Below are positions 1 to 64,000 of a DNA stretch of 64,000 bases, one piece after another; positions within the stretch are counted from its first letter, which is position 1; each line of letters begins with the position of its first letter. Location: contig NZ_FMHU01000002.1 in NCBI RefSeq assembly GCF_900091415.1, positions 62,001-126,000 on the forward strand. The letters run 5' to 3'. Under the pieces are notes generated by a model. The model ran no database searches, was not told the origin of the DNA, and was given only the letters and a program-made list of their open reading frames with translations. Source of the DNA: Micromonospora inyonensis. Its GTDB lineage: Bacteria; Actinomycetota; Actinomycetes; Mycobacteriales; Micromonosporaceae. Position numbers and translations under genes: made by a program.

Positions 1-895
1 CCCGAGCCGGCTCGTGCGTCACCGGCAGGGCCGGCGGCGCGTCAACGGGCCCGCCGAGGGTGGCCGGTGACGCGGGTGCGGCGGGGTGCGCCAGGGCCGG
101 CGCGGTGAGGTTCAGGTCCGCGATCCGCGGTGCGCCATCCCACGGCTTCGCCTCGCTGGCGTAGTCGACGAGAACCCCGATCAGCCACGCGACCACGGCC
201 GCGCCGACCGCCCCCACCGAGTGCGCCAGGGCCTCACCGAGCGCCGTCACCGAGTCGTGCTTGCCGGTCCAGCCGCCCAGCAGGTTCAGGGCGACGGAGA
301 AGAACAGCGCGCCCCATTTGGCGACGTCCGCCCGCCGGTCGGTTTGCCCACCGGACATCCGTAGGACCGACCCGGCGAGGATGATCCCGACCGCCACCGC
401 GATCAGCAGCGGCTCCACCCCCCACGCGGCCCACCAGCCGGCCGAGCCCCGCTCCAGGTCCAGCAGCTCGACCATGCCCCGCTGCACGCCGGGCGTGGAG
501 TAGGCGGCGAACCCGGCCACGAGGGGCAGGCCCAGCAGCAGGGCGTACCGGCGCACCCCGGCCACCCGCAGCGCCCGCACCTCGGCGGACCGCTGAATCT
601 CGGCGCGGATACGGGCTCGGGTGCCGGACCGGGCGGCCCGCCGGTACAGGGCGGCCAGCTCGGCGCCCTCGATTTCGTCGCGGTCGCGTTCGCGGCGGGC
701 CCGCCGGCGGGTCGTGGACTGCTCGTCGACGGCGGCCAGGGCGTCGCGGTGCTCGGCGTCGAGGCGGCGGCGCTCCTGCTGGTCGGTGCGCTGGACGTCG
801 ATGATGGCGCGTTCTTCGGCGAGGGCTGCGGCCAGGTCCTTGGCGGTCTGGGCCGGCTGCTGGCTCCGGTCAGTCAGCTTCATGCCGGTCATCAT
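1..895 (-). CDS. Integrative-element-type membrane protein, truncated by window edge
   Basis: The reading frame runs without a stop from an ATG at 895 (second ATG at 892, another at 883) to base 1, so at least 298 residues are present and the C-terminus lies outside. The first ~110 residues are charged and Ala/Glu/Arg-rich (likely coiled coil). Two to four hydrophobic segments follow (around residues 125-145, 160-185, 205-220 and 235-260), then a Pro/Ala-rich tail. This layout resembles the SpdA/DUF2637-like membrane proteins of actinomycete integrative elements, which are linked to conjugal spread. The family assignment is by overall architecture only; no catalytic motif is visible. The neighbouring xis-like and GntR genes support an element context. 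Confidence 0.6.
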   Translation of the reverse strand, partial: MMTGMKLTDRSQQPAQTAKDLAAALAEERAIIDVQRTDQQERRRLDAEHRDALAAVDEQSTTRRRARRERDRDEIEGAELAALYRRAARSGTRARIRAEIQRSAEVRALRVAGVRRYALLLGLPLVAGFAAYSTPGVQRGMVELLDLERGSAGWWAAWGVEPLLIAVAVGIILAGSVLRMSGGQTDRRADVAKWGALFFSVALNLLGGWTGKHDSVTALGEALAHSVGAVGAAVVAWLIGVLVDYASEAKPWDGAPRIADLNLTAPALAHPAAPASPATLGGPVDAPPALPVTHEPAR

Positions 896-1032
896 GGCAC
901 AGAGTTGCCAGAGTTCCAAAGGTTGCTAGCCTTCACGACATGTCGCCACCCACCGCTCCCGCGCTCGCCCTGCCCTGTCTGCGATCATCGAGAGACTCGC
1001 CAAAGTTGCGAGCGTCGGCAGGGAGGGCGACC

Positions 1033-1245
1033 GTGGACTCAGATTGGCTCACCGTGAAGCAGGTGACGGATGTCGTCCAGGCTGCCGGCTACCCGGACAA
1101 GGTCGACACGATTCGCCGCCGCGTCGATGCCGGAAAGTTCGGCGAGCAGGGACAGGACTGGTACCGGTCGGAGAGCGGCTACCGGTTCGTGCGGCGGGCC
1201 GCGGTGGAGGAGTTCATCCGACGTCGCCGAGCTGGCGACCAGTAG
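1033..1245 (+). CDS. Small helix-turn-helix / excisionase-like DNA-binding protein
   Basis: A 70-residue protein starting at GTG 1033, preceded by GGGAGG at 1021-1026. It opens with 'WLTVKQVTDVVQ', typical of the winged helix-turn-helix (MerR/Xis-like, HTH_17) fold, and ends with an Arg-rich helix after 'RFVRRAAVEEFIRRR'. Such proteins act as recombination directionality factors or small repressors in integrative elements. It sits next to the element-type membrane protein and a GntR regulator, which fits that role. The specific function (Xis or regulator) is inferred, and no integrase is present in the window to pair it with. An upstream in-frame ATG at 940 is less likely because it has no ribosome binding site. 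Confidence 0.6.
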   Translation: MDSDWLTVKQVTDVVQAAGYPDKVDTIRRRVDAGKFGEQGQDWYRSESGYRFVRRAAVEEFIRRRRAGDQ

Positions 1246-1257
1246 CCCACGCAGAGA

Positions 1258-1288
1258 ACCGCCCCCGGCCAGCAGGCGCGGGGGCGGT
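1258..1288 (+). terminator. Hairpin terminator after xis-like gene
   Basis: ACCGCCCCC (1258-1266) pairs perfectly with GGGGGCGGT (1280-1288) across a 13-base loop, 12 bases after the stop codon at 1245. There is no T-tract, as is usual for terminators in very GC-rich actinobacteria. Confidence 0.55.
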
Positions 1289-1321
1289 GGTGTGTCCAGG
1301 GTTAGGTTGAGCGGCCACGTA

Positions 1322-1336
1322 CCTGGGGGCCCCAGG
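1322..1336. promoter_or_regulatory. Palindrome upstream of GntR gene, candidate operator
   Basis: CCTGGGG (1322-1328) and CCCCAGG (1330-1336) form a perfect palindrome around one central G. The half-site CCCCAGG recurs at 1346-1352, and a short palindrome GTTGTCAAC lies at 1352-1360. All lie within 65 bases of the GntR start at 1387, which fits an autoregulatory operator. There is no direct evidence of binding. Confidence 0.35.
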
Positions 1337-1386
1337 ATCCCCGGACCCCAGGTTGTCAACTCCGGCGTCGTTCGTACGGTTCGCCC

Positions 1387-1797
1387 GTGATTGACCCTCG
1401 CGCCGAGCGGGCCGTCTACCAGCAGCTCGCCGACCTGCTGCGAGGGCTGATCGCGTCCGGGCAGGTGAAACCCGGTGCGCTACTGCCGTCGAGTAAGACC
1501 CTGGAGCAGACCCACGGGGTCAGTCGGGAAACGGTGCGCCGGGCACTGGCCGTGCTGCGCGGAGAGGGCCTGGTTGTCACCGAGGGTGGCTACGGTACGC
1601 GCGTGGTGCAGCAGCAGACTCGGCAACATGTCAGGGTTCCTAGATCCGCCCAAATCGTGTGTCGCATGCCGACGGACGCCGAACGCGTGGATCTGGGCAT
1701 CGAGCTGGGCGAGGTTGTTCCCGTGGTGACCATCCATGTCGGAGCGCAGACCCGGGGCCCGTACCGCGCCGACATGTTCGACTTCACCACCGCCTGA
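1387..1797 (+). CDS. GntR-family transcriptional regulator (short, element-type)
   Basis: A 136-residue protein starting at GTG 1387. Residues 1-75 form a GntR winged helix-turn-helix ('VYQQLADLLRGLI...LPSSKTLEQTHGVSRETVRRAL...GLVVTEGGYGTRV'). The remaining ~60 residues are far shorter than FadR or UTRA effector domains and include 'RMPTDAERVDLGI', a segment seen in KorSA-like regulators of actinomycete integrative elements. KorSA of pSAM2 represses the transfer and replication operon of its element. No Shine-Dalgarno sequence is evident, so translation may be leaderless. The palindrome cluster at 1322-1360 is the obvious candidate operator. The family is secure, the target inferred. Confidence 0.75.
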   Translation: MIDPRAERAVYQQLADLLRGLIASGQVKPGALLPSSKTLEQTHGVSRETVRRALAVLRGEGLVVTEGGYGTRVVQQQTRQHVRVPRSAQIVCRMPTDAERVDLGIELGEVVPVVTIHVGAQTRGPYRADMFDFTTA

Positions 1798-1975
1798 CCG
1801 ACGACTCGGGCACGGCGGTTGCACGGGCAACGTTCCAGGCATAACGTCACGTGACAGAACCGTATCTATGCAACTTGCGGTAAATCGTCTGCCACGAAGA
1901 GTTTCCCTGGTCGCACAGGTGTACTAAGATCGACAGTCTCTACAGGACCCCGGACGTGCGGGGAGGTGCTGGCCA

Positions 1976-2920
1976 ATGTCCATGATCGCCCGCTGGACCC
2001 AGCGTGCCATCATCGCCGCCGGCGGCACCATGCTGGCCCTCGCCGCCCTGGCCGCCCTCGACTCCGACCCGGCCCACGCCGCGGACCGCCCCCTGCCGGC
2101 CACCGTGGACCGCGCCGTCGACCGCGTACTCGACCGGCCCACCCGCGAGCACCCGCCCCGGGTGCTGCCGCGCCGGGACCGGCCACCGCCGGACTGCGAC
2201 GACCCCGCCGACCGGCCGCCGCCGACCGAGCCGGACCGCGACGATCCGCCCGAGCCCAGCGAGCCCGCGCCAGCACCCGAGACGCCCGCCGACGAGCCGG
2301 CACCCGCCGAGCCAGAGCCCGACGCGCCGCCCCTCGACGCGCCGCCCGTCGACATCGAGGTACCCGCCCCACCCGGCCCGCCCATCGTGGTGGACCCGCC
2401 GGCCCTGCTCCCGCCGGCCAGCCCCGCCGCACCGGAGCCCGCGCCCGTCGACCCACCCCTCGTCGGCGCCACCCCCGCGCCGCTGCCCACCCCCCGCCCC
2501 GCCAGGCCGGCACCCGTAGCGCCCCCGGTGGAGGTCGACCCGGAGCAGGTGGCCAACCCCCGCGCGGGACCATCCGGACGGCCGGCGCGCCCCGACCGCG
2601 GCACCGACCGGGCCGCCACCACCCGCGACGACGACGTGGAGCCCTGCGACCCGCAGACCCGGCAGGTGCCACGCATCCTCCCCACGCCCGCGCGCCCGGC
2701 CGCCGCTGACCGGCCCGACCGGTGTGGCCACGGCCCCGGCGCCTGGGTCGACAGCCCACCACCGCCCGTCTCCAAGCCACCCGGCGGCGGGCACGAGATG
2801 CAGGGACTGGCCGCCACGGCCACCGTCGACACCGACACCCTCGACCGGCTCACCGTCGCCCGAGCCCGCGCACACCTGACCGGCCGCGACGGCGAGGCTC
2901 TCGACCCACGGCCTGCCTGA
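1976..2920 (+). CDS. Proline-rich secreted protein of unknown function
   Basis: A 314-residue protein with a good ribosome site (GGGAGG 1961-1966) before ATG 1976. Residues 1-36 are a Sec signal peptide (basic start, hydrophobic core 'GGTMLALAALAAL', likely cleavage after 'AHAA'). Residues ~50-210 are an extended Pro/Asp/Glu/Ala-rich region with almost no predicted fold. Two cysteines near residues 223 and 249 could form a disulphide. I recognise no domain. The low-complexity composition is typical of wall-spanning or surface stalk proteins. It is followed by a small membrane protein and an SSB on the same strand. Function unknown; secretion is inferred from the signal peptide. Confidence 0.6.
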   Translation: MSMIARWTQRAIIAAGGTMLALAALAALDSDPAHAADRPLPATVDRAVDRVLDRPTREHPPRVLPRRDRPPPDCDDPADRPPPTEPDRDDPPEPSEPAPAPETPADEPAPAEPEPDAPPLDAPPVDIEVPAPPGPPIVVDPPALLPPASPAAPEPAPVDPPLVGATPAPLPTPRPARPAPVAPPVEVDPEQVANPRAGPSGRPARPDRGTDRAATTRDDDVEPCDPQTRQVPRILPTPARPAAADRPDRCGHGPGAWVDSPPPPVSKPPGGGHEMQGLAATATVDTDTLDRLTVARARAHLTGRDGEALDPRPA

Positions 2921-3027
2921 CCCGCCGGCCCGTGCCACCCGGGCAGAGCCCGGACCACCGCGCCTCGGAGAGGGCCCCGCGCCCTCCAATCACCCCCACC
3001 TGCCTCACAGTGCGGAGCAGCACAACC

Positions 3028-3366
3028 ATGCACAGGAACAGCCGTACCCACAGCCAGATCCAGACCACCCGGAACGCCCTCGGCATCCTCGCCGCCGTCC
3101 TCGGCGCCGCCGCGTTTGCCGTCGGCGCGCACCTCTACGGGCTCCAGGCCCGTGACCGGGCCGCCGCCGCCCAGCGGGAGGCGCAGAGGCACCAGGCCGA
3201 GGCCGCCGCCCTCCGCGATGAACTCGCCCGGGTGCGGCACACCGACACCGTGCAGCCCGGTCGGGTGCACGTCGACATGGAGTTGATGGGCATGGACCCC
3301 GAGGTGGCCGCCGCCGCCCGACGCATCCACGAGCGGCTGACGAAGAGCAACTCCTCTTCGAGGTGA
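3028..3366 (+). CDS. Small single-pass membrane protein with coiled coil
   Basis: About 112 residues from ATG 3028 (an in-frame GTG at 3010 is an alternative). Residues ~16-38 form one transmembrane helix ('ALGILAAVLGAAAFAVGAHLYG'). They are followed by an Ala/Glu/Arg/Gln heptad-rich coiled coil (residues ~42-70) and a short polar tail with a Met-rich stretch. The predicted topology is inner-membrane anchored with a coiled-coil domain, similar in shape to septum or phage-spanin-like proteins, but no family is recognised. It lies 18 bases before the TTG start of the SSB gene, so the two may be co-transcribed. Confidence 0.55.
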   Translation: MHRNSRTHSQIQTTRNALGILAAVLGAAAFAVGAHLYGLQARDRAAAAQREAQRHQAEAAALRDELARVRHTDTVQPGRVHVDMELMGMDPEVAAAARRIHERLTKSNSSSR

Positions 3367-3384
3367 CGCAGCGTTGGTAGGTCT

Positions 3385-4275
3385 TTGCAATCCCTCACAG
3401 TGGTCGGCAATGTCCTGACCGCCCCGGAGTGGCGGCGGACCGCGCAGAGCGGCACGCTGGTCGCCAACTTCAAGGTCGCCTCGACCGCTCGCCGGTTGGA
3501 CCGGGAGAGCGGGCGCTGGGTCGACGGCAACAGCCTCCGGGTCCGCGTCAACTGCTGGCGCAAGCTCGCCGAGGGGGTCGCCTCCTCGGTGATGGTGGGC
3601 GACCCGGTCGTCGTCGCCGGGCGGCTCTACACCCGGGACTGGATCGACGACGCCGGCAACCAGCGCACCCTCTACGAGTTGGAGGCGGTCACCGTCGGGC
3701 ACGATCTCGCCCGGGGCCGGGGCCGGTTCCTGCGCAACCGTCCCAGCATGGCGACCAGCACGGTGGAGGACGCCGACGCGGAGCGACGGGTCCACGGCGA
3801 GCCGACCGAGCCGGTTCCGGGCGACGAGGCCCCCGTTCCCCTCGACGACCGGCCGCTCGACGACGACCTCGACCTGCCGGCTTCCGGTGACCCGCGTCGG
3901 CTGCCCGGCCTCCCGGTCAGCGCGGTGGACCTCGGCCCCGACCCTTTCGACACCCCGGCCCGTGGGTCCACGCCGATCGTCCGCACGGTCGAGCCGACCG
4001 GGGCGACCGCTCCGGTCGGGGACGACGAACTCGCCGCGCTGCCCGAGGGGGACGACCTGCCCGAGGATCCGGTCGTGGCGGGGCCGATCGGGGAACTCGA
4101 CCCCCTGCCCGAGGCGGCCGGCCTCCCTGGCGGGATCCCGACGCCCGGTGAGACGGCGGCAACGCCCGGAGAGGCGGCGATGCCGGCGCGTCGGGGTCGG
4201 CGCGGTGGTCGTGGGGGCACCGGTGGCCTCCGGGGCGATGCGGCCGGGCCGGCCCGGCAACCCGTACCGGCCTGA
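3385..4275 (+). CDS. ssb: Single-stranded DNA-binding protein, long paralogue without acidic tip
   Basis: A 296-residue protein from TTG 3385 with GGTAGG just upstream. Residues 1-110 are an SSB OB-fold ('LTVVGNVLTAPEWRR...VANFKVAS...RVNCWRKLAEGVASSVMVGDPVVVAGRLYTRDW'). SSBs coat single-stranded DNA in replication, recombination and repair. Residues 125-296 are a long, acidic, Pro/Gly-rich disordered tail ending in an Arg/Gly-rich segment and 'RQPVPA'. The DDDIPF-like C-terminal tip that recruits partner proteins in essential SSBs is absent, as in SsbB-type paralogues of actinomycetes. This is therefore probably a second, non-housekeeping SSB. Confidence 0.85.
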   Translation: MQSLTVVGNVLTAPEWRRTAQSGTLVANFKVASTARRLDRESGRWVDGNSLRVRVNCWRKLAEGVASSVMVGDPVVVAGRLYTRDWIDDAGNQRTLYELEAVTVGHDLARGRGRFLRNRPSMATSTVEDADAERRVHGEPTEPVPGDEAPVPLDDRPLDDDLDLPASGDPRRLPGLPVSAVDLGPDPFDTPARGSTPIVRTVEPTGATAPVGDDELAALPEGDDLPEDPVVAGPIGELDPLPEAAGLPGGIPTPGETAATPGEAAMPARRGRRGGRGGTGGLRGDAAGPARQPVPA

Positions 4276-4284
4276 ACGAACCGT

Positions 4285-4353
4285 CCCCGGCCGGGGACAC
4301 CGGCCGGGGCGGGCAAGTGGGTGGGGTGACGGCTTCAGACCGGCACCCCACCC
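4285..4353 (+). terminator. Double hairpin after ssb
   Basis: Two consecutive perfect 10-bp stems follow the ssb stop: CCCCGGCCGG (4285-4294) with CCGGCCGGGG (4300-4309), and GGGTGGGGTG (4319-4328) with CACCCCACCC (4344-4353). They fit a composite terminator. Confidence 0.5.
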
Positions 4354-4372
4354 GGGCCCGCTCCGTCCCCGG

Positions 4373-4411
4373 CCCACGGGCGCGCTCCGGCCCCCGCCCA
4401 CGGGCGCGCTC
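4373..4411. repeat. Short direct repeat upstream of cobD
   Basis: CCCACGGGCGCGCTC occurs at 4373-4387 and again at 4397-4411 (24-base period), with a degenerate third copy upstream near 4348-4365. It lies in the 274-base gap before cobD. No B12-box sequence was seen in this gap. Confidence 0.4.
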
Positions 4412-4549
4412 TGCCCCCGGCCGAGGGCCCGTCGCCCCGAGTCCGCGGCCACGCTCCGCCACCGGGCTGTCCTGCCTGCGTGACCCCTCCGCCGTCCCCC
4501 GGGACGCGGGGCGGTGACGGCTAGGCTTACCGGCCGGAGGTGGTGCGGG

Positions 4550-5542
4550 GTGCGGCAGGCAGTCACCGTCGCCGATGCGGCCGGGCTGGTGGCGGGGTAC
4601 GCGCTGGACGCGTTCCTCGGCGACCCGCGCCGCTGGCACCCGGTCGCCGGGTTCGGTCGGGCCGCCGGTGCCCTGGAACGACGCCTCTACCGTCCGGACC
4701 GGGTGGCGGGCGCGACGTTCACCGCGCTCGCGGTCGGGGTGCCCGTGCTGCTCGGCGCGGCGGGCGTGCTCGCCACCCGGCGGCGGCCGGTGGCCCGCGC
4801 GGTCCTGGTGGCGGCCGGCACCTGGACCGTGCTCGGCGGTCGTACCCTCCGCCACGAGGCCGAGGTGATGGGCCGGGCGCTGCGCGACGGCGACCTGCCG
4901 GCCGCCCGCCGTCGGCTCAGCCACCTCTGCGGACGCGACCCGTCCGTCCTGGACGAGTCGGAACTGGCCCGCGCCACCGTCGAGTCGGTCGCCGAGAACA
5001 CCTCCGACGCCGTGGTGGCACCGCTGTTCTGGGGTGCGGTCGCCGGGCTGCCCGGCCTGCTCGGCTACCGGGCGGCGAACACCCTGGACGCCATGGTCGG
5101 TCACCGCTCGGCCCGGTATGCCCGTTTCGGCACCCCCGCCGCCCGGCTGGACGACCTGCTCAACCTGGCTCCGGCACGCCTGACCGGGCTGCTCACCGTG
5201 GCCGTGGCCCCGGTGGCGCGCGGGGACCGGGAGCGGGCCTGGCACGTGTGGCGGCGGGACCGGAACGACCATCCGAGCCCCAACGCCGGGCAATGCGAGT
5301 CGGCCATGGCCGGGGCGCTCGGGGTGCGGCTGGGCGGGCGGAACGTCTACTTCGGACGCTCCGAGGTGCGACCGTTCCTCGGCGACGGCCCCCGGCCGGA
5401 GGGCCGGCACCTGCGCCGGGCGGCCCGGATCTCCGGGGCGGTCGGCCGGGCCGCACTCGGGCTGGCCGTCACCGTCGCGGTGGGCCGGGCGGTACTGGGC
5501 CGGGCGGCGGAGAACCGGCTACGGAGAGGGAGCGCGGCATGA
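4550..5542 (+). CDS. cobD: Adenosylcobinamide-phosphate synthase CobD/CbiB
   Basis: A membrane enzyme of about 330 residues that joins adenosylcobyric acid to aminopropanol phosphate (or aminopropanol) in the late B12 pathway. Family features are the N-terminal '[20 protein letters not shown]' segment, '[18 protein letters not shown]', '[14 protein letters not shown]' and the C-terminal '[19 protein letters not shown]', with several hydrophobic helices between them. GTG 4550 is chosen because GGAGG (4536-4540) lies 9 bases before it; an in-frame GTG at 4514 would add 12 residues. The stop overlaps the start of cobQ (ATGA), so the two are translationally coupled. Confidence 0.92.
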
Positions 5543-7080
5543 GCGGCGGACTGCTGGTCGCCGGCACCACCTCGGACGCCGGCAAGAGCGTGCTGACCGC
5601 CGGCATCTGCCGGTGGCTGCACCGCCGGGGCGTCAAGGTGGCGCCGTTCAAGGCGCAGAACATGTCCAACAACTCGGCTGTGGTCGTGGGGGCGGACGGC
5701 CGGGGCGGCGAGATCGGCCGGGCCCAGGCGATGCAGGCCGCCGCCTGCGGGCTCGCCCCGGACCTGCGCTTCAATCCGGTGCTGCTCAAGCCGGGCAGCG
5801 ACCTGGCGAGCCAGGTGGTGCTCCTCGGTGAGGCCGTCGACACGGTCACCGCCGGCAACTTCCGGGTGCTCCGTCCCCGGCTCGCCGAGACGGCGTGGGC
5901 CGCCCTGGCCGAACTGCGCATCGAGTACGACGTGGTGATCTGCGAGGGAGCCGGCAGCCCGGCCGAGATCAACCTGCGCGACGGCGACTACGTCAACATG
6001 GGGCTGGCCCGGCACGCCGGGCTGCCGGTGATCGTCGTCGGCGACATCGACCGGGGCGGGGTGTTCGCCTCGATGTTCGGCACGGTGGCCCTGCTGGACC
6101 CGGCCGACCAGGCACTCGTCGCCGGCTTCGTGGTCAACAAGTTCCGGGGCGACCTCGGCCTGCTCCAGCCCGGTCTGGACATGCTGGGTCAGGTGACCGG
6201 CCGCCCCACGTACGGGGTGCTGCCCTGGCACCTCGACCTCTGGCTGGACGCCGAGGACTCGCTCGCCTACGGCCGCGTCCTCGGCCGCCCGGCCGCCCCG
6301 TACGGCGACGAGTGGCTCGACGTGGCCGTCGTCCGGCTGCCCCGGGTCAGCAACGCCACCGACGTCGAGGCGCTCGCCACCGAGCCGGGGGTCCGGGTCC
6401 GGCTCACCGTCGAACCGGCCGAACTCGCCAGCGCCGACCTGGTCGTCCTGCCCGGCTCGAAGTCCACCGTGGCCGACCTGGCCTGGCTGCGGGAGAGCGG
6501 CCTCGCCGACGCGGTGCTCGCCCATGCGGCGGCGGGAAAGCCGCTGCTCGGCATCTGCGGCGGCTTCCAGATGCTCGGGCGGGCGATCCACGACCCGGTG
6601 GAGAGCCGGCGGGGCAGTGTTCCCGGGCTCGGCCTGCTGCCGATCGAGGTCACGTTCGACCCGCGCAAGACCGTCCGCCAGTCGGCCGGTGCCGCGTTCG
6701 ACGACGTCGAGGTCCGGGGCTACGAGATCCACCACGGTTACGTCTCCACCGCCGACCCGGACCTGCCCCCGCTGCTGACCTACGCCGACGGCCGGAGCGA
6801 GGGCGCCCTGCTCGGCGCGGTGTACGGCACGCACTGGCACGGGGCCTTCGAGTCGGACGGCTTCCGTCGCCGCTTCCTCGCCGAGGTGGCGCGGCAGGCC
6901 GGGCGGCGCGGATTCCGGCCGGCCCCGGCCACCTCCTTCGCCGCCGCTCGGGAACGCGGTCTCGACCTCCTCGGCGACCTGGTCGAGGAGCACCTGGACA
7001 CCGACGCCCTCTGGCGGCTCGTCGAGTCCGGCCCCCCGACCGGCCTGCCCTTCATCCCGCCGGGCGCCCCCGCCGGCTGA
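5539..7080 (+). CDS. cobQ: Cobyric acid synthase CobQ
   Basis: 513 residues, normal for the family. It carries out four ATP- and glutamine-dependent amidations (b, d, e, g side chains) of adenosylcobyrinate a,c-diamide. The N-terminal synthetase domain has the nucleotide-binding loop 'GTTSDAGKS' (residues 9-17) and '[13 protein letters not shown]'. The C-terminal glutaminase domain keeps the nucleophile Cys340 in '[10 protein letters not shown]' and a histidine in 'GTHWHG' (residues 432-434). GGAGAGGGAG precedes the ATG. The start overlaps cobD by 4 bases. This intact glutaminase contrasts with the degenerate one in the cobB-like gene at 13504. Confidence 0.95.
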
Positions 7081-7201
7081 ACCCGTCGCACCTCTCCTGC
7101 GCGACCGGATGCGTCCAGCCCCGGGCCGACCTGTCCCGCGCCGAGCGGGCCAGGGCGCGTCCATGGGAACTGTCCTGACAGGACTGTGCGAAACTCTGCC
7201 G

Positions 7202-7807
7202 GTGCCCACCCTGACCGCCCGGTGGTCGATCATCGGGATGTTGTTGCCGCTCTTCCTCGCCGGTTGCACGACCGGACCACGACGTTCGGCGTCGGAGGTT
7301 GCCAGCCCCACGCCGGCACGCGAGTACCGCCTCGTGGACGACCTCTGCGACCAGCTCGACCCCACCCACCTGACCACGCTGACCGGCATCCCGACCACGC
7401 AGACCAGATACCATCCGGTCCGCCCCGAGGCCCGGGACCGGCACCTGAGCTGCTGGTTGTCCACCCGCGACAAGGAAAACCTGTGGGTCTACAGCCTCCA
7501 GGTCGCCGTCACACTCGACCACACGGGGGATGCCGACCAGGAACGGACCCCGCAGCCCCCGGAGCGGGCCGTGCAGGGCCTGGGTGACCATGCGGTGATC
7601 CACGTCGGCGACACCCTCGCCGGGGAGCACCCCCTGCGGGAGGGGCAGCAGGTCCGGTCGCAGACGGGCACGCTCAGGGTCGTCCAGGGGCCGGTGGGCC
7701 TCCAGTTGCGCTGGACCGGTCACGGTGGAACCGCGCCGGCCGCCGTCGACGTCGAAGCACTCCTGACCGCGTACGGGCGGCAGACCCTCGAACTGCTCGG
7801 CGGCTGA
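7202..7807 (+). CDS. Putative secreted lipoprotein, function unknown
   Basis: From GTG 7202 the protein has 201 residues and starts with a lipoprotein signal peptide ending in the lipobox 'LFLAGC' (Cys22). The mature part is soluble, with two further cysteines ('DDLCDQL' and 'LSCWLST') that could pair. The layout resembles the small DUF3558-like lipoproteins common in actinobacteria, but that assignment is tentative. A CTGACA box at about 7174-7180 could be a -35 element for a nearly leaderless transcript. Starts at 7163 or 7109 are possible but would bury the signal peptide. It converges on the rhodanese gene. Confidence 0.65.
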   Translation: MPTLTARWSIIGMLLPLFLAGCTTGPRRSASEVASPTPAREYRLVDDLCDQLDPTHLTTLTGIPTTQTRYHPVRPEARDRHLSCWLSTRDKENLWVYSLQVAVTLDHTGDADQERTPQPPERAVQGLGDHAVIHVGDTLAGEHPLREGQQVRSQTGTLRVVQGPVGLQLRWTGHGGTAPAAVDVEALLTAYGRQTLELLGG

Positions 7808-7824
7808 CCCACCCAAGAGTCGCG

Positions 7825-7844
7825 CCTCCGGTGGTGCCCGGAGG
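7825..7844. terminator. Weak hairpin between convergent genes
   Basis: CCTCCGG (7825-7831) pairs with CCGGAGG (7838-7844) across a 6-base loop, midway between the lipoprotein and rhodanese stop codons. The short stem makes it only a candidate bidirectional terminator. Confidence 0.4.
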
Positions 7845-7848
7845 GTGC

Positions 7849-8265
7849 TCAGTGGCGGACGTCGGCGGGGTGGTCGGACATCGGCAGGCCCGCCGCCCGC
7901 CACGCCTCGACCCCACCGACCATGTCCGTCGCCCGGTGCAGCCCGAGCACCCGCAGGCTCGCCGCCGCCAGGCTGGAGGAGTAGCCCTGCCGGCACACCA
8001 CGACGACCTCCAGGTCGTACCCGGTGGCCTCGGGGATCCGCCAGGCGCTGGCCGGATCCAGCCGCCACTCCAGCACGGTCCGGTCGATCACCAGCACGCC
8101 GGGCAGCTCGCCCTGCTCGCGCCGCTGGAGGTCGGTACGGGTGTCGACCACGAGCGCTCCCCGGCCGGCGGCCTGGACCGTCTCGTGCGGGGTCAGTCGA
8201 CGCACGCCGGCCCGCGCCTGTTCGAGCAGGGCGTCGACGCCGGGACTCATCACGGAATGGGACAC
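7849..8265 (-). CDS. Rhodanese-domain protein
   Basis: A 138-residue single-domain rhodanese. It begins with a short helix, then 'ALVVDTRTDLQRREQGELPGVLVIDRTVLEWRL' and the active-site loop 'CRQGYSSSLAAASL', with the catalytic Cys followed by a six-residue loop, and ends with 'GGVEAWRAAGLP'. Rhodaneses transfer sulfane sulfur to cyanide or other thiols, and the stand-alone forms are often linked to sulfur trafficking. The GTG start at 8265 or the in-frame ATG at 8250 are both possible; 'AGGATCGGG' upstream favours 8265. The natural acceptor cannot be inferred from the context. Confidence 0.85.
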   Translation of the reverse strand: MSHSVMSPGVDALLEQARAGVRRLTPHETVQAAGRGALVVDTRTDLQRREQGELPGVLVIDRTVLEWRLDPASAWRIPEATGYDLEVVVVCRQGYSSSLAAASLRVLGLHRATDMVGGVEAWRAAGLPMSDHPADVRH

Positions 8266-8342
8266 GACCCGATCCTGCCGACCCGACGGGCGTTCCGCCC
8301 GACGAACACCACCCCTCCACCCGATCGGTAGCGTCGGCGGAC

Positions 8343-8996
8343 GTGGTGGCGGTGGTGGAGGCGTACGCGGAACTGGCCCGGCGGGTGCTGGCGGGGCCGG
8401 CGCGGTTGGGGCGTACCCGACTGGTGGCGGTCGACGGGCCGAGCGGCGCGGGCAAGAGCGTCTTCGCCGACCGGCTCGCGGACGCCCTGGCCGCGCTCTC
8501 CGGCGGCCACCGGCCCCCGGTGGTGCACACCGACGACCTGCTCGACGGCTGGGCCGACCAGTTCACCTTCTGGCCCCGGCTGGAGGAGCGGGTGCTGGCC
8601 CCACTGCGCGCCGGACGGTCCGGCGGTTACCACCGTTACAGCTGGGTCCGTCGGGAGTTTCTGCCCCGGGTGGTCCCGGTGCCGGTCGCGCCGGTGCTGA
8701 TCGTGGAGGGGGTCAGCGCGGCCCGCCGGGCGGTCCGCCCCGAGACGACCCTGACGGTCCTGGTCACCGCCCCGGCGGCGCTGCGGCTGGCGCGGGCGGT
8801 GGCCCGTGACGGCGCGCGGATCCTGCCCGAGCTGCGCCGCTGGCACGCGGGGGAGCGGGCGCACTTCACCGCCGACGACACGGCGGCCGGGGTGGACCAC
8901 GTGGTGGACGGTGCGCCGACGCTGCCGCACGACGGCCGGTGCTACTTCGTGCGCCGCCCGGCAGCCGGTAAGGCCGGCATACGATGCCGGTCATGA
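8343..8996 (+). CDS. Uridine kinase-like P-loop protein
   Basis: About 217 residues. Residues 25-45 contain a Walker A loop 'VDGPSGAGKS', followed by 'VVHTDDLLDGW' (the acidic position of uridine/cytidine kinases) and 'VLIVEGVSAAR', where EG is typical of the uridine kinase and phosphoribulokinase family. The C-terminal part keeps the basic lid ('RDGARILPELRRW'). The likely reaction is ATP-dependent phosphorylation of a small hydroxylated substrate, but nucleoside specificity cannot be read off. The GTG at 8343 is taken as start; GTG 8346 is equally possible. The gene overlaps the M20 peptidase start by four bases, suggesting co-expression. Confidence 0.75.
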   Translation: MVAVVEAYAELARRVLAGPARLGRTRLVAVDGPSGAGKSVFADRLADALAALSGGHRPPVVHTDDLLDGWADQFTFWPRLEERVLAPLRAGRSGGYHRYSWVRREFLPRVVPVPVAPVLIVEGVSAARRAVRPETTLTVLVTAPAALRLARAVARDGARILPELRRWHAGERAHFTADDTAAGVDHVVDGAPTLPHDGRCYFVRRPAAGKAGIRCRS

Positions 8997-10360
8997 CCAC
9001 TCCGATCACGACCGAGTCCGAGCTGCGGGCCGCCGTCGAGCGGGAACTGCCCGGCGTCCGCGCCGACCTGGAACGCCTCGTCCGTATCCCCGGCATCGCG
9101 TTCGACGGCTTCGACCACACGCAGGTCGAGCGCTCCGCCGAGGCGGTGGCCGAGCTGCTGCGCGGCTGTGGCCTGGACGCACGGATCGTGCGCTCCGGCG
9201 GCCAGCCCGCGGTGATCGGGACGCGGCCCGCCCCGCCCGGGGCGCCCACCGTGCTGCTCTACGCCCACCACGACGTCCAGCCGGTCGGTGACCGCTCCCG
9301 GTGGGAGTCCGACCCGTTCGAGCCGGTCGAGCGGGACGGCCGCCTCTACGGTCGGGGTGCCGCCGACGACAAAGCCGGCATCATGGCGCACGTCGCCGCG
9401 TTGCGTGCCTTCGGCGACGCCCTCCCGGTCGGGGTGGTGCTGTTCATCGAGGGCGAGGAGGAGTACGGCTCCGACTCGCTGGAACGCCTCCTGGTCGAGC
9501 ACCGGGACGAGATCGCCGCCGACGTCATCGTCATCGCCGACTCCACCAACTGGGACGTCGGCGTGCCGGCGCTGACCACCTCGCTGCGCGGCATCGTCAA
9601 CCTCTTCGTCGAGGTGCGCACCCTGGGCAACGCCGTGCACAGCGGCATGTTCGGCGGCCCGGTGCCGGACGCGCTCACCACCCTGTCCCGGCTTCTGGCC
9701 ACGCTGCACGACGACGCGGGGGACGTGGCGATCGAGGGGCTGGCCCGCGCGGCGGACGCGACCGTCGACTACCCGGAGGAGCGGTTCCGCGCCGAGGCCG
9801 GCCTGGTCGACGGGGTGTCGCTGATGGGCACCGGGCGGATCACCGACCGGCTCTGGTCCCGGCCCTCGGTGGCGGTGCTCGGCATCGACGCCCCGGCCAC
9901 CGCCGAGGCTCCGAACGCCCTGGTCCCGGCCGCCAAGGCCAAGATCAGCGTACGGCTGGCGGCGGGCGACGACCCGAAGCGGGCCTTCCAGGCCGTCCGG
10001 ACCCACCTGGAGCGGCACGTCTCCTGGGACGCGCGGGTGACCGTCACCCTGGAGCACGACGGCGCACCCTGTGTCATCGACAGTTCGGGCCCGCTGTTCG
10101 ACGCGGCCCGCGCCGCCTTCCGTACCGCCTGGGACGGCACCGAGCCGGTGGAGATCGGAATCGGCGGCTCGATCCCGTTCATCGCGACCTTCCAGGAGAT
10201 GTTCCCGCAGGCGGCGATCATGGTGACCGGGGTCGAGGACCCGCACGCCCAGGCCCACGGGCCGAACGAGAGCCTGCACCTCGGCGAGTTCGCCCGGGTC
10301 TGCCTGGCCGAGGCGCTGTTGCTGGCCGGGGTGGCCGAGGCGGGCACGAAGCGGAGCTGA
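8993..10360 (+). CDS. M20-family metallopeptidase (dipeptidase)
   Basis: 455 residues. Zinc-site motifs of the M20A/ArgE-DapE-CPG2 group are present: 'YAHHDVQPVG' (His near 92, Asp 94), 'GRGAADDKAG' and 'IEGEEEYGSDS' with the general-base Glu. A dimerisation domain lies in the middle and a C-terminal 'HGPNESLHL' His ligand near the end. It probably hydrolyses dipeptides or N-acyl amino acids in the cytoplasm. ATG 8993 is favoured; TACGAT at 8980-8985 could be a -10 element for a leaderless transcript. ATG 8984 is an alternative start that would add three residues. The exact substrate is unknown. Confidence 0.9.
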   Translation: MTTPITTESELRAAVERELPGVRADLERLVRIPGIAFDGFDHTQVERSAEAVAELLRGCGLDARIVRSGGQPAVIGTRPAPPGAPTVLLYAHHDVQPVGDRSRWESDPFEPVERDGRLYGRGAADDKAGIMAHVAALRAFGDALPVGVVLFIEGEEEYGSDSLERLLVEHRDEIAADVIVIADSTNWDVGVPALTTSLRGIVNLFVEVRTLGNAVHSGMFGGPVPDALTTLSRLLATLHDDAGDVAIEGLARAADATVDYPEERFRAEAGLVDGVSLMGTGRITDRLWSRPSVAVLGIDAPATAEAPNALVPAAKAKISVRLAAGDDPKRAFQAVRTHLERHVSWDARVTVTLEHDGAPCVIDSSGPLFDAARAAFRTAWDGTEPVEIGIGGSIPFIATFQEMFPQAAIMVTGVEDPHAQAHGPNESLHLGEFARVCLAEALLLAGVAEAGTKRS

Positions 10361-10428
10361 CCGGACACGCGGTCCGATTTCCGGGATTCCGGCACGTCAG
10401 GGACGGTCCGTACGTTAGCCTCTCGAAC

Positions 10429-10635
10429 ATGAGTACGAACGAGGTGATGGTGCGGCTGGAGGCCGCCGTCAGCGCACTTGGGGACGTCGACGTCTCCGCG
10501 TGGCCCGACGAGATGCTCCGCGAGCGGCTCGGCGATCTCTCCACCGCGCTGGTCGCGCTCGACGCCCTCCTGGCGCGGGTCGCCGGCCAGGTCCGGGACC
10601 GGGGCCTGCGGATCGAGGAGCCGGTCTCGGCCTGA
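10429..10635 (+). CDS. Small acidic/helical protein, DUF222-leader-like
   Basis: A 68-residue protein from ATG 10429, predicted almost wholly helical ('RLEAAVSALGDVDVSAWPDEMLRERLGDL...LVALDALLARVAGQVRDRG'). The pattern resembles the N-terminal helices of 13E12/DUF222 HNH proteins, which start with a similar Leu/Ala/Asp-rich bundle, but the DUF222 core and HNH domain are absent. TACGTT at about 10411 could act as a -10 box for a leaderless message. It may be a stand-alone small protein or a remnant. No function is proposed. Confidence 0.55.
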   Translation: MSTNEVMVRLEAAVSALGDVDVSAWPDEMLRERLGDLSTALVALDALLARVAGQVRDRGLRIEEPVSA

Positions 10636-10656
10636 GCCGTCCCGGCGGGCCTCCCT

Positions 10657-10729
10657 CCGGAGCGGAGCGGTCGAGTCCCGGTAGGGCAGCCGAGTCCCGG
10701 TAGGGCGGCCTCCCGCCGGAGCGGAGCGG
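10657..10729. repeat. Nested direct repeats between genes
   Basis: CCGGAGCGGAGCGG occurs at 10657-10670 and 10716-10729. Between them GAGTCCCGGTAGGGC occurs twice (10673-10687 and 10692-10706). The arrangement A-B-B-A sits in the 169-base gap between the 68-residue gene and the ligase. Origin unknown; it could be a small dispersed intergenic element. Confidence 0.5.
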
Positions 10730-10804
10730 CCCGAGACCTGGGCACACCGGGGCCGGCCTCGGCGGATCGCCGGTGTCGTCGGAGGTGGCTGGCAGGATGG
10801 GACC

Positions 10805-12388
10805 GTGCGGTTCCTCGACCTGGCGGCCACCTCCGCCGCGGTCAGTGCCACCAGCGGCCGGCGGGCCAAGGTGGAACTGCTCGCGGGGGCGTTGCGCGCG
10901 CTCGACCCGGCGGAGGTGCCGGCCGGTGCCGGCTGGCTCGCCGGTGAGCTACGCCAGCGCCAGACCGGCGTGGGCTGGGCCGGTCTGCGCGACCTGCCGC
11001 CACCGGCCGGCGTGCCGACCCTGACCGTCGCCACGGTCGACGCGGCGATCGACGAGATCGCCGCCGTGCACGGACCCGGCTCCCAGGCCCGCCGCCGCGC
11101 CCTGCTGCACGCCCTCTTCGCCGCCGCCACCGCCGCCGAGCAGCGCATGCTGGTCGGGCTGTTCAGCGGCGAGCTGCGCCAGGGCGCGCAGGCCGGGCTG
11201 CTCGCCGACGCGGTCGCCCGCGCCGCCGAGGTGCCGCTGGGTGCGGTGCGCCGGGCCCTGCTCGTCGCCGGCGACCTCCGCGCGGTGGCGGTCGCCGCAC
11301 TCGCCGGGGGTGCCGCCGCGCTGGCCGGGTTCGGGCTGCGGGTCGGGCGTCCGCTCGCCCCGATGCTGGCCCAGAGCGCGCCCACGGTGGCCGACGCGCT
11401 CACCGCCACCGGTGTTCCCGCCGTCGTCGACGTCAAGCTCGACGGCATCCGGATCCAGGTGCACCGTGCCGGCTCCGACATCGCCGTCTTCACCCGCAGC
11501 CTCGACGAGATCACCGCGCGGGTCCCCGAGGTGGTGGCGGCCGTCCGCGCGTTGCCCGCCCGGGAGCTGGTCCTCGACGGGGAGGCGATCGGGCTCGACG
11601 CCACCGGGCGACCGCTGCCGTTCCAGGAGACGTCCAGTCGGGCCGCCCGCCGTACCACCGCCAGCACCACCGGCCGGACACCGGTCGCCCCGGCGGTGCT
11701 CGCCGCCGCCGCCACGACCGGCGGCACCGTCCTGACACCGTACTTCTTCGACCTGCTGCACCTCGACGGCGAGGATCTGATCGACCTGCCGGGACGGGAG
11801 CGCTGGGCCGTGCTGGCCGGAGCGGTCGACGCCGAGCTGCTGGTCGGGCGGACGGAGGTCGACGGCCCGGAGGCGGCGACGGAGGCGTTCACCGCCGCGC
11901 TCGCCGCCGGTCAGGAGGGGGTCGTGGTCAAGTCGCCCGACGCGCCCTACGCCGCCGGCCGGCGCGGGGCGGCCTGGGTGAAGGTGAAGCCCCGGCACAC
12001 CCTCGACCTGGTGGTCCTCGCCGTGGAGTGGGGCAGCGGCCGGCGTCGTGGCTGGCTGTCCAACCTCCACCTGGGCGCGCGAGACCCGGCCACCGGGGGG
12101 TTCGTGATGCTCGGCAAGACCTTCAAGGGCCTCACCGACGAGCTGCTGCGCTGGCAGACCGAGCGGTTCCTCTCGCTGGCCGTCCAGCGGGGCGAGCACG
12201 TGGTACGGGTCCGTCCCGAGCAGGTGGTCGAGATCGCCTTCGACGGGGTGCAGACCAGCTCCCGGTACCCGGGTGGGGTGGCGCTGCGCTTCGCCCGGGT
12301 GGTGCGCTACCGCGACGACAAGAGTGCCGCCGAGGCCGACACCATCGACGCGGTCCGCGCCCTGCATCCGGCGGCGGCCTCCGGCTGA
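10805..12388 (+). CDS. ATP-dependent DNA ligase (LigB type)
   Basis: 527 residues, typical of actinobacterial LigB. The N-terminal ~190 residues are the DNA-binding domain (HhH-like, '[26 protein letters not shown]'). The adenylation domain follows, with motif I '[11 protein letters not shown]' (Lys211 is the AMP-accepting residue), motif III near '[10 protein letters not shown]', motif IV '[12 protein letters not shown]' and motif V '[15 protein letters not shown]'. The C-terminal OB-fold ends with '[21 protein letters not shown]'. It seals nicks in duplex DNA in addition to the essential NAD-dependent LigA, probably in repair. The GTG start is weakly supported by upstream sequence. Confidence 0.92.
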
Positions 12389-12393
12389 CCGAT

Positions 12394-12428
12394 CCGGCTC
12401 GGCGTGCGGGCCGGTCAGGCCGAGCCGG
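12394..12428. terminator. Hairpin between ligase and SURF1 genes
   Basis: CCGGCTCGGC (12394-12403) pairs perfectly with GCCGAGCCGG (12419-12428). It overlaps the last codons of the SURF1 gene and follows the ligase stop by 6 bases, so it can serve both convergent genes. Confidence 0.6.
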
Positions 12429-13290
12429 TCGGGGTGGGCTCCCCGGCCCGGTCACCCCGGGGACCGGTCGGACCGTCCCCCTCGGGGGTACCGTCGCCGG
12501 CGACCCGGTCGCCCGAGGGTCGGCGGACGCCGGCCAGCCGGCGTGCCTCCCGGCGGGCCACCCAGCCGTACGCGACCAGCGTCATCGCGGCGAAGAGCCA
12601 CCACTGCACCACGTAACCGAAGTTCTGCCAGTTGTTCTCATGCCGCACCGGCACCGCCTGGAAGACCGGATCGGCGGCCGGGGTCTGCTCGTCGAGCAGC
12701 AGGTACGCCCCGTGGAGCGGGTAGGGCAGTTCCCGGGCGAGCTGGGGTACGCCGATCCGGCGGGTCTCCAACCGGCCGTCGCGCCGCTCGACGCCGCCCG
12801 CCCCGCTCTCACTGAGCCGGACCCGGCCGACCACGGTCACCTCACCGCTCGGCGTGGCCGGCAGCTCGGGCCGCGCCGTCGCGTCCCCGCCGGGCGTGGG
12901 TGGCACCCAGCCCCGGTCCACCAGCACGGCTGAGCCGTCGGCCAGCAGCAGCGGGGTGACCAGCTCGAAACCGACCTGCCGTTCGACGCTGCGCCCCCGG
13001 ATCCAGACCGAGTTCGTCGTGTCGTACCGCCCGGTGACGGTGACCCGGGTCCAGACGGTCGCCGCGTCCGGCGCGGCTCCGGTCGAGCCGGCCGCTCCGG
13101 TCGGCGCGGCGAGCACGTCGGGCAGCGGCACGGGCGTCATCCGCGCGGTCGCGTCGATGCGCTCGTTGATCGCCGAGCGTCCCTGGTAACGGTCGAGCTG
13201 CCAGTTGCCGAGCTGCACCATGACCGCGGCGGCGACCAGCGCCAGGACGAGGTAACCCAGCCAGCGTGGCGTCAGGAGGAACCGGTACAC
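12415..13290 (-). CDS. SURF1-family cytochrome oxidase biogenesis protein
   Basis: 291 residues from GTG 13290. It has the two-helix topology of SURF1: an N-terminal membrane helix (residues ~10-30, 'LGYLVLALVAAAVMVQLGNWQL') and a second near residues 225-245 ('YVVQWWLFAAMTLVAYGW'). Between them lies the conserved periplasmic domain with 'DRGWVPP' and the family signature 'NNWQNFGYVVQWW'. SURF1 proteins help assemble the haem a/Cu centre of aa3-type cytochrome c oxidase. The C-terminal 45 residues are a Gly/Pro/Arg-rich tail specific to this lineage. Confidence 0.88.
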   Translation of the reverse strand: MYRFLLTPRWLGYLVLALVAAAVMVQLGNWQLDRYQGRSAINERIDATARMTPVPLPDVLAAPTGAAGSTGAAPDAATVWTRVTVTGRYDTTNSVWIRGRSVERQVGFELVTPLLLADGSAVLVDRGWVPPTPGGDATARPELPATPSGEVTVVGRVRLSESGAGGVERRDGRLETRRIGVPQLARELPYPLHGAYLLLDEQTPAADPVFQAVPVRHENNWQNFGYVVQWWLFAAMTLVAYGWVARREARRLAGVRRPSGDRVAGDGTPEGDGPTGPRGDRAGEPTPTGSA

Positions 13291-13503
13291 GCCCCGAGGC
13301 TACTCGTAGGACCGGAGCACCCGTCCCCGCCACCGGTGGACGGGTGAACGCGTGGCGGGGCGGTTACCGCCGTTCGGCGGAGTGGTTGGGTATCGTCACG
13401 CGGACGAACCGCCGGGCGGTGTCCGGGTCACCGTGGCACAACCGCCCGCGCGCCGCCACCGACCGTGCGCGTTCGCGCGTACCGCCGCCACGGAGGATGG
13501 ATC

Positions 13504-14913
13504 ATGAGCGTCGTGCCACGCCTCGTGGTCGCCGCGCCCTCGTCGGGGCACGGCAAGAACGCCGTCTCGATCGGCCTGGTCGCCGCCTTCCGGAAACGGG
13601 GGCTGGACGTCGCCGGGTTCAAGGTGGGGCCGGACCACGCCGACGCCGCGTACCTCGGGATGGCCGCCGACGGACGGCCGGGCCGCAACCTCGACCCGCG
13701 ACTGGTCGGGCCGGAACGTGTCGCCCCGCTCTTCGCGTACGGGGCGGCCGGGGCGAAGCTGGCCCTGGTGCAGGGCACGATGGGCCTCTACGACAGTGTC
13801 GCCGGACCGTCCGAGGTCGAGTCCACCGCGGCGGTCGCCACCGCGCTGCGCAGTCCGGTGGTGCTGGTGGTCGACGTGTCGGCGATGGGGCAGTCGCTGG
13901 CCGCCCTGGTGCACGGCTTCCGCTCGTACGACGAGCTGCTCTGGCTGGGCGGGGTGATCCTGAACCGGGTCGCCTCGCCCCGGCACGAGGAGCTGCTGCG
14001 GGAGGCACTCGACGACATCGGCGTCCCGGTCTTCGGGTCGCTGCGCCGGGGTGACCTGCCCCCGATGTTCCCGGCCCGGTCGTACGGGATGACGCCGGCG
14101 TTGACCGGTGACCCGGAGGTGACCCGGGCGGTCCGGCGGCTGGGGGAGGGGATCGCCGGCCGGGTCGACCTGGAGGGACTGCTCGGGCTGGCCCGCACCG
14201 CGCCGCCGCTGGCCGTCGAGCCCTGGTCGCCCGGTGCGCCGCCCCCTGTCGCCCCGGACCGCCCGGTGGTCGCGCTCGCCGGCACCGCCCGGGGCGCCTA
14301 CGGGTACCCCGAGACGGCGGAACTGCTCGCCGCCGCCGGGGCCGAGGTGGTCCCGGTGGACCCGCTCCGCGACGAGGCCCTGCCGGCGGGCACCGCCGCG
14401 CTGGTCGTCGGGGCGGGGCTTCCCGAGGCGTACGCCGAGCAGCTCTCCGCCAACGACCGGCTGCACGCGGCGGTGGCGGAGCTGGCCCGCGCCGGCCGTC
14501 CGGTGCTGGCGGAGGGGACGGGCCTGCTCTGGCTGGCCCGTCAGCTGGACGGCCGGCCGATGTGCGGGGTGCTCGACGCGACCGCCGCGACGCAGGAGGG
14601 CATGGTGCTGGGCTACCGGGAGGCGACGGCTGCGACGGAGAGCCTGGTGGCGCCCCGGGGTGCGGTACGGGTGGGCTACAAGCAGCACCGGGCGGTGCTC
14701 ACGCCCCGGGCCGGGGAGTGCCCGGCCTGGAGCTGGCCGGGTGGCCCGCCCGAGGGGCACGTCTGGTCCGGTGGGTACGCCTCACAGCTCGCCCTGCACT
14801 GGGCCGGCGCGCCGGAGATCGCCGCCCGGCTGGTGGCCGCCGCCCGGCGTGCCCCGGCACCGACCAGCCCCGGCCCCGCCCCGGCCGACCGCTCCCTGGG
14901 AGTCCCGGCGTGA
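13504..14913 (+). CDS. CobB/CbiA-like cobyrinate a,c-diamide synthase, active site degenerate
   Basis: 469 residues from ATG 13504 (GGAGGATGG upstream). The architecture matches CobB: an N-terminal dethiobiotin-synthetase-like ATP domain ('FKVGPD', 'GRPGRNLDPRL', 'GGVILNRVASPRHEELLREAL') and a C-terminal class I glutaminase-like domain ending 'YASQLALHWAG'. Key residues differ. The Walker A loop reads 'SSGHGKN', with Asn19 where Thr/Ser is expected, and the glutaminase elbow reads 'LAEGTGLLWL', with Gly338 where the catalytic Cys of 'AECGGL' belongs. Normal CobB amidates the a and c side chains of cobyrinate using glutamine. This copy could use free ammonia, have another role, or be decaying. 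It overlaps the next gene by four bases. Confidence 0.75.
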   Translation: MSVVPRLVVAAPSSGHGKNAVSIGLVAAFRKRGLDVAGFKVGPDHADAAYLGMAADGRPGRNLDPRLVGPERVAPLFAYGAAGAKLALVQGTMGLYDSVAGPSEVESTAAVATALRSPVVLVVDVSAMGQSLAALVHGFRSYDELLWLGGVILNRVASPRHEELLREALDDIGVPVFGSLRRGDLPPMFPARSYGMTPALTGDPEVTRAVRRLGEGIAGRVDLEGLLGLARTAPPLAVEPWSPGAPPPVAPDRPVVALAGTARGAYGYPETAELLAAAGAEVVPVDPLRDEALPAGTAALVVGAGLPEAYAEQLSANDRLHAAVAELARAGRPVLAEGTGLLWLARQLDGRPMCGVLDATAATQEGMVLGYREATAATESLVAPRGAVRVGYKQHRAVLTPRAGECPAWSWPGGPPEGHVWSGGYASQLALHWAGAPEIAARLVAAARRAPAPTSPGPAPADRSLGVPA

Positions 14914-15479
14914 TCGGTCAGGTGGCGGTGCGCCGGTTCCCGGAGCTGACCGTCTCCACTCCGCGCACGGAGGTACGCCGGCACACTGCGGGGGACGCCG
15001 ACCCGGTCTCGGAGATCTTCGCGGACCGGTTGACCCAGCGCTGGCTGCCGTTGGCCGACGAGTCGGGGCAGATCGACGGGCTGGCCTGGTGCACCGACCT
15101 GGCTCGGCAGCGGCGGGACAGTGGCGACGGCGACCACTTCGCGGTGGTCCGCCGGGAGGACGCCCGGGTGGTCGGCTGTCTCTGGACCAGGCGGACCGAC
15201 TGGGGTGCCCGGCTGACCGAGGTCTCGTACGCGATGGCGCCGGAGGCACGCGGCTACGGCCTGGCGACGGAGGCGGTCCTCGCGCTGGCCATCGCGCTGA
15301 TCCTGGAGCACGGGTTCCAGCGGGTCGAGCTGCGGGTCGCCCCGGGCAACGTGGCGTCCCGGCGGGTGGCCGAGAAGGCCGGCTTCAGCTACGAGGGCCT
15401 GCTGCGCAACGCCGGTTACGTCCGGGGCAACCGCGTCGACCTGGAACTCTGGTCATTCGTCATGGCCGACCTCCACTGA
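14910..15479 (+). CDS. GNAT-family N-acetyltransferase (RimJ/RimL-like)
   Basis: 189 residues from GTG 14910, overlapping the cobB-like stop (GTGA) with GGGAG just upstream. The GNAT core is clear: 'TEVSYAMAPEARGYGLATEAVLALAIALI' contains the acetyl-CoA pyrophosphate loop (R-G-Y-G-L-A), followed by 'VELRVAPGNVASRRVAEKAGFSYEGLLRN', typical of RimJ/RimL-type enzymes that acetylate protein or small-molecule amines. The translational coupling to the cobB-like gene suggests co-expression, not necessarily a B12 role. Confidence 0.85.
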   Translation: MIGQVAVRRFPELTVSTPRTEVRRHTAGDADPVSEIFADRLTQRWLPLADESGQIDGLAWCTDLARQRRDSGDGDHFAVVRREDARVVGCLWTRRTDWGARLTEVSYAMAPEARGYGLATEAVLALAIALILEHGFQRVELRVAPGNVASRRVAEKAGFSYEGLLRNAGYVRGNRVDLELWSFVMADLH

Positions 15480-15480
15480 C

Positions 15481-15519
15481 CCCCGTGCCGCCCCGCCCGG
15501 CGGCCGGGGCGGCGCGGGG
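15481..15519. terminator. Strong bidirectional hairpin
   Basis: CCCCGTGCCGCCCCG (15481-15495) pairs with CGGGGCGGCGCGGGG (15505-15519) with a single T-G wobble and a 9-base loop. It fills the gap between the GNAT stop and the convergent penicillin-binding protein stop. Confidence 0.7.
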
Positions 15520-17652
15520 TCAGCCGACCATGCGGTCGGGTGGCGGCGTGAACTGGCGGGTGGGTTGGCCCTTGAGCGCGTCCCGCAGGGTCTTGGCGAC
15601 CGCGTCGATCGGCTTCTGCGACTGGCCGTCCCCGACCGCGTTGAACGGGTTGTCCGGATCGGCGATGAAGCTCGCCGCCGCCAGTTCCGGGGTGTAGCCG
15701 ACGAACCAGGCGGCGCGGGTGCTGTCGGTGGTACCGGTCTTGCCGGCGACCGGTCGGCCGACCGTACCCCGGACGCTGTCGGCGGTGGACCAGCCTCCGC
15801 AGCTTCCCCGGGCCGGCCGGTCGCCGGTCGGGCAGCGGGCGGCGTCGGTGGCGGCCCGGGCCGCACCGGCGTCCACGACCTGTCGGCAACGCGGCTTGGC
15901 CACCTCCCGTTCCAGGCCGGCCGGCGTCCGGTAGGTCGCCGGGGTGCCGTCCCGGTTGGTGATCGACAGCACCGGGATCGCCTCGCAGTACCGGCCGTCG
16001 GCGGCGATCGCCGCGTACGCGTTCGCCAGCTCCAGCGGGGTCGCGTCGGAGACGCCGAGGGTGAACGCGCCCCACTTCTTCACCTTCTCCGGGGACGCCT
16101 GCGCCTTGTCCACGTCGGTGCGCCAGCGCAGTCCGAGCTGCTCGGCGAGGCGGACCGCCCGGTCGGCGCCGACCTTCTCCTCCAGCCAGACGAAGTACGT
16201 GTTGACCGACTTGCCGAAGCCGGACCACATGGTCTGCCGGCCGGTCATCGCCCCGCTCGCGTTCGACGGCGCCCACCCGTCGTAGACCTCGGAGCGGTAG
16301 CGGTGCGGTGCGTCGAACGCGGTGGACAGCGGCATGCCGGAGTCGAGGGCGGCGAGCATCGGGAACATCTTGAACGTCGACCCGGCCTGGTAGCCCGGCA
16401 GGTTGCCGCCGCCGAGCAGCGGCGCGACCGTGTTCGGGAAGTTGGCCTTCACCTTCGGGTCGGCCTCCGGGTTCGACGTCGGCCCGTTCTCGCTGGTGTC
16501 CAGGGAGTACGTCCGGTTCACCGCCATCGCCTTGACCCGGCCGGTGCCCGGCTCGGCGACGACCACGCCGTGCGCGAACGGGCTTCCGGTAGTGCCCTTC
16601 GCGTCGATGTTCTTCTCCGCTGCCTCCTGGATCCTCGGGTCGATGCTGAGCACGATCCGGTAGCCACCCCGGCGCAGTTTGTCGATGCGTTCCAGCCGGT
16701 TGTCCCCGAACGCGGGCTGGGCGCTCCACCAGTTCTTCAGGTAGTCGCAGGCGAAACCGAGGCTGTTGTGCCGCTGCGGGATCGAGGCGCAGTCGTTGCG
16801 CGGGTCGCTCTGGTCGATGCGCAGCGGTTCGGTGCTGGCCCGTGCGGCGGCCTCCGGCGAGAGGTAGCCGAGCTGGCCCATCCGTTCCAGGACGTAGTTG
16901 CGGCGGCCGATCGCCTCCTGCTGGTCGGAGGTGACCGGGTCGTACTCGGACGGGGACTTGACCAGCCCGGCCAGGGTGGCGGACTCGACCGGGGTCAGGT
17001 CCTTCGGCTTCTTGGAGAAGAAGATCTGCGCGGCGGCGTAGATGCCGTACGCCCGGTGCCCGAAGTACGCCGAGTTGAGGTAGCGCTCGAGGATGTCCTC
17101 CTTCGACATCTGCTTCTCCACGTCCAGGGCGAGCCGCATCTCCCTGACCTTGCGGATGCTGGTCTGGGCGGTCGCCTCCTGCACCTCCTGCGGCGTGGTG
17201 GCGCTGTCCCGCAACGCCATCCGGACGTACTGCATGGTGATCGTCGACGCGCCCTGGGAGACCCCGCCGGACTGCGAGTTGGCGACGAACGCCCGGAGGA
17301 CACCCTTCGGGTCCACGCCCCGGTGCTGGTAGAAGCGGGAGTCCTCGGCAGCGACCATGGCCTGCTGCATGCTCGGCGCGATGTCCTCGATCTTCGTGTA
17401 CTGCCGGTACTCCTCGTAGAACATCGTCAGCAGGGTCTTGCCGTCGGCGGCGTAGACGTAGGAGGTCTCGGCGGGCAGCGTGGTGCGGAGCAGGTCGGCC
17501 TTGTGCTCGGAGAACTCCGCGCCGACCTTGGCGCCGATGCCGGCGGCGGCCACGATCGGGTACGCCACGGCGGCCAGGATGATCCCGGCGATCAGCCCGG
17601 CACGCAGGAGAGGGACACAACGACCGAGGGAGGCAAGGGGTCGGTAGCTCAC
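15520..17652 (-). CDS. Bifunctional class A penicillin-binding protein
   Basis: 710 residues. A single membrane helix (residues ~15-40) is followed by a glycosyltransferase 51 domain: 'AMVAAEDSRFYQHRGVD' has the catalytic Glu, then 'GASTITMQYVRM' and 'KMSKEDILERYLN'-type motifs. The transpeptidase domain has the SxxK serine Ser425 ('GSTFK'), the S-V-N triad ('GKSVNTYFVW') and 'KTGTT'. It polymerises lipid II glycan and cross-links peptides outside the membrane. Two or more Cys pairs in the C-terminal half ('CASIPQ...CDYL', 'RCRQV...RCPTG') may be disulphides. The GTG start has no clear ribosome site; the upstream gap is AT-rich and divergent from the cobC-like gene. Confidence 0.92.
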   Translation of the reverse strand: MSYRPLASLGRCVPLLRAGLIAGIILAAVAYPIVAAAGIGAKVGAEFSEHKADLLRTTLPAETSYVYAADGKTLLTMFYEEYRQYTKIEDIAPSMQQAMVAAEDSRFYQHRGVDPKGVLRAFVANSQSGGVSQGASTITMQYVRMALRDSATTPQEVQEATAQTSIRKVREMRLALDVEKQMSKEDILERYLNSAYFGHRAYGIYAAAQIFFSKKPKDLTPVESATLAGLVKSPSEYDPVTSDQQEAIGRRNYVLERMGQLGYLSPEAAARASTEPLRIDQSDPRNDCASIPQRHNSLGFACDYLKNWWSAQPAFGDNRLERIDKLRRGGYRIVLSIDPRIQEAAEKNIDAKGTTGSPFAHGVVVAEPGTGRVKAMAVNRTYSLDTSENGPTSNPEADPKVKANFPNTVAPLLGGGNLPGYQAGSTFKMFPMLAALDSGMPLSTAFDAPHRYRSEVYDGWAPSNASGAMTGRQTMWSGFGKSVNTYFVWLEEKVGADRAVRLAEQLGLRWRTDVDKAQASPEKVKKWGAFTLGVSDATPLELANAYAAIAADGRYCEAIPVLSITNRDGTPATYRTPAGLEREVAKPRCRQVVDAGAARAATDAARCPTGDRPARGSCGGWSTADSVRGTVGRPVAGKTGTTDSTRAAWFVGYTPELAAASFIADPDNPFNAVGDGQSQKPIDAVAKTLRDALKGQPTRQFTPPPDRMVG

Positions 17653-17662
17653 GCCGTCAAGC

Positions 17663-17692
17663 TATGACATATCCCGTTAAGAGATGAGTCAT
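17663..17692. promoter_or_regulatory. Short palindromes in AT-rich divergent promoter region
   Basis: TATGACATA (17663-17671) and ATGAGTCAT (17684-17692) are short perfect palindromes in the AT-rich gap between the divergently transcribed PBP and cobC-like genes. The base composition marks the promoter zone; no clear -35/-10 pair could be assigned. Confidence 0.3.
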
Positions 17693-17775
17693 ATTCATAA
17701 TTCTTTCGAGGTGGTGACGCGCCCCACGCCCCGATCCGCTGTCCTCCGCACCGGCTTCCCGGCAGGATCGCGGGC

Positions 17776-18861
17776 ATGCGTGGTCAGCCGATCGGAGCGC
17801 CCCTGGGCGTCGTGCCGGAACCCGACCTCGGCCACCACGGTGACGTCGAGGTCGGCGAGGGCCTGGTCGACCTCGCGGTCAACGTCCGCCGGGCCCCGAT
17901 GCCACCCTGGCTGGCCGGGCCGCTGGCCACCTCCCTCGGCGACCTCGCCCGCTACCCCGACCCCGCCCCGGCCCGCGCTGCGGTCGCCGCCCGGCACCGC
18001 CGGCCCCCGGCGGAGGTGCTGCTCACCGCCGGGGCTGCCGAGGGTTTCGTGCTGATCGCGCAGGCCCTGCGCGGGGTGCGCCGGCCGGTGGTGGTGCACC
18101 CGCAGTTCACCGAGCCGGAGGCCGCACTCGCCGCCGCCGGGCACGAGGTGGAGCGGGTGCTGCTCGACGCGGCCGACGGGTTCCGCCTCGACCCGGCCCG
18201 GGTGCCCGCCGACGCCGACCTGGTCATGGTCGGCAACCCCACCAACCCGACATCCGTGCTGCACCCGGCCGCGACCATCGCCGCGCTGGCCCGGCCCGGC
18301 CGGGTCCTGGTGGTGGACGAGGCGTTCGCCGACACCACCGCCGCACCCGGGGTGCCGGGGGAGCCGGAGTCGCTCGCCGGGCGGCGTGACCTGCCCGGCC
18401 TGCTGGTGCTGCGCAGCCTCACCAAGACCTGGGGGCTGGCCGGCCTGCGGATCGGCTACCTGCTCGGCGGCGCCGCCCTGGTGGACCGGCTGGCCCGGGT
18501 GCAGCCGCTCTGGGCGGTCTCCACCCCGGCGCTGGCCGCCGCGACTGCCTGCGCCGCGCCGGAGGCGGTCGCCGCCGAACGCGCCATCGCCGCGGGCCTC
18601 GCCGCCGACCGCGACCATCTGCTGGCCCGCCTCGCCACCCTTCCCGGGGTACGCGTCGCGGGCCGACCGGCCAGCGCGTTCGTGCTGCTGGAGATCCCCG
18701 GCGCGGACCGGACCCGGCTCGCCCTGCGGGACCGGGGCTGGGCCGTACGCCGGGGCGACACCTTCCCCGGGCTCGGCCCGGACTGGCTGCGCGTGGCGGT
18801 CCGCGACCGGCGGACCACCGACGCGTTCGTCGAAGCGCTGGCGGACATCCTGGAGGCGTGA
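17776..18861 (+). CDS. cobC: CobC-like pyridoxal-phosphate aminotransferase/decarboxylase
   Basis: 361 residues of fold-type I PLP enzyme: substrate-binding N-terminus with 'VDLAVNVRRAPMPPWL', 'LTAGAAEGFVLIAQAL', 'VGNPTNPTSVL', 'VVDEAFAD' and the Schiff-base lysine in 'RSLTKTWGLAGLRIGY'. It groups with CobC/CobD L-threonine-O-3-phosphate decarboxylase-like proteins (Rv2231c type), which supply the aminopropanol linker. Position directly before cobT and cobA, with a one-base overlap (TGATG), supports a B12 role. A histidinol-phosphate aminotransferase-like function is the alternative. Confidence 0.82.
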   Translation: MRGQPIGAPLGVVPEPDLGHHGDVEVGEGLVDLAVNVRRAPMPPWLAGPLATSLGDLARYPDPAPARAAVAARHRRPPAEVLLTAGAAEGFVLIAQALRGVRRPVVVHPQFTEPEAALAAAGHEVERVLLDAADGFRLDPARVPADADLVMVGNPTNPTSVLHPAATIAALARPGRVLVVDEAFADTTAAPGVPGEPESLAGRRDLPGLLVLRSLTKTWGLAGLRIGYLLGGAALVDRLARVQPLWAVSTPALAAATACAAPEAVAAERAIAAGLAADRDHLLARLATLPGVRVAGRPASAFVLLEIPGADRTRLALRDRGWAVRRGDTFPGLGPDWLRVAVRDRRTTDAFVEALADILEA

Positions 18862-19955
18862 TGTTGGAGACCACGATCGCGGCGATCGGCCCCCTCGACC
18901 AGACGGCGACGGCCGCCGCCCGGGACCTCCAGTCCCGGTTGACCAAGCCGGCCGGCTCCCTCGGCGCCCTGGAGGACCTCTCGATCCGCCTCGCCGGCCT
19001 GGCCGGCACCTGCCCGCCGCCGCTGCCCGAACCGGCCGCGGTGGCGATCTTCGCGGGCGACCACGGCGTCCACGCCCAGGGGGTCACCCCCTGGCCGCAG
19101 GAGGTCACTGCGCAGATGATCGGCAACTTCCTGGCCGGCGGGGCGGTGGTGAACGCCTTCGCCCGCCAGGCCGGCGCCTCGGTCACCGTGGTCGACGTCG
19201 GCGTGGCCACCCCGCTGCCGCCCGCCGTCGCCGACGGGCCGGACGTCCCCCGGCCGGTGGCGGCGGACGCCCCCCGGCTGGTCGAGGCCCGGATCCGCCC
19301 CGGCACCCGCGACCTGACCGTCACCGCCGCGCTCACCCGGGACGAGGCGCGGGCGGCGGTGGAGACCGGCATCCGGGTCGCCGACGAACTGATCGCGGCG
19401 GGCGCGGGCATCCTGCTCACCGGGGACATGGGCATCGGCAACACCACCCCGTCGGCCGCCCTGGTCGCCGCCTTCACCGGGGCCGACCCGGCCGAGGTGA
19501 CCGGCCGGGGCACCGGCGTCGACGACGAGACGTACCAGCGGAAGATGGACGTGGTGCGGCGCGCGCTGCGCCGGCACCGACCCGACCCGGCCGACCCGCT
19601 CGGTGCGCTCGCCGCCGTCGGTGGCCTGGAGCACGCCGCGCTGGCCGGATTGATCCTGGCCGCCGCGGCCCGCCGCATCCCGGTGCTGCTGGACGGCGTG
19701 ATCGCGGTCTCCGCCGCGCTCGCCGCCGCCGCGTTCGCCCCGGACGCGGTGGGCGCGATGGTCGCCGGGCACCGCTCCACCGAACCGGGTGCCACCGTCG
19801 CGCTGCGCCACCTCGGGCTCGACCCCCTGATCGACCTTGGCCTACGTCTCGGTGAGGGCACCGGCGCGCTGCTCGCCCTGCCGGTGGTGACCGGGGCGGC
19901 CCGGGTGCTGCACGAGGTGGCCACGTTCGACGCGGCAGGAGTGGCCGAGAAGTGA
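18861..19955 (+). CDS. cobT: Nicotinate-nucleotide-dimethylbenzimidazole phosphoribosyltransferase CobT
   Basis: 364 residues. CobT activates the lower-ligand base by transferring ribose phosphate from nicotinate mononucleotide to 5,6-dimethylbenzimidazole. Family motifs: 'LTKPAGSLGALEDLSIRLAGL' near the start, 'IFAGDHGVHAQGVTPWPQEVTAQM', 'GDMGIGNTTPSAAL' and the C-terminal 'LDLGLRLGEGTGALLALPVV', whose Glu is the catalytic base. ATG 18861 overlaps the previous stop by one base with GGAGG at 18852-18856; GTG 18858 is an alternative start. It is translationally coupled on both sides (GTGA overlap with the next gene). Confidence 0.95.
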   Translation: MLETTIAAIGPLDQTATAAARDLQSRLTKPAGSLGALEDLSIRLAGLAGTCPPPLPEPAAVAIFAGDHGVHAQGVTPWPQEVTAQMIGNFLAGGAVVNAFARQAGASVTVVDVGVATPLPPAVADGPDVPRPVAADAPRLVEARIRPGTRDLTVTAALTRDEARAAVETGIRVADELIAAGAGILLTGDMGIGNTTPSAALVAAFTGADPAEVTGRGTGVDDETYQRKMDVVRRALRRHRPDPADPLGALAAVGGLEHAALAGLILAAAARRIPVLLDGVIAVSAALAAAAFAPDAVGAMVAGHRSTEPGATVALRHLGLDPLIDLGLRLGEGTGALLALPVVTGAARVLHEVATFDAAGVAEK

Positions 19956-21205
19956 GCGAGCGAACCACCGGACTCGGTAGCGTGAACCCGTACCCGCTGG
20001 GCCTGCGGCTGGCCGGTCGGCGGGTGGTCGTGGTCGGTGGGGGCACGGTCGCCACCCGCCGGGTGCCGGCGCTGCTGGACGCCGGTGCGGACGTCCTGCT
20101 GGTCTCCCCGGAACTCACCCCGGCGTTGCGGGCGCACGTGGACGCCGGCCGGCTGCACTGGGAGCCGCGTCGCTTCGTCCCGGCCGACCTGAACGGGGCG
20201 TGGCTGGTGCACGTGGCCGTGGACGACCGGGCCGCCGCCGCGGCGGTCAGCGCCGTGGCCGCCGAACGACGGATCTTCTGCGTCCGCGCCGACGACCGGT
20301 TCGCCGCCAGCGCCTGGACCCCCGCGGTGACCCGGCACGGCCCGGTCACCGTCGCCGTGCTCGGTGGCGGGGACCCGCACCGCTCGCGGGCGACCCGCGA
20401 CGCCGTCCGCGCGTTGCTGGACGGCCCGGACAGTCCCCTGCGGACGGGAGCCGGGGCGGCGGGGACCCGGCGGCGGGGCGGGCAGGTGGCCCTGGTGGGG
20501 GCGGGGCCGGGCGACGCCGAGCTGATCACCCTGCGGGGCTGGCGGCTGCTCGCCAGGGCCGACGTGGTGGTCGCCGACCGGCTGGTCCCCGGACTGCTCC
20601 TCGACGAGTTGCATCCCGACGTGGAGCTGGTCGACGCCTCGAAGATCCCGTATGGGCCGTCCCGGACCCAGGAGGAGATCAACCGGATCCTGGTGGACCG
20701 GGCGTCGGCGGGCGCGTTCGTGGTCCGGCTCAAGGGCGGCGACCCCTACGTCTTCGGCCGGGGCGGCGAGGAGCTGCTGGCCTGCGCGGCGGCCGGCATA
20801 CCGGTGACCGTGGTCCCCGGCGTGACCAGCTCGATCGCCGTTCCGGCGGTGGCCGGCATCCCGGTCACCCACCGGGGGGTGGCCCACGAGTTCACCGTGG
20901 TCTCCGGGCACCTCGCCCCGGACCACCCGGAGTCCCGGGTCAACTGGCCGGCACTGGCCGCGCTGCGGGGCACGTTGGTGATCCTGATGGGGCTGAAGAA
21001 CCTGGCGGCGGTCACCGCCACGCTGCTCGCGCACGGGCGGGACCCGGCCACCCCGGCGGCGGTGGTGCAGGAGGGGACGACCACCGACCAGCGGACCCTG
21101 CGCGCCACCCTCGCCACGGTGGCGGCGGAGGCGGCCGGGGCTGGCCTGCGGCCCCCGGCCGTGGTGGTCGTCGGCGACGTGGTCACCGCCCTCGACCGCT
21201 CCTGA
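19952..21205 (+). CDS. cobA: Uroporphyrinogen-III C-methyltransferase fused to SirC-like dehydrogenase
   Basis: 417 residues. Residues ~15-130 are a Rossmann domain ('VVVVGGGTVATRRVPALLDAGADVLLV') like precorrin-2 dehydrogenase (SirC/CysG-N). Residues ~170-415 are the SAM-dependent methyltransferase, with 'ALVGAGPGDAELITLRG', 'RLKGGDPYVFGRGGEE', 'VVPGVTSSIAVPAVAGIPVTHRG' and 'TLVILMGLKNL'. The pair makes precorrin-2 from uroporphyrinogen III and can oxidise it to sirohydrochlorin, feeding B12 and sirohaem. This is a CysG-like fusion; whether the ferrochelatase step is also done here cannot be told. It overlaps cobT by 4 bases. Confidence 0.92.
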   Translation: MSERTTGLGSVNPYPLGLRLAGRRVVVVGGGTVATRRVPALLDAGADVLLVSPELTPALRAHVDAGRLHWEPRRFVPADLNGAWLVHVAVDDRAAAAAVSAVAAERRIFCVRADDRFAASAWTPAVTRHGPVTVAVLGGGDPHRSRATRDAVRALLDGPDSPLRTGAGAAGTRRRGGQVALVGAGPGDAELITLRGWRLLARADVVVADRLVPGLLLDELHPDVELVDASKIPYGPSRTQEEINRILVDRASAGAFVVRLKGGDPYVFGRGGEELLACAAAGIPVTVVPGVTSSIAVPAVAGIPVTHRGVAHEFTVVSGHLAPDHPESRVNWPALAALRGTLVILMGLKNLAAVTATLLAHGRDPATPAAVVQEGTTTDQRTLRATLATVAAEAAGAGLRPPAVVVVGDVVTALDRS

Positions 21206-21233
21206 CCTGGACGCCCCCGGGCGGGACCACACG

Positions 21234-21273
21234 ACGACGGCGGCGGGGGACCGAAGTTCCCCGCCGCCGTCGT
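21234..21273. terminator. Strong bidirectional terminator
   Basis: ACGACGGCGGCGGGG (21234-21248) pairs perfectly with CCCCGCCGCCGTCGT (21259-21273) over a 10-base loop, between the convergent cobA and otsB-GH15 genes. Confidence 0.75.
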
Positions 21274-21284
21274 TCGTGGGCGGA

Positions 21285-23888
21285 TCAGACCTTGAGCATG
21301 TTGTCCAGCAGCAGGGCACACCGGATCAGCCCGAGGTGGCTGTACGCCTGCGGGTGGTTGCCCAGCCCGCGTTCGGCGAGCGGATCGTACTGCTCGGGGA
21401 GCAGGCCGGTCGGCCCCGCCGTGTCGATCATCTGGGTGAACAGCTCCTCCGCGTCGGTGCGCCGACCGGTGCGCAGGTACGCCTCGATCAGCCACGCCGT
21501 GCAGATGTGGAAGCCGCCCTCCCGGCCGGGCAGGCCGTCGTCCCAGTGGTACCGGTAGACGACCGGGCCGCTGCGCAGGTCCGCCTCGATCCGCAGGACG
21601 GTGGAGAGGAAGCGCGGGTCGTCGCCGGGGAGCAGCCCGGACAGGCCGATCCAGAGCGACGAGGCGTCCATGTCCTCGTCCCCGTACGCGACGCTGTACG
21701 CCTCGACCCCGTCGTGCCAGCCGTGCTCCAGCACGTTGGCGCCGATCCGGTCCCGCAGCTCCACCCACTCGGGCCGGTCGCCGTCGCCGTGCTGCCGGAC
21801 CACGTGCAGCGCCCGGTCGACGGTCATCCAGCACATCACCTTCGAGAAGATGTGGTGCCGGGGAGGCAGACGCGCCTCCCAGATGCCGTGGTCGGGCTCG
21901 TGCCAGCGGCGGCGGACCGCCTCGACCATGTTCTCCAGCACCCGCCACTCGGTCTCGCGGACCGAGCCCCGGGCGTCCGCCACTGCGGCGATCAGGTCGG
22001 CGATCGGGCCGAAGACGTCGAGCTGGAGCTGGTGGTTGGCGAGGTTGCCCACTCGTACCGGCCGGGAGCCGGCGTAGCCGGGGAGGGTGTCGATGACCGC
22101 CTCGGCGCCCAGCTCGTACCCGTCGACGGTGTAGAGCGGGTGCAGCCGCTCCGGGTGCCCGCCGGTGCGCTCGACGCAGCCGTCCACCCAGCGCAGCAGC
22201 GCTTCCGCCTCCTCGATCGAGCCGAGGTCCACCAGCACCCGGGCGGTCATCGCCGCGTCCCGCAGCCAGCAGTAGCGGTAGTCCCAGTTCCGGACGCCGC
22301 CCAGCTCCTCCGGCAGCGAGGTGGTCGCCGCCGCGAGGATCGACCCGGTCGCCTCGTGGCAGAGCCCGCGCAGGGTGAGCGCGCTCCGGGCGACCAGGTC
22401 CCGGGCGGTCTGCGGCAGGCGCAGCGAGGCCACCCAGTCCTTCCACGGCTGCTCGGCGGCGGACTGCCGCTCGTGCACCGGCACCCGGTGGTGCTCCAGG
22501 CTGTGCGTACCGAAGCGCAGCTCGCAGGTGACCTGTCCACCGGCGGCGGAGAGGTCGACCACCGCCTTGGCGGTCTCGTACCCGCCGTCGTTGGTCACCT
22601 GCCACTGCACGCCGGGGGAGTAGAGCGCCACCGGCTCGTTGGAGCCGAGCACCAGCAGCCCGTCGGCGAGCGGCTGGAGCTGCACGGCCACCTGGCCGAA
22701 CTCCGGCCGGGGAGCGAACTCCAGCCGGATCCGGCCGGAGCCGGTGAAGACCCGGATCAGGGTCGAGTCGCCGGAGACGACCGTCGACTCGTCCGGCACG
22801 TGGTCGCGGGACGGCCGGTCGAGCCAGTCGGTCACGGTCAGGCCCGACCAGCGGGTCTCCACCGTCATGGTGCCGTTGCGGTACCGCTGCCCCAGCGGGA
22901 TGCCGCCCCGCTCGGGGGCGACGCTGAAGTGCCCGGCCGGGCTGCCGCCCACCAGGTCGGCGAAGATGGCCGCCGAGTCCGGCTTGGGGTGGCACAGCCA
23001 GGTGATCTTGGCTTCCGGGGTGAGCAGCGCGACGGTCCGCCCGTTGGCGAGCATGGAGTGCCGCTCGATCGGCACCGCCCGCTCGCCGAACAGCCAGTGC
23101 CGCCGGGTCTCCAGCAGCAACGCCAGCGCCCGGGCGGCCTCGATCGGCTCGGCGACCCGGAAGTGCGCCTTCGTCTCCCCGGTGCCGATCTTGATGCCGA
23201 CGTCGGGGCCGTGCAGGTTGCCGAAGGCGTTCTCGTCGGTGACGTCGTCCCCGATGAAGAGCACCGCGCTCGCGGCGAGCTGGGTACGGAGCTGGTCGAC
23301 GGCGGTGCCCTTGTGGGTGGCGACCACCGACAGTTCGATGACCTCCTTGCCCTGGGTGACCGTGACCCCGTCCCAGGTGGCCGGACCGTTGCGGACCGCC
23401 TCGATGGCACCGGCCGCGATCTGCGGCGGCACCCCCCGGGTGTGCACCGCGACGCTCGCCGGCTTGCGTTCCAGCCGGACGCCCGGGTGGGCGGCGGCGA
23501 TCTCGCGCAGCTCGTTGCGCAGCCGGGTACGGACGGCGATCAGCTCGGGGCTGAGCCGCTCGACGAAGCCGATGTCGAATTCGGAGCCGTGGCTGCCCAC
23601 CAGGTGGACCTCGCTCGGCAGCCGGGACAGGGCGGCCAGGTCGCGCAGGGCGCGCCCGGAGACCACCGCGACGCTGGTCTGCGGCAGCGCGGCGAGCGCC
23701 CGGACGGCGGCCACCGACTCGTGCAGCGGGACAGCCTTGGTCGGATCCTCGACGATCGGCGCGAGGGTGCCGTCGTAGTCGCAGGCGACCAGGAGTTGGG
23801 GGACCCGGGCGATCCGGCCGATCGCCGCCCGCAGGTCGGGGTCGATGACCCCGTGGGTCTGTGCGGGCTCGGTGACACTCGTGTTCAC
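21285..23888 (-). CDS. otsB: Trehalose-6-phosphate phosphatase fused to GH15 glycoside hydrolase
   Basis: 867 residues from GTG 23888 (GGAGG seven bases upstream). Residues 1-270 are a HAD-type trehalose-phosphate phosphatase: 'DYDGTLAPI' with Asp37/Asp39, 'VVSGR', and '[12 protein letters not shown]'. Residues ~285-860 are a glycoside hydrolase family 15 domain: '[19 protein letters not shown]' at the start, '[20 protein letters not shown]' in the (alpha/alpha)6 barrel and '[24 protein letters not shown]' at the end. Actinobacterial GH15 enzymes of this kind include trehalases (the mycobacterial trehalase). It overlaps otsA by four bases (GTGA), so synthase and phosphatase are coupled. The hydrolase substrate is inferred. 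Confidence 0.9.
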
Positions 23889-25288
23889 GCAGCAGCCTCC
23901 ACGCCGGGTGTGCCGAGTTCGCTGAGGAACGACCTGGCCCAGTGACCCACGTCATGGGTCCTGAGGTGTCGTTGCATGATTCGCATGCGGCGGCGGGCCT
24001 CCGTCCGCTCCACGTGCACAGCCTTCAGCAGGGCTTCCTTGACCGCTTCCGGGTCGTGCGGGTTACACAGAAAAGCCTGGCGCAGCTCCGTCGCTGCCCC
24101 GGCAAACTCACTGAGCACGAGCGCGCCGCCCTGGTCGGCGCGCGATGCCACGTACTCCTTGGCCACCAAATTCATTCCGTCTCGCAGGGGGGTCACCATC
24201 ATCACGTCCGCCGCAACATACATGGCGGCGAGCTCACTGCGGGAGTACGACTGGTGGAGATAGTGAACCGCCGGCACGCCGACCCGTCCGTACTCGCCGT
24301 TGATCCGGCCGACTTCGCGCTCGACCTTCACTCTGAGTGCCTGATAATGTTCGACCCGTTCCCGGCTTGGGGTGGCCACCTGCACCATGACGGCGTCCGG
24401 GACTGTCAGCTTTCCGTCAGAGAGCAGCTCACGGAAGGCCTTCAGGCGCAGCTCGATGCCCTTGGTGTAGTCCAGCCGGTCCACGCCCAGGATGATCGTC
24501 TTCGGATTGCCCAACTCCTCCCGGATCTGCTTGGCACGGGCCTGGATGGCCGGGTCGGAGGCGAGCCGCTCCATCTCCCGTACGTCGATCGAGATCGGGA
24601 ACGCGCCGGCCTTCACCTGGCGTCCGTCGACCTGGATCATCTGCCCCTCGTAGCGCAGCCCGAGCAGGTGCCGGGCCAGCCGGACGAAGTTCTGCGCGGC
24701 CAGCCGCTGCTGGAAGCCGACCAGGTCCGCCCCGAGCAGGCCGCGCAGCACCTCGGCACGCAGCGGCATCTGCATGAACAGCTCGATCGGCGGGAAGGGG
24801 ATGTGCAGGAAGAAACCGATCCGCAGGTCGGGGCGGAGCTCACGGAGCATCGCCGGGACCAGCTGGAGCTGGTAGTCCTGCACCCAGACCGTCGCGCCCT
24901 CGGCCGCCACGTCCGCCGCGGCCTCCGCGAACCGGGCGTTGACCAGCCGGTACGCGTCCCGCCAGCGTCGCTTGTACGCCGGGGTCTCCACCGCGTCGTG
25001 GTAGAGCGGCCAGATGGTGGCGTTGGACTGCCCCTCGTAGTAGCGCTCCAGCTCGTCGGCGCTCAACGGCACCGGGTGCAGCCGGATGCCCTCCAGCTCG
25101 AACGGTTCGGGGGCGGCGCCGGTGCCACCGGCCCACCCGACCCAGGTGCCCTGACGCTCGGCGAGGACCGGGTGCAACGCGGTGACGAGTCCGCCCGGGC
25201 TCCGGCGCCACTGCCGTCCCTCCGGGGTGCTCACCTCGTCGACCGGTAGACGGTTCGCCACTACGACAAAGGAGCTACGGACGGTCAC
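23885..25288 (-). CDS. otsA: Trehalose-6-phosphate synthase OtsA
   Basis: 467 residues from GTG 25288, preceded by GGAGGTGG. GT20 retaining glycosyltransferase making trehalose 6-phosphate from a nucleoside-diphosphate glucose and glucose 6-phosphate. Hallmarks: '[10 protein letters not shown]' at the N-terminus, 'GWAGG', '[15 protein letters not shown]', '[10 protein letters not shown]', '[10 protein letters not shown]', and the C-terminal '[18 protein letters not shown]' with '[12 protein letters not shown]' (nucleotide-sugar binding). The longer in-frame extension upstream of 25288 has no coding character and is excluded. The upstream 9-base tandem repeats at 25325 may regulate it. It is first gene of the otsA-otsB pair. 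Confidence 0.95.
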
Positions 25289-25324
25289 GATCGGCCACCT
25301 CCGGTAAGCGACGGGTCCACCGCA

Positions 25325-25351
25325 TGAGCGTACTGAGCGTACTGAGCGTAT
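25325..25351. repeat. Three tandem 9-bp repeats upstream of otsA
   Basis: TGAGCGTAC is repeated head to tail at 25325-25333 and 25334-25342, with a third copy (TGAGCGTAT) at 25343-25351. They lie 37 bases upstream of the otsA start, in the 337-base gap between otsA and ettA. One 9-base period approximates a helical turn, so repeated regulator binding is possible; simple slippage is the alternative. The rest of the gap shows no clear gene. Confidence 0.6.
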
Positions 25352-25625
25352 CTGCGGTGTCTGGGGCCCCGTGCGGCAGTTACTTCCCCGGTCAGCGGGC
25401 ACCGAACCTGGACGTGATCTGCCCGACGTTCCCCGGGGCGCGGTGGGCGGGCGGCGGGTGGCGGCGTGGTCGGGAGGGGCGGGGTGATGTGGGCGGAGCA
25501 CGGCGTACCTGTCAGGATTGACGATGGCGTGCGTGCGCCCGGTCGACGGCCGGCGGCACGCGGGCGGTCCGGTCCGCCCTTCGCTCGCCGGCTCCCAATC
25601 GCAACGTACGGAGGTAGCCCGCACC

Positions 25626-27302
25626 GTGGCCCAGTACATCTACGTCCTGGAAAAGGCGCGCAAGGCGCACGGCGACAAGGTCGTGCTCGACAACGTGACG
25701 CTGAGCTTCCTGCCCGGTGCCAAGATCGGTGTGGTCGGCCCGAACGGCGCGGGTAAGTCCAGCCTGCTCAAGATCATGGCGGGGCTGGACCGGCCGAGCA
25801 ACGGCGAGGCCCGGCTGATGCCCGGCTTCTCCGTCGGCCTGCTCGCCCAGGAGCCCCCGCTCAACGACGCCAAGACCGTGCTCGGCAACGTCGAGGAGGC
25901 GGTCGCCGAGACCAAGGCCAAGCTGGAGCGGTTCAACAAGATCGCCGAGCAGATGGCGACCGACTACTCCGACGAGCTGATGGAGGAGATGGGCAAGCTC
26001 CAGGAGGAGCTGGACCACGCCGACGCGTGGGACATCGACTCCAAGCTCGAACTGGCGATGGACGCGCTGCGCTGCCCGCCGCCGGACGCCGACGTCACCC
26101 AGCTCTCCGGTGGCGAGCGCCGTCGGGTGGCGCTGTGCAAGCTGCTGCTGGAGGCCCCCGACCTGCTCCTGCTCGACGAGCCCACCAACCACCTGGACGC
26201 GGAGAGCGTGCAGTGGCTGGAGCAGCACCTGGCCAAGTACGCCGGCACCGTCCTGGCGATCACCCACGACCGGTACTTCCTGGACAACGTGGCCGGCTGG
26301 ATCCTCGAACTGGACCGGGGCCGGGCCGTCGGGTACGAGGGCAACTACTCCACGTACCTGGAGAAGAAGGCCGCCCGGCTCTCCGTCGAGGGTCGCCGGG
26401 ACGCCAAGATGAAGAAGCGCCTCTCCGAGGAACTGGAGTGGGTCCGCTCCAACGCCAAGGCCCGGCAGACCAAGTCCAAGGCCCGGCTCGACCGGTACGA
26501 CGAGATGGCCGCCGAGGCGGAGAAGACCCGGAAGCTGGACTTCGAGGAGATCCAGATCCCGCCGGGCCCGCGCCTGGGCAACACGGTCATCGAGGCGAAC
26601 GGCCTGACCAAGGGCTTCGGCGACCGGGTGCTGATCGACAACCTCTCCTTCTCGCTGCCGCGCAACGGCATCGTCGGCATCATCGGCCCGAACGGCGTCG
26701 GCAAGACCACCCTCTTCAAGACCATCGTCGGGCTGGAGCAGCCGACCAGCGGTCAGGTCCGGGTCGGTGAGACCGTCTCCCTCTCCTACGTCGACCAGAA
26801 CCGGCAGGGTCTGGCCGGCGACAAGACCGTCTGGGAGGTCGTCTCCGACGGGCTGGACCACCTCATGGTGGGCAAGGTCGAGATGCCGTCCCGGGCGTAC
26901 ATCGCGGCGTTCGGCTTCAAGGGGCCGGACCAGCAGAAGCCGACCAAGGTGCTCTCCGGCGGCGAGCGCAACCGGCTCAACCTGGCGCTGACCCTGAAGA
27001 TCGGCGGGAACGTGATCCTGCTCGACGAGCCGACCAACGACCTGGACGTGGAGACCCTCTCCAGCCTGGAGAACGCGCTGCTGGAGTTCCCCGGCTGCGC
27101 CGTGGTCATCTCCCACGACCGGATGTTCCTGGACCGGGTCGCCACGCACATCCTGGCCTGGGAGGGCGACGAGGAGAACCCGGCGAAGTGGTTCTGGTTC
27201 GAGGGCAACTTCGAGTCGTACGAGAAGAACAAGATCGACCGGCTGGGTGCCGAGGCGGCCCGCCCGCACCGGATCACCTACCGCAAGCTCACCCGCGACT
27301 GA
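25626..27302 (+). CDS. ettA: ABC-F translational throttle protein EttA
   Basis: 558 residues, matching the ~555 of E. coli EttA. Two ABC domains in one chain without membrane segments: Walker A 'GPNGAGKSS' and 'GPNGVGKTT', signatures '[11 protein letters not shown]' and '[11 protein letters not shown]', Walker B '[15 protein letters not shown]' and '[12 protein letters not shown]'. The EttA-type arm lies in domain 1 and the PtIM linker ('[20 protein letters not shown]') sits between the ATPase domains. EttA binds the ribosomal E site and couples the first peptide bond to cellular ATP/ADP. GTG 25626 is chosen (GGAGG at 25610-25614); the upstream in-frame extension is not family sequence. Confidence 0.95.
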
Positions 27303-27304
27303 GC

Positions 27305-27757
27305 ATGAGCGACCGGTTCGTCTACCACTGCACGCTGCGCTGGTCCGACCTGGACGCGTACGGCCACGTCAACAACGCGCGCTTCCTCACCCTCTACGAG
27401 GAGGCGCGGGTGGCGTTGATGTTCGCCGGTGGTCGGGCGTGGGGGGTCGGCTCGTTCGCCGAGGGCGTGGTCATCGCCCGGCACGAGATCGACTACGTCC
27501 GCCCGGTCGACTACGCCCTCGGCCGGACCAGCGCGGAGGCGGCCCCGACCGTCCGGATCGAGCTCTGGGTGGAGGCGATCCGGCGGGCCGCCTTCACCAT
27601 CGCGTACGAGATGTACGACGGTGACGTGCTGGCCAGCCGGGCCCGGTCGGTGCTGGTCCCGTACGACCTCGCGGAGAAGCGGCTGCGCCGCCTCACCGAC
27701 GCCGAACGGACCTTCCTGGAGAACTACACCCTGCCGCCGTTGCGGGAGCCGGTGTGA
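27305..27757 (+). CDS. Acyl-CoA thioesterase (hotdog fold)
   Basis: 150 residues, ATG just 3 bases after the ettA stop, so it belongs to the ettA operon. Single hotdog domain with the 4-hydroxybenzoyl-CoA/YbgC-type active site 'LRWSDLDAYGHVNNARFLTLYEEARV' (the Asp and following residues catalyse thioester hydrolysis) and 'EIDYVRPVDY'. It hydrolyses acyl-CoA thioesters in the cytoplasm; chain-length preference is not visible. The ettA-thioesterase pair is a common actinobacterial arrangement. Confidence 0.92.
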   Translation: MSDRFVYHCTLRWSDLDAYGHVNNARFLTLYEEARVALMFAGGRAWGVGSFAEGVVIARHEIDYVRPVDYALGRTSAEAAPTVRIELWVEAIRRAAFTIAYEMYDGDVLASRARSVLVPYDLAEKRLRRLTDAERTFLENYTLPPLREPV

Positions 27758-28464
27758 CCGGCGCTCCGGTCGCCGGCCGGCCGGCCTCCGCCGCACCGTA
27801 CGGGCACGGGCTGGCCGGCGTCGCCGACGCGGGCGCGTTCCTGGCCCGGCTGGTGCGGTTCGACCCGACGGCGGTGGTCCGGCTCCGTCCGGTCGGGCCG
27901 TCCGGCCCGACGGCGCTCTGGGCCCGGCTGCCCTGGGGGGTGCTGGTCTGCCGGACGGTCGCCGGTCCGGGACCGGGCGACGCGACGGTCGCCGCCGCCG
28001 ACCTCCTGACCGAGCTGGGTCGGGACGGCCCGGCCCTGCCCGTGCGACGGGACGCGCAGTGGCGCTGGCCGCTGCCGCCGGCCGCGGGGCGGGTAGTGGA
28101 GACGATCCCCGCCGGTGAACTGCGCCGGGTGGCCGACGCGGCGGCCGGCACCCTGCGGGCCGCCGCGACGCACGGGGTGGCGGGACGGGCGGTCGGGCAG
28201 CGCGCGGTCCGCGACGCCCTGCTGGACCACGTCGCGGTGGTGGTCACCGGGGAGGCGGGGGAGCGGATCGAGGTCACCCAGCGGCTGGTGCAGGGGGTGG
28301 TCCGGATGGGCTTCCTCGGGCCGGCCGGTGCCGCCGTTCCGCGGGATGTGCAGGTGCGCCTGGCCAACCGGTGGACCGGCCTGGTGGCGCCGTACGGAGT
28401 GGCCTGGTCGCAGAAGGTGGCAGACCTTGCCATAAAGCCCCAGGGTGATCACCCGAACGGATGA
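27754..28464 (+). CDS. Conserved actinobacterial protein of unknown function
   Basis: 236 residues starting at GTG 27754, overlapping the thioesterase stop by 4 bases (GTGA). There is no signal peptide and no membrane helix. The sequence is Ala/Arg/Val-rich with a globular pattern and ends 'LANRWTGLVAPYGVAWSQKVADLAI'. I recognise no domain. Coupling with ettA and the thioesterase suggests shared expression. Its strong codon bias and length show it is a real gene. Confidence 0.75.
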   Translation: MTGAPVAGRPASAAPYGHGLAGVADAGAFLARLVRFDPTAVVRLRPVGPSGPTALWARLPWGVLVCRTVAGPGPGDATVAAADLLTELGRDGPALPVRRDAQWRWPLPPAAGRVVETIPAGELRRVADAAAGTLRAAATHGVAGRAVGQRAVRDALLDHVAVVVTGEAGERIEVTQRLVQGVVRMGFLGPAGAAVPRDVQVRLANRWTGLVAPYGVAWSQKVADLAIKPQGDHPNG

Positions 28465-28595
28465 TCCCTATTCCTTCTTCTGTCCCGGGGCTGGCGTTGG
28501 GGGGATGCTTCACGCCGGCTGTCCGGGTACCGTCCATCCTCGGATCCAACGCACGGTAGGCGTCCGGATCCGCTGGGGAGTGAGGTGCGCGAGTG

Positions 28596-29189
28596 ATGCC
28601 GTGGTGGTCATGGCGCCCCGGCCACGCCAGTGGTGGCGAGCCGGACAATCGGAGTGGGATCACAGTGGAGGGCAACGTCCGGGTCGGACCACCGGCACCA
28701 CGCGAGCCGGGAGACGACTGTCTCTCCGCCGCCGCCGCTGACCGGACGGTGCGTACGGAGATGTCGGCCGCCGTCGCCCCGGTGAACCTCGGCCGGGTCT
28801 GCGACGCGCTCGACCTGTTGGACGTCCGCTACCTTGCGGACGGCGACGGCAACCTGCTGGCCATGTGGGAACGACACGCGGTGCTGGTCACGCTGGAGGG
28901 GCCGGAGGACGAGATCCTCGTCATGCGGGCCCGTCCACACGCGACCGTTCCACCGGACTGGGCCGACCGGGCGTACCGGGTGGTCAACGAGTGGAACCAC
29001 ACGCGTCGGTTCTGCAAGGCGTACATCGGTGACCCGACCGAGCGCGGGCAACTGCCGATCTACGCCGAACTCCAGGTGCCGCTCGGCGCGGGGACCCACG
29101 ACGCGCTCCTGGTCGAGCTGCTCGACTGTGGCGCGGCGGTCGCGACGAACTTCGTCGACTGGTTGCACGACGAGGGCGCCCTGCTCTGA
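28596..29189 (+). CDS. YbjN-domain protein
   Basis: 197 residues from ATG 28596 (GAGG ten bases upstream). An in-frame GTG at 28665 preceded by GGAG is a plausible later start. The C-terminal ~130 residues form a YbjN (type III chaperone-like) domain: 'LGRVCDALDLLDVRYLADGDGNLLAMWERHAVLVTLEG', 'ADRAYRVVNEWNHTRRFCKAYIGD' and 'LPIYAELQVPLGAGTHDALLVELLDCGAAVATNFVDWL'. YbjN domains are often small cytoplasmic proteins, some linked to stress or motility in enterobacteria. The actinobacterial role is unknown. The N-terminal segment is Pro/Arg-rich and not conserved-looking. Confidence 0.8.
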   Translation: MPWWSWRPGHASGGEPDNRSGITVEGNVRVGPPAPREPGDDCLSAAAADRTVRTEMSAAVAPVNLGRVCDALDLLDVRYLADGDGNLLAMWERHAVLVTLEGPEDEILVMRARPHATVPPDWADRAYRVVNEWNHTRRFCKAYIGDPTERGQLPIYAELQVPLGAGTHDALLVELLDCGAAVATNFVDWLHDEGALL

Positions 29190-29220
29190 GGAGATGACGT
29201 CGCGGCGATGCCGGCCGGTA

Positions 29221-29258
29221 CCCCCGGCCGGCCGCCGTCACCTCCGGCGGCCGGGGTG
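29221..29258 (+). terminator. Hairpin after YbjN gene
   Basis: GGCCGCCG (29230-29237) pairs with CGGCGGCC (29245-29252), with further GC-rich pairing of the flanking C and G runs, about 30 bases after the YbjN stop. No T-tract. Confidence 0.5.
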
Positions 29259-29305
29259 TGCCGTGACGCCCGTAGGTCGGGCGGTCCCCGCCCGGTGGGT
29301 TCGGG

Positions 29306-29731
29306 TCAGCGTACGGCCGGGTCGTCCATCATGTTGACCATGAAGTACGCCGCCCGCTCCAGGTAGTCCCAGAGCGTCGTGGCCGCGTCCGGCGACAGGT
29401 CCAGGGAGTCGACCGCCTGTCGCATGTGCCGCAACCAGGCGTCCCGCTCGGCGGGGCCGATCCGGAACGGCGCGTGCCGCATCCGCAGCCGGGGGTGCCC
29501 GCGCTGGGCGGAGTAGGTGTTCGGCCCGCCCCAGTACTGCATCAGGAACAGCGTCAGCCGGTCGGCGGCCGGGCCGAGGTCCTCCTCGGGGTACATCGGG
29601 CGCAGCAGCGGGTCGGCGGCGACACCGGCGTAGAACTCGTCGACCAGCCGGCGGAATGTCGGCTCACCCCCGACCGCCTCGAAGAAGGTCGTCGTCGGCT
29701 GGGTCCGGTCGGAGTCACCTGCGGCAGTCAC
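29306..29731 (-). CDS. glbO: Group II truncated haemoglobin (GlbO type)
   Basis: 141 residues from GTG 29731 (AGGATGG upstream). The globin pattern includes the B10 tyrosine ('LVDEFYAGV'), the proximal His in '[10 protein letters not shown]' and the G8 tryptophan in 'ERDAWLRHM', diagnostic of group II (trHbO) globins. These bind O2 tightly and are linked to oxygen or nitrosative chemistry near the membrane in actinobacteria. The protein is slightly longer than the minimal fold because of the N-terminal extension '[22 protein letters not shown]'. It is transcribed away from the YbjN gene. Confidence 0.9.
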
Positions 29732-29911
29732 CGTTCCATCCTGCCAGGTGCCTCCGCACCCGGCCGGTGCGCCCGCCCGCGCTGCGGTGCGGGCTCGGTC
29801 ACAGCGTGGCGCGGTGGCCACCGCACGGCGTGTCGGCGGTGACCGGCCCGTCCCGGGGTGGGAGTCGCCACCGGCACACCCGGCACGGCCACCAACAATT
29901 GGGCCGTCGCA

Positions 29912-31324
29912 TCACAGCGTGGCGGTGCCGCCCGCCGCCGCGCGCCGCCCCGGCATCGGGCCCTCGTCACGTGCCCCCTCGGCGACCGGCGCGGCAGCGC
30001 GCCCGGCCGTCCCGGCGGGGGTGCCACCGCCTACCGGTGCTGCGGAGCCGGGGTGCGGACCTGGCGCCTTGGCTGCGGCGATGGCGGCGTCGAAGGCGGT
30101 GGTGCTCGGCCAGCGGGCCACCACCACCAGCATCAGGAGCACGCCGGCCGCGCTCCAGAGCCCGACCACGCGGGGAATGGAGAACCGCTCGGCGAGCAAA
30201 CCCGTGACGATCACGGCGGAGCCCTGGATCACCTGCATGCCGGTCGCCATGACGCCGAACGCCCGGGCGCGGTAGCCGTCGGGCAGGGCCCGGACGAAGA
30301 GCCCGTTGGCGACCGGCAGCAGCCCGGCCACCGAGAAGCCGCAGACCGCGACGAGCAGCGCCACCACGCCCGGCGGTGGGTCGAGCAGAGCCGGCACCAG
30401 GACCAGGGGCGCCAGCACGGCGAACGGCCGGATCAGGGCCACCCGGCGGGCGGGCCGGACGGCGCGTCCGATGATCAGACCGCCGAGGATGAAGCCGACC
30501 GGCGCGGCGGCCATGATCACCGCCTGGGTGGCGGCGGCGTCCACGCCTCCGTCCGACCGCTCACCCGCCCAGGCGCCGGCCAGCCCCTCGGGGACGATGG
30601 AGAAGAGCATCGAGCTGAACACCAGCACGGCGATCGACCGCAGCACCGGGGTGCCGAAGACGATCCGGAACCCGTCCCCGGTCTCGCGCAGCAGGGACGC
30701 ACGGGGATCGCCGGTGGTGACCCGGGGATGGTCGCGGACACCGAGCCGCACGATCAACGCGGACGCGCCGAAGCTGGCCGCGTTGACCAGCAGCGCGACC
30801 GTGGGGCTGGCGGTGGCGATGGCGGCGCCGACGAGGTAGCCGGTCACCTGGGCCGCCTGCCCGACGCTGCTGTTGACCGAGAGGCCGACCACCAGCTTGT
30901 CGCCGGTGAGGATCACCGGCATGAGCGCCGAGCGCGCGGCCTGGCTCGGCGGGTTGGCCAGGGTGGTCGCGAAGAGGAGACCGAGAATCGCCCAGACCGG
31001 CAGGTGCGGCACGGCGACCAACGCGACCAGCGCCATCCGGAACAGGTCGGAGTTGACCATCACGGACCGGTACCGGCACCGGTCGGCCACCGTGGACAGC
31101 AGCGGGCCGCCGACGAGCCACGGGAGGTAGCTCACCGCGAACGCCGCCGCCGACAGGGCCACCGAGTCGGTCTCCCGGTAGACCAGGACGGTCACCGCGG
31201 CCTTCGCGATGTAGTCGCCGATCCAGGAGAGGGTGGTGGCCGTCAGGACCGCCCGGTACTCGCGCTGGGCGAACACTTCACCGAAGGTGGCCGGACCTTC
31301 GTGGAGGGGTCGCTCGTCGGACAC
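29912..31324 (-). CDS. MFS transporter
   Basis: 470 residues from GTG 31324, with a good GGAGG at 31328-31332 (alternative ATG 31336). Twelve predicted membrane helices, beginning 'ALTATTLSWIGDYIAKAAVTVLVY'. The A-motif-like loop reads 'STVADRCRYRSVM'. The ~45-residue C-terminal tail is Gly/Ala/Pro-rich and cytoplasmic. The topology resembles the enterobactin-exporter-like/MFS_3 group of actinobacteria. The substrate cannot be read from the sequence and the surroundings give no pathway. Confidence 0.85.
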   Translation of the reverse strand: MSDERPLHEGPATFGEVFAQREYRAVLTATTLSWIGDYIAKAAVTVLVYRETDSVALSAAAFAVSYLPWLVGGPLLSTVADRCRYRSVMVNSDLFRMALVALVAVPHLPVWAILGLLFATTLANPPSQAARSALMPVILTGDKLVVGLSVNSSVGQAAQVTGYLVGAAIATASPTVALLVNAASFGASALIVRLGVRDHPRVTTGDPRASLLRETGDGFRIVFGTPVLRSIAVLVFSSMLFSIVPEGLAGAWAGERSDGGVDAAATQAVIMAAAPVGFILGGLIIGRAVRPARRVALIRPFAVLAPLVLVPALLDPPPGVVALLVAVCGFSVAGLLPVANGLFVRALPDGYRARAFGVMATGMQVIQGSAVIVTGLLAERFSIPRVVGLWSAAGVLLMLVVVARWPSTTAFDAAIAAAKAPGPHPGSAAPVGGGTPAGTAGRAAAPVAEGARDEGPMPGRRAAAGGTATL

Positions 31325-31592
31325 CGTGGCCTCCATCGTCCCCGACGACGCCACTCGTGGTGGTCGGGCCGGGAATCGTCGTCAGATCTACGGAGCAGCG
31401 AGGACGTGATCACGCTCCGGAGGAGCTCGTTCCCGGATTCTGCCCGATCGTCTGAAGGCTGGCTAGGGTGAACGGATTGATCGTCGCATCTCCGACTGAA
31501 CGAACGGACGATACCCGAGGGGCCGGGCGGATCGCGACCCCTCGGTGGTCGGCCACCTCGACCATGGCTGATCGACCGGGACGAGGCGCCGG

Positions 31593-32621
31593 TCAGACCG
31601 AGGCGGCCGGCCCGGCCGCGGGGATGCCGGGGTAGAAGCGGGCTGCGGCGATCTTTGCGGTGATGCCCGAGTTCTCCAGGGCCTCGGCCAGCCGGCGGCG
31701 CAACTCCCGACCGACCGCGAACTGCCCGTCCGCGCTCGTCTTGACCACCGTACGGAGCACCGCGCCGTCGATGGTCACCTGCTCCACGCCGAGCACCTCG
31801 GGTGGCTCCACGATCTGCGGGGCCAGGTCCGGGTCGAGCGCCACCGACGCCGCGGCGGTCCGCAGCACCGCGGTGGCCTCCTCCGTGCTGGCGAACCCGA
31901 TCGGCAGGTCGACCACGACCAGTGCCCACCCCTGGCTCTTGTTGCCGACCCGGACGATCTCGCCGTTGCGGATGTACCAGAGCACCCCCCGGGCGTCGCG
32001 GACAGTGGTGACCCGCAGGCCCACCGACTCGACCACCCCGGTCGCCTCGCCCACGTCCACCGTGTCGCCCACGCCGTACTGGTCCTCCAGCAGCATGAAC
32101 AGCCCGGCGATCAGATCCTTGACCAGGCTCTGCGCGCCGAAGCCCAGCGCCACGCCCGCGATGCCGGCGCTGGCCAGCAGGGGCGCGAGATCGAAGCTGA
32201 ACTCCTTGAGGATCATCAGCAGGGCGATGCCGAACACGAAGGCGGTGACCATGCTGCTCAGCACCGACCCGATGGCCTCGGCCCGCTGCCGACGCCGCTC
32301 GGGTACGAACTCCCCGGGCTCGGTGGCGGCGGTGGGGATCCGCTCCCGCAGCGGCTTGAGCAGGGTCGGCACCGCCGCGTCCGTCGTGCTCCGGACCAGC
32401 CGCCTGATCGCCCGGTGCAGCAGGAACCGGGCGGCGACGGCCAGCAGGAGGATCATCACGATCCGCAGCGGCTTGAGCAGGATCCAGTAGCTGCCCTCGG
32501 CGAACCAGGTGGAGCCGGTCAGGTCGTAGACGTTCTTGCAGAGCGCGTCGGAGAGGCAGTCGGGGCTGAGCTCCAGCGTCGGGGTCTCCGTGGCCGGTGG
32601 CGTCGGCGGGGCAGCAGTCAC
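31593..32621 (-). CDS. Small-conductance mechanosensitive channel (MscS family)
   Basis: 342 residues if GTG 32621 is the start; an in-frame ATG at 32732 would prepend a Pro/Cys-rich segment with no family likeness. Two to three membrane helices (residues ~50-70 'PLRIVMILLLAVAARFLL', ~115-135 and the pore helix 'LLASAGIAGVALGFGAQSLVKDLIAGLFMLLEDQYGVGD'). These are followed by the beta domain ('VESVGLRVTTVRDARGVLWYIRNGEIVRVGNKSQGW') and the mixed C-terminal domain. It releases osmolytes on hypo-osmotic shock. The pore-lining Gly/Ala pattern is normal. Confidence 0.88.
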   Translation of the reverse strand: MTAAPPTPPATETPTLELSPDCLSDALCKNVYDLTGSTWFAEGSYWILLKPLRIVMILLLAVAARFLLHRAIRRLVRSTTDAAVPTLLKPLRERIPTAATEPGEFVPERRRQRAEAIGSVLSSMVTAFVFGIALLMILKEFSFDLAPLLASAGIAGVALGFGAQSLVKDLIAGLFMLLEDQYGVGDTVDVGEATGVVESVGLRVTTVRDARGVLWYIRNGEIVRVGNKSQGWALVVVDLPIGFASTEEATAVLRTAAASVALDPDLAPQIVEPPEVLGVEQVTIDGAVLRTVVKTSADGQFAVGRELRRRLAEALENSGITAKIAAARFYPGIPAAGPAASV

Positions 32622-32915
32622 GTCTGTCTTCGTACCGCACGCTCCGCCGGGGGCGCAGGCCACCCCGCCTGCCGGCGGCTCCGGCCGGGCTTCGGGGGCG
32701 CACCGTTGATCAACCGGTGCGAAACCGGTCATCCTTGCACAGTCGAAAAAAGCTTCACCAGGGACCCCCGATTAGTGCGTGCAATCCGGGTTCCGATCAG
32801 GGACGATTGGCGCACGGAACGTCGGTGATCCCTCCGGCGTCGACCGTGGCTGGCCTCGTGTCCTCCGCGGTCGGCCGCGAGGACGCGACGCGGCTGGACC
32901 GGGAGGGTGAGCACG

Positions 32916-33473
32916 ATGCCTGACATACGACCCGCAATGGGCTCCGGCGCGTTGGTCCTCAACGCCACCTACGAGCCGTTGTGTGTCGTGTCGGTGCGTC
33001 GGGCCGCGATCCTGGTGCTCACGGCCAAGGCCGTCTGCGTCGCCGACGGGGACGGTGTCCTGCACAGCGCCTTCGACGCGTTGCCGGTCCCCTCGGTGGT
33101 CCGGCTGACCCGCTTCGTCCGGGTGCCGTACCGCACCCACGTCGGGCTCTCCCGGCGGGCGATCTTCGCTCGGGACGGGTGGCGGTGCGCGTACTGCCGG
33201 GGCCCCGCTGAGACCATCGACCACGTCTTCCCCCGCAGCCGGGGTGGCCGGCACGTCTGGGAGAACGTGGTCGCTGCCTGTGCCCGCTGCAACCACACCA
33301 AGGGGGACAAGACCCCGGCGGAGATGGGATGGCGGCTGCACGCCATGCCCACGGCCCCCAAGGGCACGGCGTGGCGGGTGCTCGGCCACCGGGCGCCCGA
33401 CCCCCGCTGGGCGGACTGGCTCGACCTGCGGGAGAGCGAGCTGGCGACGGCGCCGGTCGCCGAGGCGGCCTGA
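32916..33473 (+). CDS. HNH endonuclease
   Basis: 185 residues from ATG 32916 (GGGAGG at about 32899-32904). The C-terminal half is an HNH domain: 'RDGWRCAYCRGPAETIDHVFPRSRGGRHVWENVVAACARCNHTKGDKTP' with CxxC zinc ligands, the His metal ligand in 'TIDHVFPRS' and the Asn of the ββα-metal fold. The N-terminal half ('GALVLNATYEPLCVVSVRRAAILVLTAKAV') is the usual actinobacterial leader. Such proteins are widespread and mostly uncharacterised; no toxin or restriction partner is next to it. Confidence 0.88.
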   Translation: MPDIRPAMGSGALVLNATYEPLCVVSVRRAAILVLTAKAVCVADGDGVLHSAFDALPVPSVVRLTRFVRVPYRTHVGLSRRAIFARDGWRCAYCRGPAETIDHVFPRSRGGRHVWENVVAACARCNHTKGDKTPAEMGWRLHAMPTAPKGTAWRVLGHRAPDPRWADWLDLRESELATAPVAEAA

Positions 33474-33506
33474 CCGGCTCCACCGTCGGGCGGGGCCGGT
33501 GGGAGG

Positions 33507-34583
33507 TCAGGGCTGGCGCGCCCGGACCAGGGACGCGAAGACGACGACGTTGTCGGCGTACCCGGTCGCCCCGCCCACCCAGCGGCCGCCACAGGTGATC
33601 AGCCGCAGGCTCGGGCGGCTGAAGTCGCCGAAGACCTCGTCCACCGGCAGCCGTTCCTTGTCGAACCGCTCGACCGCGTCCACCTCGAAGACCGCCACCG
33701 ACCGGTCCGCCCGGTCGACTTCGATCCGGTCGCCGGACCGCAGCCGCTTCAGGTCGTGGAAGACCGCCGGACCGGTCGAGGTGTCCACGTGGCCGACGAC
33801 CACCGCCGGGCCGTACTGCCCCGGAGTCGGGCCCTGGTCGTACCAGGCGGCCTCGTGGGCACGCTTCTCGTCTGGTACGCCGATCGTGCCGTCGGCGGCG
33901 AGCCCGACGTGGTGGACGGGCGCGTCCAGGTCCAGCGCCCGGATTTCGATCTCCACCGGCGGGCTGGCCGGTAGAACCGGGAACTTCCGGGGCGGCGGGC
34001 GCAGCCCGGCGCCGAGCCGGTCCGGCAGCAGGCTGGTTCCGGTGACCTGCTCGACCCCGAGCATCGCCACGATCAGCACCATCAGCGTGGCGACCACCAG
34101 CACCGGCGCTCCCGGACCCGAGCCCACCGCCCGACGACCCACCCGGCCCCGGACGCCCGTCCGTCGCGGACCGACCGGGCGCCCCGGTGCCCGCGGACCG
34201 ACGGGGGCCCCGGGTGCCCGCGGATCGACCGGGTGGCCCGGTGGCCGCCGGGTGGCCGGGTCGACGACCAGTACCGCCGCGCGGCTCGCCTCGGCCGCCA
34301 CCCCACGGAACCGGCGCAGCCCGCGCCCGAGGCCACGGCCGAGCACGAGGCCGGCGTGGCCGAGGGCGATGGCACCGTGCCACAGCAGGACGCCGTCGAG
34401 TCGCAGACCGCGCCCGACGAGGACGAGCGCCCACCACAGCGCGCGGACCAGCCCGGCCGCGCCGTGCCCGAGCGGGGCGGACAGCCACCCCGGGAGCACG
34501 CGGCGGCGTGCGACGGGGTGGGCGGGATCCCGCCGCCGGGTCCGGCGGTCCCGGCGCGGGTCGCGCTGGCGTGAGCCGGCCAT
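33507..34583 (-). CDS. Class F-like sortase
   Basis: 358 residues. N-terminal cytoplasmic Arg/Gly/Pro-rich stretch of ~170 residues, one membrane helix near residues 175-195 ('APVLVVATLMVLIVAMLGV'), then a sortase β-barrel. The catalytic His lies in 'VVVGHVDTSTG', the Cys (Cys331) in 'LITCGGRW', and an Arg precedes it. This fits class F sortases of actinobacteria, which attach proteins to peptidoglycan. The gene upstream by 12 bases encodes a secreted protein with a sorting-like C-terminus and is its likely substrate. The long Arg-rich N-terminus is unusual but lineage-typical. Confidence 0.85.
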   Translation of the reverse strand: MAGSRQRDPRRDRRTRRRDPAHPVARRRVLPGWLSAPLGHGAAGLVRALWWALVLVGRGLRLDGVLLWHGAIALGHAGLVLGRGLGRGLRRFRGVAAEASRAAVLVVDPATRRPPGHPVDPRAPGAPVGPRAPGRPVGPRRTGVRGRVGRRAVGSGPGAPVLVVATLMVLIVAMLGVEQVTGTSLLPDRLGAGLRPPPRKFPVLPASPPVEIEIRALDLDAPVHHVGLAADGTIGVPDEKRAHEAAWYDQGPTPGQYGPAVVVGHVDTSTGPAVFHDLKRLRSGDRIEVDRADRSVAVFEVDAVERFDKERLPVDEVFGDFSRPSLRLITCGGRWVGGATGYADNVVVFASLVRARQP

Positions 34584-34595
34584 GGCGTACCCCGG

Positions 34596-35177
34596 TCAGG
34601 AACTCCCGGGCCGGCGGCGGCTGCCGAACAACCCCAGCCCGGCCACGACGGCGGCGGTCACCAGGCCACCGACCAGCAGCAGTGAGCCCGATCCCCGGCC
34701 GCCGGCGGTTCCCCCGCCACCGGTTGCCGGCCCCTTGCTGGGCTGGGTCATGTTCAGCACGGTCAGCACGGTGCTCGCCCGGTTGCCGTTCGGGCAACGC
34801 AGCTCCACCGGGTAGTCACCCGGAGCGGTGCTGGCCGGGACGGTCACCGCGCCGGTGAGGAAGCCCGAGTCGGCGCGGTCGCCGTTGCGGTCGGGGCCGG
34901 TGCCGCTCCGTCCGTCGCCGCCCGACCGGTCGTCGTGCGGGCGGAGCACCACCCGACCGAAGGCGTCCGACGTGACCTCCGCCTGCCGGTCGTTGTTGCG
35001 GTCGCAGCCGGCCCGGATGTCCACCCGGCTGCCGGCCTGGATCGTGCTCGGCCGCACCTCGACGAAGACGTTCTCCCCCGCGAGGGCGGGGGCCGCAGCG
35101 GCCAGGACGATGATCCCGACCAGTGTGATCATGACCAGCGCCGTCGACACGGCGCGGCCGGGTCCGTGACCCCGCAT
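34596..35177 (-). CDS. Secreted protein with sortase-type C-terminal sorting signal
   Basis: 193 residues from ATG 35177 (GGGGAGG upstream). Signal peptide residues 1-34 ('LVMITLVGIIVLAAAAPALAG'), an immunoglobulin-like middle ('VFVEVRPSTIQAGSRVDIRAGC...DYPVELRCPNGNRASTVLTV') with a likely Cys pair, then 'GPATGGGGTAGG', a membrane helix ('LLLVGGLVTAAVVAGLGL') and a basic tail ('RRRPGSS'). The P-A-T-G motif before hydrophobic and basic segments is a cell-wall sorting layout lacking the canonical Leu of LPxTG. It lies 12 bases before the sortase gene in the same orientation, making it a probable substrate. Confidence 0.75.
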   Translation of the reverse strand: MRGHGPGRAVSTALVMITLVGIIVLAAAAPALAGENVFVEVRPSTIQAGSRVDIRAGCDRNNDRQAEVTSDAFGRVVLRPHDDRSGGDGRSGTGPDRNGDRADSGFLTGAVTVPASTAPGDYPVELRCPNGNRASTVLTVLNMTQPSKGPATGGGGTAGGRGSGSLLLVGGLVTAAVVAGLGLFGSRRRPGSS

Positions 35178-35334
35178 GATCCTCCCCTTCCCGGCACCGG
35201 CGGTGCGCTGGGCGACCCGCCCTGCATTCCCGCTGCCCCGGAGGCAAACCCGGGCCCGGCGTCGCCGGCCACGCGGCGCCGCCGCTCCTGCCCGCCGGCC
35301 GTCGGTCGGTGTCGCGCGACCCGCCCGGCGCGGA

Positions 35335-35814
35335 TCAGCGGCGGCGGCCGGGCGGTTCCGGGCGGTCGGCCGGCTCCGACCCGAGCGGGGTGACCGGCTG
35401 CCAGCCCAGCGGGGTGGAGAGGACCATGGTGCTGGACGGCTGGCCGTACGGGGCGAGGCGATCGATCACCGCCTCGAACTCGTCGATCGACCCGGCGGCG
35501 ACCTTGAGCATGCTGCACGCGTCTCCGGTGATCCGGTGGATCTCCAGGATCTCCGGCCAGTCGGCCACCGCCGGGTCGTGCAGGATGCACCGGGGGCCGT
35601 AGCAGGACATCCTGATCAGGGCGAGGACGCTCCGACCGGCCCGGGCGAGGTCCACGTGGGCGTGGTAACCGGTGATCACCCCCGACTCCTCCAGCCGGCG
35701 TACCCGTTCGGCCACCGCCGGCGGGGAGAGGTGGACCCGGCGGGACAGCTCACTGAACGACAGGCGCGCGTCGGCCTGCAACTCCCGCACCAGCGCCCAA
35801 TCCATGTCGTCCAC
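35335..35814 (-). CDS. Lrp/AsnC-family regulator
   Basis: 159 residues from GTG 35814 (AGGAAGG upstream). N-terminal winged helix: 'MDWALVRELQADARLSFSELSRRVHLSPPAVAERVRRLEESGVITGYHAHVDL'. C-terminal RAM (effector-binding) domain with 'HRITGDACSMLKVAAGSIDEFEAVIDRL'. It is divergent from kynA, separated by ~145 bases. Lrp regulators often control the adjacent amino-acid catabolic gene, so tryptophan or a kynurenine is the likely effector (inference). The longer in-frame upstream extension is non-coding shadow. Confidence 0.88.
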   Translation of the reverse strand: MDDMDWALVRELQADARLSFSELSRRVHLSPPAVAERVRRLEESGVITGYHAHVDLARAGRSVLALIRMSCYGPRCILHDPAVADWPEILEIHRITGDACSMLKVAAGSIDEFEAVIDRLAPYGQPSSTMVLSTPLGWQPVTPLGSEPADRPEPPGRRR

Positions 35815-35958
35815 GCTCGACCTTCCTTTCCTGAAGTCAGGTAACCATTTCACCTTCGCGCCGAGAGGTGAGGACGGGCAAGGACCATCGTTCCGGCATT
35901 CCATCCGGCGTCGCGACCGCGAGATCATGAGGTCATCGGCTCACGGAGGGAGACACAG

Positions 35959-36861
35959 GTGGACACGACGGACCTGCGGGCGCCCACCCTGACCGCGACG
36001 GTTCGCCCGGTGACGCCGCGGCAGCGCGCGGTACGGGCGGCCCGCAACGGGGGCGGCCCGACGCTGGAGTTCGCCGAGCGGGTGCCGTACGACGCGTACG
36101 TGCACGCCAGCACGCTGCACACGCTGCAACAGCCGCTCAGCGGTGACCCAGGTGAGATGTCCTTCCTGATGGTCAGCCAGATCATGGAGCTGTACTTCGG
36201 GTTGACCTGCCACGAGCTGCGGGAGGCCCAGCGGCTGCTCCGCGCCGACCGGATCTTCGACGCGCTGGCCCCGCTGCGTCGTACCGCCCTGCACCTGGAG
36301 GGCCTCAACGCGGCCTGGCAGAGCCTGCGCTGGATGACGCCGGCCGACTTCAACCGGTTCCGCGACCTGCTCGGCGAGGGCTCCGGATTCCAGTCGGCGA
36401 AGTACCGGGAGCTGGAGTTCCTGCTCGGGCTCCGCGACCCGGCGCTGATCCGTCCGTTCCGGCGGCAGACCGAGGTGTACGCGCAGCTGCGCGCCGTCCT
36501 CGACGCGCCGAGCGTGTGGGACGACGTGATCGCCCTGCTCGCCCGACACGGCTTCGACCTCCTGACCGACCTGCTCGACCGGGACGTGGCCGTCGAACAC
36601 GAGTCGCACCCGCTGGTCGAGTCGGCCTGGGTGCACGTCTACGGCGACGCCGGCCCCGACAACCACCTCCGGATGCTCGGGGAGGCGCTCACCACGGTCA
36701 GCGAGGAGTTCGGCGACTGGCGGTACCAGCACCTCAAGGCGGTGCAGCGGGCGATGGGCGCCAAGGTGGGCAGCGGCGGCTCGGCCGGGCTGTCCTGGCT
36801 GCGCCGCAGCATGGAACGGGTGGTCTTCCCGGAACTCTGGTCGGCCCGCACCGCCATGTGA
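35959..36861 (+). CDS. kynA: Tryptophan 2,3-dioxygenase
   Basis: 300 residues from GTG 35959 (GGAGGGAG upstream). All-helical haem dioxygenase opening tryptophan to N-formylkynurenine. Family segments: 'VPYDAYVHASTLHTLQQPLS', 'GEMSFLMVSQIMELYFGLTCHEL', 'FRDLLGEGSGFQSAKYRELEFLLG', and the C-terminal 'YQHLKAVQRAMGAKVGSGGSAGLSWL' with the proximal haem His. The residue at the usual distal His position is Ser (in 'MVSQIMEL'); actinobacterial enzymes commonly deviate here, so this is not by itself damage. It is divergent from an Lrp regulator and not followed by kynU or kynB. Confidence 0.9.
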   Translation: MDTTDLRAPTLTATVRPVTPRQRAVRAARNGGGPTLEFAERVPYDAYVHASTLHTLQQPLSGDPGEMSFLMVSQIMELYFGLTCHELREAQRLLRADRIFDALAPLRRTALHLEGLNAAWQSLRWMTPADFNRFRDLLGEGSGFQSAKYRELEFLLGLRDPALIRPFRRQTEVYAQLRAVLDAPSVWDDVIALLARHGFDLLTDLLDRDVAVEHESHPLVESAWVHVYGDAGPDNHLRMLGEALTTVSEEFGDWRYQHLKAVQRAMGAKVGSGGSAGLSWLRRSMERVVFPELWSARTAM

Positions 36862-36965
36862 GCGCCCCGGCCTCACCCGCGTCCAAGCCGGACGTCCGAC
36901 CACCGGCCAGGCGGCGGGCGCGTGCCGCGGTCGACGTGGGCCGGCGGGCGGGGGAGGATGGCGGC

Positions 36966-38432
36966 ATGGCCGAGCCACACGACCTGGACGCGTTGGGGCA
37001 GGCCGCGGCCGTCGCCCGGGGTGAGCTCTCCAGCGTCGAGCTGGTCGCGCACCACCTCGCCCGGGTGGACGCGCTGGGCGACACCGTCGGGGCGTTCGTC
37101 ACCGTCACTCCCGAACAGGCCCGCCGGGCGGCCCGTGCCGCCGACGCGGTGCCGGCCGCCGAGCGGGGGCCGTTGCACGGGGTGCCGACGGCGGTGAAGG
37201 ATCTGACCCTCACCGCCGGGGTGCGAACCACGTTCGGCTCGGCCGCCTTCGCCGACCACGTCCCGACCGTCGACGCCGACGTGGTGCGACACCTGCGGGA
37301 CGCGGGGCTGGTCAGCCTCGGCAAGACCACCACCTCGGAACTGGGCTGCTCGCTCTACTCCGAGGGCCTGGTCGCGCCGCCGGCCCGCAACCCGTGGGAC
37401 CTGGCGTACACGGCGGGCGGGTCGAGCGGCGGCGCGGCGGCGGCGGTCGCGGCCGGCCTGGTGCCGGTCGCCCAGGGTTCCGACGGGGGCGGCTCGGTGC
37501 GCATCCCGGCCGCCCTGTGCGGGCTGGTCGGCCTCAAGCCGAGCCGAGGGTTGGTCTCCGGTGGCCCGCTCGGCTCCGGCGCGTTCGGCCTGCCCACCAA
37601 CGGCCCGATCGGCCGGACCGTGGCCGACGTCGCCGCGCTGCTGGACGTCCTGGCCGTCCCGGTGCCGGGGGAGCCCTACCTGCCACCCCCGCCGCCACCC
37701 GGCGGTCACCTGGCGGCGGCACGTCGGGCCACGCCCGGCCGGCTGCGGGTGGGACGGTTCACCCGCCCGATGCTCGTCGACGAGCCGATCCACCCGGACT
37801 GTGTGGCCGCCGTCGACCGGGCCGCCGCGCTGCTCGCCGGGGCCGGGCACGAGGTGGTCGAGGTGGAGCCGCCGCTCGGTCCGGAGTCGTGGCCACTGTT
37901 CGAGACCGTGTGGTACGTCCTGGCGCTCGCCCCGGTGCCGCCGGAGCGGGAGTCCGACCTGCTGCCGCTGACCCGGTTCCTCCGCGAGCGGGGCGTGCGG
38001 GTGAGCGCCGCCGCCCTGACCGGCACCCTGGCCGAACTCCAGGCCCTGGTCCGCCTCGGTGCCCGCCGGACCGCCGGGGTCGACCTGCTGCTCTGCCCGA
38101 CCCTGGCCGCCCCGCAGGCCCCGGTCGGCTGGTTTCACTCCGGCGTCGACCCGGCGGAGGACTTCGACCGGCAGCGGCGGTTCTCGCCGTTCTGCGCGGT
38201 TTTCAACCTGACCGGCCAGCCATCCGTCTCGCTGCCGGTCGGCCGGACCGCCGGGGGTCTCCCGGTGGGCGTCCTGCTGACCGGTCGGTACGGCGACGAC
38301 GCCCGGCTGTTGGCCACTGCCGCCGAGGTCGAACAGGCCGACGGCGGGTGGGATCATCGCCACCCCGCGATATGGCGGGCGGTCGGCTCCGCTAACGTGA
38401 ACAGCAACGGGGTCGGAGGGGCGACACCATGA
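36966..38432 (+). CDS. Amidase-signature hydrolase
   Basis: 488 residues from ATG 36966 (GGGGGAGG upstream). Amidase signature fold with the Ser-cisSer-Lys triad: Lys in 'AVKDLTLTAGV', cis-Ser in 'GGSSGGAAAAVAAGLVPVAQGSDGGGS' and the nucleophile Ser in 'GSDGGGSVRIPAALCGLVGLKP'. It probably hydrolyses a carboxamide such as a urea, nicotinamide or acylated amine. It is not the GatA subunit of Glu-tRNA amidotransferase, since no gatB/gatC is nearby. The 105-base gap to kynA leaves open a shared transcript. Confidence 0.88.
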   Translation: MAEPHDLDALGQAAAVARGELSSVELVAHHLARVDALGDTVGAFVTVTPEQARRAARAADAVPAAERGPLHGVPTAVKDLTLTAGVRTTFGSAAFADHVPTVDADVVRHLRDAGLVSLGKTTTSELGCSLYSEGLVAPPARNPWDLAYTAGGSSGGAAAAVAAGLVPVAQGSDGGGSVRIPAALCGLVGLKPSRGLVSGGPLGSGAFGLPTNGPIGRTVADVAALLDVLAVPVPGEPYLPPPPPPGGHLAAARRATPGRLRVGRFTRPMLVDEPIHPDCVAAVDRAAALLAGAGHEVVEVEPPLGPESWPLFETVWYVLALAPVPPERESDLLPLTRFLRERGVRVSAAALTGTLAELQALVRLGARRTAGVDLLLCPTLAAPQAPVGWFHSGVDPAEDFDRQRRFSPFCAVFNLTGQPSVSLPVGRTAGGLPVGVLLTGRYGDDARLLATAAEVEQADGGWDHRHPAIWRAVGSANVNSNGVGGATP

Positions 38433-38486
38433 CGCCCGATCCGGCCCGGTGGATCCGGTCTCTCTTTCCGCCTGGGGGCGTTGGGA

Positions 38487-38792
38487 TTGTCTGTTACCGA
38501 GACGTTGGTGGTCTTCGTCGGCATCCCGGCGGCGGCGACGCTGGTGATCGCCGGGTTGGCCCTCGCCAGTGGCGGTCGTGGCGGCCGTGGTGGTGCCAAG
38601 CGCTACCGGCCGGGCCGACCCTTCGACTTCACGCCGGTCTGGTTCCTCGCCCGGCCGGAGCAGCTGGCCGACTCGGCCGGCACGGCGCTGGCCGCGGGCG
38701 CGCAGGCCCCGGCGTTGAGCAGCCGTAAGCAGGAGCAGGCCGGCATCGAGGCGCCGGCCGGGGCAACCGGAGGCGCAAGTGACCGTTGGTGA
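38487..38792 (+). CDS. Small single-pass membrane protein
   Basis: About 101 residues from TTG 38487 (GGGGG 8 bases upstream; TTG 38481 is two codons earlier). One N-terminal membrane helix ('TLVVFVGIPAAATLVIAGLALASGG'), a Gly/Arg-rich stop-transfer segment and a soluble tail ('KRYRPGRPFDFTPVWFLARPEQLADSA'). I recognise only that this protein often precedes DUF5130 genes in actinobacteria. It overlaps the next gene by 14 bases, so the pair is translationally coupled. Function unknown. Confidence 0.65.
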   Translation: MSVTETLVVFVGIPAAATLVIAGLALASGGRGGRGGAKRYRPGRPFDFTPVWFLARPEQLADSAGTALAAGAQAPALSSRKQEQAGIEAPAGATGGASDRW

Positions 38793-39186
38793 GAAGCAGA
38801 TCGAGGCGGGCACCCCGCCCGAGGTGCTGGACGGCCCCTTCAGCACCCGGCAGCTGCTCCGCATCGACGAGGCGCTGCGCCTGGCCGACCAGGGCACCGG
38901 GCTGGTCTTCTCGGTCTTCGTCGGCGCTCTCGACGAGCCGGCCCGCGAGCACGCCGAGCGGCTGCACCGGCAGCTCGCCGAGCCGGAGCGTTCGGTCCTG
39001 ATCGCCGTGTCGCCCAACCAGCGTCGGCTGGAGATCGTCACCGGCAAGCAGGCCCGCAAGCGCATCCCGGACACGTACGCCAAGCTCGCCGCGCTCTCCA
39101 TGGTCGCGGCCTTCGGCGGCGGTGACCTGGCCGGCGGGATCATCAACGGGCTCGACCAGCTCGCCACCCACGCCGGCAAGGGCTGA
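38779..39186 (+). CDS. DUF5130-family protein
   Basis: 135 residues from GTG 38779. One globular domain with 'LLRIDEALRLADQGTGLVFSVFVGALDEPAREHAERLH' and 'ITGKQARKRIPDTYAKLAALSMVAAFGGGDLAGGIINGLDQL', characteristic of the DUF5130 group, which resembles the TPM domain. A weakly hydrophobic C-terminal helix may touch the membrane. The role is unknown; coupling to the small membrane protein suggests the two work together. Confidence 0.8.
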   Translation: MTVGEKQIEAGTPPEVLDGPFSTRQLLRIDEALRLADQGTGLVFSVFVGALDEPAREHAERLHRQLAEPERSVLIAVSPNQRRLEIVTGKQARKRIPDTYAKLAALSMVAAFGGGDLAGGIINGLDQLATHAGKG

Positions 39187-39202
39187 TCCACCTTCGACAC
39201 GA

Positions 39203-39238
39203 CGACACCCGGTCCGCCGCTCGGCGGGCCGGGTGTCG
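39203..39238. terminator. Strong bidirectional terminator
   Basis: CGACACCCGGTCCGCCG (39203-39219) pairs with CGGCGGGCCGGGTGTCG (39222-39238) with one T-G wobble and a 2-base loop, between the convergent DUF5130 and Uma2 genes. Confidence 0.75.
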
Positions 39239-39258
39239 GTGTCTGCGGGTGTGCTGAC

Positions 39259-39819
39259 TCAGCGGGGCCAGGCGGCCGGGGTGAGGGTCATCGGCCACGG
39301 CTCGGTCACCGTCACCGGGTCGTCCGGCCCGACCGTGCCGACCAGCCGGTAGTGGTCTCCCTTGGCCAGTTCGTACCGGTGGACCACTGGGCCGAAGTCG
39401 CCCCGTTCCACCCGCCAGTAGGCGGGGATGCCGGCCTCGGCGTAGAGAGCGGGCTTGGTGAACCGGTCGTGCCGCCGGCTGCTCGGCGACTCCACCTCGA
39501 CGACGAGCGCGACATCGGCCGGCTCGGCCCACATGCCGTCCGCAGGCACGCCGGGTCGGAGCACCGTCACGTCCGGGATCAGGTTGCCGCCGGGGACGCG
39601 TACCCCGATCTCCCGGATCACCCGCCACCCGTCCGGCGCGGCCTGTCGCAACGCCATCCGGATGTCGTCCGCCAGCTCGTGGTGCGCGTATCCGGCCGGT
39701 GGGGTCACGTGCAGGCTCCCGTCGACGATCTCGTAGCGGTTTCCGTCCTCCGGCAGGTCGCGCAGGTCCTCCTCGCGCCAGGCCCGCGCGGGCGGTCGCC
39801 ACTCGGTCGGCTGTGCCAT
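39259..39819 (-). CDS. Uma2-family nuclease-like protein
   Basis: 186 residues from ATG 39819 (GGAGG 7 bases upstream). DUF820/Uma2 domain of the PD-(D/E)xK superfamily: 'YEIVDGSLHVTPPAGYAHHELADDIRMAL', 'NLIPDVTVLRP', and the acidic core 'VALVVEVESPSSRRHDRFTKPALYAEAGIPAYW' with the D/E residues in 'PDV' and 'EVES' and a Lys further on. These proteins are very common in actinobacteria and mostly uncharacterised; some are linked to DNA metabolism. The long upstream in-frame extension is antisense to pepN and is excluded. Confidence 0.85.
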   Translation of the reverse strand: MAQPTEWRPPARAWREEDLRDLPEDGNRYEIVDGSLHVTPPAGYAHHELADDIRMALRQAAPDGWRVIREIGVRVPGGNLIPDVTVLRPGVPADGMWAEPADVALVVEVESPSSRRHDRFTKPALYAEAGIPAYWRVERGDFGPVVHRYELAKGDHYRLVGTVGPDDPVTVTEPWPMTLTPAAWPR

Positions 39820-39896
39820 CACGTCCACCTCCGTCGGTAACCGTAACGGGCCGGGGCGGGCACGGGTTACCCCGCGCCCGCCCCGGTCGGTGTCCG

Positions 39897-42455
39897 TCAG
39901 GCGCTCCGGGCGTCCCTCGCCCGGGCCTTCAGGGCCCGGACCACGCCGTCGCGCCCCTCGGCCACCAGGCGGCGCAGCGGCGCCGGGTGACCCTCGCCGG
40001 CCAGCCAGGCGTCGGTCGCGGCCACCGTGTCCTCCGAGACCAGGTACGCCGGGTACGCCAGCTGGGTGAACTCCTGTGCCGGCTCGCTGTCCCGGTTGGC
40101 CCAGACCTGCGCCACGGTGGCGAAGTACCGCTCCCGGTAGACCTCGGTCAGCTCCACCTGGGCCGGGTGCGCGAAGCCCTGCAACAGCGCCCGGTTGCGC
40201 CAGTTCGGCAGTGCCTCCGTGCCGGTGAGCTGGGCCCAGACCACGGCCTTGTTCTCCGGCGTTGGCACCAGCGCGTGCGCGTACGCCGCTTCGCGCTCGC
40301 CGCTGGCGGTCTTGTCCCGCTCCAGTTCGGCCTCGATCTCGGCGGCACCGGCGCGGTCGTTGGCGACCAGCGCCTGGAGCAGCGTCCAGCGCAGCTCGGT
40401 GTCGACGGTGAGCCCGGTCGGCACGTTCGACCCGTCCAGCCAGCCGCGCAGGGTGGCCAGGTCCTCGGCGGAACGGGCCGCCGAGGCGAACGACCGCGCC
40501 CAGGCGAGCTGGAAGCCGCTGCCCGGCTCGGCGGCCTGCATCGCCGCCTTCGCGGTACGCGCCAGCTCGGCCCAGCCGGTGGGGGCCCAGGCCGGGTCGG
40601 CGTAGAAGGTCAGCGTGCTGACCGCCTGGCGCAGCGTCGCGGTGACCAGGGTGATGTCCGCCTCGGCGGGCAGCCCGGCGAGCACCAGTGCCACGTAGTC
40701 GCGGGCGGCGAGTTCCGCGTCCCGGACCATGTCCCACGCGGCGGTCCAGCACAGGGCCCGGGCCAGCGACGACTCGAATCCGGCGATGTGCTGCACCACG
40801 GTGGACATGGACCGCTCGTCGAGGCGCAGCTTGGTGTAGCTGAGGTCGTCGTCGTTGAGCAGCAGCACGTCGGCGGCGGGCTTGCCGTGCAGCGCGGTCA
40901 GCTCGGTGCGCTCGCCGGTCACGTCGACCTCGATCCGCTCCCGGCGCACCAGCCGGCCGTCGGTCAGGTCGTAGAGGCCCACCCCGATCCGGTGCGTACG
41001 CAGCGTCGGGTGCTCGGCCGGGGCGTCCTGGCGTACCACCACCCGCTCGTAGTTGCCGGCAGCGTCGATGCCCACCTCGGGGCGGAGCGTGTTGACCTGG
41101 GCGGTCTCCAGCCACTGCGCGGCGAACTTGCGCAGTTCGCGCCCGGAGGCCGCCTCCAGCTCGGAGAGCAGGTCGTCGAAGGTGGCGTTGCCCCAGGCGT
41201 GCTTGCCGAAGTAGCTGCGCAGGCCGGCCAGGAACGGCTCCATCCCGACGTACGCGACCAGCTGCTTGAGCACGCTGGCGCCCTTGGCGTACGTGATGCC
41301 GTCGAAGTTGACCTCGACCGCCTCCAGGTCCGGCATCTCGCAGTAGACCGGGTGGGTGGAGGAGAGCTGGTCCTGCCGGTAGCCCCAGTTCTTGCGGACG
41401 GAGAGGAAGGTCGTCCAGGCGTCGGTGAACCGGGTGGCGTGGGTGTTGCACCAGTGGCTGGCCCACTCGGCGAACGACTCGTTCAGCCACAGGTCGTTCC
41501 ACCAGCGCATGGTGACCAGGTCACCGAACCACATGTGCGCCATCTCGTGCAGGATCGTGTTGGCGCGCTGCTCGTACTCGTAGTCGGTGACCTGGGACCG
41601 GAAGATGTAGTGCGACTCGGCGTGCGTGACGCAGCCGAAGTTCTCCATCGCCCCGGCGTTGAAGTCGGGGACCCAGAGCTGGTCGTACTTCGGCAGCGGG
41701 TACCGCACACCGAACTGCTCGTGGAAGAAGTCGAAGCCCTGCTTGGTGATCAGGAACAGGTCGTCGGAGTCGAGGTACCGGGCCATCGACGCCCGGACGA
41801 AGAGGCCCAGGTCGATGCCGTCGTGGCTGTCCCGCACCTCGTGGTACGGCCCGGCGCAGAGCGCGGTGATGTAGGTGCTCATCCGCGCCGACTCGGCGAA
41901 GTGGACGGTCTTGCAGCCCTCGGCGGCCGGCTCCTGGCGCTCGACCGGCATGTTGGACACCACCCGCCAGTGCTCCGGGACGGTGGCGTGCCAGGTGTAG
42001 ACGCTCTTCAGGTCGGGCTGGTCGAAGCAGGCGAAGACGCGCTGCGCGTCGGCCGTCTCGAACTGGCTGTAGAGGTACGTCTCACCGTCCACCGGGTCGA
42101 CCGTGCGGTGCAGGCCCTGCCCGCTCGTCGAGTACGCGAAGTCGGCGTCGACCACGAGGGTGTTCTCGGCGGCCAAGCCCGGCAGCACCAGCCCTTTCTC
42201 CGCCGACCAGTCGCCGGTGTCCAGCGGCGTGCCGTTGAGCGTCGCCGACCGCACCGACTCGGCCGCCACCTCGATGAAGGTGCGCGCACCCGGCTCGCTG
42301 CACCGGAAGCGGACCTCGGTCACCGAGTTGAACGTGTGGCCGTCGGCCGGCTGGACCGCCGACGACAGGTCCAGCCTGATGTCGTACCCGGTCACGTCGA
42401 GCAGGCGGGCCCGTTCGGTCGCCTCCACCTGCGTCAGGTTGCGCACTCCCGGCAC
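39897..42455 (-). CDS. pepN: Aminopeptidase N (M1 metallopeptidase)
   Basis: 852 residues from GTG 42455 (GGAGA upstream). M1 gluzincin: the exopeptidase motif 'GAMEN' and the zinc site '[29 protein letters not shown]' (His303, His307 and a downstream Glu, with Glu304 catalytic). The N-terminal β-sandwich, catalytic domain and C-terminal helical superstructure account for the length. It removes N-terminal residues from peptides in the cytoplasm during protein turnover. It sits alone between Uma2 and the divergent DsbA-like gene. Confidence 0.95.
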
Positions 42456-42685
42456 TGTTTGTCTCCATCCCACGGTCAACGGCGTCCCTGCCAGCTTGCC
42501 GGCCCGGTGGCCGGACCGACAGCGGATTCGAGTCTTCCATGCAGGCGCCCCGAAACGGCGTGCGAGGTTGTCGCCGCCGGTGGTCGAGGTCACCGTGGAA
42601 TGCGGTGCCGGGCGACGGCGCGGAGGACGAAGATCGAGGAAGGTGCCGCGCCGTCGGCGCGGCCGGCTTCGCGAAGGGAATCACC

Positions 42686-43306
42686 GTGGCCGAACGCGTC
42701 ACCGTCGACATGTGGTTCGACCCGACCTGCCCGTGGGCGTGGATCACCTCCCGCTGGCTGCTGGAGGTCGAGCAGGTCCGTCCGCTGGACGTCCGCTTCC
42801 ACGTGATGAGCCTGTCGGTCCTCAACGAGGGACGGGAGCTGCCCGAGCGGTACCAGGAGCTGATGCGGGCCGCCTGGGGCCCGGTCCGGGTCTGCATCGC
42901 CGCCGAACAGCGGTACGGCACGGATGTGCTCCGGAAGCTCTACACCGCACTGGGCACCCGGATCCACCTCGGTGGGGAGCGCAGCCCGGACACCATCGCC
43001 GCGGCGCTGGCCGACGCGGGGCTGGACCCGGCGCTGGCGGCGGCGGCCACCAGCACGGACTACGACGACGCGCTGCGGGCCAGCCACCACGCCGGCATGG
43101 ACCCGGTCGGCCAGGACGTCGGCACCCCGGTGATCCACGCTCCCGGCCCGGACGGCCGGCAGGTCGCCTTCTTCGGCCCGGTGATCACCCCCGCGCCGAA
43201 GGGTGAGGCGGCCGGACGGCTCTGGGACGGTGTCCTCCTGGTCGCCGGCACTCCCGGCTTCTTCGAGCTGAAGCGCTCCCGGGACGTCGAGCCCAGCTTC
43301 GAGTGA
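42686..43306 (+). CDS. DsbA-like mycothiol-dependent reductase (Rv2466c type)
   Basis: 206 residues from GTG 42686 (AAGGGA upstream). Thioredoxin-fold DsbA/FrnE protein with strong likeness to Rv2466c of M. tuberculosis: '[40 protein letters not shown]', '[19 protein letters not shown]' and '[20 protein letters not shown]'. Rv2466c uses C19-P-W-C22; here the pair is C15-P-W-A18, so only the nucleophilic Cys remains. That fits a monothiol mechanism with mycothiol as the resolving thiol. It is divergent from pepN. Confidence 0.85.
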
Positions 43307-43314
43307 CCGGGGCG

Positions 43315-43353
43315 GGGCCCGGCCGTCGCCTGTCGAGGGGGACGGCCGGGCCC
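43315..43353 (+). terminator. Hairpin after DsbA-like gene
   Basis: GGGCCCGGCCGTC (43315-43327) pairs perfectly with GACGGCCGGGCCC (43341-43353) over a 13-base loop, 8 bases after the DsbA-like stop codon. Confidence 0.7.
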
Positions 43354-43477
43354 TCGCCGGCCGCACCCGGTGTCCGTTCGCCGGCCACCTCCCGTCACCG
43401 GCCATCGGGGTGGTCGTTGCATTCGGTGTCGCTCCCGCCGGTCCGTTCCGGACCGCGCCCGACCCGGAGGAATCCCG

Positions 43478-43708
43478 ATGGCGAACCACCGCCGCGTGTC
43501 CACCCGTGAGGCCGCCCGCCGGCCCGTCGCCGAGCCGGCCGGTGAGTCGTACTGGTCGGTGGACGCCGGTGCCTGGTCGTCGGTGCGGCCGGGCCTGCCC
43601 GCGCACCTGGTGGACCTGCTGGCCCCACCGATCGTGGTCGGGGTGGCGCGGGCTCCCGGCCGGTCGGGCCGCTTCGGCGGAGGAGTCCCGCGCTCGGGGC
43701 CGCGGTGA
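43478..43708 (+). CDS. Small basic protein of unknown function
   Basis: 76 residues from ATG 43478 with an excellent ribosome site (GGAGG at 43466-43470, 7 bases away). The N-terminus is Arg-rich ('NHRRVSTREAARRPV'), then 'SYWSVDAGAWSSVRPGLPAHLVDLLAPPIVVG', then a Gly/Arg tail. No domain is recognised. The good Shine-Dalgarno sequence and consistent codon use are the support. It lies between the DsbA-like terminator and the DUF1015 gene. Confidence 0.55.
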   Translation: MANHRRVSTREAARRPVAEPAGESYWSVDAGAWSSVRPGLPAHLVDLLAPPIVVGVARAPGRSGRFGGGVPRSGPR

Positions 43709-43754
43709 CAGGGGGCCCTCTTTTCACCTGGTGGACCCGGTAGCGTCAACGCAC

Positions 43755-44957
43755 ATGACGGTCGTGCATCCGATCGCCCGGGCCTGGATCACCACTGGCG
43801 GCACCGGCGCGCAGAACTACGACGAGTTCGCCGACGACGCGGAGATTACCGCGATCATCGAGGCGAATCCGCACAGTGCCCTGGGCATCGAGATGCCCCA
43901 CCGGGCGCCGGAGAGCTTGGGCAGGTCGTTCCTCGACGCCCTCCCCGACGCGGTGGCGCGGCTCGCCGAGGCGAAGGCCGACGGCAGCTACACCCCCGCC
44001 GAGCAGGTGGTCGTCCTCTACCGGATCAGCGCGGCCGGGGAGGAACCCGCGTACGGGATCTTCGCGATGGTCGACACCGACCAGATCTCCACGAGCCGCG
44101 ACGAGCCGGGTCTGGTGATCCGGAACGAGGACGTCTTCATCGCCAAGGTGCGGGAGCGGGTCGCGCTGGCCGAGACGCTCGGGCACCTGCTGTCGCCGGT
44201 GCTGCTGCTCCAGACCGGCACGGGCGAGGAACTGCACGCCCGGCTTGCCGCCGCCACCGAGGCGGCCGGCCCGCCCGCCGCCACCGACACCGACCAGGCC
44301 GGGCGCACCCACGCGATCTGGCTGGTCGGGCCGGGCCCGGAGCAGGACGAGCTGACCGCGCTGGCCGGCGGCGGTGAACTCGTCGTCGCGGACGGCAACC
44401 ACCGCAGCCTGGCCGCCCAGACCGGTGGCCTGCCGCGTTTCCTGGCCGTGGTCACCACGCCCCGGTCGGTGGCGATCCAGCCCTACAACCGGCTGGTCAG
44501 CGAGCTGACCAGCCGCCCGGAGGAGCTGCTCGACCGGCTCCGTGCGGCCGGCGCGGAGATCCGCCCGATCGACGGCCCGGTGGAGGTCCCGGCGGCCGGC
44601 GGCACCGTGCACCTCCGCCTCGCCGACCGGGGGTACGCGGTCACCCTGCCCCACGACGGGCCGGCCGGACGGTTGGAGAACCTGGACCACGCCCTGGTCG
44701 AGCGGCTGTTGCTGCGGGACGCCCTCGGGCTCGACCCGGGCGACAAGCGGATCACCTACGTCGGCGGCGACTACCCGGCGAGCTGGCTGACCGGCGAGGT
44801 GGACGCGGGCCGTGCCGAACTGGCCGTCCTGATCGCGCCGGTGACCGTGGACGACTTCGTGGCGGTCAACCTGGCCCGGGAGAAGATGCCCCGCAAGAGC
44901 ACCTGGTTCACCCCGAAGGCGCGGGGCGGCCTGGTGGTGGCGGAGCTGTCCCGCTGA
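43755..44957 (+). CDS. DUF1015-family protein
   Basis: 400 residues from ATG 43755. DUF1015 proteins resemble the aspartate/glutamate-binding or SpoIIE-like fold and carry a conserved 'VADGNHRSLAAQ' motif, present here, plus 'LVIRNEDVFIAKVRERV' and 'YNRLVSEL'. The C-terminus 'VNLAREKMPRKSTWFTPKARGGLV' resembles the family end 'MPRKSTWFEPK'. Function of the family is not settled, though a catalytic His in D-G-N-H is likely. TAGCGT at 43741-43746 could be a -10 element with a leaderless start. Confidence 0.82.
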   Translation: MTVVHPIARAWITTGGTGAQNYDEFADDAEITAIIEANPHSALGIEMPHRAPESLGRSFLDALPDAVARLAEAKADGSYTPAEQVVVLYRISAAGEEPAYGIFAMVDTDQISTSRDEPGLVIRNEDVFIAKVRERVALAETLGHLLSPVLLLQTGTGEELHARLAAATEAAGPPAATDTDQAGRTHAIWLVGPGPEQDELTALAGGGELVVADGNHRSLAAQTGGLPRFLAVVTTPRSVAIQPYNRLVSELTSRPEELLDRLRAAGAEIRPIDGPVEVPAAGGTVHLRLADRGYAVTLPHDGPAGRLENLDHALVERLLLRDALGLDPGDKRITYVGGDYPASWLTGEVDAGRAELAVLIAPVTVDDFVAVNLAREKMPRKSTWFTPKARGGLVVAELSR

Positions 44958-44993
44958 CCCGCGACGAACCCCCCCGGGTGTGACGAACCGGAT

Positions 44994-45022
44994 CCGCGGT
45001 GCCGCCCTCGGCGACACCGCGG
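44994..45022 (+). terminator. Hairpin after DUF1015 gene
   Basis: CCGCGGTG (44994-45001) pairs with CACCGCGG (45015-45022) over a 13-base loop, 37 bases after the DUF1015 stop and just before rpiB. Confidence 0.5.
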
Positions 45023-45047
45023 AGACCGGCCTGACAGACTGCGCGGT

Positions 45048-45515
45048 ATGCGCGTCTACCTGGGATCCGACCATGCCGGTTTCGAGCTGAAGGTGCACCT
45101 GGCCAGTCATCTGGCCACGCAGGGGTACGAGCTGGTCGACGTCGGCCCGCACGCCTTCGACCCCGACGACGACTACCCCGCGTTCTGTCTGCACACCGGC
45201 GACCGGGTGGTGCGGGACCCGGGCAGCCTCGGGGTGGTCATCGGCGGCTCGGGCAACGGCGAGCAGATCGCCGCCAACAAGATCCCCGGGGTACGGGCGG
45301 CGCTCGCCTGGAACACCGACACCGCGCAACTGGCGCGGCAGCACAACGACGCCAACGTGGTGGCCGTCGGTGCCCGGCAGCACACCCTGGACGAGGCCAC
45401 GGCGATCGTCGAGGCGTTCCTCGGCACGCCCTTCTCCGGCAACGAGCGGCACGCCCGCCGGATCGCCCAGGTCTCCGCGTACGAGACCTCCGGAAAGCTG
45501 CCCGACCTGCCCTGA
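45048..45515 (+). CDS. rpiB: Ribose-5-phosphate isomerase B
   Basis: 155 residues, typical RpiB length. It interconverts ribose 5-phosphate and ribulose 5-phosphate in the pentose phosphate pathway. Motifs: 'YLGSDHAGFELKVHL' at the N-terminus (phosphate and His/Asp), 'GGSGNGEQIAANKIPGVRAAL' and 'HNDANVVAVGARQ'. Like the mycobacterial enzyme, it lacks the catalytic Cys of E. coli RpiB and has the Glu in 'GNGEQ' that acts as base instead. It is preceded by an intergenic hairpin, so it probably has its own promoter. Confidence 0.94.
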   Translation: MRVYLGSDHAGFELKVHLASHLATQGYELVDVGPHAFDPDDDYPAFCLHTGDRVVRDPGSLGVVIGGSGNGEQIAANKIPGVRAALAWNTDTAQLARQHNDANVVAVGARQHTLDEATAIVEAFLGTPFSGNERHARRIAQVSAYETSGKLPDLP

Positions 45516-45654
45516 GGCGTGCGGTCCGGGGCGGCGGGGCCAATCGCCCGGTGGGTCGCTCCGGACCCCGCGCGGGATCGGGCGGCGGGCCGGTCGCCTC
45601 GCCGGCCGATCCGGGCCCGTCCGGGATCGGGTCTGCTCCGGCCGGCAGGGGCGG

Positions 45655-45981
45655 TCAGCGACCGGGGCGGGGCAGCTCGTCGCGCGGCGTCCAGTTGCGG
45701 CGGACCAGCACCAGCCCGGCCTCGGCCTCGGCCACGTCCTGCTCGGTGGGTCGGCTGGCGTCCCGCGCCCGCAGCGCCGCCGTGACGCCGACCTGCGAGG
45801 TGCCCGAGCCGACCAGGCCACGCAGGCCCCGGTCGCCGTCGCGCTCCTCCGGGCCACCACGACGGCCCGGGACCGGCGTCCCGTCGTGCGTACCGGCGGT
45901 CGTCGCCGCACTGCCCGTCTGCTCCCGGTCGTGTCCCGCCGGGTGCCGCTGGCGCCGTCGCCGTCGCTCGGTGTCCGCCAT
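45655..45981 (-). CDS. Hypothetical charged protein
   Basis: 108 residues from ATG 45981 (in-frame ATG/GTG slightly upstream at 45999). N-terminal half is Arg/Gln/Gly/Thr-rich and probably disordered ('ADTERRRRRQRHPAGHDREQ'); the C-terminal 40 residues look ordered ('DVAEAEAGLVLVRRNWTPRDEL'). Codon usage is consistent with coding. No domain is recognised. It converges on rpiB. Confidence 0.5.
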   Translation of the reverse strand: MADTERRRRRQRHPAGHDREQTGSAATTAGTHDGTPVPGRRGGPEERDGDRGLRGLVGSGTSQVGVTAALRARDASRPTEQDVAEAEAGLVLVRRNWTPRDELPRPGR

Positions 45982-46092
45982 CCGCCGACGGTACCGCACC
46001 GGGGGATGCGCCCGCGTCGCCTGCGGTGCGCGCTGGCTACCCTCGGGAGGGACAGACCGATCCGCAGGGCCGGCGTCAGGGAGGAAATTGAG

Positions 46093-46632
46093 ATGTCAGA
46101 CCAGACACAGCCGTGGGCGGAGCGGACCGTGGAGGTGCCGAAGGACTCCGGCCCGGTGATTCCTCCCCAACGGGACGGCTTCCAACGAGGGGTGGCGTCG
46201 GTCGGTCGACCGAGGGCTCCGCGTACCGAAACCTTCCCCGCCATCGAGCCGGAGGAGCCGACGGGCTGGTTCTCCCCGGGGCCGTCCCGTCCGCTGAGCT
46301 GGTATTTCGCCCAGTGGCGCAACGGGGCCGAGTGGACCGCCGCCGGGGGACTCTTCGCCTTCGTCTGCTGGGGCATCTGGGCGATCTCGTCCCGGGGCGA
46401 CCTGACCTCCCCGGTGGTGACCTTCCTGCTGACCCTGCTGGTCGCCGCCGGTCTCTTCGCACTTGCCCGGCTGCTCGGCCGGCTGGTCTGGGAGCGTCAG
46501 CTCGGCCGGGTGCGGCGCAGCGCGCGGGGGGCGCACGCGGTGACCGCGGTCTTCCTGGTGGGCGTCGGTATCGCCTACCTCCAACAGACCGGATGGGTGG
46601 TCTCCGCCTGGAACTGGGTCACCGGCGGCTGA
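46093..46632 (+). CDS. Three-helix membrane protein, function unknown
   Basis: 179 residues from ATG 46093 (GGGAGG upstream). Residues 1-75 are hydrophilic with a Pro-rich segment ('TFPAIEPEEPTGWFSPGPSRPLSWYFAQW'); then three membrane helices (~85-105, ~115-135 and ~150-170, 'AVTAVFLVGVGIAYLQQTGW'). No family recognised; it looks like a conserved lineage-specific inner-membrane protein. Followed by a long hairpin terminator. Confidence 0.65.
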   Translation: MSDQTQPWAERTVEVPKDSGPVIPPQRDGFQRGVASVGRPRAPRTETFPAIEPEEPTGWFSPGPSRPLSWYFAQWRNGAEWTAAGGLFAFVCWGIWAISSRGDLTSPVVTFLLTLLVAAGLFALARLLGRLVWERQLGRVRRSARGAHAVTAVFLVGVGIAYLQQTGWVVSAWNWVTGG

Positions 46633-46648
46633 GGCGTACCGACGGCGT

Positions 46649-46690
46649 GACGCCCGGGTGGGTCGGCATCGTGCCGCCCGCCCGGGCGTC
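46649..46690. terminator. Long composite hairpin
   Basis: GACGCCCGGG (46649-46658) pairs with CCCGGGCGTC (46681-46690), with TCGGCA/TGCCG pairing in the upper stem. It lies 16 bases after the membrane-protein stop in the gap before a convergent gene. Confidence 0.7.
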
Positions 46691-46844
46691 GTCGCGGGCC
46701 CACCGCGACAGCGGTTTTCCTCCACCAGGTCGACCGGGCTTACCCGGCCGGCCACGGTTCATCCCCTCGGGCCCTGCCGTGCCGCCGCCGGCCGGGTGGG
46801 GGCCGGGGTGATCCGCAGGCCCGGTCGCGACCCGGACCGGCGCA

Positions 46845-47111
46845 CTACCGGCGGTCGTCGTGCCCCTCGGCGTCGGCCCGGGGCGAGGCGACCCGCGCGG
46901 CGGGATCCTCGACGCCGGGCTCTCCGCCACCGGGGGCCACCGCGCCGTCGTAGTTGTATACCGTCGTGTCGTCGTCGTGCTGCTTCGTGGTCCTGACGTA
47001 CCGGTGGATCAGACCGTCGATCTCCAGCTCCAGCAGGGCGGAACCGCCCGCGTCGTGGGTGCTGCCGTCCCGGGGTCCACCGACCAGCCATGCGTCCGTT
47101 TTCGTGTCCAT
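46845..47111 (-). CDS. Small protein of unknown function
   Basis: 88 residues from ATG 47111 ('TKTDAWLVGGPRDGSTHDAGGSALLELEIDGLIHRYVRTTKQHDDDTTVYNYDG'), with a disordered Gly/Asp-rich tail. The pattern 'LVGGPRDG' followed by a short β-strand motif and a Tyr near the end resembles small conserved actinobacterial proteins of unknown role. It reads in the same direction as the next (frameshifted) gene, with 49 bases between. Confidence 0.5.
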   Translation of the reverse strand: MDTKTDAWLVGGPRDGSTHDAGGSALLELEIDGLIHRYVRTTKQHDDDTTVYNYDGAVAPGGGEPGVEDPAARVASPRADAEGHDDRR

Positions 47112-47160
47112 GCCGGTTTCGTACCCGGCGGCGGCGACGCTCTAACCGCCGCCGCCGGCC

Positions 47161-49190
47161 CTACCCGGTGGGCGCCGTGCAGGGGGCTCCCGCACAGGTG
47201 TCCACCAGCGTTCCGGAGTCGAGGAAGTGCGCGATCATCGCCCGGACCTGCGGTGAGTTGGCGGGGTGTCCGTGCGGGTCGAGGCCCTCGCGGGGCGGGG
47301 TGTTCCCGGCCGGGGGTGCCGGCGAGCCGCTGTCGACCATGACGAGGGCGCTGCCGGCGTAGGGCATCGCCGGGACCGCCGGGATGCCCCAGAACGGTAC
47401 GACGTCACGGCTGCGACCGGCCGCCAGCGCCGGGGTCCGCAGGTGTGCCCCGATGGTGCGGGCCTGCACCTCGGTGGCGATGTTGGCCACCTGGTGGTCG
47501 CCGAACGCCTCGACCATGATCACCTGCTTGGCCGGGGTGCCGGGCAGCGGGTTGCGGGTCAGGTGGTGCAGGTACCCGTTCGCCTCTCCGCGGTCCCAGA
47601 GCATCTGGGCCAGGGCCAGGCAGAGCTGTTGGTCGACCGGGTCCGGGTACGCGTTGTGGAAGACCGGGTGGAACTGGTCGAAGTCGACGCTGCGGTCCAG
47701 CAGGGTGGAGTAGTTCGCCGCCGGTACGCCGAGCGAGCAGCGGGTGAAGTCGGTGGCGACAGCGCAGAGCGCCCCGCCCAGGATCCCGCCCTGGCTGTTG
47801 CCGAGGTAGACGAGCTGGCCGCTCCCGGAGCGGGCGAGCGGCCCGGCGGCGTCCCGGAAGGCGTCCTTCGCGGTGACGCCCCGGGCGTGGATCAGGGCCC
47901 GGCCGAGGAAGAGGAAGTTCAGGAAGCCCTGCTGGGTCCGGTCCGGGATCGAGCCGAACTGGGAGAAGTCGCCGAGGGAGTAGACGACGTTCGGGATGTC
48001 CGCGGTCGCCATGCCGATCCACGGGGTGGCGCAGAGCATCGAGTTGGACTCCCGGGCGTACTGCTTGAGCTTGCGGGAGTCGATCTCGGTGGGGGAGCCG
48101 AGCAGGCCGTGGCCGTACAGGGCCGGGCGGGCCGGGGTGGCGGCGCTCGCCGAGCGGGGGATGTTGCAGTAGAACTTCGCCGCGAGGGTCAGGTCGCGTC
48201 GTTCGGGCAGCCCGTCCGGGCCGTAGTCGAGCCGGGAGCCGGGTAGGCCGAGTGCGGTGTCGAGGTAGCTGGGTACCCGTACGGTCCCCTCGACCTGCCG
48301 GCGGACGTCCGGGTCCTGCTCGGCGGTGTAGTCGGTGACCCGGTCGACGGTCACCGTCGGGGCGAGCGTGCCGAGCTGGCCGAACGCGTCGTCGCGCATG
48401 TGCCGGACGCGTTCGGTCAGGTTGCGCCCGCTGGCCACCGTGAAGTCCCAGGCGAGGTGCAGGCTGGCCGGGTCGACGCCGGCGGCGTCCAGCGCGCCGA
48501 TGGCCCGCTGTGCGTACTCCCAGCGGCGGTGCAGCGCCGGGTCGGCCGGTGCGGTGGGCGTCCGCAGCGTGGTGAACAGCTCCGAGCCGGGATCGTCGCG
48601 CCGGCGGAGTCGCGGAGGCTCCGCAGGCCCACCGCGTACCGGGTGTTCTCGTCGAGGTTGCGTGCCGGCCGGATGATCAGCACCTGGCGGTCCGGGGCGT
48701 CGGCGGCGTTGGCGTCGAGTTCGGCCCAGTACGGGTGCCGTTCCCCGGTCCGGGTGTTGACCAGCACGATCGGGGCGTCCGGCGCGAGGGACCGACCGAT
48801 GTCGGTGGACGGGGCGATCCCGGAGGCCACCGGGTCGAGCCCCGGTATCCGGGTGAGCAGCATCGAGCCGGGGGAGAACCCGTCGTTGCGGTTCCAGTCC
48901 GTCGGGTCGACGTTGGCGCCGAAGATGTTCTCCGGCATCGCGGAGCGTTGCAGGTTGACCCGGATCCCGGTGTCGGTGGCCGGATCGGCGACGGTGTACA
49001 GGTCGCTGGGGAACGGCAGCAGGCAGGCGGCCGGGTCGACCGGGTCGCAGCCGTCGGCCAGGCTCGCGGTGCCCCCGTCCCGGGCGGATGTCGACGGGGG
49101 TGCGGCGGAGGCCGGTACGGCGGCGGCGGGGACGGCGAGCAGCAGCGCTAGGACGGCGGAGCGGAGTACGTGCGTGCTTCGAGGACGCAT
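47161..49190 (-). pseudogene. Secreted alpha/beta-hydrolase-like gene, interrupted by a frameshift
   Basis: The N-terminal part reads from ATG 49190 (signal peptide 'VLALLLAVPAAAVPASAAPP', then 'CDPVDPAACLLPFPSDLYT') to about 48590, ending near 'SLRDSAGATIPA'. The remainder, in another frame, continues from 'ELFTTLRTPT' to the stop at 47161 and includes the nucleophile elbow 'YLGNSQGGILGG', 'GHGLLGSP' and 'EAFGDHQVAN' (possible triad residues). A single missing base around 48585-48590 (run 'gagccggg') explains the break. If corrected, the product would be a secreted lipase/esterase-like protein of about 675 residues. It may be a real frameshift or a sequencing error. Confidence 0.7.
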
Positions 49191-49228
49191 GGGCCCCTCC
49201 GGGAGCGGGTGGCCGGCAGGTTACGCCC

Positions 49229-49257
49229 ATCACACCCTCTATAAAGATAAACGTCAA
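49229..49257 (-). promoter_or_regulatory. Putative promoter of the hydrolase gene
   Basis: On the minus strand TTGACG (49257-49252) and TGTGAT (49234-49229) are separated by exactly 17 bases, in a locally AT-rich stretch about 40 bases upstream of the gene start at 49190. Good spacing; the -10 match is moderate. Confidence 0.45.
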
Positions 49258-49386
49258 TACGTCACGTCTGGTCGATCATTGTGCACTCTGGGTGGTCGGG
49301 CGCGCGGGCGGTGGTATGACGAATGCGGAATAGGCGCCATGCATTGCCAATCATCGATTAAAAAACGTAAGCTTCGGCCATCGTGA

Positions 49387-50229
<843 letters not shown>

Positions 50230-50347
50230 CCGGCGGTGACCCGCGCCGCCGACCGGTCTGACGGAGCCGACCCTCCGCAACGGGGTCGACCCTCCGCGAC
50301 GGCCGGAGCGGGCGGGATCCCGTGGTGGCTCGGGAGGCTTCCCTCCA

Positions 50348-50388
50348 CGGTGACCCGGCCGACGGAACATCCGTCGGCCGGGTCACCG
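50348..50388 (+). terminator. Very strong 19-bp hairpin
   Basis: Eighteen bases (50349-50366, beginning GGTGACCCGG) pair perfectly with 50370-50387, leaving a 3-base loop (ACA); the C-G pair 50348/50388 extends the stem to 19 bp. It lies ~120 bases after the protease stop and fits a terminator, although its perfection is unusual. Confidence 0.65.
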
Positions 50389-50468
50389 GCGTGTGCCCAC
50401 GGGTCCCCAGTGGGAACACCGATCTGTCGGGAATCCCATCACCGAAAGTTACACACTCCCATTCATCG

Positions 50469-50942
50469 ATGACTGCTCTAATGTCCCTGCCCAGCGACGA
50501 CGGGGGCACGGTGACGGTCGCCAGCCCCGCCGAGGTCACCGCGCACCTGGTCGAGCTGGGCCGGGACCGTCCGGTCTTCGTCAAGGACACCCTGGAGTAC
50601 CGGTACGGGCACCTCTTCGAGGCCCCGGAACGGATCGCCGACGTCACGCACACCTTCCTCGTCCGCCACCCGGCCCGCACGATCAGCTCGCACCACGCGA
50701 TCAAGCCCACCGTGGCCTGCCACGAGATCGGCTACGAGCACCAGTGGGAGCTGTTCGAACTGGTCCGAACCGCCGCGCGTCGGCCCCCGGTGGTGCTCTC
50801 CGCCGAGGCGCTGCTGCGCGACCCGGCCCGGGTGGTGGCCGCCTGGTGCGCGACGGTCGGCCGTCCCCGCTCCCGGCGCAGCGACCGGACCCGGGTGAGC
50901 CGGCTGACCGTGCCCCCGGCTGCGCGGATGCCCCGCAGGTAG
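50469..50942 (+). pseudogene. Sulfotransferase-like fragment (truncated at both ends)
   Basis: Starting at ATG 50469, the residues from 'RPVFVKDTLEYRYGHLFEAPERI' through 'THTFLVRHPARTISSHHAIKP' to 'LSAEALLRDPARVVAAWCATVG' match the middle of sulfotransferase-like proteins, including the R-x-P part of the 3'-phosphate binding loop ('LVRHPARTISS'). The N-terminal ~75 residues with the 5'-phosphosulfate loop are missing, and after about 50863 the frame becomes arbitrary Arg/Ser-rich sequence up to the stop at 50942. That point coincides with the truncated end of the opposite-strand DauA-like gene, indicating a deletion junction. Confidence 0.65.
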
Positions 50943-51397
50943 CCCTGGTGCAACGCGTCCACGTCGATGTCCCGCGCGGCGGGCTTCACCATCGCCCGGC
51001 GCAGCCGGTCCCGCCGTACGATCGGGCAGATCCCCGGGATCTCGGCGAGGTCGATCTCCCGGGCCGGCGGGTCGACCTCGGCCCCGTCGCGCAGGTGCGC
51101 GTCGAACACGTCGTCGTCGCCGGGCGGGCAGAGGGTCAGCACGCCGCGCGGGGTGAGCAGCGGTTGCGTGGCGAATCCCGGCGGCAGGTCGGCCAGCAGT
51201 CCGCGGCTGGCCCGGGTCAGCGCGCGGACGGCCGGGCCGCCGTGGTACTCGGAGAACAGCGCGGCGGAGCGGCCGGTGGAGTGGTGGCCGGGTACCTGCT
51301 CCATCTCGACGAGCAGCACGCGACCGTACCGGGCGAGGTGGTAGCCGGCGGTGGCGCCCGCGATGCCACCGCCGATGATCATATAGTCGATCGTCAC
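50865..51397 (-). pseudogene. DauA-like FAD-dependent amino-acid oxidase fragment
   Basis: From GTG 51397 the sequence begins with a Rossmann FAD motif ('IIGGGIAGATAGYHLARYGRVLLVEME'), then 'HSTGRSAALFSEYHGGPAVRALTRASRG', 'PGICPIVRRDRLRRAM' and 'DIDVDALHQGYLRGIRAAGGTV', which match the N-terminal ~175 residues of D-arginine dehydrogenase (DauA)-like enzymes of ~375 residues. After about 50868 the reading frame continues (to 50732) but is only the antisense of the sulfotransferase fragment. The C-terminal half, including the substrate-binding and second FAD region, is lost. It is not expected to be functional. Confidence 0.7.
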
Positions 51398-51517
51398 TGG
51401 ATGGGACGGTAGTTGGGTGTACGGCCACGGGCAATGCCCCGACGCGGGGCAGGCGTTCGTGGCCACCCGGGAGAGCCGGGTGGCCACGCGGGACGGTGCC
51501 GGGCATCGGCGGAGGGG

Positions 51518-52780
51518 TCAGGGGCCGCAGTAGAGCAGCCGGTTCGGGGTGCCGGAGACCACGCCGGTGACGATGTTGGTGGTCGCCCGGCTGGTCAGGT
51601 AGCCGGACACCTGGGCCGGGGTCCAGGTCGGGTTGGTCGACAGGGCGAGTGCGGCACAACCGGCGACGTGCGCGGAGGCCGTCGAGCCGCCGCTGATCGT
51701 GGTGACGGCGGTGTTGCTGGTGTACCAGGCGGAGGTGATGTTCTGGCCCGGTGCGTACAGGTCGATGCAGCTGCCGTAGTTGCCGCTCGGCAGCCGGGCG
51801 TCGGTCGCCGAGGTGCCCACCACGGTCAGCGCGCCGGGCACCCGGCCGGGGGAGAAGTTGCAGGCGTTCGTGCTGGAGCTGCCCCCGGTGGTGACGTAGG
51901 TGATCCCCCGGTTGATCGAGTTGGTCACCGCGGCGTCCAGGGTGGAGTTCGCGGACCCGCCGATGGCCAGTTCGACCACCGCCGGCCGGAGGGCGTTCGC
52001 GCTGATCCAGTCGATGCCGGCGATCACCGTGGCGTAGGTGCCGCTGCCGGTGCAGTTGAGCACCCGGACGGGGTGGATCCTGACCTCCTTGGCGACGCCG
52101 TGGCTGGTGCCGCCGATGGTGCCGGCCAGGTGCGTGCCGTGGCCGTTGCAGTCGTCCGCCGGCAGCGCGCCGTCGACGAGGTCGACCCCGCCGGTGACCC
52201 GGGGGCCGAAGTCGACGTGGGTGGCCCGGACGCCGGTGTCGACGACGTACACGTGCACGTTGTGCGCGGTGTTCGGGTAGCTGTACCGGTTGTCCAGCGG
52301 CAGGTTGCGCTGGTCGATCCGGTCCAGGCCCCAGGACGGCGGGTTGAGCTGCGTGCCGGGGCCGATCAGCGGGGTCACGCGGTTCTGCTCCACGTACGCC
52401 ACCGCCGGGTCGGCGGCGAGGCGGCGGGCGGCCCGTTCCGACAGGCGTACCTCGAAACCGGCCAGGGCGCTGCCGTAGACGTGGCCGACGGACCCGCCGT
52501 AGCGGGCGCGCAGCCGGTCGGCGATCCGGGTGACCCCGGCGGTGCCCGTGGCGTCGGCGGCCGGGCGTACCACGTCGTCGCGGAGCACGACGATGTAGCT
52601 GTCCCGGACGGCGTCGGCGGCTCCGGCGTGGCGGATCGTTCCCTCGGCGGCGGACGCTCCGGCGTGGCGGGTCGTCTCCCCGGGGGCGGCCGAGGCGGTG
52701 CCGGCCGGCGCGAGGGCGGCGGTCAGGGCGGTCGCCAGGGTGAGGGCGAGCAGCCGCCCCCGCAAGCGTGTTCCGGTCAT
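51518..52780 (-). CDS. Secreted subtilisin-like protein, altered oxyanion hole
   Basis: 420 residues from ATG 52780 (GAGGAGAG upstream). Signal peptide, I9 inhibitor propeptide ('SYIVVLRDDV...GSVGHVYGSALAGFEVRLSERAARRLAADPAVAYVEQN') and an S8 catalytic domain: Asp in 'VYVVDTGVRATHVDF', His in 'NGHGTHLAGT' and Ser366 in 'GGSTASAHVAG'. The oxyanion-hole Asn (in 'ASGNSNANACNFSP' of the neighbouring paralogue) is Gly300 here ('TTGGSSSTNACNFSP'), and the usual 'GTSMASPHVAG' around the Ser is changed. Activity may be lost or altered. It is tandem with the next gene in the same direction. Confidence 0.85.
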   Translation of the reverse strand: MTGTRLRGRLLALTLATALTAALAPAGTASAAPGETTRHAGASAAEGTIRHAGAADAVRDSYIVVLRDDVVRPAADATGTAGVTRIADRLRARYGGSVGHVYGSALAGFEVRLSERAARRLAADPAVAYVEQNRVTPLIGPGTQLNPPSWGLDRIDQRNLPLDNRYSYPNTAHNVHVYVVDTGVRATHVDFGPRVTGGVDLVDGALPADDCNGHGTHLAGTIGGTSHGVAKEVRIHPVRVLNCTGSGTYATVIAGIDWISANALRPAVVELAIGGSANSTLDAAVTNSINRGITYVTTGGSSSTNACNFSPGRVPGALTVVGTSATDARLPSGNYGSCIDLYAPGQNITSAWYTSNTAVTTISGGSTASAHVAGCAALALSTNPTWTPAQVSGYLTSRATTNIVTGVVSGTPNRLLYCGP

Positions 52781-52851
52781 CGTCTCTCCTCGGAAGAAGG
52801 GGCCGGCCCCGGGGCGAGAGGTCGCCTCGGGGCCGGTGGAGGGGGTGTGGA

Positions 52852-54090
52852 TCAGAAGGTGGGGGCCAGGTAGAGCAGCCGGTTCGGGGAGCCGGTGCCC
52901 GGGCTGGTGATCACACCGGTGGTGGCCTGGCTGACGATGTAGGAGTGCACCTGGGCCGGGGTCCAGGTCGGGTTCACCTGGAGCACCCGGGCGGCCGCAC
53001 CCGCGACGTGCGGGGAGGCCATCGAGGTGCCGCTGATCGTGTTGGTCGCGGTGTCGCTGTTGTACCAGGCCGACAGGACGCCCACGCCGGGGGCGAAGAT
53101 GTCGGTGCAGGTGCCCCAGTTGGAGAAGCTGGCCCGCGCGTCGTTGCTCTGCGAGGCGTTGACGGTCAGGGCGGTCGGGACCGAGGCCGGCGAGAAGTTG
53201 CAGGCATTGGCGTTCGAGTTGCCGGAGGCCACCGCGTAGGTGACGCCGTCGGCGATCGAGTTGGCCACGGCGGTGTTCAGCGAGCTGTTGACGCTGCCGC
53301 CGAGGCTCATGTTCGCCACCGCCGGCTGGCCGGGCTGGTGGTTGCTGGTCACCCAGTTGATGCCGGCGATGACCTGCGCCCAGGTGCCGCTGCCGGAGCA
53401 GTTGAGCACCCGGACGGCGACCAACCGGACGTTCTTGGCGACGCCGTAGGTGGTGCCACCGACGGTGCCGGCGACGTGCGTGCCGTGGCCGTTGCAGTCG
53501 GCGGCCGGCAGCGCGTTGTCGACCGCGTCGTACCCGTCGACGGCCCGTCCGACGGCGAAGTCGACGTGCGTGGTCCGGATGCCGGTGTCGATGATGTACG
53601 CGGTGACGCCCGTGCCCTGGCTGACGTAGGTGTAGCGGGCGTCCAGGGGCAGGTTCCGCTGGTCGATGCGGTCCAGGCCCCACGGCGGGTTGCTCTGGGT
53701 CGTCTGGATCGACACCTCGTGGTTCTGCTCGACGTAGTCGACCGCCGGGTGCGCGGCGAGGCGCTTGGCGGCCTTCTCCGAGAGCTTCACCTCGAAGCCG
53801 TTGAGGGCGTCACCGTAGACGTGGCCCAGCGTGCCGCCGAAGCGCTCGGCGAGCGAGTCGGCGGTGCTCTTCACCGCCGTCTGCCGGGTGCCGGCACGAC
53901 CGCCGACGCTGCTGTCCTTGAGTACCACGATGTAGCTGTCGGCCACGGCCGTCGCGCCACCGGCGCTCCGGATCTCGCCGACGGACGGGGCTGCCGTTGC
54001 GGGAGCGCCGACCATGGCCGTGACCATGGCGGCGCCGGCGAGCGCGCCGACCGCGGCGAAGGTACGCCGGTGAGTGCGGGGGAGTGTCAT
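52852..54090 (-). CDS. Secreted subtilisin-like serine protease
   Basis: 412 residues. Signal peptide (residues ~1-34), I9 propeptide ('SYIVVLKDSSVGG...HVYGDALNGFEVKLSEKAAKRLAAHPAVDYVEQNHEVS') and an intact proteinase K-like S8 domain: Asp 'YIIDTGIRTTHVDF', His 'NGHGTHVAGTVGG', oxyanion Asn 'VASGNSNANACNFSP' and Ser 'GTSMASPHVAGAAA'. It is predicted to be secreted and self-activated by propeptide cleavage. The similarity to the downstream gene (71 bases apart, same strand) indicates recent duplication. Rich upstream region is AT-rich. Confidence 0.93.
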   Translation of the reverse strand: MTLPRTHRRTFAAVGALAGAAMVTAMVGAPATAAPSVGEIRSAGGATAVADSYIVVLKDSSVGGRAGTRQTAVKSTADSLAERFGGTLGHVYGDALNGFEVKLSEKAAKRLAAHPAVDYVEQNHEVSIQTTQSNPPWGLDRIDQRNLPLDARYTYVSQGTGVTAYIIDTGIRTTHVDFAVGRAVDGYDAVDNALPAADCNGHGTHVAGTVGGTTYGVAKNVRLVAVRVLNCSGSGTWAQVIAGINWVTSNHQPGQPAVANMSLGGSVNSSLNTAVANSIADGVTYAVASGNSNANACNFSPASVPTALTVNASQSNDARASFSNWGTCTDIFAPGVGVLSAWYNSDTATNTISGTSMASPHVAGAAARVLQVNPTWTPAQVHSYIVSQATTGVITSPGTGSPNRLLYLAPTF

Positions 54091-54291
54091 CTCCCGGTCC
54101 TCCTACTGTGGTGGCCTCTCATGGGACTCGGGGCCCAGGTGAGAGGCGCTGGACGATGGGAGAATCCTAGCCGCCATATTTACAAACCTGGATCTCTGCA
54201 ATGTTCACGATCTGAGGATGATATTGACTTCTTTCTGCGCGTGAAGCGTTGCCTCACGGGCCGGTTACGCGCTACGCGCGACGCGCCCCGC

Positions 54292-54365
54292 TGTGCGGCC
54301 CGCCCTCGTCGCCTGCCGTGCGGCCCGCGCCCTCGCCGCCTGCCCTGCGGCCCGCGCCCTGCCGG
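54292..54365. repeat. Imperfect 27-bp tandem repeat
   Basis: About 2.7 copies of a unit reading (C)TGCCSTGCGGCCCGCGCCCTCGYCGCC lie at 54292-54313 (shortened), 54314-54340 and 54341-54365. It is within the 644-base gene-free stretch 54091-54734, which also contains AT-rich segments near 54170-54240 and 54540-54660. No protein-coding signal was convincing there. Confidence 0.5.
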
Positions 54366-54595
54366 TGCGCCGACGGAGTGGTCCCGCGCGGGCTGCCGGC
54401 CGAGTCCTGTCCCGCAATTGTTCCCGTCCGCTCCGACGTGTCTGTCGTCGGCGCGGCGACGTGGGCGGCGGCGCCGAACCGATACGGCGAACGCGCGTGG
54501 CTGGCGGCGGTGTTGCTCATTTTTGCCCGATATCAAGCGATCTATGAAATTTTTTGGGAATTCGCAGGAAGCCCGCATCCGACGGCAGGTTAATC

Positions 54596-54609
54596 TGATC
54601 TATAGATCA
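54596..54609. promoter_or_regulatory. 14-bp palindrome upstream of LuxR gene
   Basis: TGATCTATAGATCA is a perfect 14-bp palindrome 126 bases before the ATG of the LuxR fragment, in an AT-rich patch. It could be an operator or promoter element; nothing more can be said. Confidence 0.3.
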
Positions 54610-54734
54610 ATGAACGACATCGTCGTGTGGTAAGGTGATTGAATTTCGGGCGTCCGCGACGGCGGCGGTGTAATTCAAGACAATACCATTCCTCTTCTTT
54701 CGGGTGCGTGCTGCATAATCTCGGGGGCGGGACT

Positions 54735-54995
54735 ATGAAAACGAGACCGACACTAGAGAACCAGACGCCGGAAACCATGCCGACCGCTGTGTGTGTCACC
54801 ACCGGTCTGCGGCGGGGGCCGCAGGATGAGGATGCCGACGGACGAGCCCTGCGGGACATCCTCGGGGCTGACGTGGACCACGAGCTGGTCGACTTCGCGG
54901 CCGGCGCCGGGGGAACCCTCGTCTGCTTGCCGAACTCGCGCGCGGGCTCATGGAGGAAGGACTGGCCAGGGAAGAGGGTGGCACGGTCCACCTGA
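54735..54995 (+). pseudogene. N-terminal fragment of LAL-type LuxR regulator (frameshifted)
   Basis: ATG 54735 opens a frame whose 'LRDILGADVDHELVDFAAGAGG' is the end of the LAL ATPase region and should continue 'GNPRLLAELARGLMEEGL', which is encoded in the next frame. A run of five G at 54909-54913 has apparently lost one base. The upstream P-loop ATPase core (about 250 residues) is absent in all frames. The rest of the gene is the 54950 reading frame. Confidence 0.6.
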
Positions 54996-56761
54996 TCGCC
55001 CGGCGGACCCCGCGTCGCGTTCTGGAATTCGTGGTGAATCAGTTGGGCGAGCTGAGCGCGAACTGCCAGCAGTTCCTGAAGGTGGCGGCGGCACTGGGGA
55101 GATCCTTCATGCTGGAGGACGTGTCCAGAATGCTCGACCGGTCCTCGGCCACCCTGCTCACTCCGCTGGACGAGGCCATAGCTGCGGGATTCGTCGTCGT
55201 CGCCGATCACCAGCTTGCGTTCCAGGGCGATTTCGTTCTTCAGGGGGTCGTCGAGTCCATCCCCGCGCCCGCGCACGATGCCCTCCGGCGGGAGGCGATG
55301 AGGCTCACCGCGGGGCGTATCCGGGAGCAGCTACGGGTGACCGAGCGTCCGACCGACCCGTACGGCGTGGCCAGGCAGGAGTCCGGCGGCTCATGTTCAC
55401 GGGCGCACAGCCTGATAATGGACGGCGACGCGGCAGCCGGTGTACGGGTCGCGGAACGCGTTCTCGCCAGCCCTGACGCGTCGGTTCCCGCCCGGCGCGA
55501 CGCGGAGGCCTCGATCATCCTGGGCAACTTCCTGCTCGGTCGGGAGGAGGCCGGCAGGGTCTCCGAGAGGATTCTGCGGGAACGGGGGGTCGAGCCGGGC
55601 GACGTTCCCGCGTTGATGGCACTGACCGTGCGATCCAACGTGCTCTGGCGGGCGGGGAAGTTGGCAGAGGGACTCAGCCTGGGCCGTACCGCCGTGCGCA
55701 ACAGTGAGAACGTCGATCCGGTCTGGCGTCTGCACTTCCAACTCGCGCTGGCCGGAAAGCTCGCCAACCTTCGGGAGTTCGACGAGGCCGAACGCCTGAT
55801 CGACGATGCGGAAGCCGGCCTGCGCGGACTTCCCGCGACGGTCTGGACGGCTGCGCCGGCGGCCATGCGGTCCCGGCTGCTCCTCCAGGCCGGGCGGATA
55901 GGAGAGGCGCGTCGAGAGGCGGGGTTGGCGATCGCCGCTGCGGAGCGGGACGCCGTTCCCCTGCTCCGGCCCCTCGCGTACTCCGTACTCAGCACCGCCT
56001 CCTTCTACCTCGGGGATCTGTCCGCAGCCATCGACCACCTGCACCGAGCGCAGAGTGAGATGGCGAGCCAGGTGGTGCTCGACTCCGCGCAGTACGCCTG
56101 GACGGAGACGCTCATCACCGTCAAGAAGGAGGGACCCCGGGCGGCGGCCCGGCTGCTGTCCCACCGGTACAGCCATCTCCCGACGGAACGGAGCCTGTAC
56201 CTCGAGGACCCGAGTGCCGCCGCGTTCCTCGTCCGTCTCGCGCGCGACGTGGGTGACCGCGACCTCGAACGCAGCGTTCTCGAGACGGTGGAGGGCCTCG
56301 CCGGGGACAACCCCGGCATGTCGGTGATCGGCCTCACCGCCATGCACGCCAAGGCGCTGGCGAACAGTGCCCCGGCCGCCCTGGCGCTCATCATCGTGCA
56401 GTCGCCGGACCCGATCTCGGTGGCCCTGGCGACGGAGGAACTCGCCAAGCTCTACGCGGCCAAGGCCCCGGTCGGGGGACGGCAGGCCACGTCGACCTAC
56501 GCCGAGGAGGTCGACCCGCAGACGGCCGCCTGCTGGTCGGTCCTCTCCGACATGGAGCGGCGCATCGCCTACCTGGTGAGCGTGGGTCTGACGAACCGCC
56601 AGATCGCCAAGCAGGTGCACCTGTCGGCGCACACCGTGAACTACCACCTCAGGAAGGTCTACCGGAAGTTGGGCATCAACACCCGGGTGGAACTGGCACA
56701 CGGGGCGGCGAGCTATTCGAGCCGGGCGGCGATCTACTCGATGGGCGACGAGCAGAGGTAG
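54950..56761 (+). CDS. LuxR-family regulator lacking its ATPase domain
   Basis: 603 residues from ATG 54950. It starts inside the family ('MEEGLAREEGGTVHLI...LSANCQQFLKVAAALGRSFMLEDVSRML'), continues through a long TPR-like helical region (residues ~150-480) and ends in a LuxR helix-turn-helix ('LVSVGLTNRQIAKQVHLSAHTVNYHLRKVYRKLGINTRVELAHG'). In complete LAL proteins, an N-terminal ATPase of ~250 residues precedes this; here it is missing or frameshifted (see 54735). It might still bind DNA constitutively, or be a decaying copy. It is next to the intact LAL gene and the isoprenoid operon. Confidence 0.75.
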   Translation: MEEGLAREEGGTVHLIARRTPRRVLEFVVNQLGELSANCQQFLKVAAALGRSFMLEDVSRMLDRSSATLLTPLDEAIAAGFVVVADHQLAFQGDFVLQGVVESIPAPAHDALRREAMRLTAGRIREQLRVTERPTDPYGVARQESGGSCSRAHSLIMDGDAAAGVRVAERVLASPDASVPARRDAEASIILGNFLLGREEAGRVSERILRERGVEPGDVPALMALTVRSNVLWRAGKLAEGLSLGRTAVRNSENVDPVWRLHFQLALAGKLANLREFDEAERLIDDAEAGLRGLPATVWTAAPAAMRSRLLLQAGRIGEARREAGLAIAAAERDAVPLLRPLAYSVLSTASFYLGDLSAAIDHLHRAQSEMASQVVLDSAQYAWTETLITVKKEGPRAAARLLSHRYSHLPTERSLYLEDPSAAAFLVRLARDVGDRDLERSVLETVEGLAGDNPGMSVIGLTAMHAKALANSAPAALALIIVQSPDPISVALATEELAKLYAAKAPVGGRQATSTYAEEVDPQTAACWSVLSDMERRIAYLVSVGLTNRQIAKQVHLSAHTVNYHLRKVYRKLGINTRVELAHGAASYSSRAAIYSMGDEQR

Positions 56762-56784
56762 GGCTCCGGCGACCCCGGTGGCGC

Positions 56785-59592
56785 TCAGACGGCAGACCCG
56801 GGCTGGTGCGCGACGGCCATCACCGGTGGGAGGGTCTCGTGCGCGATGAAGTACCGGGTCAGTTCGACGCGGCTGCTGATATCGAGCTTCGAGAACACCC
56901 GCCGGAGGTGGCTGTCGACGGTGTGGGGCGACAGGAACAGCACGCTCGCCGCCTCCCGGTTGGTCCTGCCGTCGACGATCGCCCGTACGACGCGCAGCTC
57001 CGCACTCGTGAGGCTCTCCCAGCCCGACTTCGGCCGCTCGGCACCCAGTCGGCGTACGTTGTGCCCGTCGAGACGACGCAGCTTCTTCTGCACCCGCTCC
57101 AGGTCGCACTGCGCCGCACACTCCAGGTAGAGATCCATGGCCGACTCGAGGAGACGAACCGCCCGGGCCTTGTCCCGCGTGCTCTGTTCCATTCGCGCCG
57201 CGTCCTCGAGCGCGCTCGCCGCCGCCAGCGGACGTCCGGCGAGCCGATGGAGGTCCGCGGCGCGGTGCAGCGCGAGCGGGTCGTTGCGCAGGAGGCCCTC
57301 GGCGTGTTCCGCGCCCCCCATCAACGACTGCACGACCGGGTTGCGCTCGGCGAGGCGCCGGGCGAACTCGGCCGCCCGCTCGGCGTCCGGGCCGAGCCCC
57401 ACCTGCCTGGCCTGACGGACGAGCGTCGCCGCCGCCGTCGGCTCCTCGGTGAAGAGCAGCGGATCAGGTACGACCTGCCCCTCGATGTTGATCAGCGTCT
57501 GGACCATCATCGCCGGACGCCCACTGGCCGCGTGGAACTGCGCGAGTGCCCAGTCCAGGCGGGCCCGGTCAGCGCTCGCGTCACCGGTCGTCAGCCGCTC
57601 GGTCAGGCGCAACTGGTCACTGGCGGTGGCGAGATCGCCGCGATGCAGGCTGACGCGGGCCAGAACGAGGCGCGCGGGCACGGAGTCCTCCGGTGCCGAC
57701 CGCTCCGCCAGACGGAGCGCGGTCTCGGCCTCGACCCGTGCTTCCTCGAGCCGGCCCGCCGCTGCCAGGAGCTCGGCGTGGTGGCCGTGCCACAGGGGTC
57801 CGGTCGCGGTTCCGCCGCGCTTCTCCGTCTCCTGCCGGACGGCGGCGAGGACGGCTGTCGCCTCCTCGAACTGGTCGGCCGCGACGAACGCCCGGACCAG
57901 CCACGTCCACAACGGGCGTTCGCAGGCGTCGCACTGCCGGGAGACCGTCGGCTGTCCACGCCCCGGCCCCGGAACCTCGCCGCACGCGTCGCCCACGCGC
58001 CCGGCGGAGTCCGCGAGTGCCCGACTCAGTTTGGCGCGGTCCAGCTCACAGACGTCCGGCCGCGCCAGCGTCCGCTGTACGAGTGCGGCTGCCAGGCCGT
58101 GGCTGCCGGCGTCCCGCAGTCCCTGCCCCAGTTCGAGCACCAGATGGGCCTCGGCTGCCGCCTCCACCCCGGGGCGCAGGGTGACGTCCGCGAGGCGGCA
58201 GGCTTCGGCACCCCGCCCCGCTCCGGCCAGCAGACGCAGGGCACGTGCCAGCGTCCACGGCGGGTCGTCGGAGGGGCCCGCCAGGTTCCGGACGGCCCGG
58301 CCCGCCAGGTCGTCGCATCCGCATCCGGACGATCGCGTCGGCGCAGCGGAGGGCACCCTGACCGTCGGCACGGGACCCGACCGTTCGGGACGGGCGTCCG
58401 CCCCACCGGTGTCGGGCCGGCGCACCCCGGTCTCGGGCGCAGGCCGGCCGCCGGACGGTGCCCGGGACCGCCCGCCGGCTGCCCCCGTGCTGGTCGAGGG
58501 CACGGTGGCTGGTACGGGCGCGGCGGGCTCCCGCTCCCGGAAGGCGGCGTGCTGAAGCGCCTCCCCGACCACCTGGTGGGTGAACGTCAGCTCCACGCCG
58601 TCCCGTCGGAGCAGGCCCACCTGCACCGCCTCGTCGACGCCGGAGGCCAGGTCGTGGGCCGTCTCGCCGAGCAGGGCCGCCACCTCGTCGACGGTGAACG
58701 TGTGGCCGATCCGCCTGCCGTCGACGAGCAGGCGTCGCACCGCGGGCGACATCTCGCCGAGCAGACCACGGACGGCAGCGCGGACGCCGTCGGGCAGCCG
58801 CTCGGTCACCACCGAGGCCGCGCCGTCCGCGATGATCATCTTTCCGGCCTTGATGAGCGCGCTGAAGACGTTCTCCATCAGCCACGGGTTGCCGCCGCAG
58901 CGCTCCGCCCAGCCGAGCACGGACGCGTCCGGTTTGGCGCCGAGGATGCTGGTGCACAACTCGGCCACCGCCTCGTTGTCCAACGCGCCCAGGTGCAGGC
59001 GGACCGCGACGTGGTCGATCAGCCAGTCGACGGCGTGCTGGGCGAGCGACCGGCTGGCGACCGGCCGGCGGGCGAGCAGCCACAGCACCGGTGACGAGGC
59101 CAACGACTGCACGAGCCCCCGGAGGGCGAGGGCACTGACATCGTCGATCCGCTGGGCGTCGTCCAGAACGACCACGAGAGGGTGCCGGCGCGCCGCGCTC
59201 CCGACCAGTTCACCCACCCGATCCATCAACCAGAAGGGATTGCTGTCCGGGCGTACCAGCTCGTCGACATCGACGTCTTCGGGCATCGCGTGCCGCAGAA
59301 AGTTGATCAGCAGGTGAATGGGGATCGGCTGATCGGTGATACTCGCCCGCCCCGCGACCACGGTCAGTCCCCGTTCCGCTCCCTCCAGCGCCGTGGCCTT
59401 CAACAGGTGGGTCTTGCCGATGCCGAAGGGCCCGTCGACGACGACGCAGCTGCTGGAGCCCCGCAGGGTGGCGTCCAGGTGCCGGCCCAGCGAGGACAGG
59501 ATCTGCTCACGTCCCACCAACGGATGCATGACCACCACCGCCGTGTCTGTTTTGGAGAACCGTCCAGCGCGTGCCGTGGGCACGGCCATCAT
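56785..59592 (-). CDS. LAL-type LuxR-family transcriptional activator
   Basis: 935 residues. N-terminal STAND-type ATPase: Walker A 'GPFGIGKT' (residues 54-61), Walker B 'LVVVLDDAQRID', 'LLARRPV' and 'GGNPWLMENVFSAL'. A ~60-residue Gly/Pro/Arg/Ser-rich insert (around residues 365-430) separates it from a TPR-rich middle (~450-850). C-terminal LuxR helix-turn-helix ('LTSAELRVVRAIVDGRTNREAASVLFLSPHTVDSHLRRVFSKLDISSRVELTRYF'). LAL regulators commonly switch on actinomycete secondary-metabolite clusters in response to a ligand. It is divergent from the isoprenoid operon and is its probable regulator. Start uncertain (ATG 59592 or ATG 59529). Confidence 0.92.
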   Translation of the reverse strand: MMAVPTARAGRFSKTDTAVVVMHPLVGREQILSSLGRHLDATLRGSSSCVVVDGPFGIGKTHLLKATALEGAERGLTVVAGRASITDQPIPIHLLINFLRHAMPEDVDVDELVRPDSNPFWLMDRVGELVGSAARRHPLVVVLDDAQRIDDVSALALRGLVQSLASSPVLWLLARRPVASRSLAQHAVDWLIDHVAVRLHLGALDNEAVAELCTSILGAKPDASVLGWAERCGGNPWLMENVFSALIKAGKMIIADGAASVVTERLPDGVRAAVRGLLGEMSPAVRRLLVDGRRIGHTFTVDEVAALLGETAHDLASGVDEAVQVGLLRRDGVELTFTHQVVGEALQHAAFREREPAAPVPATVPSTSTGAAGGRSRAPSGGRPAPETGVRRPDTGGADARPERSGPVPTVRVPSAAPTRSSGCGCDDLAGRAVRNLAGPSDDPPWTLARALRLLAGAGRGAEACRLADVTLRPGVEAAAEAHLVLELGQGLRDAGSHGLAAALVQRTLARPDVCELDRAKLSRALADSAGRVGDACGEVPGPGRGQPTVSRQCDACERPLWTWLVRAFVAADQFEEATAVLAAVRQETEKRGGTATGPLWHGHHAELLAAAGRLEEARVEAETALRLAERSAPEDSVPARLVLARVSLHRGDLATASDQLRLTERLTTGDASADRARLDWALAQFHAASGRPAMMVQTLINIEGQVVPDPLLFTEEPTAAATLVRQARQVGLGPDAERAAEFARRLAERNPVVQSLMGGAEHAEGLLRNDPLALHRAADLHRLAGRPLAAASALEDAARMEQSTRDKARAVRLLESAMDLYLECAAQCDLERVQKKLRRLDGHNVRRLGAERPKSGWESLTSAELRVVRAIVDGRTNREAASVLFLSPHTVDSHLRRVFSKLDISSRVELTRYFIAHETLPPVMAVAHQPGSAV

Positions 59593-59728
59593 CGCGGTGT
59601 TCGACTGTCCGGACCGGACGCTCGAACATCCCGCGTTGAGCCGGGGCTCGGTTGACCGCCGCAGTGCAGAAGCTCACTCAGTTATACGGGATCCGCGGCC
59701 CGGTGGCGGGAATGGCGGTACTAGCTCG

Positions 59729-59748
59729 CACTACTCGCGTGAGTAGTG
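59729..59748. promoter_or_regulatory. Inverted repeat in LAL/isoprenoid intergenic region
   Basis: CACTACTC (59729-59736) and GAGTAGTG (59741-59748) form a perfect 8+8 inverted repeat around GCGT. It lies in the 374-base gap between the divergent LAL regulator and the polyprenyl synthase operon, in the position expected for a regulator binding site. On the minus strand TATAAC (59686-59681) may be a -10 element for the LAL gene. No other gene is seen in the gap. Confidence 0.5.
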
Positions 59749-59966
59749 GGCAGGGCGGGGCACCACGATTACTGTCGATGGTGTCGATCAGCGCCCGGCC
59801 CGTGGATGTGCTGGTTCTCGAAATTGGCCCTGCCGCCTGGTGGACCCGTGCGTTCGCGAATGGGTCAGAAATCCTGCGCCCGAGGTGACCTGACTTCAAC
59901 GATTTCGTGGGAGCCCGAGGTGCATCAGCGTGAGAATGATCGTCGCCTCGACCGGGAGATGAGATC

Positions 59967-61055
59967 ATGACCGTCAGCTATCTCGGGGCAGCGGCGGACA
60001 CGGCTGCCGTCGATGCCGCGATCAGGGACTTCCTCACCGAGCGCCGCGCCGAAGCCGACGCGCTCGGCGAGGACATCGCGGCGATGGTCGCCGAACTCGA
60101 GAGCTACGTGCTGCGCGGCGGCAAGCGCATCCGGCCGACCTTCGCCTGGCTGGGGTGGATCGGCGCCGGGGGTGACCCGCACGACCCGGTCGCCCCGGCG
60201 GTGCTGAGCGCCTGCGCGGGATTCGAGTTGCTGCACGCCTCGTGCCTGATCCACGACGACATCATCGACGCGTCCCGGACCCGCCGTGGCCATCCGGCGG
60301 CGCACGTCACGTACGCCGAACGGCATCGGACGCGGGGCTTCTCCGGTGACCCCGACGCCTTCGGCACGGGCACCGCCATCCTCATCGGGGACCTGGCCCT
60401 GATCTGGGCCGACGTCCTGGTCCGCGAGGCCGGGCTGCCGGCGGACGCGCACGCCCGGGTCTCACCGGTGTGGTCCGCGGTGCGCTCGGAGGTCGTGTAC
60501 GGACAGCTGCTCGACCTGATCAACCAGGCCAGCGGCGACGAGGACGTCGACGCGGCGCTGCGCGTCGACCAGTACAAGACGGCCTCGTACACGGTGGAAC
60601 GCCCCCTCCAGTTCGGTGCCGCGATCGCCGGTGCGGAGGCCGACCTCGTCGCGGCCTACCGGGCGTTCGGCGCGGACATCGGGATCGCGTTCCAGCTCCG
60701 CGACGACCTGCTGGGCGTGTTCGGCGACCCGGCGGTGACGGGCAAACCGTCGGGTGACGATCTTCGTGAGGGCAAGCGGACGGTCCTGCTCGCGACGGCA
60801 CTCGAACGTGCGGACCGCCACGACCCGGACGCGGCGGGCTTCCTCCGGGCGAAGCTCGGCACGGACCTGTCCGACGACGAACTCGCCCGGGTCCGCGCCA
60901 TCCTCGTCGACGTCGGCGCCGTGGAGCACACCGAGGGGCAGATCGCGCTCCGCGCCGACCGGGCCCTGGCCGTGCTGGAGGCGAGCAGCGCCACCAGACC
61001 GGCGAAGCACCAGCTCGCCGAGATGGCGATCAAGGCAACGCAGCGGGCCCAGTGA
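59967..61055 (+). CDS. Polyprenyl (probably geranylgeranyl) diphosphate synthase
   Basis: 362 residues from ATG 59967 (GGGAGATGAG upstream). Trans-prenyltransferase: first Asp-rich motif 'IHDDIIDASRTRRG' (D97, D98, D101), second 'QLRDDLLGVFGD', with 'GGKRIRP' near the start for diphosphate binding. The first motif lacks the two-residue insertion of typical bacterial FPP synthases, and the residues four and five positions before it are Cys and Ser (small), which favours a longer product such as GGPP; this is inference. It couples IPP to allylic diphosphates. It overlaps the mevalonate kinase gene by one base (TGATG). Confidence 0.9.
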   Translation: MTVSYLGAAADTAAVDAAIRDFLTERRAEADALGEDIAAMVAELESYVLRGGKRIRPTFAWLGWIGAGGDPHDPVAPAVLSACAGFELLHASCLIHDDIIDASRTRRGHPAAHVTYAERHRTRGFSGDPDAFGTGTAILIGDLALIWADVLVREAGLPADAHARVSPVWSAVRSEVVYGQLLDLINQASGDEDVDAALRVDQYKTASYTVERPLQFGAAIAGAEADLVAAYRAFGADIGIAFQLRDDLLGVFGDPAVTGKPSGDDLREGKRTVLLATALERADRHDPDAAGFLRAKLGTDLSDDELARVRAILVDVGAVEHTEGQIALRADRALAVLEASSATRPAKHQLAEMAIKATQRAQ

Positions 61056-62134
61056 TGCCGCCGACGAACCCGCTCACCTGCACCGACCTCGGAAGCGCCC
61101 CGGGTGCCGGGCGTGGCCGCGTCGGCGTGGGACGCGCCCACGGCAAGGCCATCCTGCTCGGCGAACACGCCGTCGTGTACGGCGCTCCGGCACTGGTCAT
61201 CCCGGTGCCGCAGCTGACGACCACCGCGAGCGCGACGCGCCTGCCCGATCCGGACGACGGCGCGGACCGGATCTCCTTCGCACTGGCCGGATCGCCGACC
61301 ACGTCGGTGACCCCGCTGGCCACGGACGGCCTGCGGCACCTGGTGGCGGAGTTCAGGGAACGGACCGCCGTCGCCGGGCGCATGTGTGTCGACGTGCTCA
61401 TCGACTGCGCGATCCCGCAGGGCCGTGGCCTCGGCTCCAGTGCCGCCTGCGCCCGGGCGGCCGTGCTGGCGCTCGCGGACGTCTTCGACCGTCGACTCGA
61501 CGCCGGTACGGTCTTCGATCTCGTGCAGGCTTCCGAGAAGGTCGCGCACGGCAGGGCGAGCGGCATCGACGCGCTCGCCACCGGTGCGACGTCGCCCCTC
61601 CTCTTCCAGTCCGGCACCGCTCGGGAGCTGCCCATCGTCATGCCCGGAAACGGCTGTGCGCACGCCCCGGAGCGCACCGCCCCCCGCCCCGGTGCCGGCT
61701 TCGACGGGCTCTTCGTCATCGCCGACAGCGGTGTCGGCGGCAGCACCAGGGACGCGGTGGAACTGGTGCGGCGCAGGTTCGCCGGCCGGGCGGAGACGCA
61801 GGACGCCTTCGTCCGCCGGGTGTCGGACCTGACCCACGCGGCCCTGCGCGACCTCGCGCACGGCCAGGTGGGCGACTTCGGCGCGCGGCTGACCGAGAAC
61901 CACCGGCTGCTGCACGAGGTCGGGATCAGCACCGACCTGATCGACGCGTTGGTCGAGGCGGCGCTCGCGGCGGGCAGCCTGGGGGCGAAGATCACTGGCG
62001 GTGGGCTGGGCGGCTGCATGATCGCGCTGGTCGCCGACCCGGGCCGGGCAGAAGCGGTCGTGCGGCGTCTCCACGAAGCCGGCGCCGTCCGGACCTGGGT
62101 CGTACCGGTGGGGAGGTTCGCGAGCCATGCTTAG
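61055..62134 (+). CDS. mvk: Mevalonate kinase
   Basis: 359 residues from ATG 61055, overlapping the upstream stop. GHMP kinase phosphorylating mevalonate at C5: 'GRAHGKAILLGEHAVVYGAPALVIP' (family start), the ATP loop 'IPQGRGLGSSAACARA' and the C-terminal 'GAKITGGGLGGCMIAL'. Catalytic Asp and Lys positions are consistent with the family ('SGIDALAT' region). First committed enzyme of the operon after the prenyl synthase. Overlaps the next gene by 8 bases, so expression is tightly coupled. Confidence 0.93.
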   Translation: MPPTNPLTCTDLGSAPGAGRGRVGVGRAHGKAILLGEHAVVYGAPALVIPVPQLTTTASATRLPDPDDGADRISFALAGSPTTSVTPLATDGLRHLVAEFRERTAVAGRMCVDVLIDCAIPQGRGLGSSAACARAAVLALADVFDRRLDAGTVFDLVQASEKVAHGRASGIDALATGATSPLLFQSGTARELPIVMPGNGCAHAPERTAPRPGAGFDGLFVIADSGVGGSTRDAVELVRRRFAGRAETQDAFVRRVSDLTHAALRDLAHGQVGDFGARLTENHRLLHEVGISTDLIDALVEAALAAGSLGAKITGGGLGGCMIALVADPGRAEAVVRRLHEAGAVRTWVVPVGRFASHA

Positions 62135-63173
62135 TGACCAGGTGCAGCCGGCCGGGCCGGCGGAGGAGGTCCTCGACCCCGGCGCGACCGCCGTCGCCCA
62201 TCCGAACATCGCGCTGATCAAGTACTGGGGCAAGCGCGACGAGCGACTCATGATCCCGTACGTCGACAGCCTGTCGATGACCCTGGACGTCTTCCCGACG
62301 ACCACCACCGTACGGCTGCGTTCCACGGCACGGGCCGACAGCGTCACGCTCGACGGCTCGCCCGCCCGGGGGGAGGCACGGCACCGCGTCGTGGCCTTCC
62401 TGGACCTGGTACGCCAGATCGCGGGACGTACCGAACCGGCCGTGGTCGACACCCGCAACCGCGTCCCGACCGGCGCGGGTCTGGCGTCGTCGGCGAGCGG
62501 GTTCGCCGCCCTGGCTCTCGCCGGTGCCGCCGCGTACGGTCTCGATCTCGATCCCACGGCCCTGTCGCGCCTGGCCCGGCGTGGGTCCGTGTCGGCCGCG
62601 CGGTCGGTGTTCGGCGGCTTCGCGATCTGCCACGCGGGCCCGGGTACCGGCGTGGCCGCGGATCTCGGCTCCTACGCCGAGCCGGTGCCCGTGGCGGACT
62701 TCGACCCCGCGCTGGTGATCGCGCTGGTGGACGCGGGCCCGAAGGCCGTCTCCAGCCGCGCGGCCATGCGGCGAACCGTCGAGACCTCCCCGCTCTACCG
62801 GTCCTGGGCCACCTCCAGCATGGCCGACCTGTCCGGGATGCGGGCGGCGCTGCGTCGCGGCGATCTCGACGCGGTGGGGGAGATCGCCGAGCGGAACGCC
62901 CTCGGCATGCACGCGACGATGCTGGCCGCGCGGCCGGCGGTGCGTTACCTGTCGCCGGCCACGGTGGCCGTGCTCGACAGTGTCCTGCGGCTCCGGGCGG
63001 ACGGTGTACCGGCCTACGCGACCATGGACGCCGGGCCGAACGTCAAGGTGCTCTGCCACCGCGCGGATGCCGCCCGGGTGGCCGGGACGGTGCGCGACGC
63101 CGCGCCGGGATGCGCGGTGGTCACCGCCCGGCGCGGGCCGGGTGCCCTCCTGCGGACGGGGGCCGAGCGGTGA
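62127..63173 (+). CDS. mvaD: Diphosphomevalonate decarboxylase
   Basis: 348 residues from ATG 62127. It converts mevalonate diphosphate to isopentenyl diphosphate with ATP and loss of CO2. Motifs: 'ATAVAHPNIALIKYWGKRDERLMIP' at the N-terminus, 'TGAGLASSASGFAALALAGA' (phosphate loop) and 'PAYATMDAGPNVKVL' at the C-terminus, where Asp acts as base. Overlaps the kinase upstream by 8 bases and the phosphomevalonate kinase by 4 (GTGA). Confidence 0.94.
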   Translation: MLSDQVQPAGPAEEVLDPGATAVAHPNIALIKYWGKRDERLMIPYVDSLSMTLDVFPTTTTVRLRSTARADSVTLDGSPARGEARHRVVAFLDLVRQIAGRTEPAVVDTRNRVPTGAGLASSASGFAALALAGAAAYGLDLDPTALSRLARRGSVSAARSVFGGFAICHAGPGTGVAADLGSYAEPVPVADFDPALVIALVDAGPKAVSSRAAMRRTVETSPLYRSWATSSMADLSGMRAALRRGDLDAVGEIAERNALGMHATMLAARPAVRYLSPATVAVLDSVLRLRADGVPAYATMDAGPNVKVLCHRADAARVAGTVRDAAPGCAVVTARRGPGALLRTGAER

Positions 63174-64000
63174 CCGGAACGGTCAGCCACGCGCCCGGCA
63201 AGCTCTTCGTCGCCGGCGAGTACGCGGTGCTGGAGCCGGGACACCCGGCGATCCTGGTGGCGGTCGATCGGCAGGTCGGCGTCACGGTGTCGGGAACCGA
63301 CGGTGCGGACGTCGTGATCGACTCCGACCTCCGCCCGACCCCGGCGCGACTGCGTCGGCGCGGCGACGGGCTCGGCGGAGACGACGGGGGACCGGCGCCC
63401 GACGACCTCGGCCATGTGGTGTCGGCGATCGAGGTGGTCGACGGGTTGCTGACCGAGCGCGGGCTGCGCATGCCCCCGCTCCACGTCTCGATCTCCAGTC
63501 GCCTGCACCGAGACGGAACGAAGTTCGGCCTCGGATCGAGCGGCGCGGTGACGGTCGCCACGGTGACCGCTGTCGCCACGTACTGCGGCGTGGACCTGTC
63601 GCCCGACGTGCGGTTCCGGCTGGCGATGCTGGCCACGGCGCGACGCGACACCGGTTCCTCCGGCGGCGACCTGGCCGCCAGCGTCTGGGGCGGGTGGATC
63701 GCGTACCACGCGCCCGACCGGGTAGCGGTGCTCGACATGGCGCGGCGTCGGGGCATCGGGGAGACGTTGCGCGCACCGTGGCCGGGGTTCGGGCTGCGAC
63801 GGCTGCCGCCGCCCCGCGGACTCGCCCTGGAGGTGGGCTGGACGGGACAACCGGCCAGCACCGCCGCGCTGGCGGGGCGCCTGGCGACGGGGCAGTGGCG
63901 GGGCAGTACGGCGCAGCGGAACTTCCTGGCCCGCAGCGACGAGTGCGTGCGTGCCTCGATCCGCGCGCTGGAGCGGGGAGACGACCACGAGGTGCTGCAC
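63170..64000 (+). CDS. mvaK2: Phosphomevalonate kinase, truncated by window end
   Basis: Starts at GTG 63170, overlapping the decarboxylase stop; at least 277 residues before the window ends. GHMP kinase motifs: 'SHAPGKLFVAGEYAVLEPGHPAILVAVD' and the ATP loop 'KFGLGSSGAVTVATVTAV', followed by 'RRDTGSSGGDLAASVWGGWIAY'. It phosphorylates mevalonate 5-phosphate. The C-terminus and the expected downstream genes (IPP isomerase, HMG-CoA reductase, HMG-CoA synthase) lie outside the window. Confidence 0.92.
   Translation, partial: MTGTVSHAPGKLFVAGEYAVLEPGHPAILVAVDRQVGVTVSGTDGADVVIDSDLRPTPARLRRRGDGLGGDDGGPAPDDLGHVVSAIEVVDGLLTERGLRMPPLHVSISSRLHRDGTKFGLGSSGAVTVATVTAVATYCGVDLSPDVRFRLAMLATARRDTGSSGGDLAASVWGGWIAYHAPDRVAVLDMARRRGIGETLRAPWPGFGLRRLPPPRGLALEVGWTGQPASTAALAGRLATGQWRGSTAQRNFLARSDECVRASIRALERGDDHEVLH

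Follow-up and report, generated by a model that had tools for sequence, protein, structure and literature searches.

CobB/CbiA, the cobyrinate a,c-diamide synthase, joins a synthetase half to a class I glutamine amidotransferase (GATase) half. Two members of its superfamily, CfbB (the Ni-sirohydrochlorin a,c-diamide synthase) and DsrN (siroheme amidation), act on other tetrapyrroles and are described as amidases, with CfbB using glutamine and ATP (PMC7242693, PMC10504309). In the related GATase GatD, whose Cys/His dyad has been aligned to CobB and CobQ, the C94A and H189A variants are reported as inactive (PMC5871853), and changing C94 to glycine eliminated lipid II amidation (PMC6085368). A literature search found, going by titles and abstract openings, no description of a CobB without this cysteine. 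Here we describe such a protein from Micromonospora, a CobB paralogue of the same superfamily that has the two-domain order of CobB/CbiA, shares 101 conserved canonical positions with it and carries the same database name. Unlike CobB/CbiA it lacks the Cys, the motif His and E393, occurs without corrin synthesis and, in Micromonospora, replaces the canonical P-loop and E90 with Q90 and an altered loop (N19 in the protein studied here). It differs likewise from MurT/GatD, in which GatD has a catalytic Cys and His and the synthetase MurT is separate, and from CobBC fusions (NF053748), which have a CobC domain and an elbow Cys.

The gene lies in the window, a stretch of 64,000 nucleotides from Micromonospora inyonensis (contig NZ_FMHU01000002.1, positions 62,001 to 126,000), whose features are collected in Table 1. 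An SD-like ggagg at 13492-13496 precedes its ATG by seven bases. The protein scores above the cut-off of the curated NCBIfam equivalog PRK01077/NF002204 (337.6 bits, cut-off 254), just below that of TIGR00379 (253.6 bits, cut-off 261.4) and far below that of the CfbB model NF033195 (234.6 bits, cut-off 560). Its top NCBIfam score, 451.5 bits, goes to the CobBC fusion model NF053748 and falls below the cut-off of 950; the match spans only profile positions 1-454 of 797, and the window protein has no CobC domain. Pfam recognizes CbiA (62.4 bits), AAA_26 (28.8) and, weakly, GATase_3 (31.1, cut-off 27), with the P-loop half preceding the GATase_3 half. The closest named proteins among the matches listed are 84-92% identical and come from Micromonospora. 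Solved structures include no relative by sequence for window-type proteins (P0001, A1), the only matches having E values of 0.1 or worse.

Table 1. Features of the window around the CobB paralogue, in window coordinates.
Feature	Coordinates	Strand	Basis or remark
Class A CobB paralogue (glutaminase-free)	13504..14913	+	469 aa, ATG start; ORF and NCBIfam/Pfam matches
Altered P-loop PSSGHGKNA, residues 12-20; N19 for Thr	13537..13563	+	motif reading and alignment
Q90 for canonical CobB Glu (QGTMGLYD for EGVMGL)	13771..13773	+	E in 55/55 canonical non-redundant rows
G338 for nucleophilic Cys of GATase_3 elbow	14515..14517	+	alignment and AlphaFold model
K393 for Glu of GHExH motif	14680..14682	+	K in 42/42 class A; E in 54/55 canonical non-redundant rows
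A430 at first His of canonical LHxH	14791..14793	+	H in 0/42 class A and 55/55 canonical non-redundant rows
SURF1, divergent neighbour of class A	12415..13290	-	found so in 80/80 named loci
GNAT acetyltransferase, likely GTG start at 14910 overlapping class A stop	14910..15479	+	also in most stretches without class A
CobQ, Cys340 intact	5539..7080	+	
CbiB/CobD, lower B12 pathway	4550..5542	+	
CobC, CobT and CysG-like protein (uroporphyrinogen-III methyltransferase with N-terminal siroheme-synthase domain)	17776..21205	+	NCBIfam

Both active sites of the window protein are altered. An earlier note on this DNA had read Gly338 at the nucleophile position and Asn19 in the P-loop as true substitutions in an otherwise intact family frame, in the same window as a CobQ that keeps its cysteine. 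These readings hold: coordinates, strand and residue numbering agree (LAEGTGLLWL begins at residue 335 and SSGHGKN at residue 13, which makes residue 338 a glycine and residue 19 an asparagine), and CobQ does retain Cys340. The AlphaFold model, of middling quality (mean pLDDT 70.2, pTM 0.75, built on a ten-sequence alignment, with residues 1-20 near 56-61), predicts a strand-loop-helix at the P-loop and a strand-elbow-helix over residues 334-345, with G338 at the turn between strand 334-337 and helix 339-345, a frame that points to substitution rather than misalignment. Nor does the elbow hold a cysteine elsewhere, the only two in the protein being Cys354 and Cys406. Three changes go beyond those the note had listed, namely Q90, K393 and A430 in place of the first His of the HxH motif. 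That first His is invariant in canonical CobB and the second varies (HLNW, HTAW); we take position 430, by the motif [GA][TS]xxH, to be that of the catalytic or triad His of the glutaminase. The equivalent of Glu90 reportedly has a role in metal or ATP binding, according to work on Salmonella CbiA. Because both the Cys and the His are lost, and the corresponding GatD mutants are inactive, glutamine-dependent chemistry would not be expected of the window protein.

These changes define a clade. Across 61 relatives and 150 genomes of the family we found two kinds of CobB, the window's kind, here called class A, and the canonical kind. Some genomes were counted twice among the 158 class A and 73 canonical loci, which reduce at 85% identity to 42 and 55 non-redundant rows. 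The nucleophile position holds Gly in 143, Ser in 9 and Asn in 6 of the 158 class A loci, never Cys, and Cys in all 73 canonical loci; because the two sets are each without exception, we dismiss chance or sequencing error as the source of G338. Loci were classed partly after their motifs had been seen, and the independent check is a 79-row tree in which the 33 class A rows it covers form a single clade (support 100/100, stem 0.49) among the canonical CobBs of the order. The nearest neighbours of this clade are weakly supported (92/78), and the canonical CobB of the window's own genome falls elsewhere in the tree. Two database searches returned 5303 and 7717 matches; of the 235 proteins gathered from the best 120 of each list, the window's own counted, 234 lack the Cys, and P0228, the one that has it, matches canonical CobB at all other sites examined. 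In these same best 120 of each list, every match bears a database name that is some form of cobyrinate or hydrogenobyrinate a,c-diamide synthase.

Class A also differs outside its catalytic residues. Of the positions that are conserved across 90% or more of the canonical rows, it keeps 101, switches 7 and relaxes 45, and 21 further positions, the start Met included, carry residues that are invariant in class A and rare in canonical rows. Residue 48, canonically Pro, is Ala in 38 and Ser in 4 of the 42 class A rows, and residue 51, canonically His, is Leu in all 42. D44 and D47 are invariant in 42/42 rows, even those with an altered P-loop. Three class A ORFs from Actinoplanes, Asanoa and another genus carry a long low-complexity C-terminal tail that the window protein lacks (L131 9998-12565, L112 10001-12769 and L208 9244-12921; 855, 922 and 1225 aa in total); being low in complexity and variable, these tails were rejected as a conserved domain. 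Derivation of class A from a CobBC fusion was also rejected, since the fusions have the Cys: it stands at the elbow in 22 of the 22 readable among 23 full-length fusion loci, and the alignment places a Cys in the 23rd (L047) too.

Structure comparison places the protein less sharply than sequence does. The best solved Foldseek matches of the predicted model are CTP synthases, aligned over about 584 columns with a TM score of only 0.35 and an rmsd of about 16 A, which means that the domains do not overlay together as a rigid unit; the matches also include GatD chains (TMt 0.49-0.53). Such matches are what a predicted synthetase plus class I GATase should give. Sequence places the window protein in the wider CobB superfamily, as does, less firmly, its modelled fold.

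Class A is distributed, by gene content, independently of corrin synthesis. We profiled 60 genomes, 39 from Micromonospora and 21 from other genera, most of the latter picked for having one or no CobB and thus a non-random sample. CobN is present in 24 of the 60 and CobH in 22, with CobH in none of the 36 genomes without CobN. Canonical CobB follows this pattern (22/24 genomes with CobN, the exceptions G010 and G016 being fragmented drafts, and 0/36 without), and class A does not (20/24 with CobN, 31/36 without). Within Micromonospora, CobN, CobH and canonical CobB are missing together from 18 of the 39 genomes; class A is present in 17 of those 18. The single-contig genome G353 carries class A with no match to CobN, CobH, CobQ, CbiB or CobC. 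Across the 51 carriers, several of them drafts, CobC has no match in 6, CbiB in 8 and CobQ in 5; conversely, 9 of the 60 genomes lack class A, and CobC, CbiB and CobQ are all present in 7 of those 9. As a separate observation, CobQ and CbiB are kept in 17 of the 18 Micromonospora genomes without CobN, CobH and canonical CobB, which suggests salvage from a corrinoid intermediate; both are absent only in the draft G001, and CobQ of G007 lies in two frames.

The host range appears narrow. Against 249 genomes of the order, the class A profile reached 730 bits or more at 35 places, every one of them in Micromonosporaceae, and the next matches scored no higher than 662 bits; the 20 lower-scoring places that we checked (17 in other families, 3 in Micromonosporaceae) all have the Cys. 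Named hosts include Micromonospora, Actinoplanes, Asanoa, Phytohabitans, Stackebrandtia, Actinocatenispora and Phytomonospora. Among the genomes and matches examined, class A was seen only in Micromonosporaceae, and rare Cys-less members may exist outside the family.

The window's own genome carries a second, intact CobB. The earlier note had proposed, as one way out, that a different CobB, encoded elsewhere, serves B12 synthesis, and as far as sequence allows this is borne out. The second protein (G000:C2:2241822-2243207) is 48% identical to the window protein, retains the motifs GKTT, EGVMGL, AECAGLLYL and ASYLHVHW, and is fused to a CobA domain in a 749-aa frame (L286 5470-7716) that adjoins CobO and a ChlID-like chelatase (765.8 bits, below the cut-off of 779.45). 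CobI-CobJ, CobH, CobN, CobO, a CbiE-type CobL, CobM and CobF score above their cut-offs nearby, a CobG-like gene falls below its own (192.8 bits, cut-off 234.8), and no gene was identified for CobK in this cluster. Directly 5' of CobN sits a cobalamin riboswitch (RF00174, L285 11388-11464; 37.7 bits, gathering score 31.5). As judged from these matches, the genome has a near-complete aerobic B12 cluster with an intact CobB. In another genome, G022, which is a single contig, the canonical CobB (G022:C1:5135109-5136478) is seemingly in two frames, through a frameshift or a sequencing error.

The neighbours of class A say little about its function, because gene order is much the same where class A is absent. 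SURF1 lies divergent from class A at 69-367 bases in each of the 80 named loci, and, with loci cut by contig ends included, CobC is in view in 75 and GNAT in 42. Among 20 SURF1-centred stretches taken from genomes presumed to be without class A, 19 did not have it, with gene order mostly unchanged, and one (L279) did. Class A is thus a gene gained or lost within an old gene order. We therefore rejected a functional link to SURF1, whose constant adjacency is uninformative when the order persists without class A, and GNAT as a functional partner, since it is present at only about half of the named loci and also where class A is missing. Rfam reports no family at gathering score in the window, hence no cobalamin riboswitch at the class A paralogue, and only three tRNAs in seven other class A loci; at 15141-15223 a c-di-GMP-II match scored below the gathering threshold, and we took it as chance. 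Some loci hold extra genes. In L207 a small ORF beside SURF1 (7709-8074) resembles an IS200-type transposase by a putative motif, and one further ORF separates it from the class A paralogue. In L197 5759-9236 (G356) and L198 10714-15175 (G375), four to five same-strand genes, some ABC-transporter-like by eye, lie between class A and the PBP gene.

Class A is maintained, though less strictly than the genes around it. By NG86, over 2700 non-independent pairs with dS of 0.1-0.7, its dN/dS has a median of 0.315 and a maximum of 0.587; it stands at 0.286 within the 58 Micromonospora-type loci (1642 pairs) and at 0.341 within 22 others, with values alike in both halves of the protein. Stops occur in 5 of 81 aligned rows, all at codons 456-464, the natural end, and none early. 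This pattern indicates purifying selection on a gene that is not decaying. Class A is less constrained than the surrounding enzymes: CobQ stands at 0.179, CbiB 0.193, M20 0.198, the ligase 0.2, CysG 0.216, GNAT 0.219, CobT 0.258, PBP 0.26 and CobC 0.282, with SURF1 higher at 0.423.

The two active sites seem to have been given up at different times. Of 133 non-redundant class A proteins, 99 keep GKT (with E90 in 97, D90 in 1 and K90 in 1), and the 34 with Q90 read KN (18), TN (7), TG (4), TS (3), TT (1) or KS (1), so that GK[ST] is lost in 33 of them. By locus, 39/39 in Micromonospora combine Q90 with a P-loop without GK[ST], and 14/14 in other genera keep GKT (E90 in 13, K90 in 1); exceptions elsewhere are L206 (GKS with E90) and L207 (GKT with A90). 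A quick tree explains Q90 by one change (support 95), K18T by two and loss of T/S at residue 19 by five. E90Q has a single origin, in the Micromonospora lineage, where the ATP site seems to have been given up later than the glutaminase.

Contrary to the database names, cobyrinate a,c-diamide synthase is most likely not what the window protein is, as class A occurs with or without CobN, even in G353. It should not be filed under that name, since the tests of Cys, His and P-loop fail. We regard it as highly improbable that cobyrinate a,c-diamide is still its product, with ammonia replacing glutamine. The many canonical positions kept in the synthetase half and the above-cut-off match to NF002204 speak for such an enzyme; against it stand the CobN-less carriers, none of which has CobH, the intact CobB of the same genome, and N19, Q90, A48 and L51 at sites invariant in 55/55 canonical rows. 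A broader form of the idea is that class A in most genera would be an ATP-dependent carboxylate ligase that adds free ammonia or another amine to a tetrapyrrole or other acid, with Micromonospora as a side branch that degenerated later. Either glutamine or ammonia reportedly serves CobB (PMC8123684), and the 97 of 133 proteins with GKT and E90, together with the invariant D44 and D47, agree with ATP use in the wider clade; conservation within Micromonospora despite the altered ATP site is left unexplained, and we consider this reading unlikely. The earlier note's proposal of free ammonia accordingly divides: such use is unlikely for the window protein with its N19/Q90 site and possible for GKT/E90 relatives in other genera. 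Its alternative of another substrate or a regulatory role is favoured, as class A persists in genomes without CobN and CobH.

Two other readings start from the locus and from the lost residues. A partner or scaffold of the nearby lower B12 pathway (CobQ, CbiB, CobC, CobT) would account for CobC being in view at most named loci, and is very unlikely given the carriers that lack CobC, CbiB or CobQ (several of them drafts), the single-contig G353 without all three, the 7 of 9 non-carriers that have them and the similar gene order where class A is missing. A decaying pseudogene or sequencing artefact would explain the lost active sites; the low dN/dS in Micromonospora-type loci, the lack of early stops and the 158 concordant loci make its chances close to negligible. 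The reading that we prefer is a CobB paralogue that would have abandoned glutamine chemistry, with nucleophile Cys and motif His gone throughout the sampled clade. In the Micromonospora lineage, where the P-loop and Glu90 are altered too, it would neither hydrolyse glutamine nor use ATP normally, and the window protein would act through binding: a sensor, a carrier or a partner protein built on the CobB fold. Class A is thus probably retained for some function that is not cobyrinate a,c-diamide synthesis, and would be non-catalytic in Micromonospora. Several findings count against this: class A is dispensable in relatives, its dN/dS exceeds that of surrounding enzymes, NF002204 is matched above cut-off, D44 and D47 do not vary even in proteins with an altered P-loop, and the ATP-site residues (GKT with E90) retained by most of the wider clade favour ATP use there.

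By analogy, the ligand of such a binding protein would most likely be a tetrapyrrole, because the characterised CobB-type amidases (CobB/CbiA, CfbB and DsrN) act on tetrapyrroles; we name it tentatively. A tetrapyrrole-binding or regulatory role would be the most economical reading for the window protein. A more speculative view, which we think rather doubtful, makes class A a fourth tetrapyrrole branch beside CobB/CbiA, CfbB and DsrN: ATP-dependent and glutaminase-free in most carriers, with a new reaction or a switch, and an ATP-less ligand-binding regulator or carrier in Micromonospora.

These results bear on annotation and on enzyme evolution. The label cobyrinate a,c-diamide synthase is probably misleading for class A. 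Work on environmental DNA has taken cbiA/cobB as a marker, and its reported frequency is 46% among predicted precursor salvagers and 2.6% among predicted non-producers (PMC6461909); class A-like paralogues could add to such false positives. The lineage looks like a natural two-step loss of active sites, the glutaminase first and the ATP site later, with both stages extant and under selection. Such a series makes the leftover role of a pseudoenzyme directly testable.
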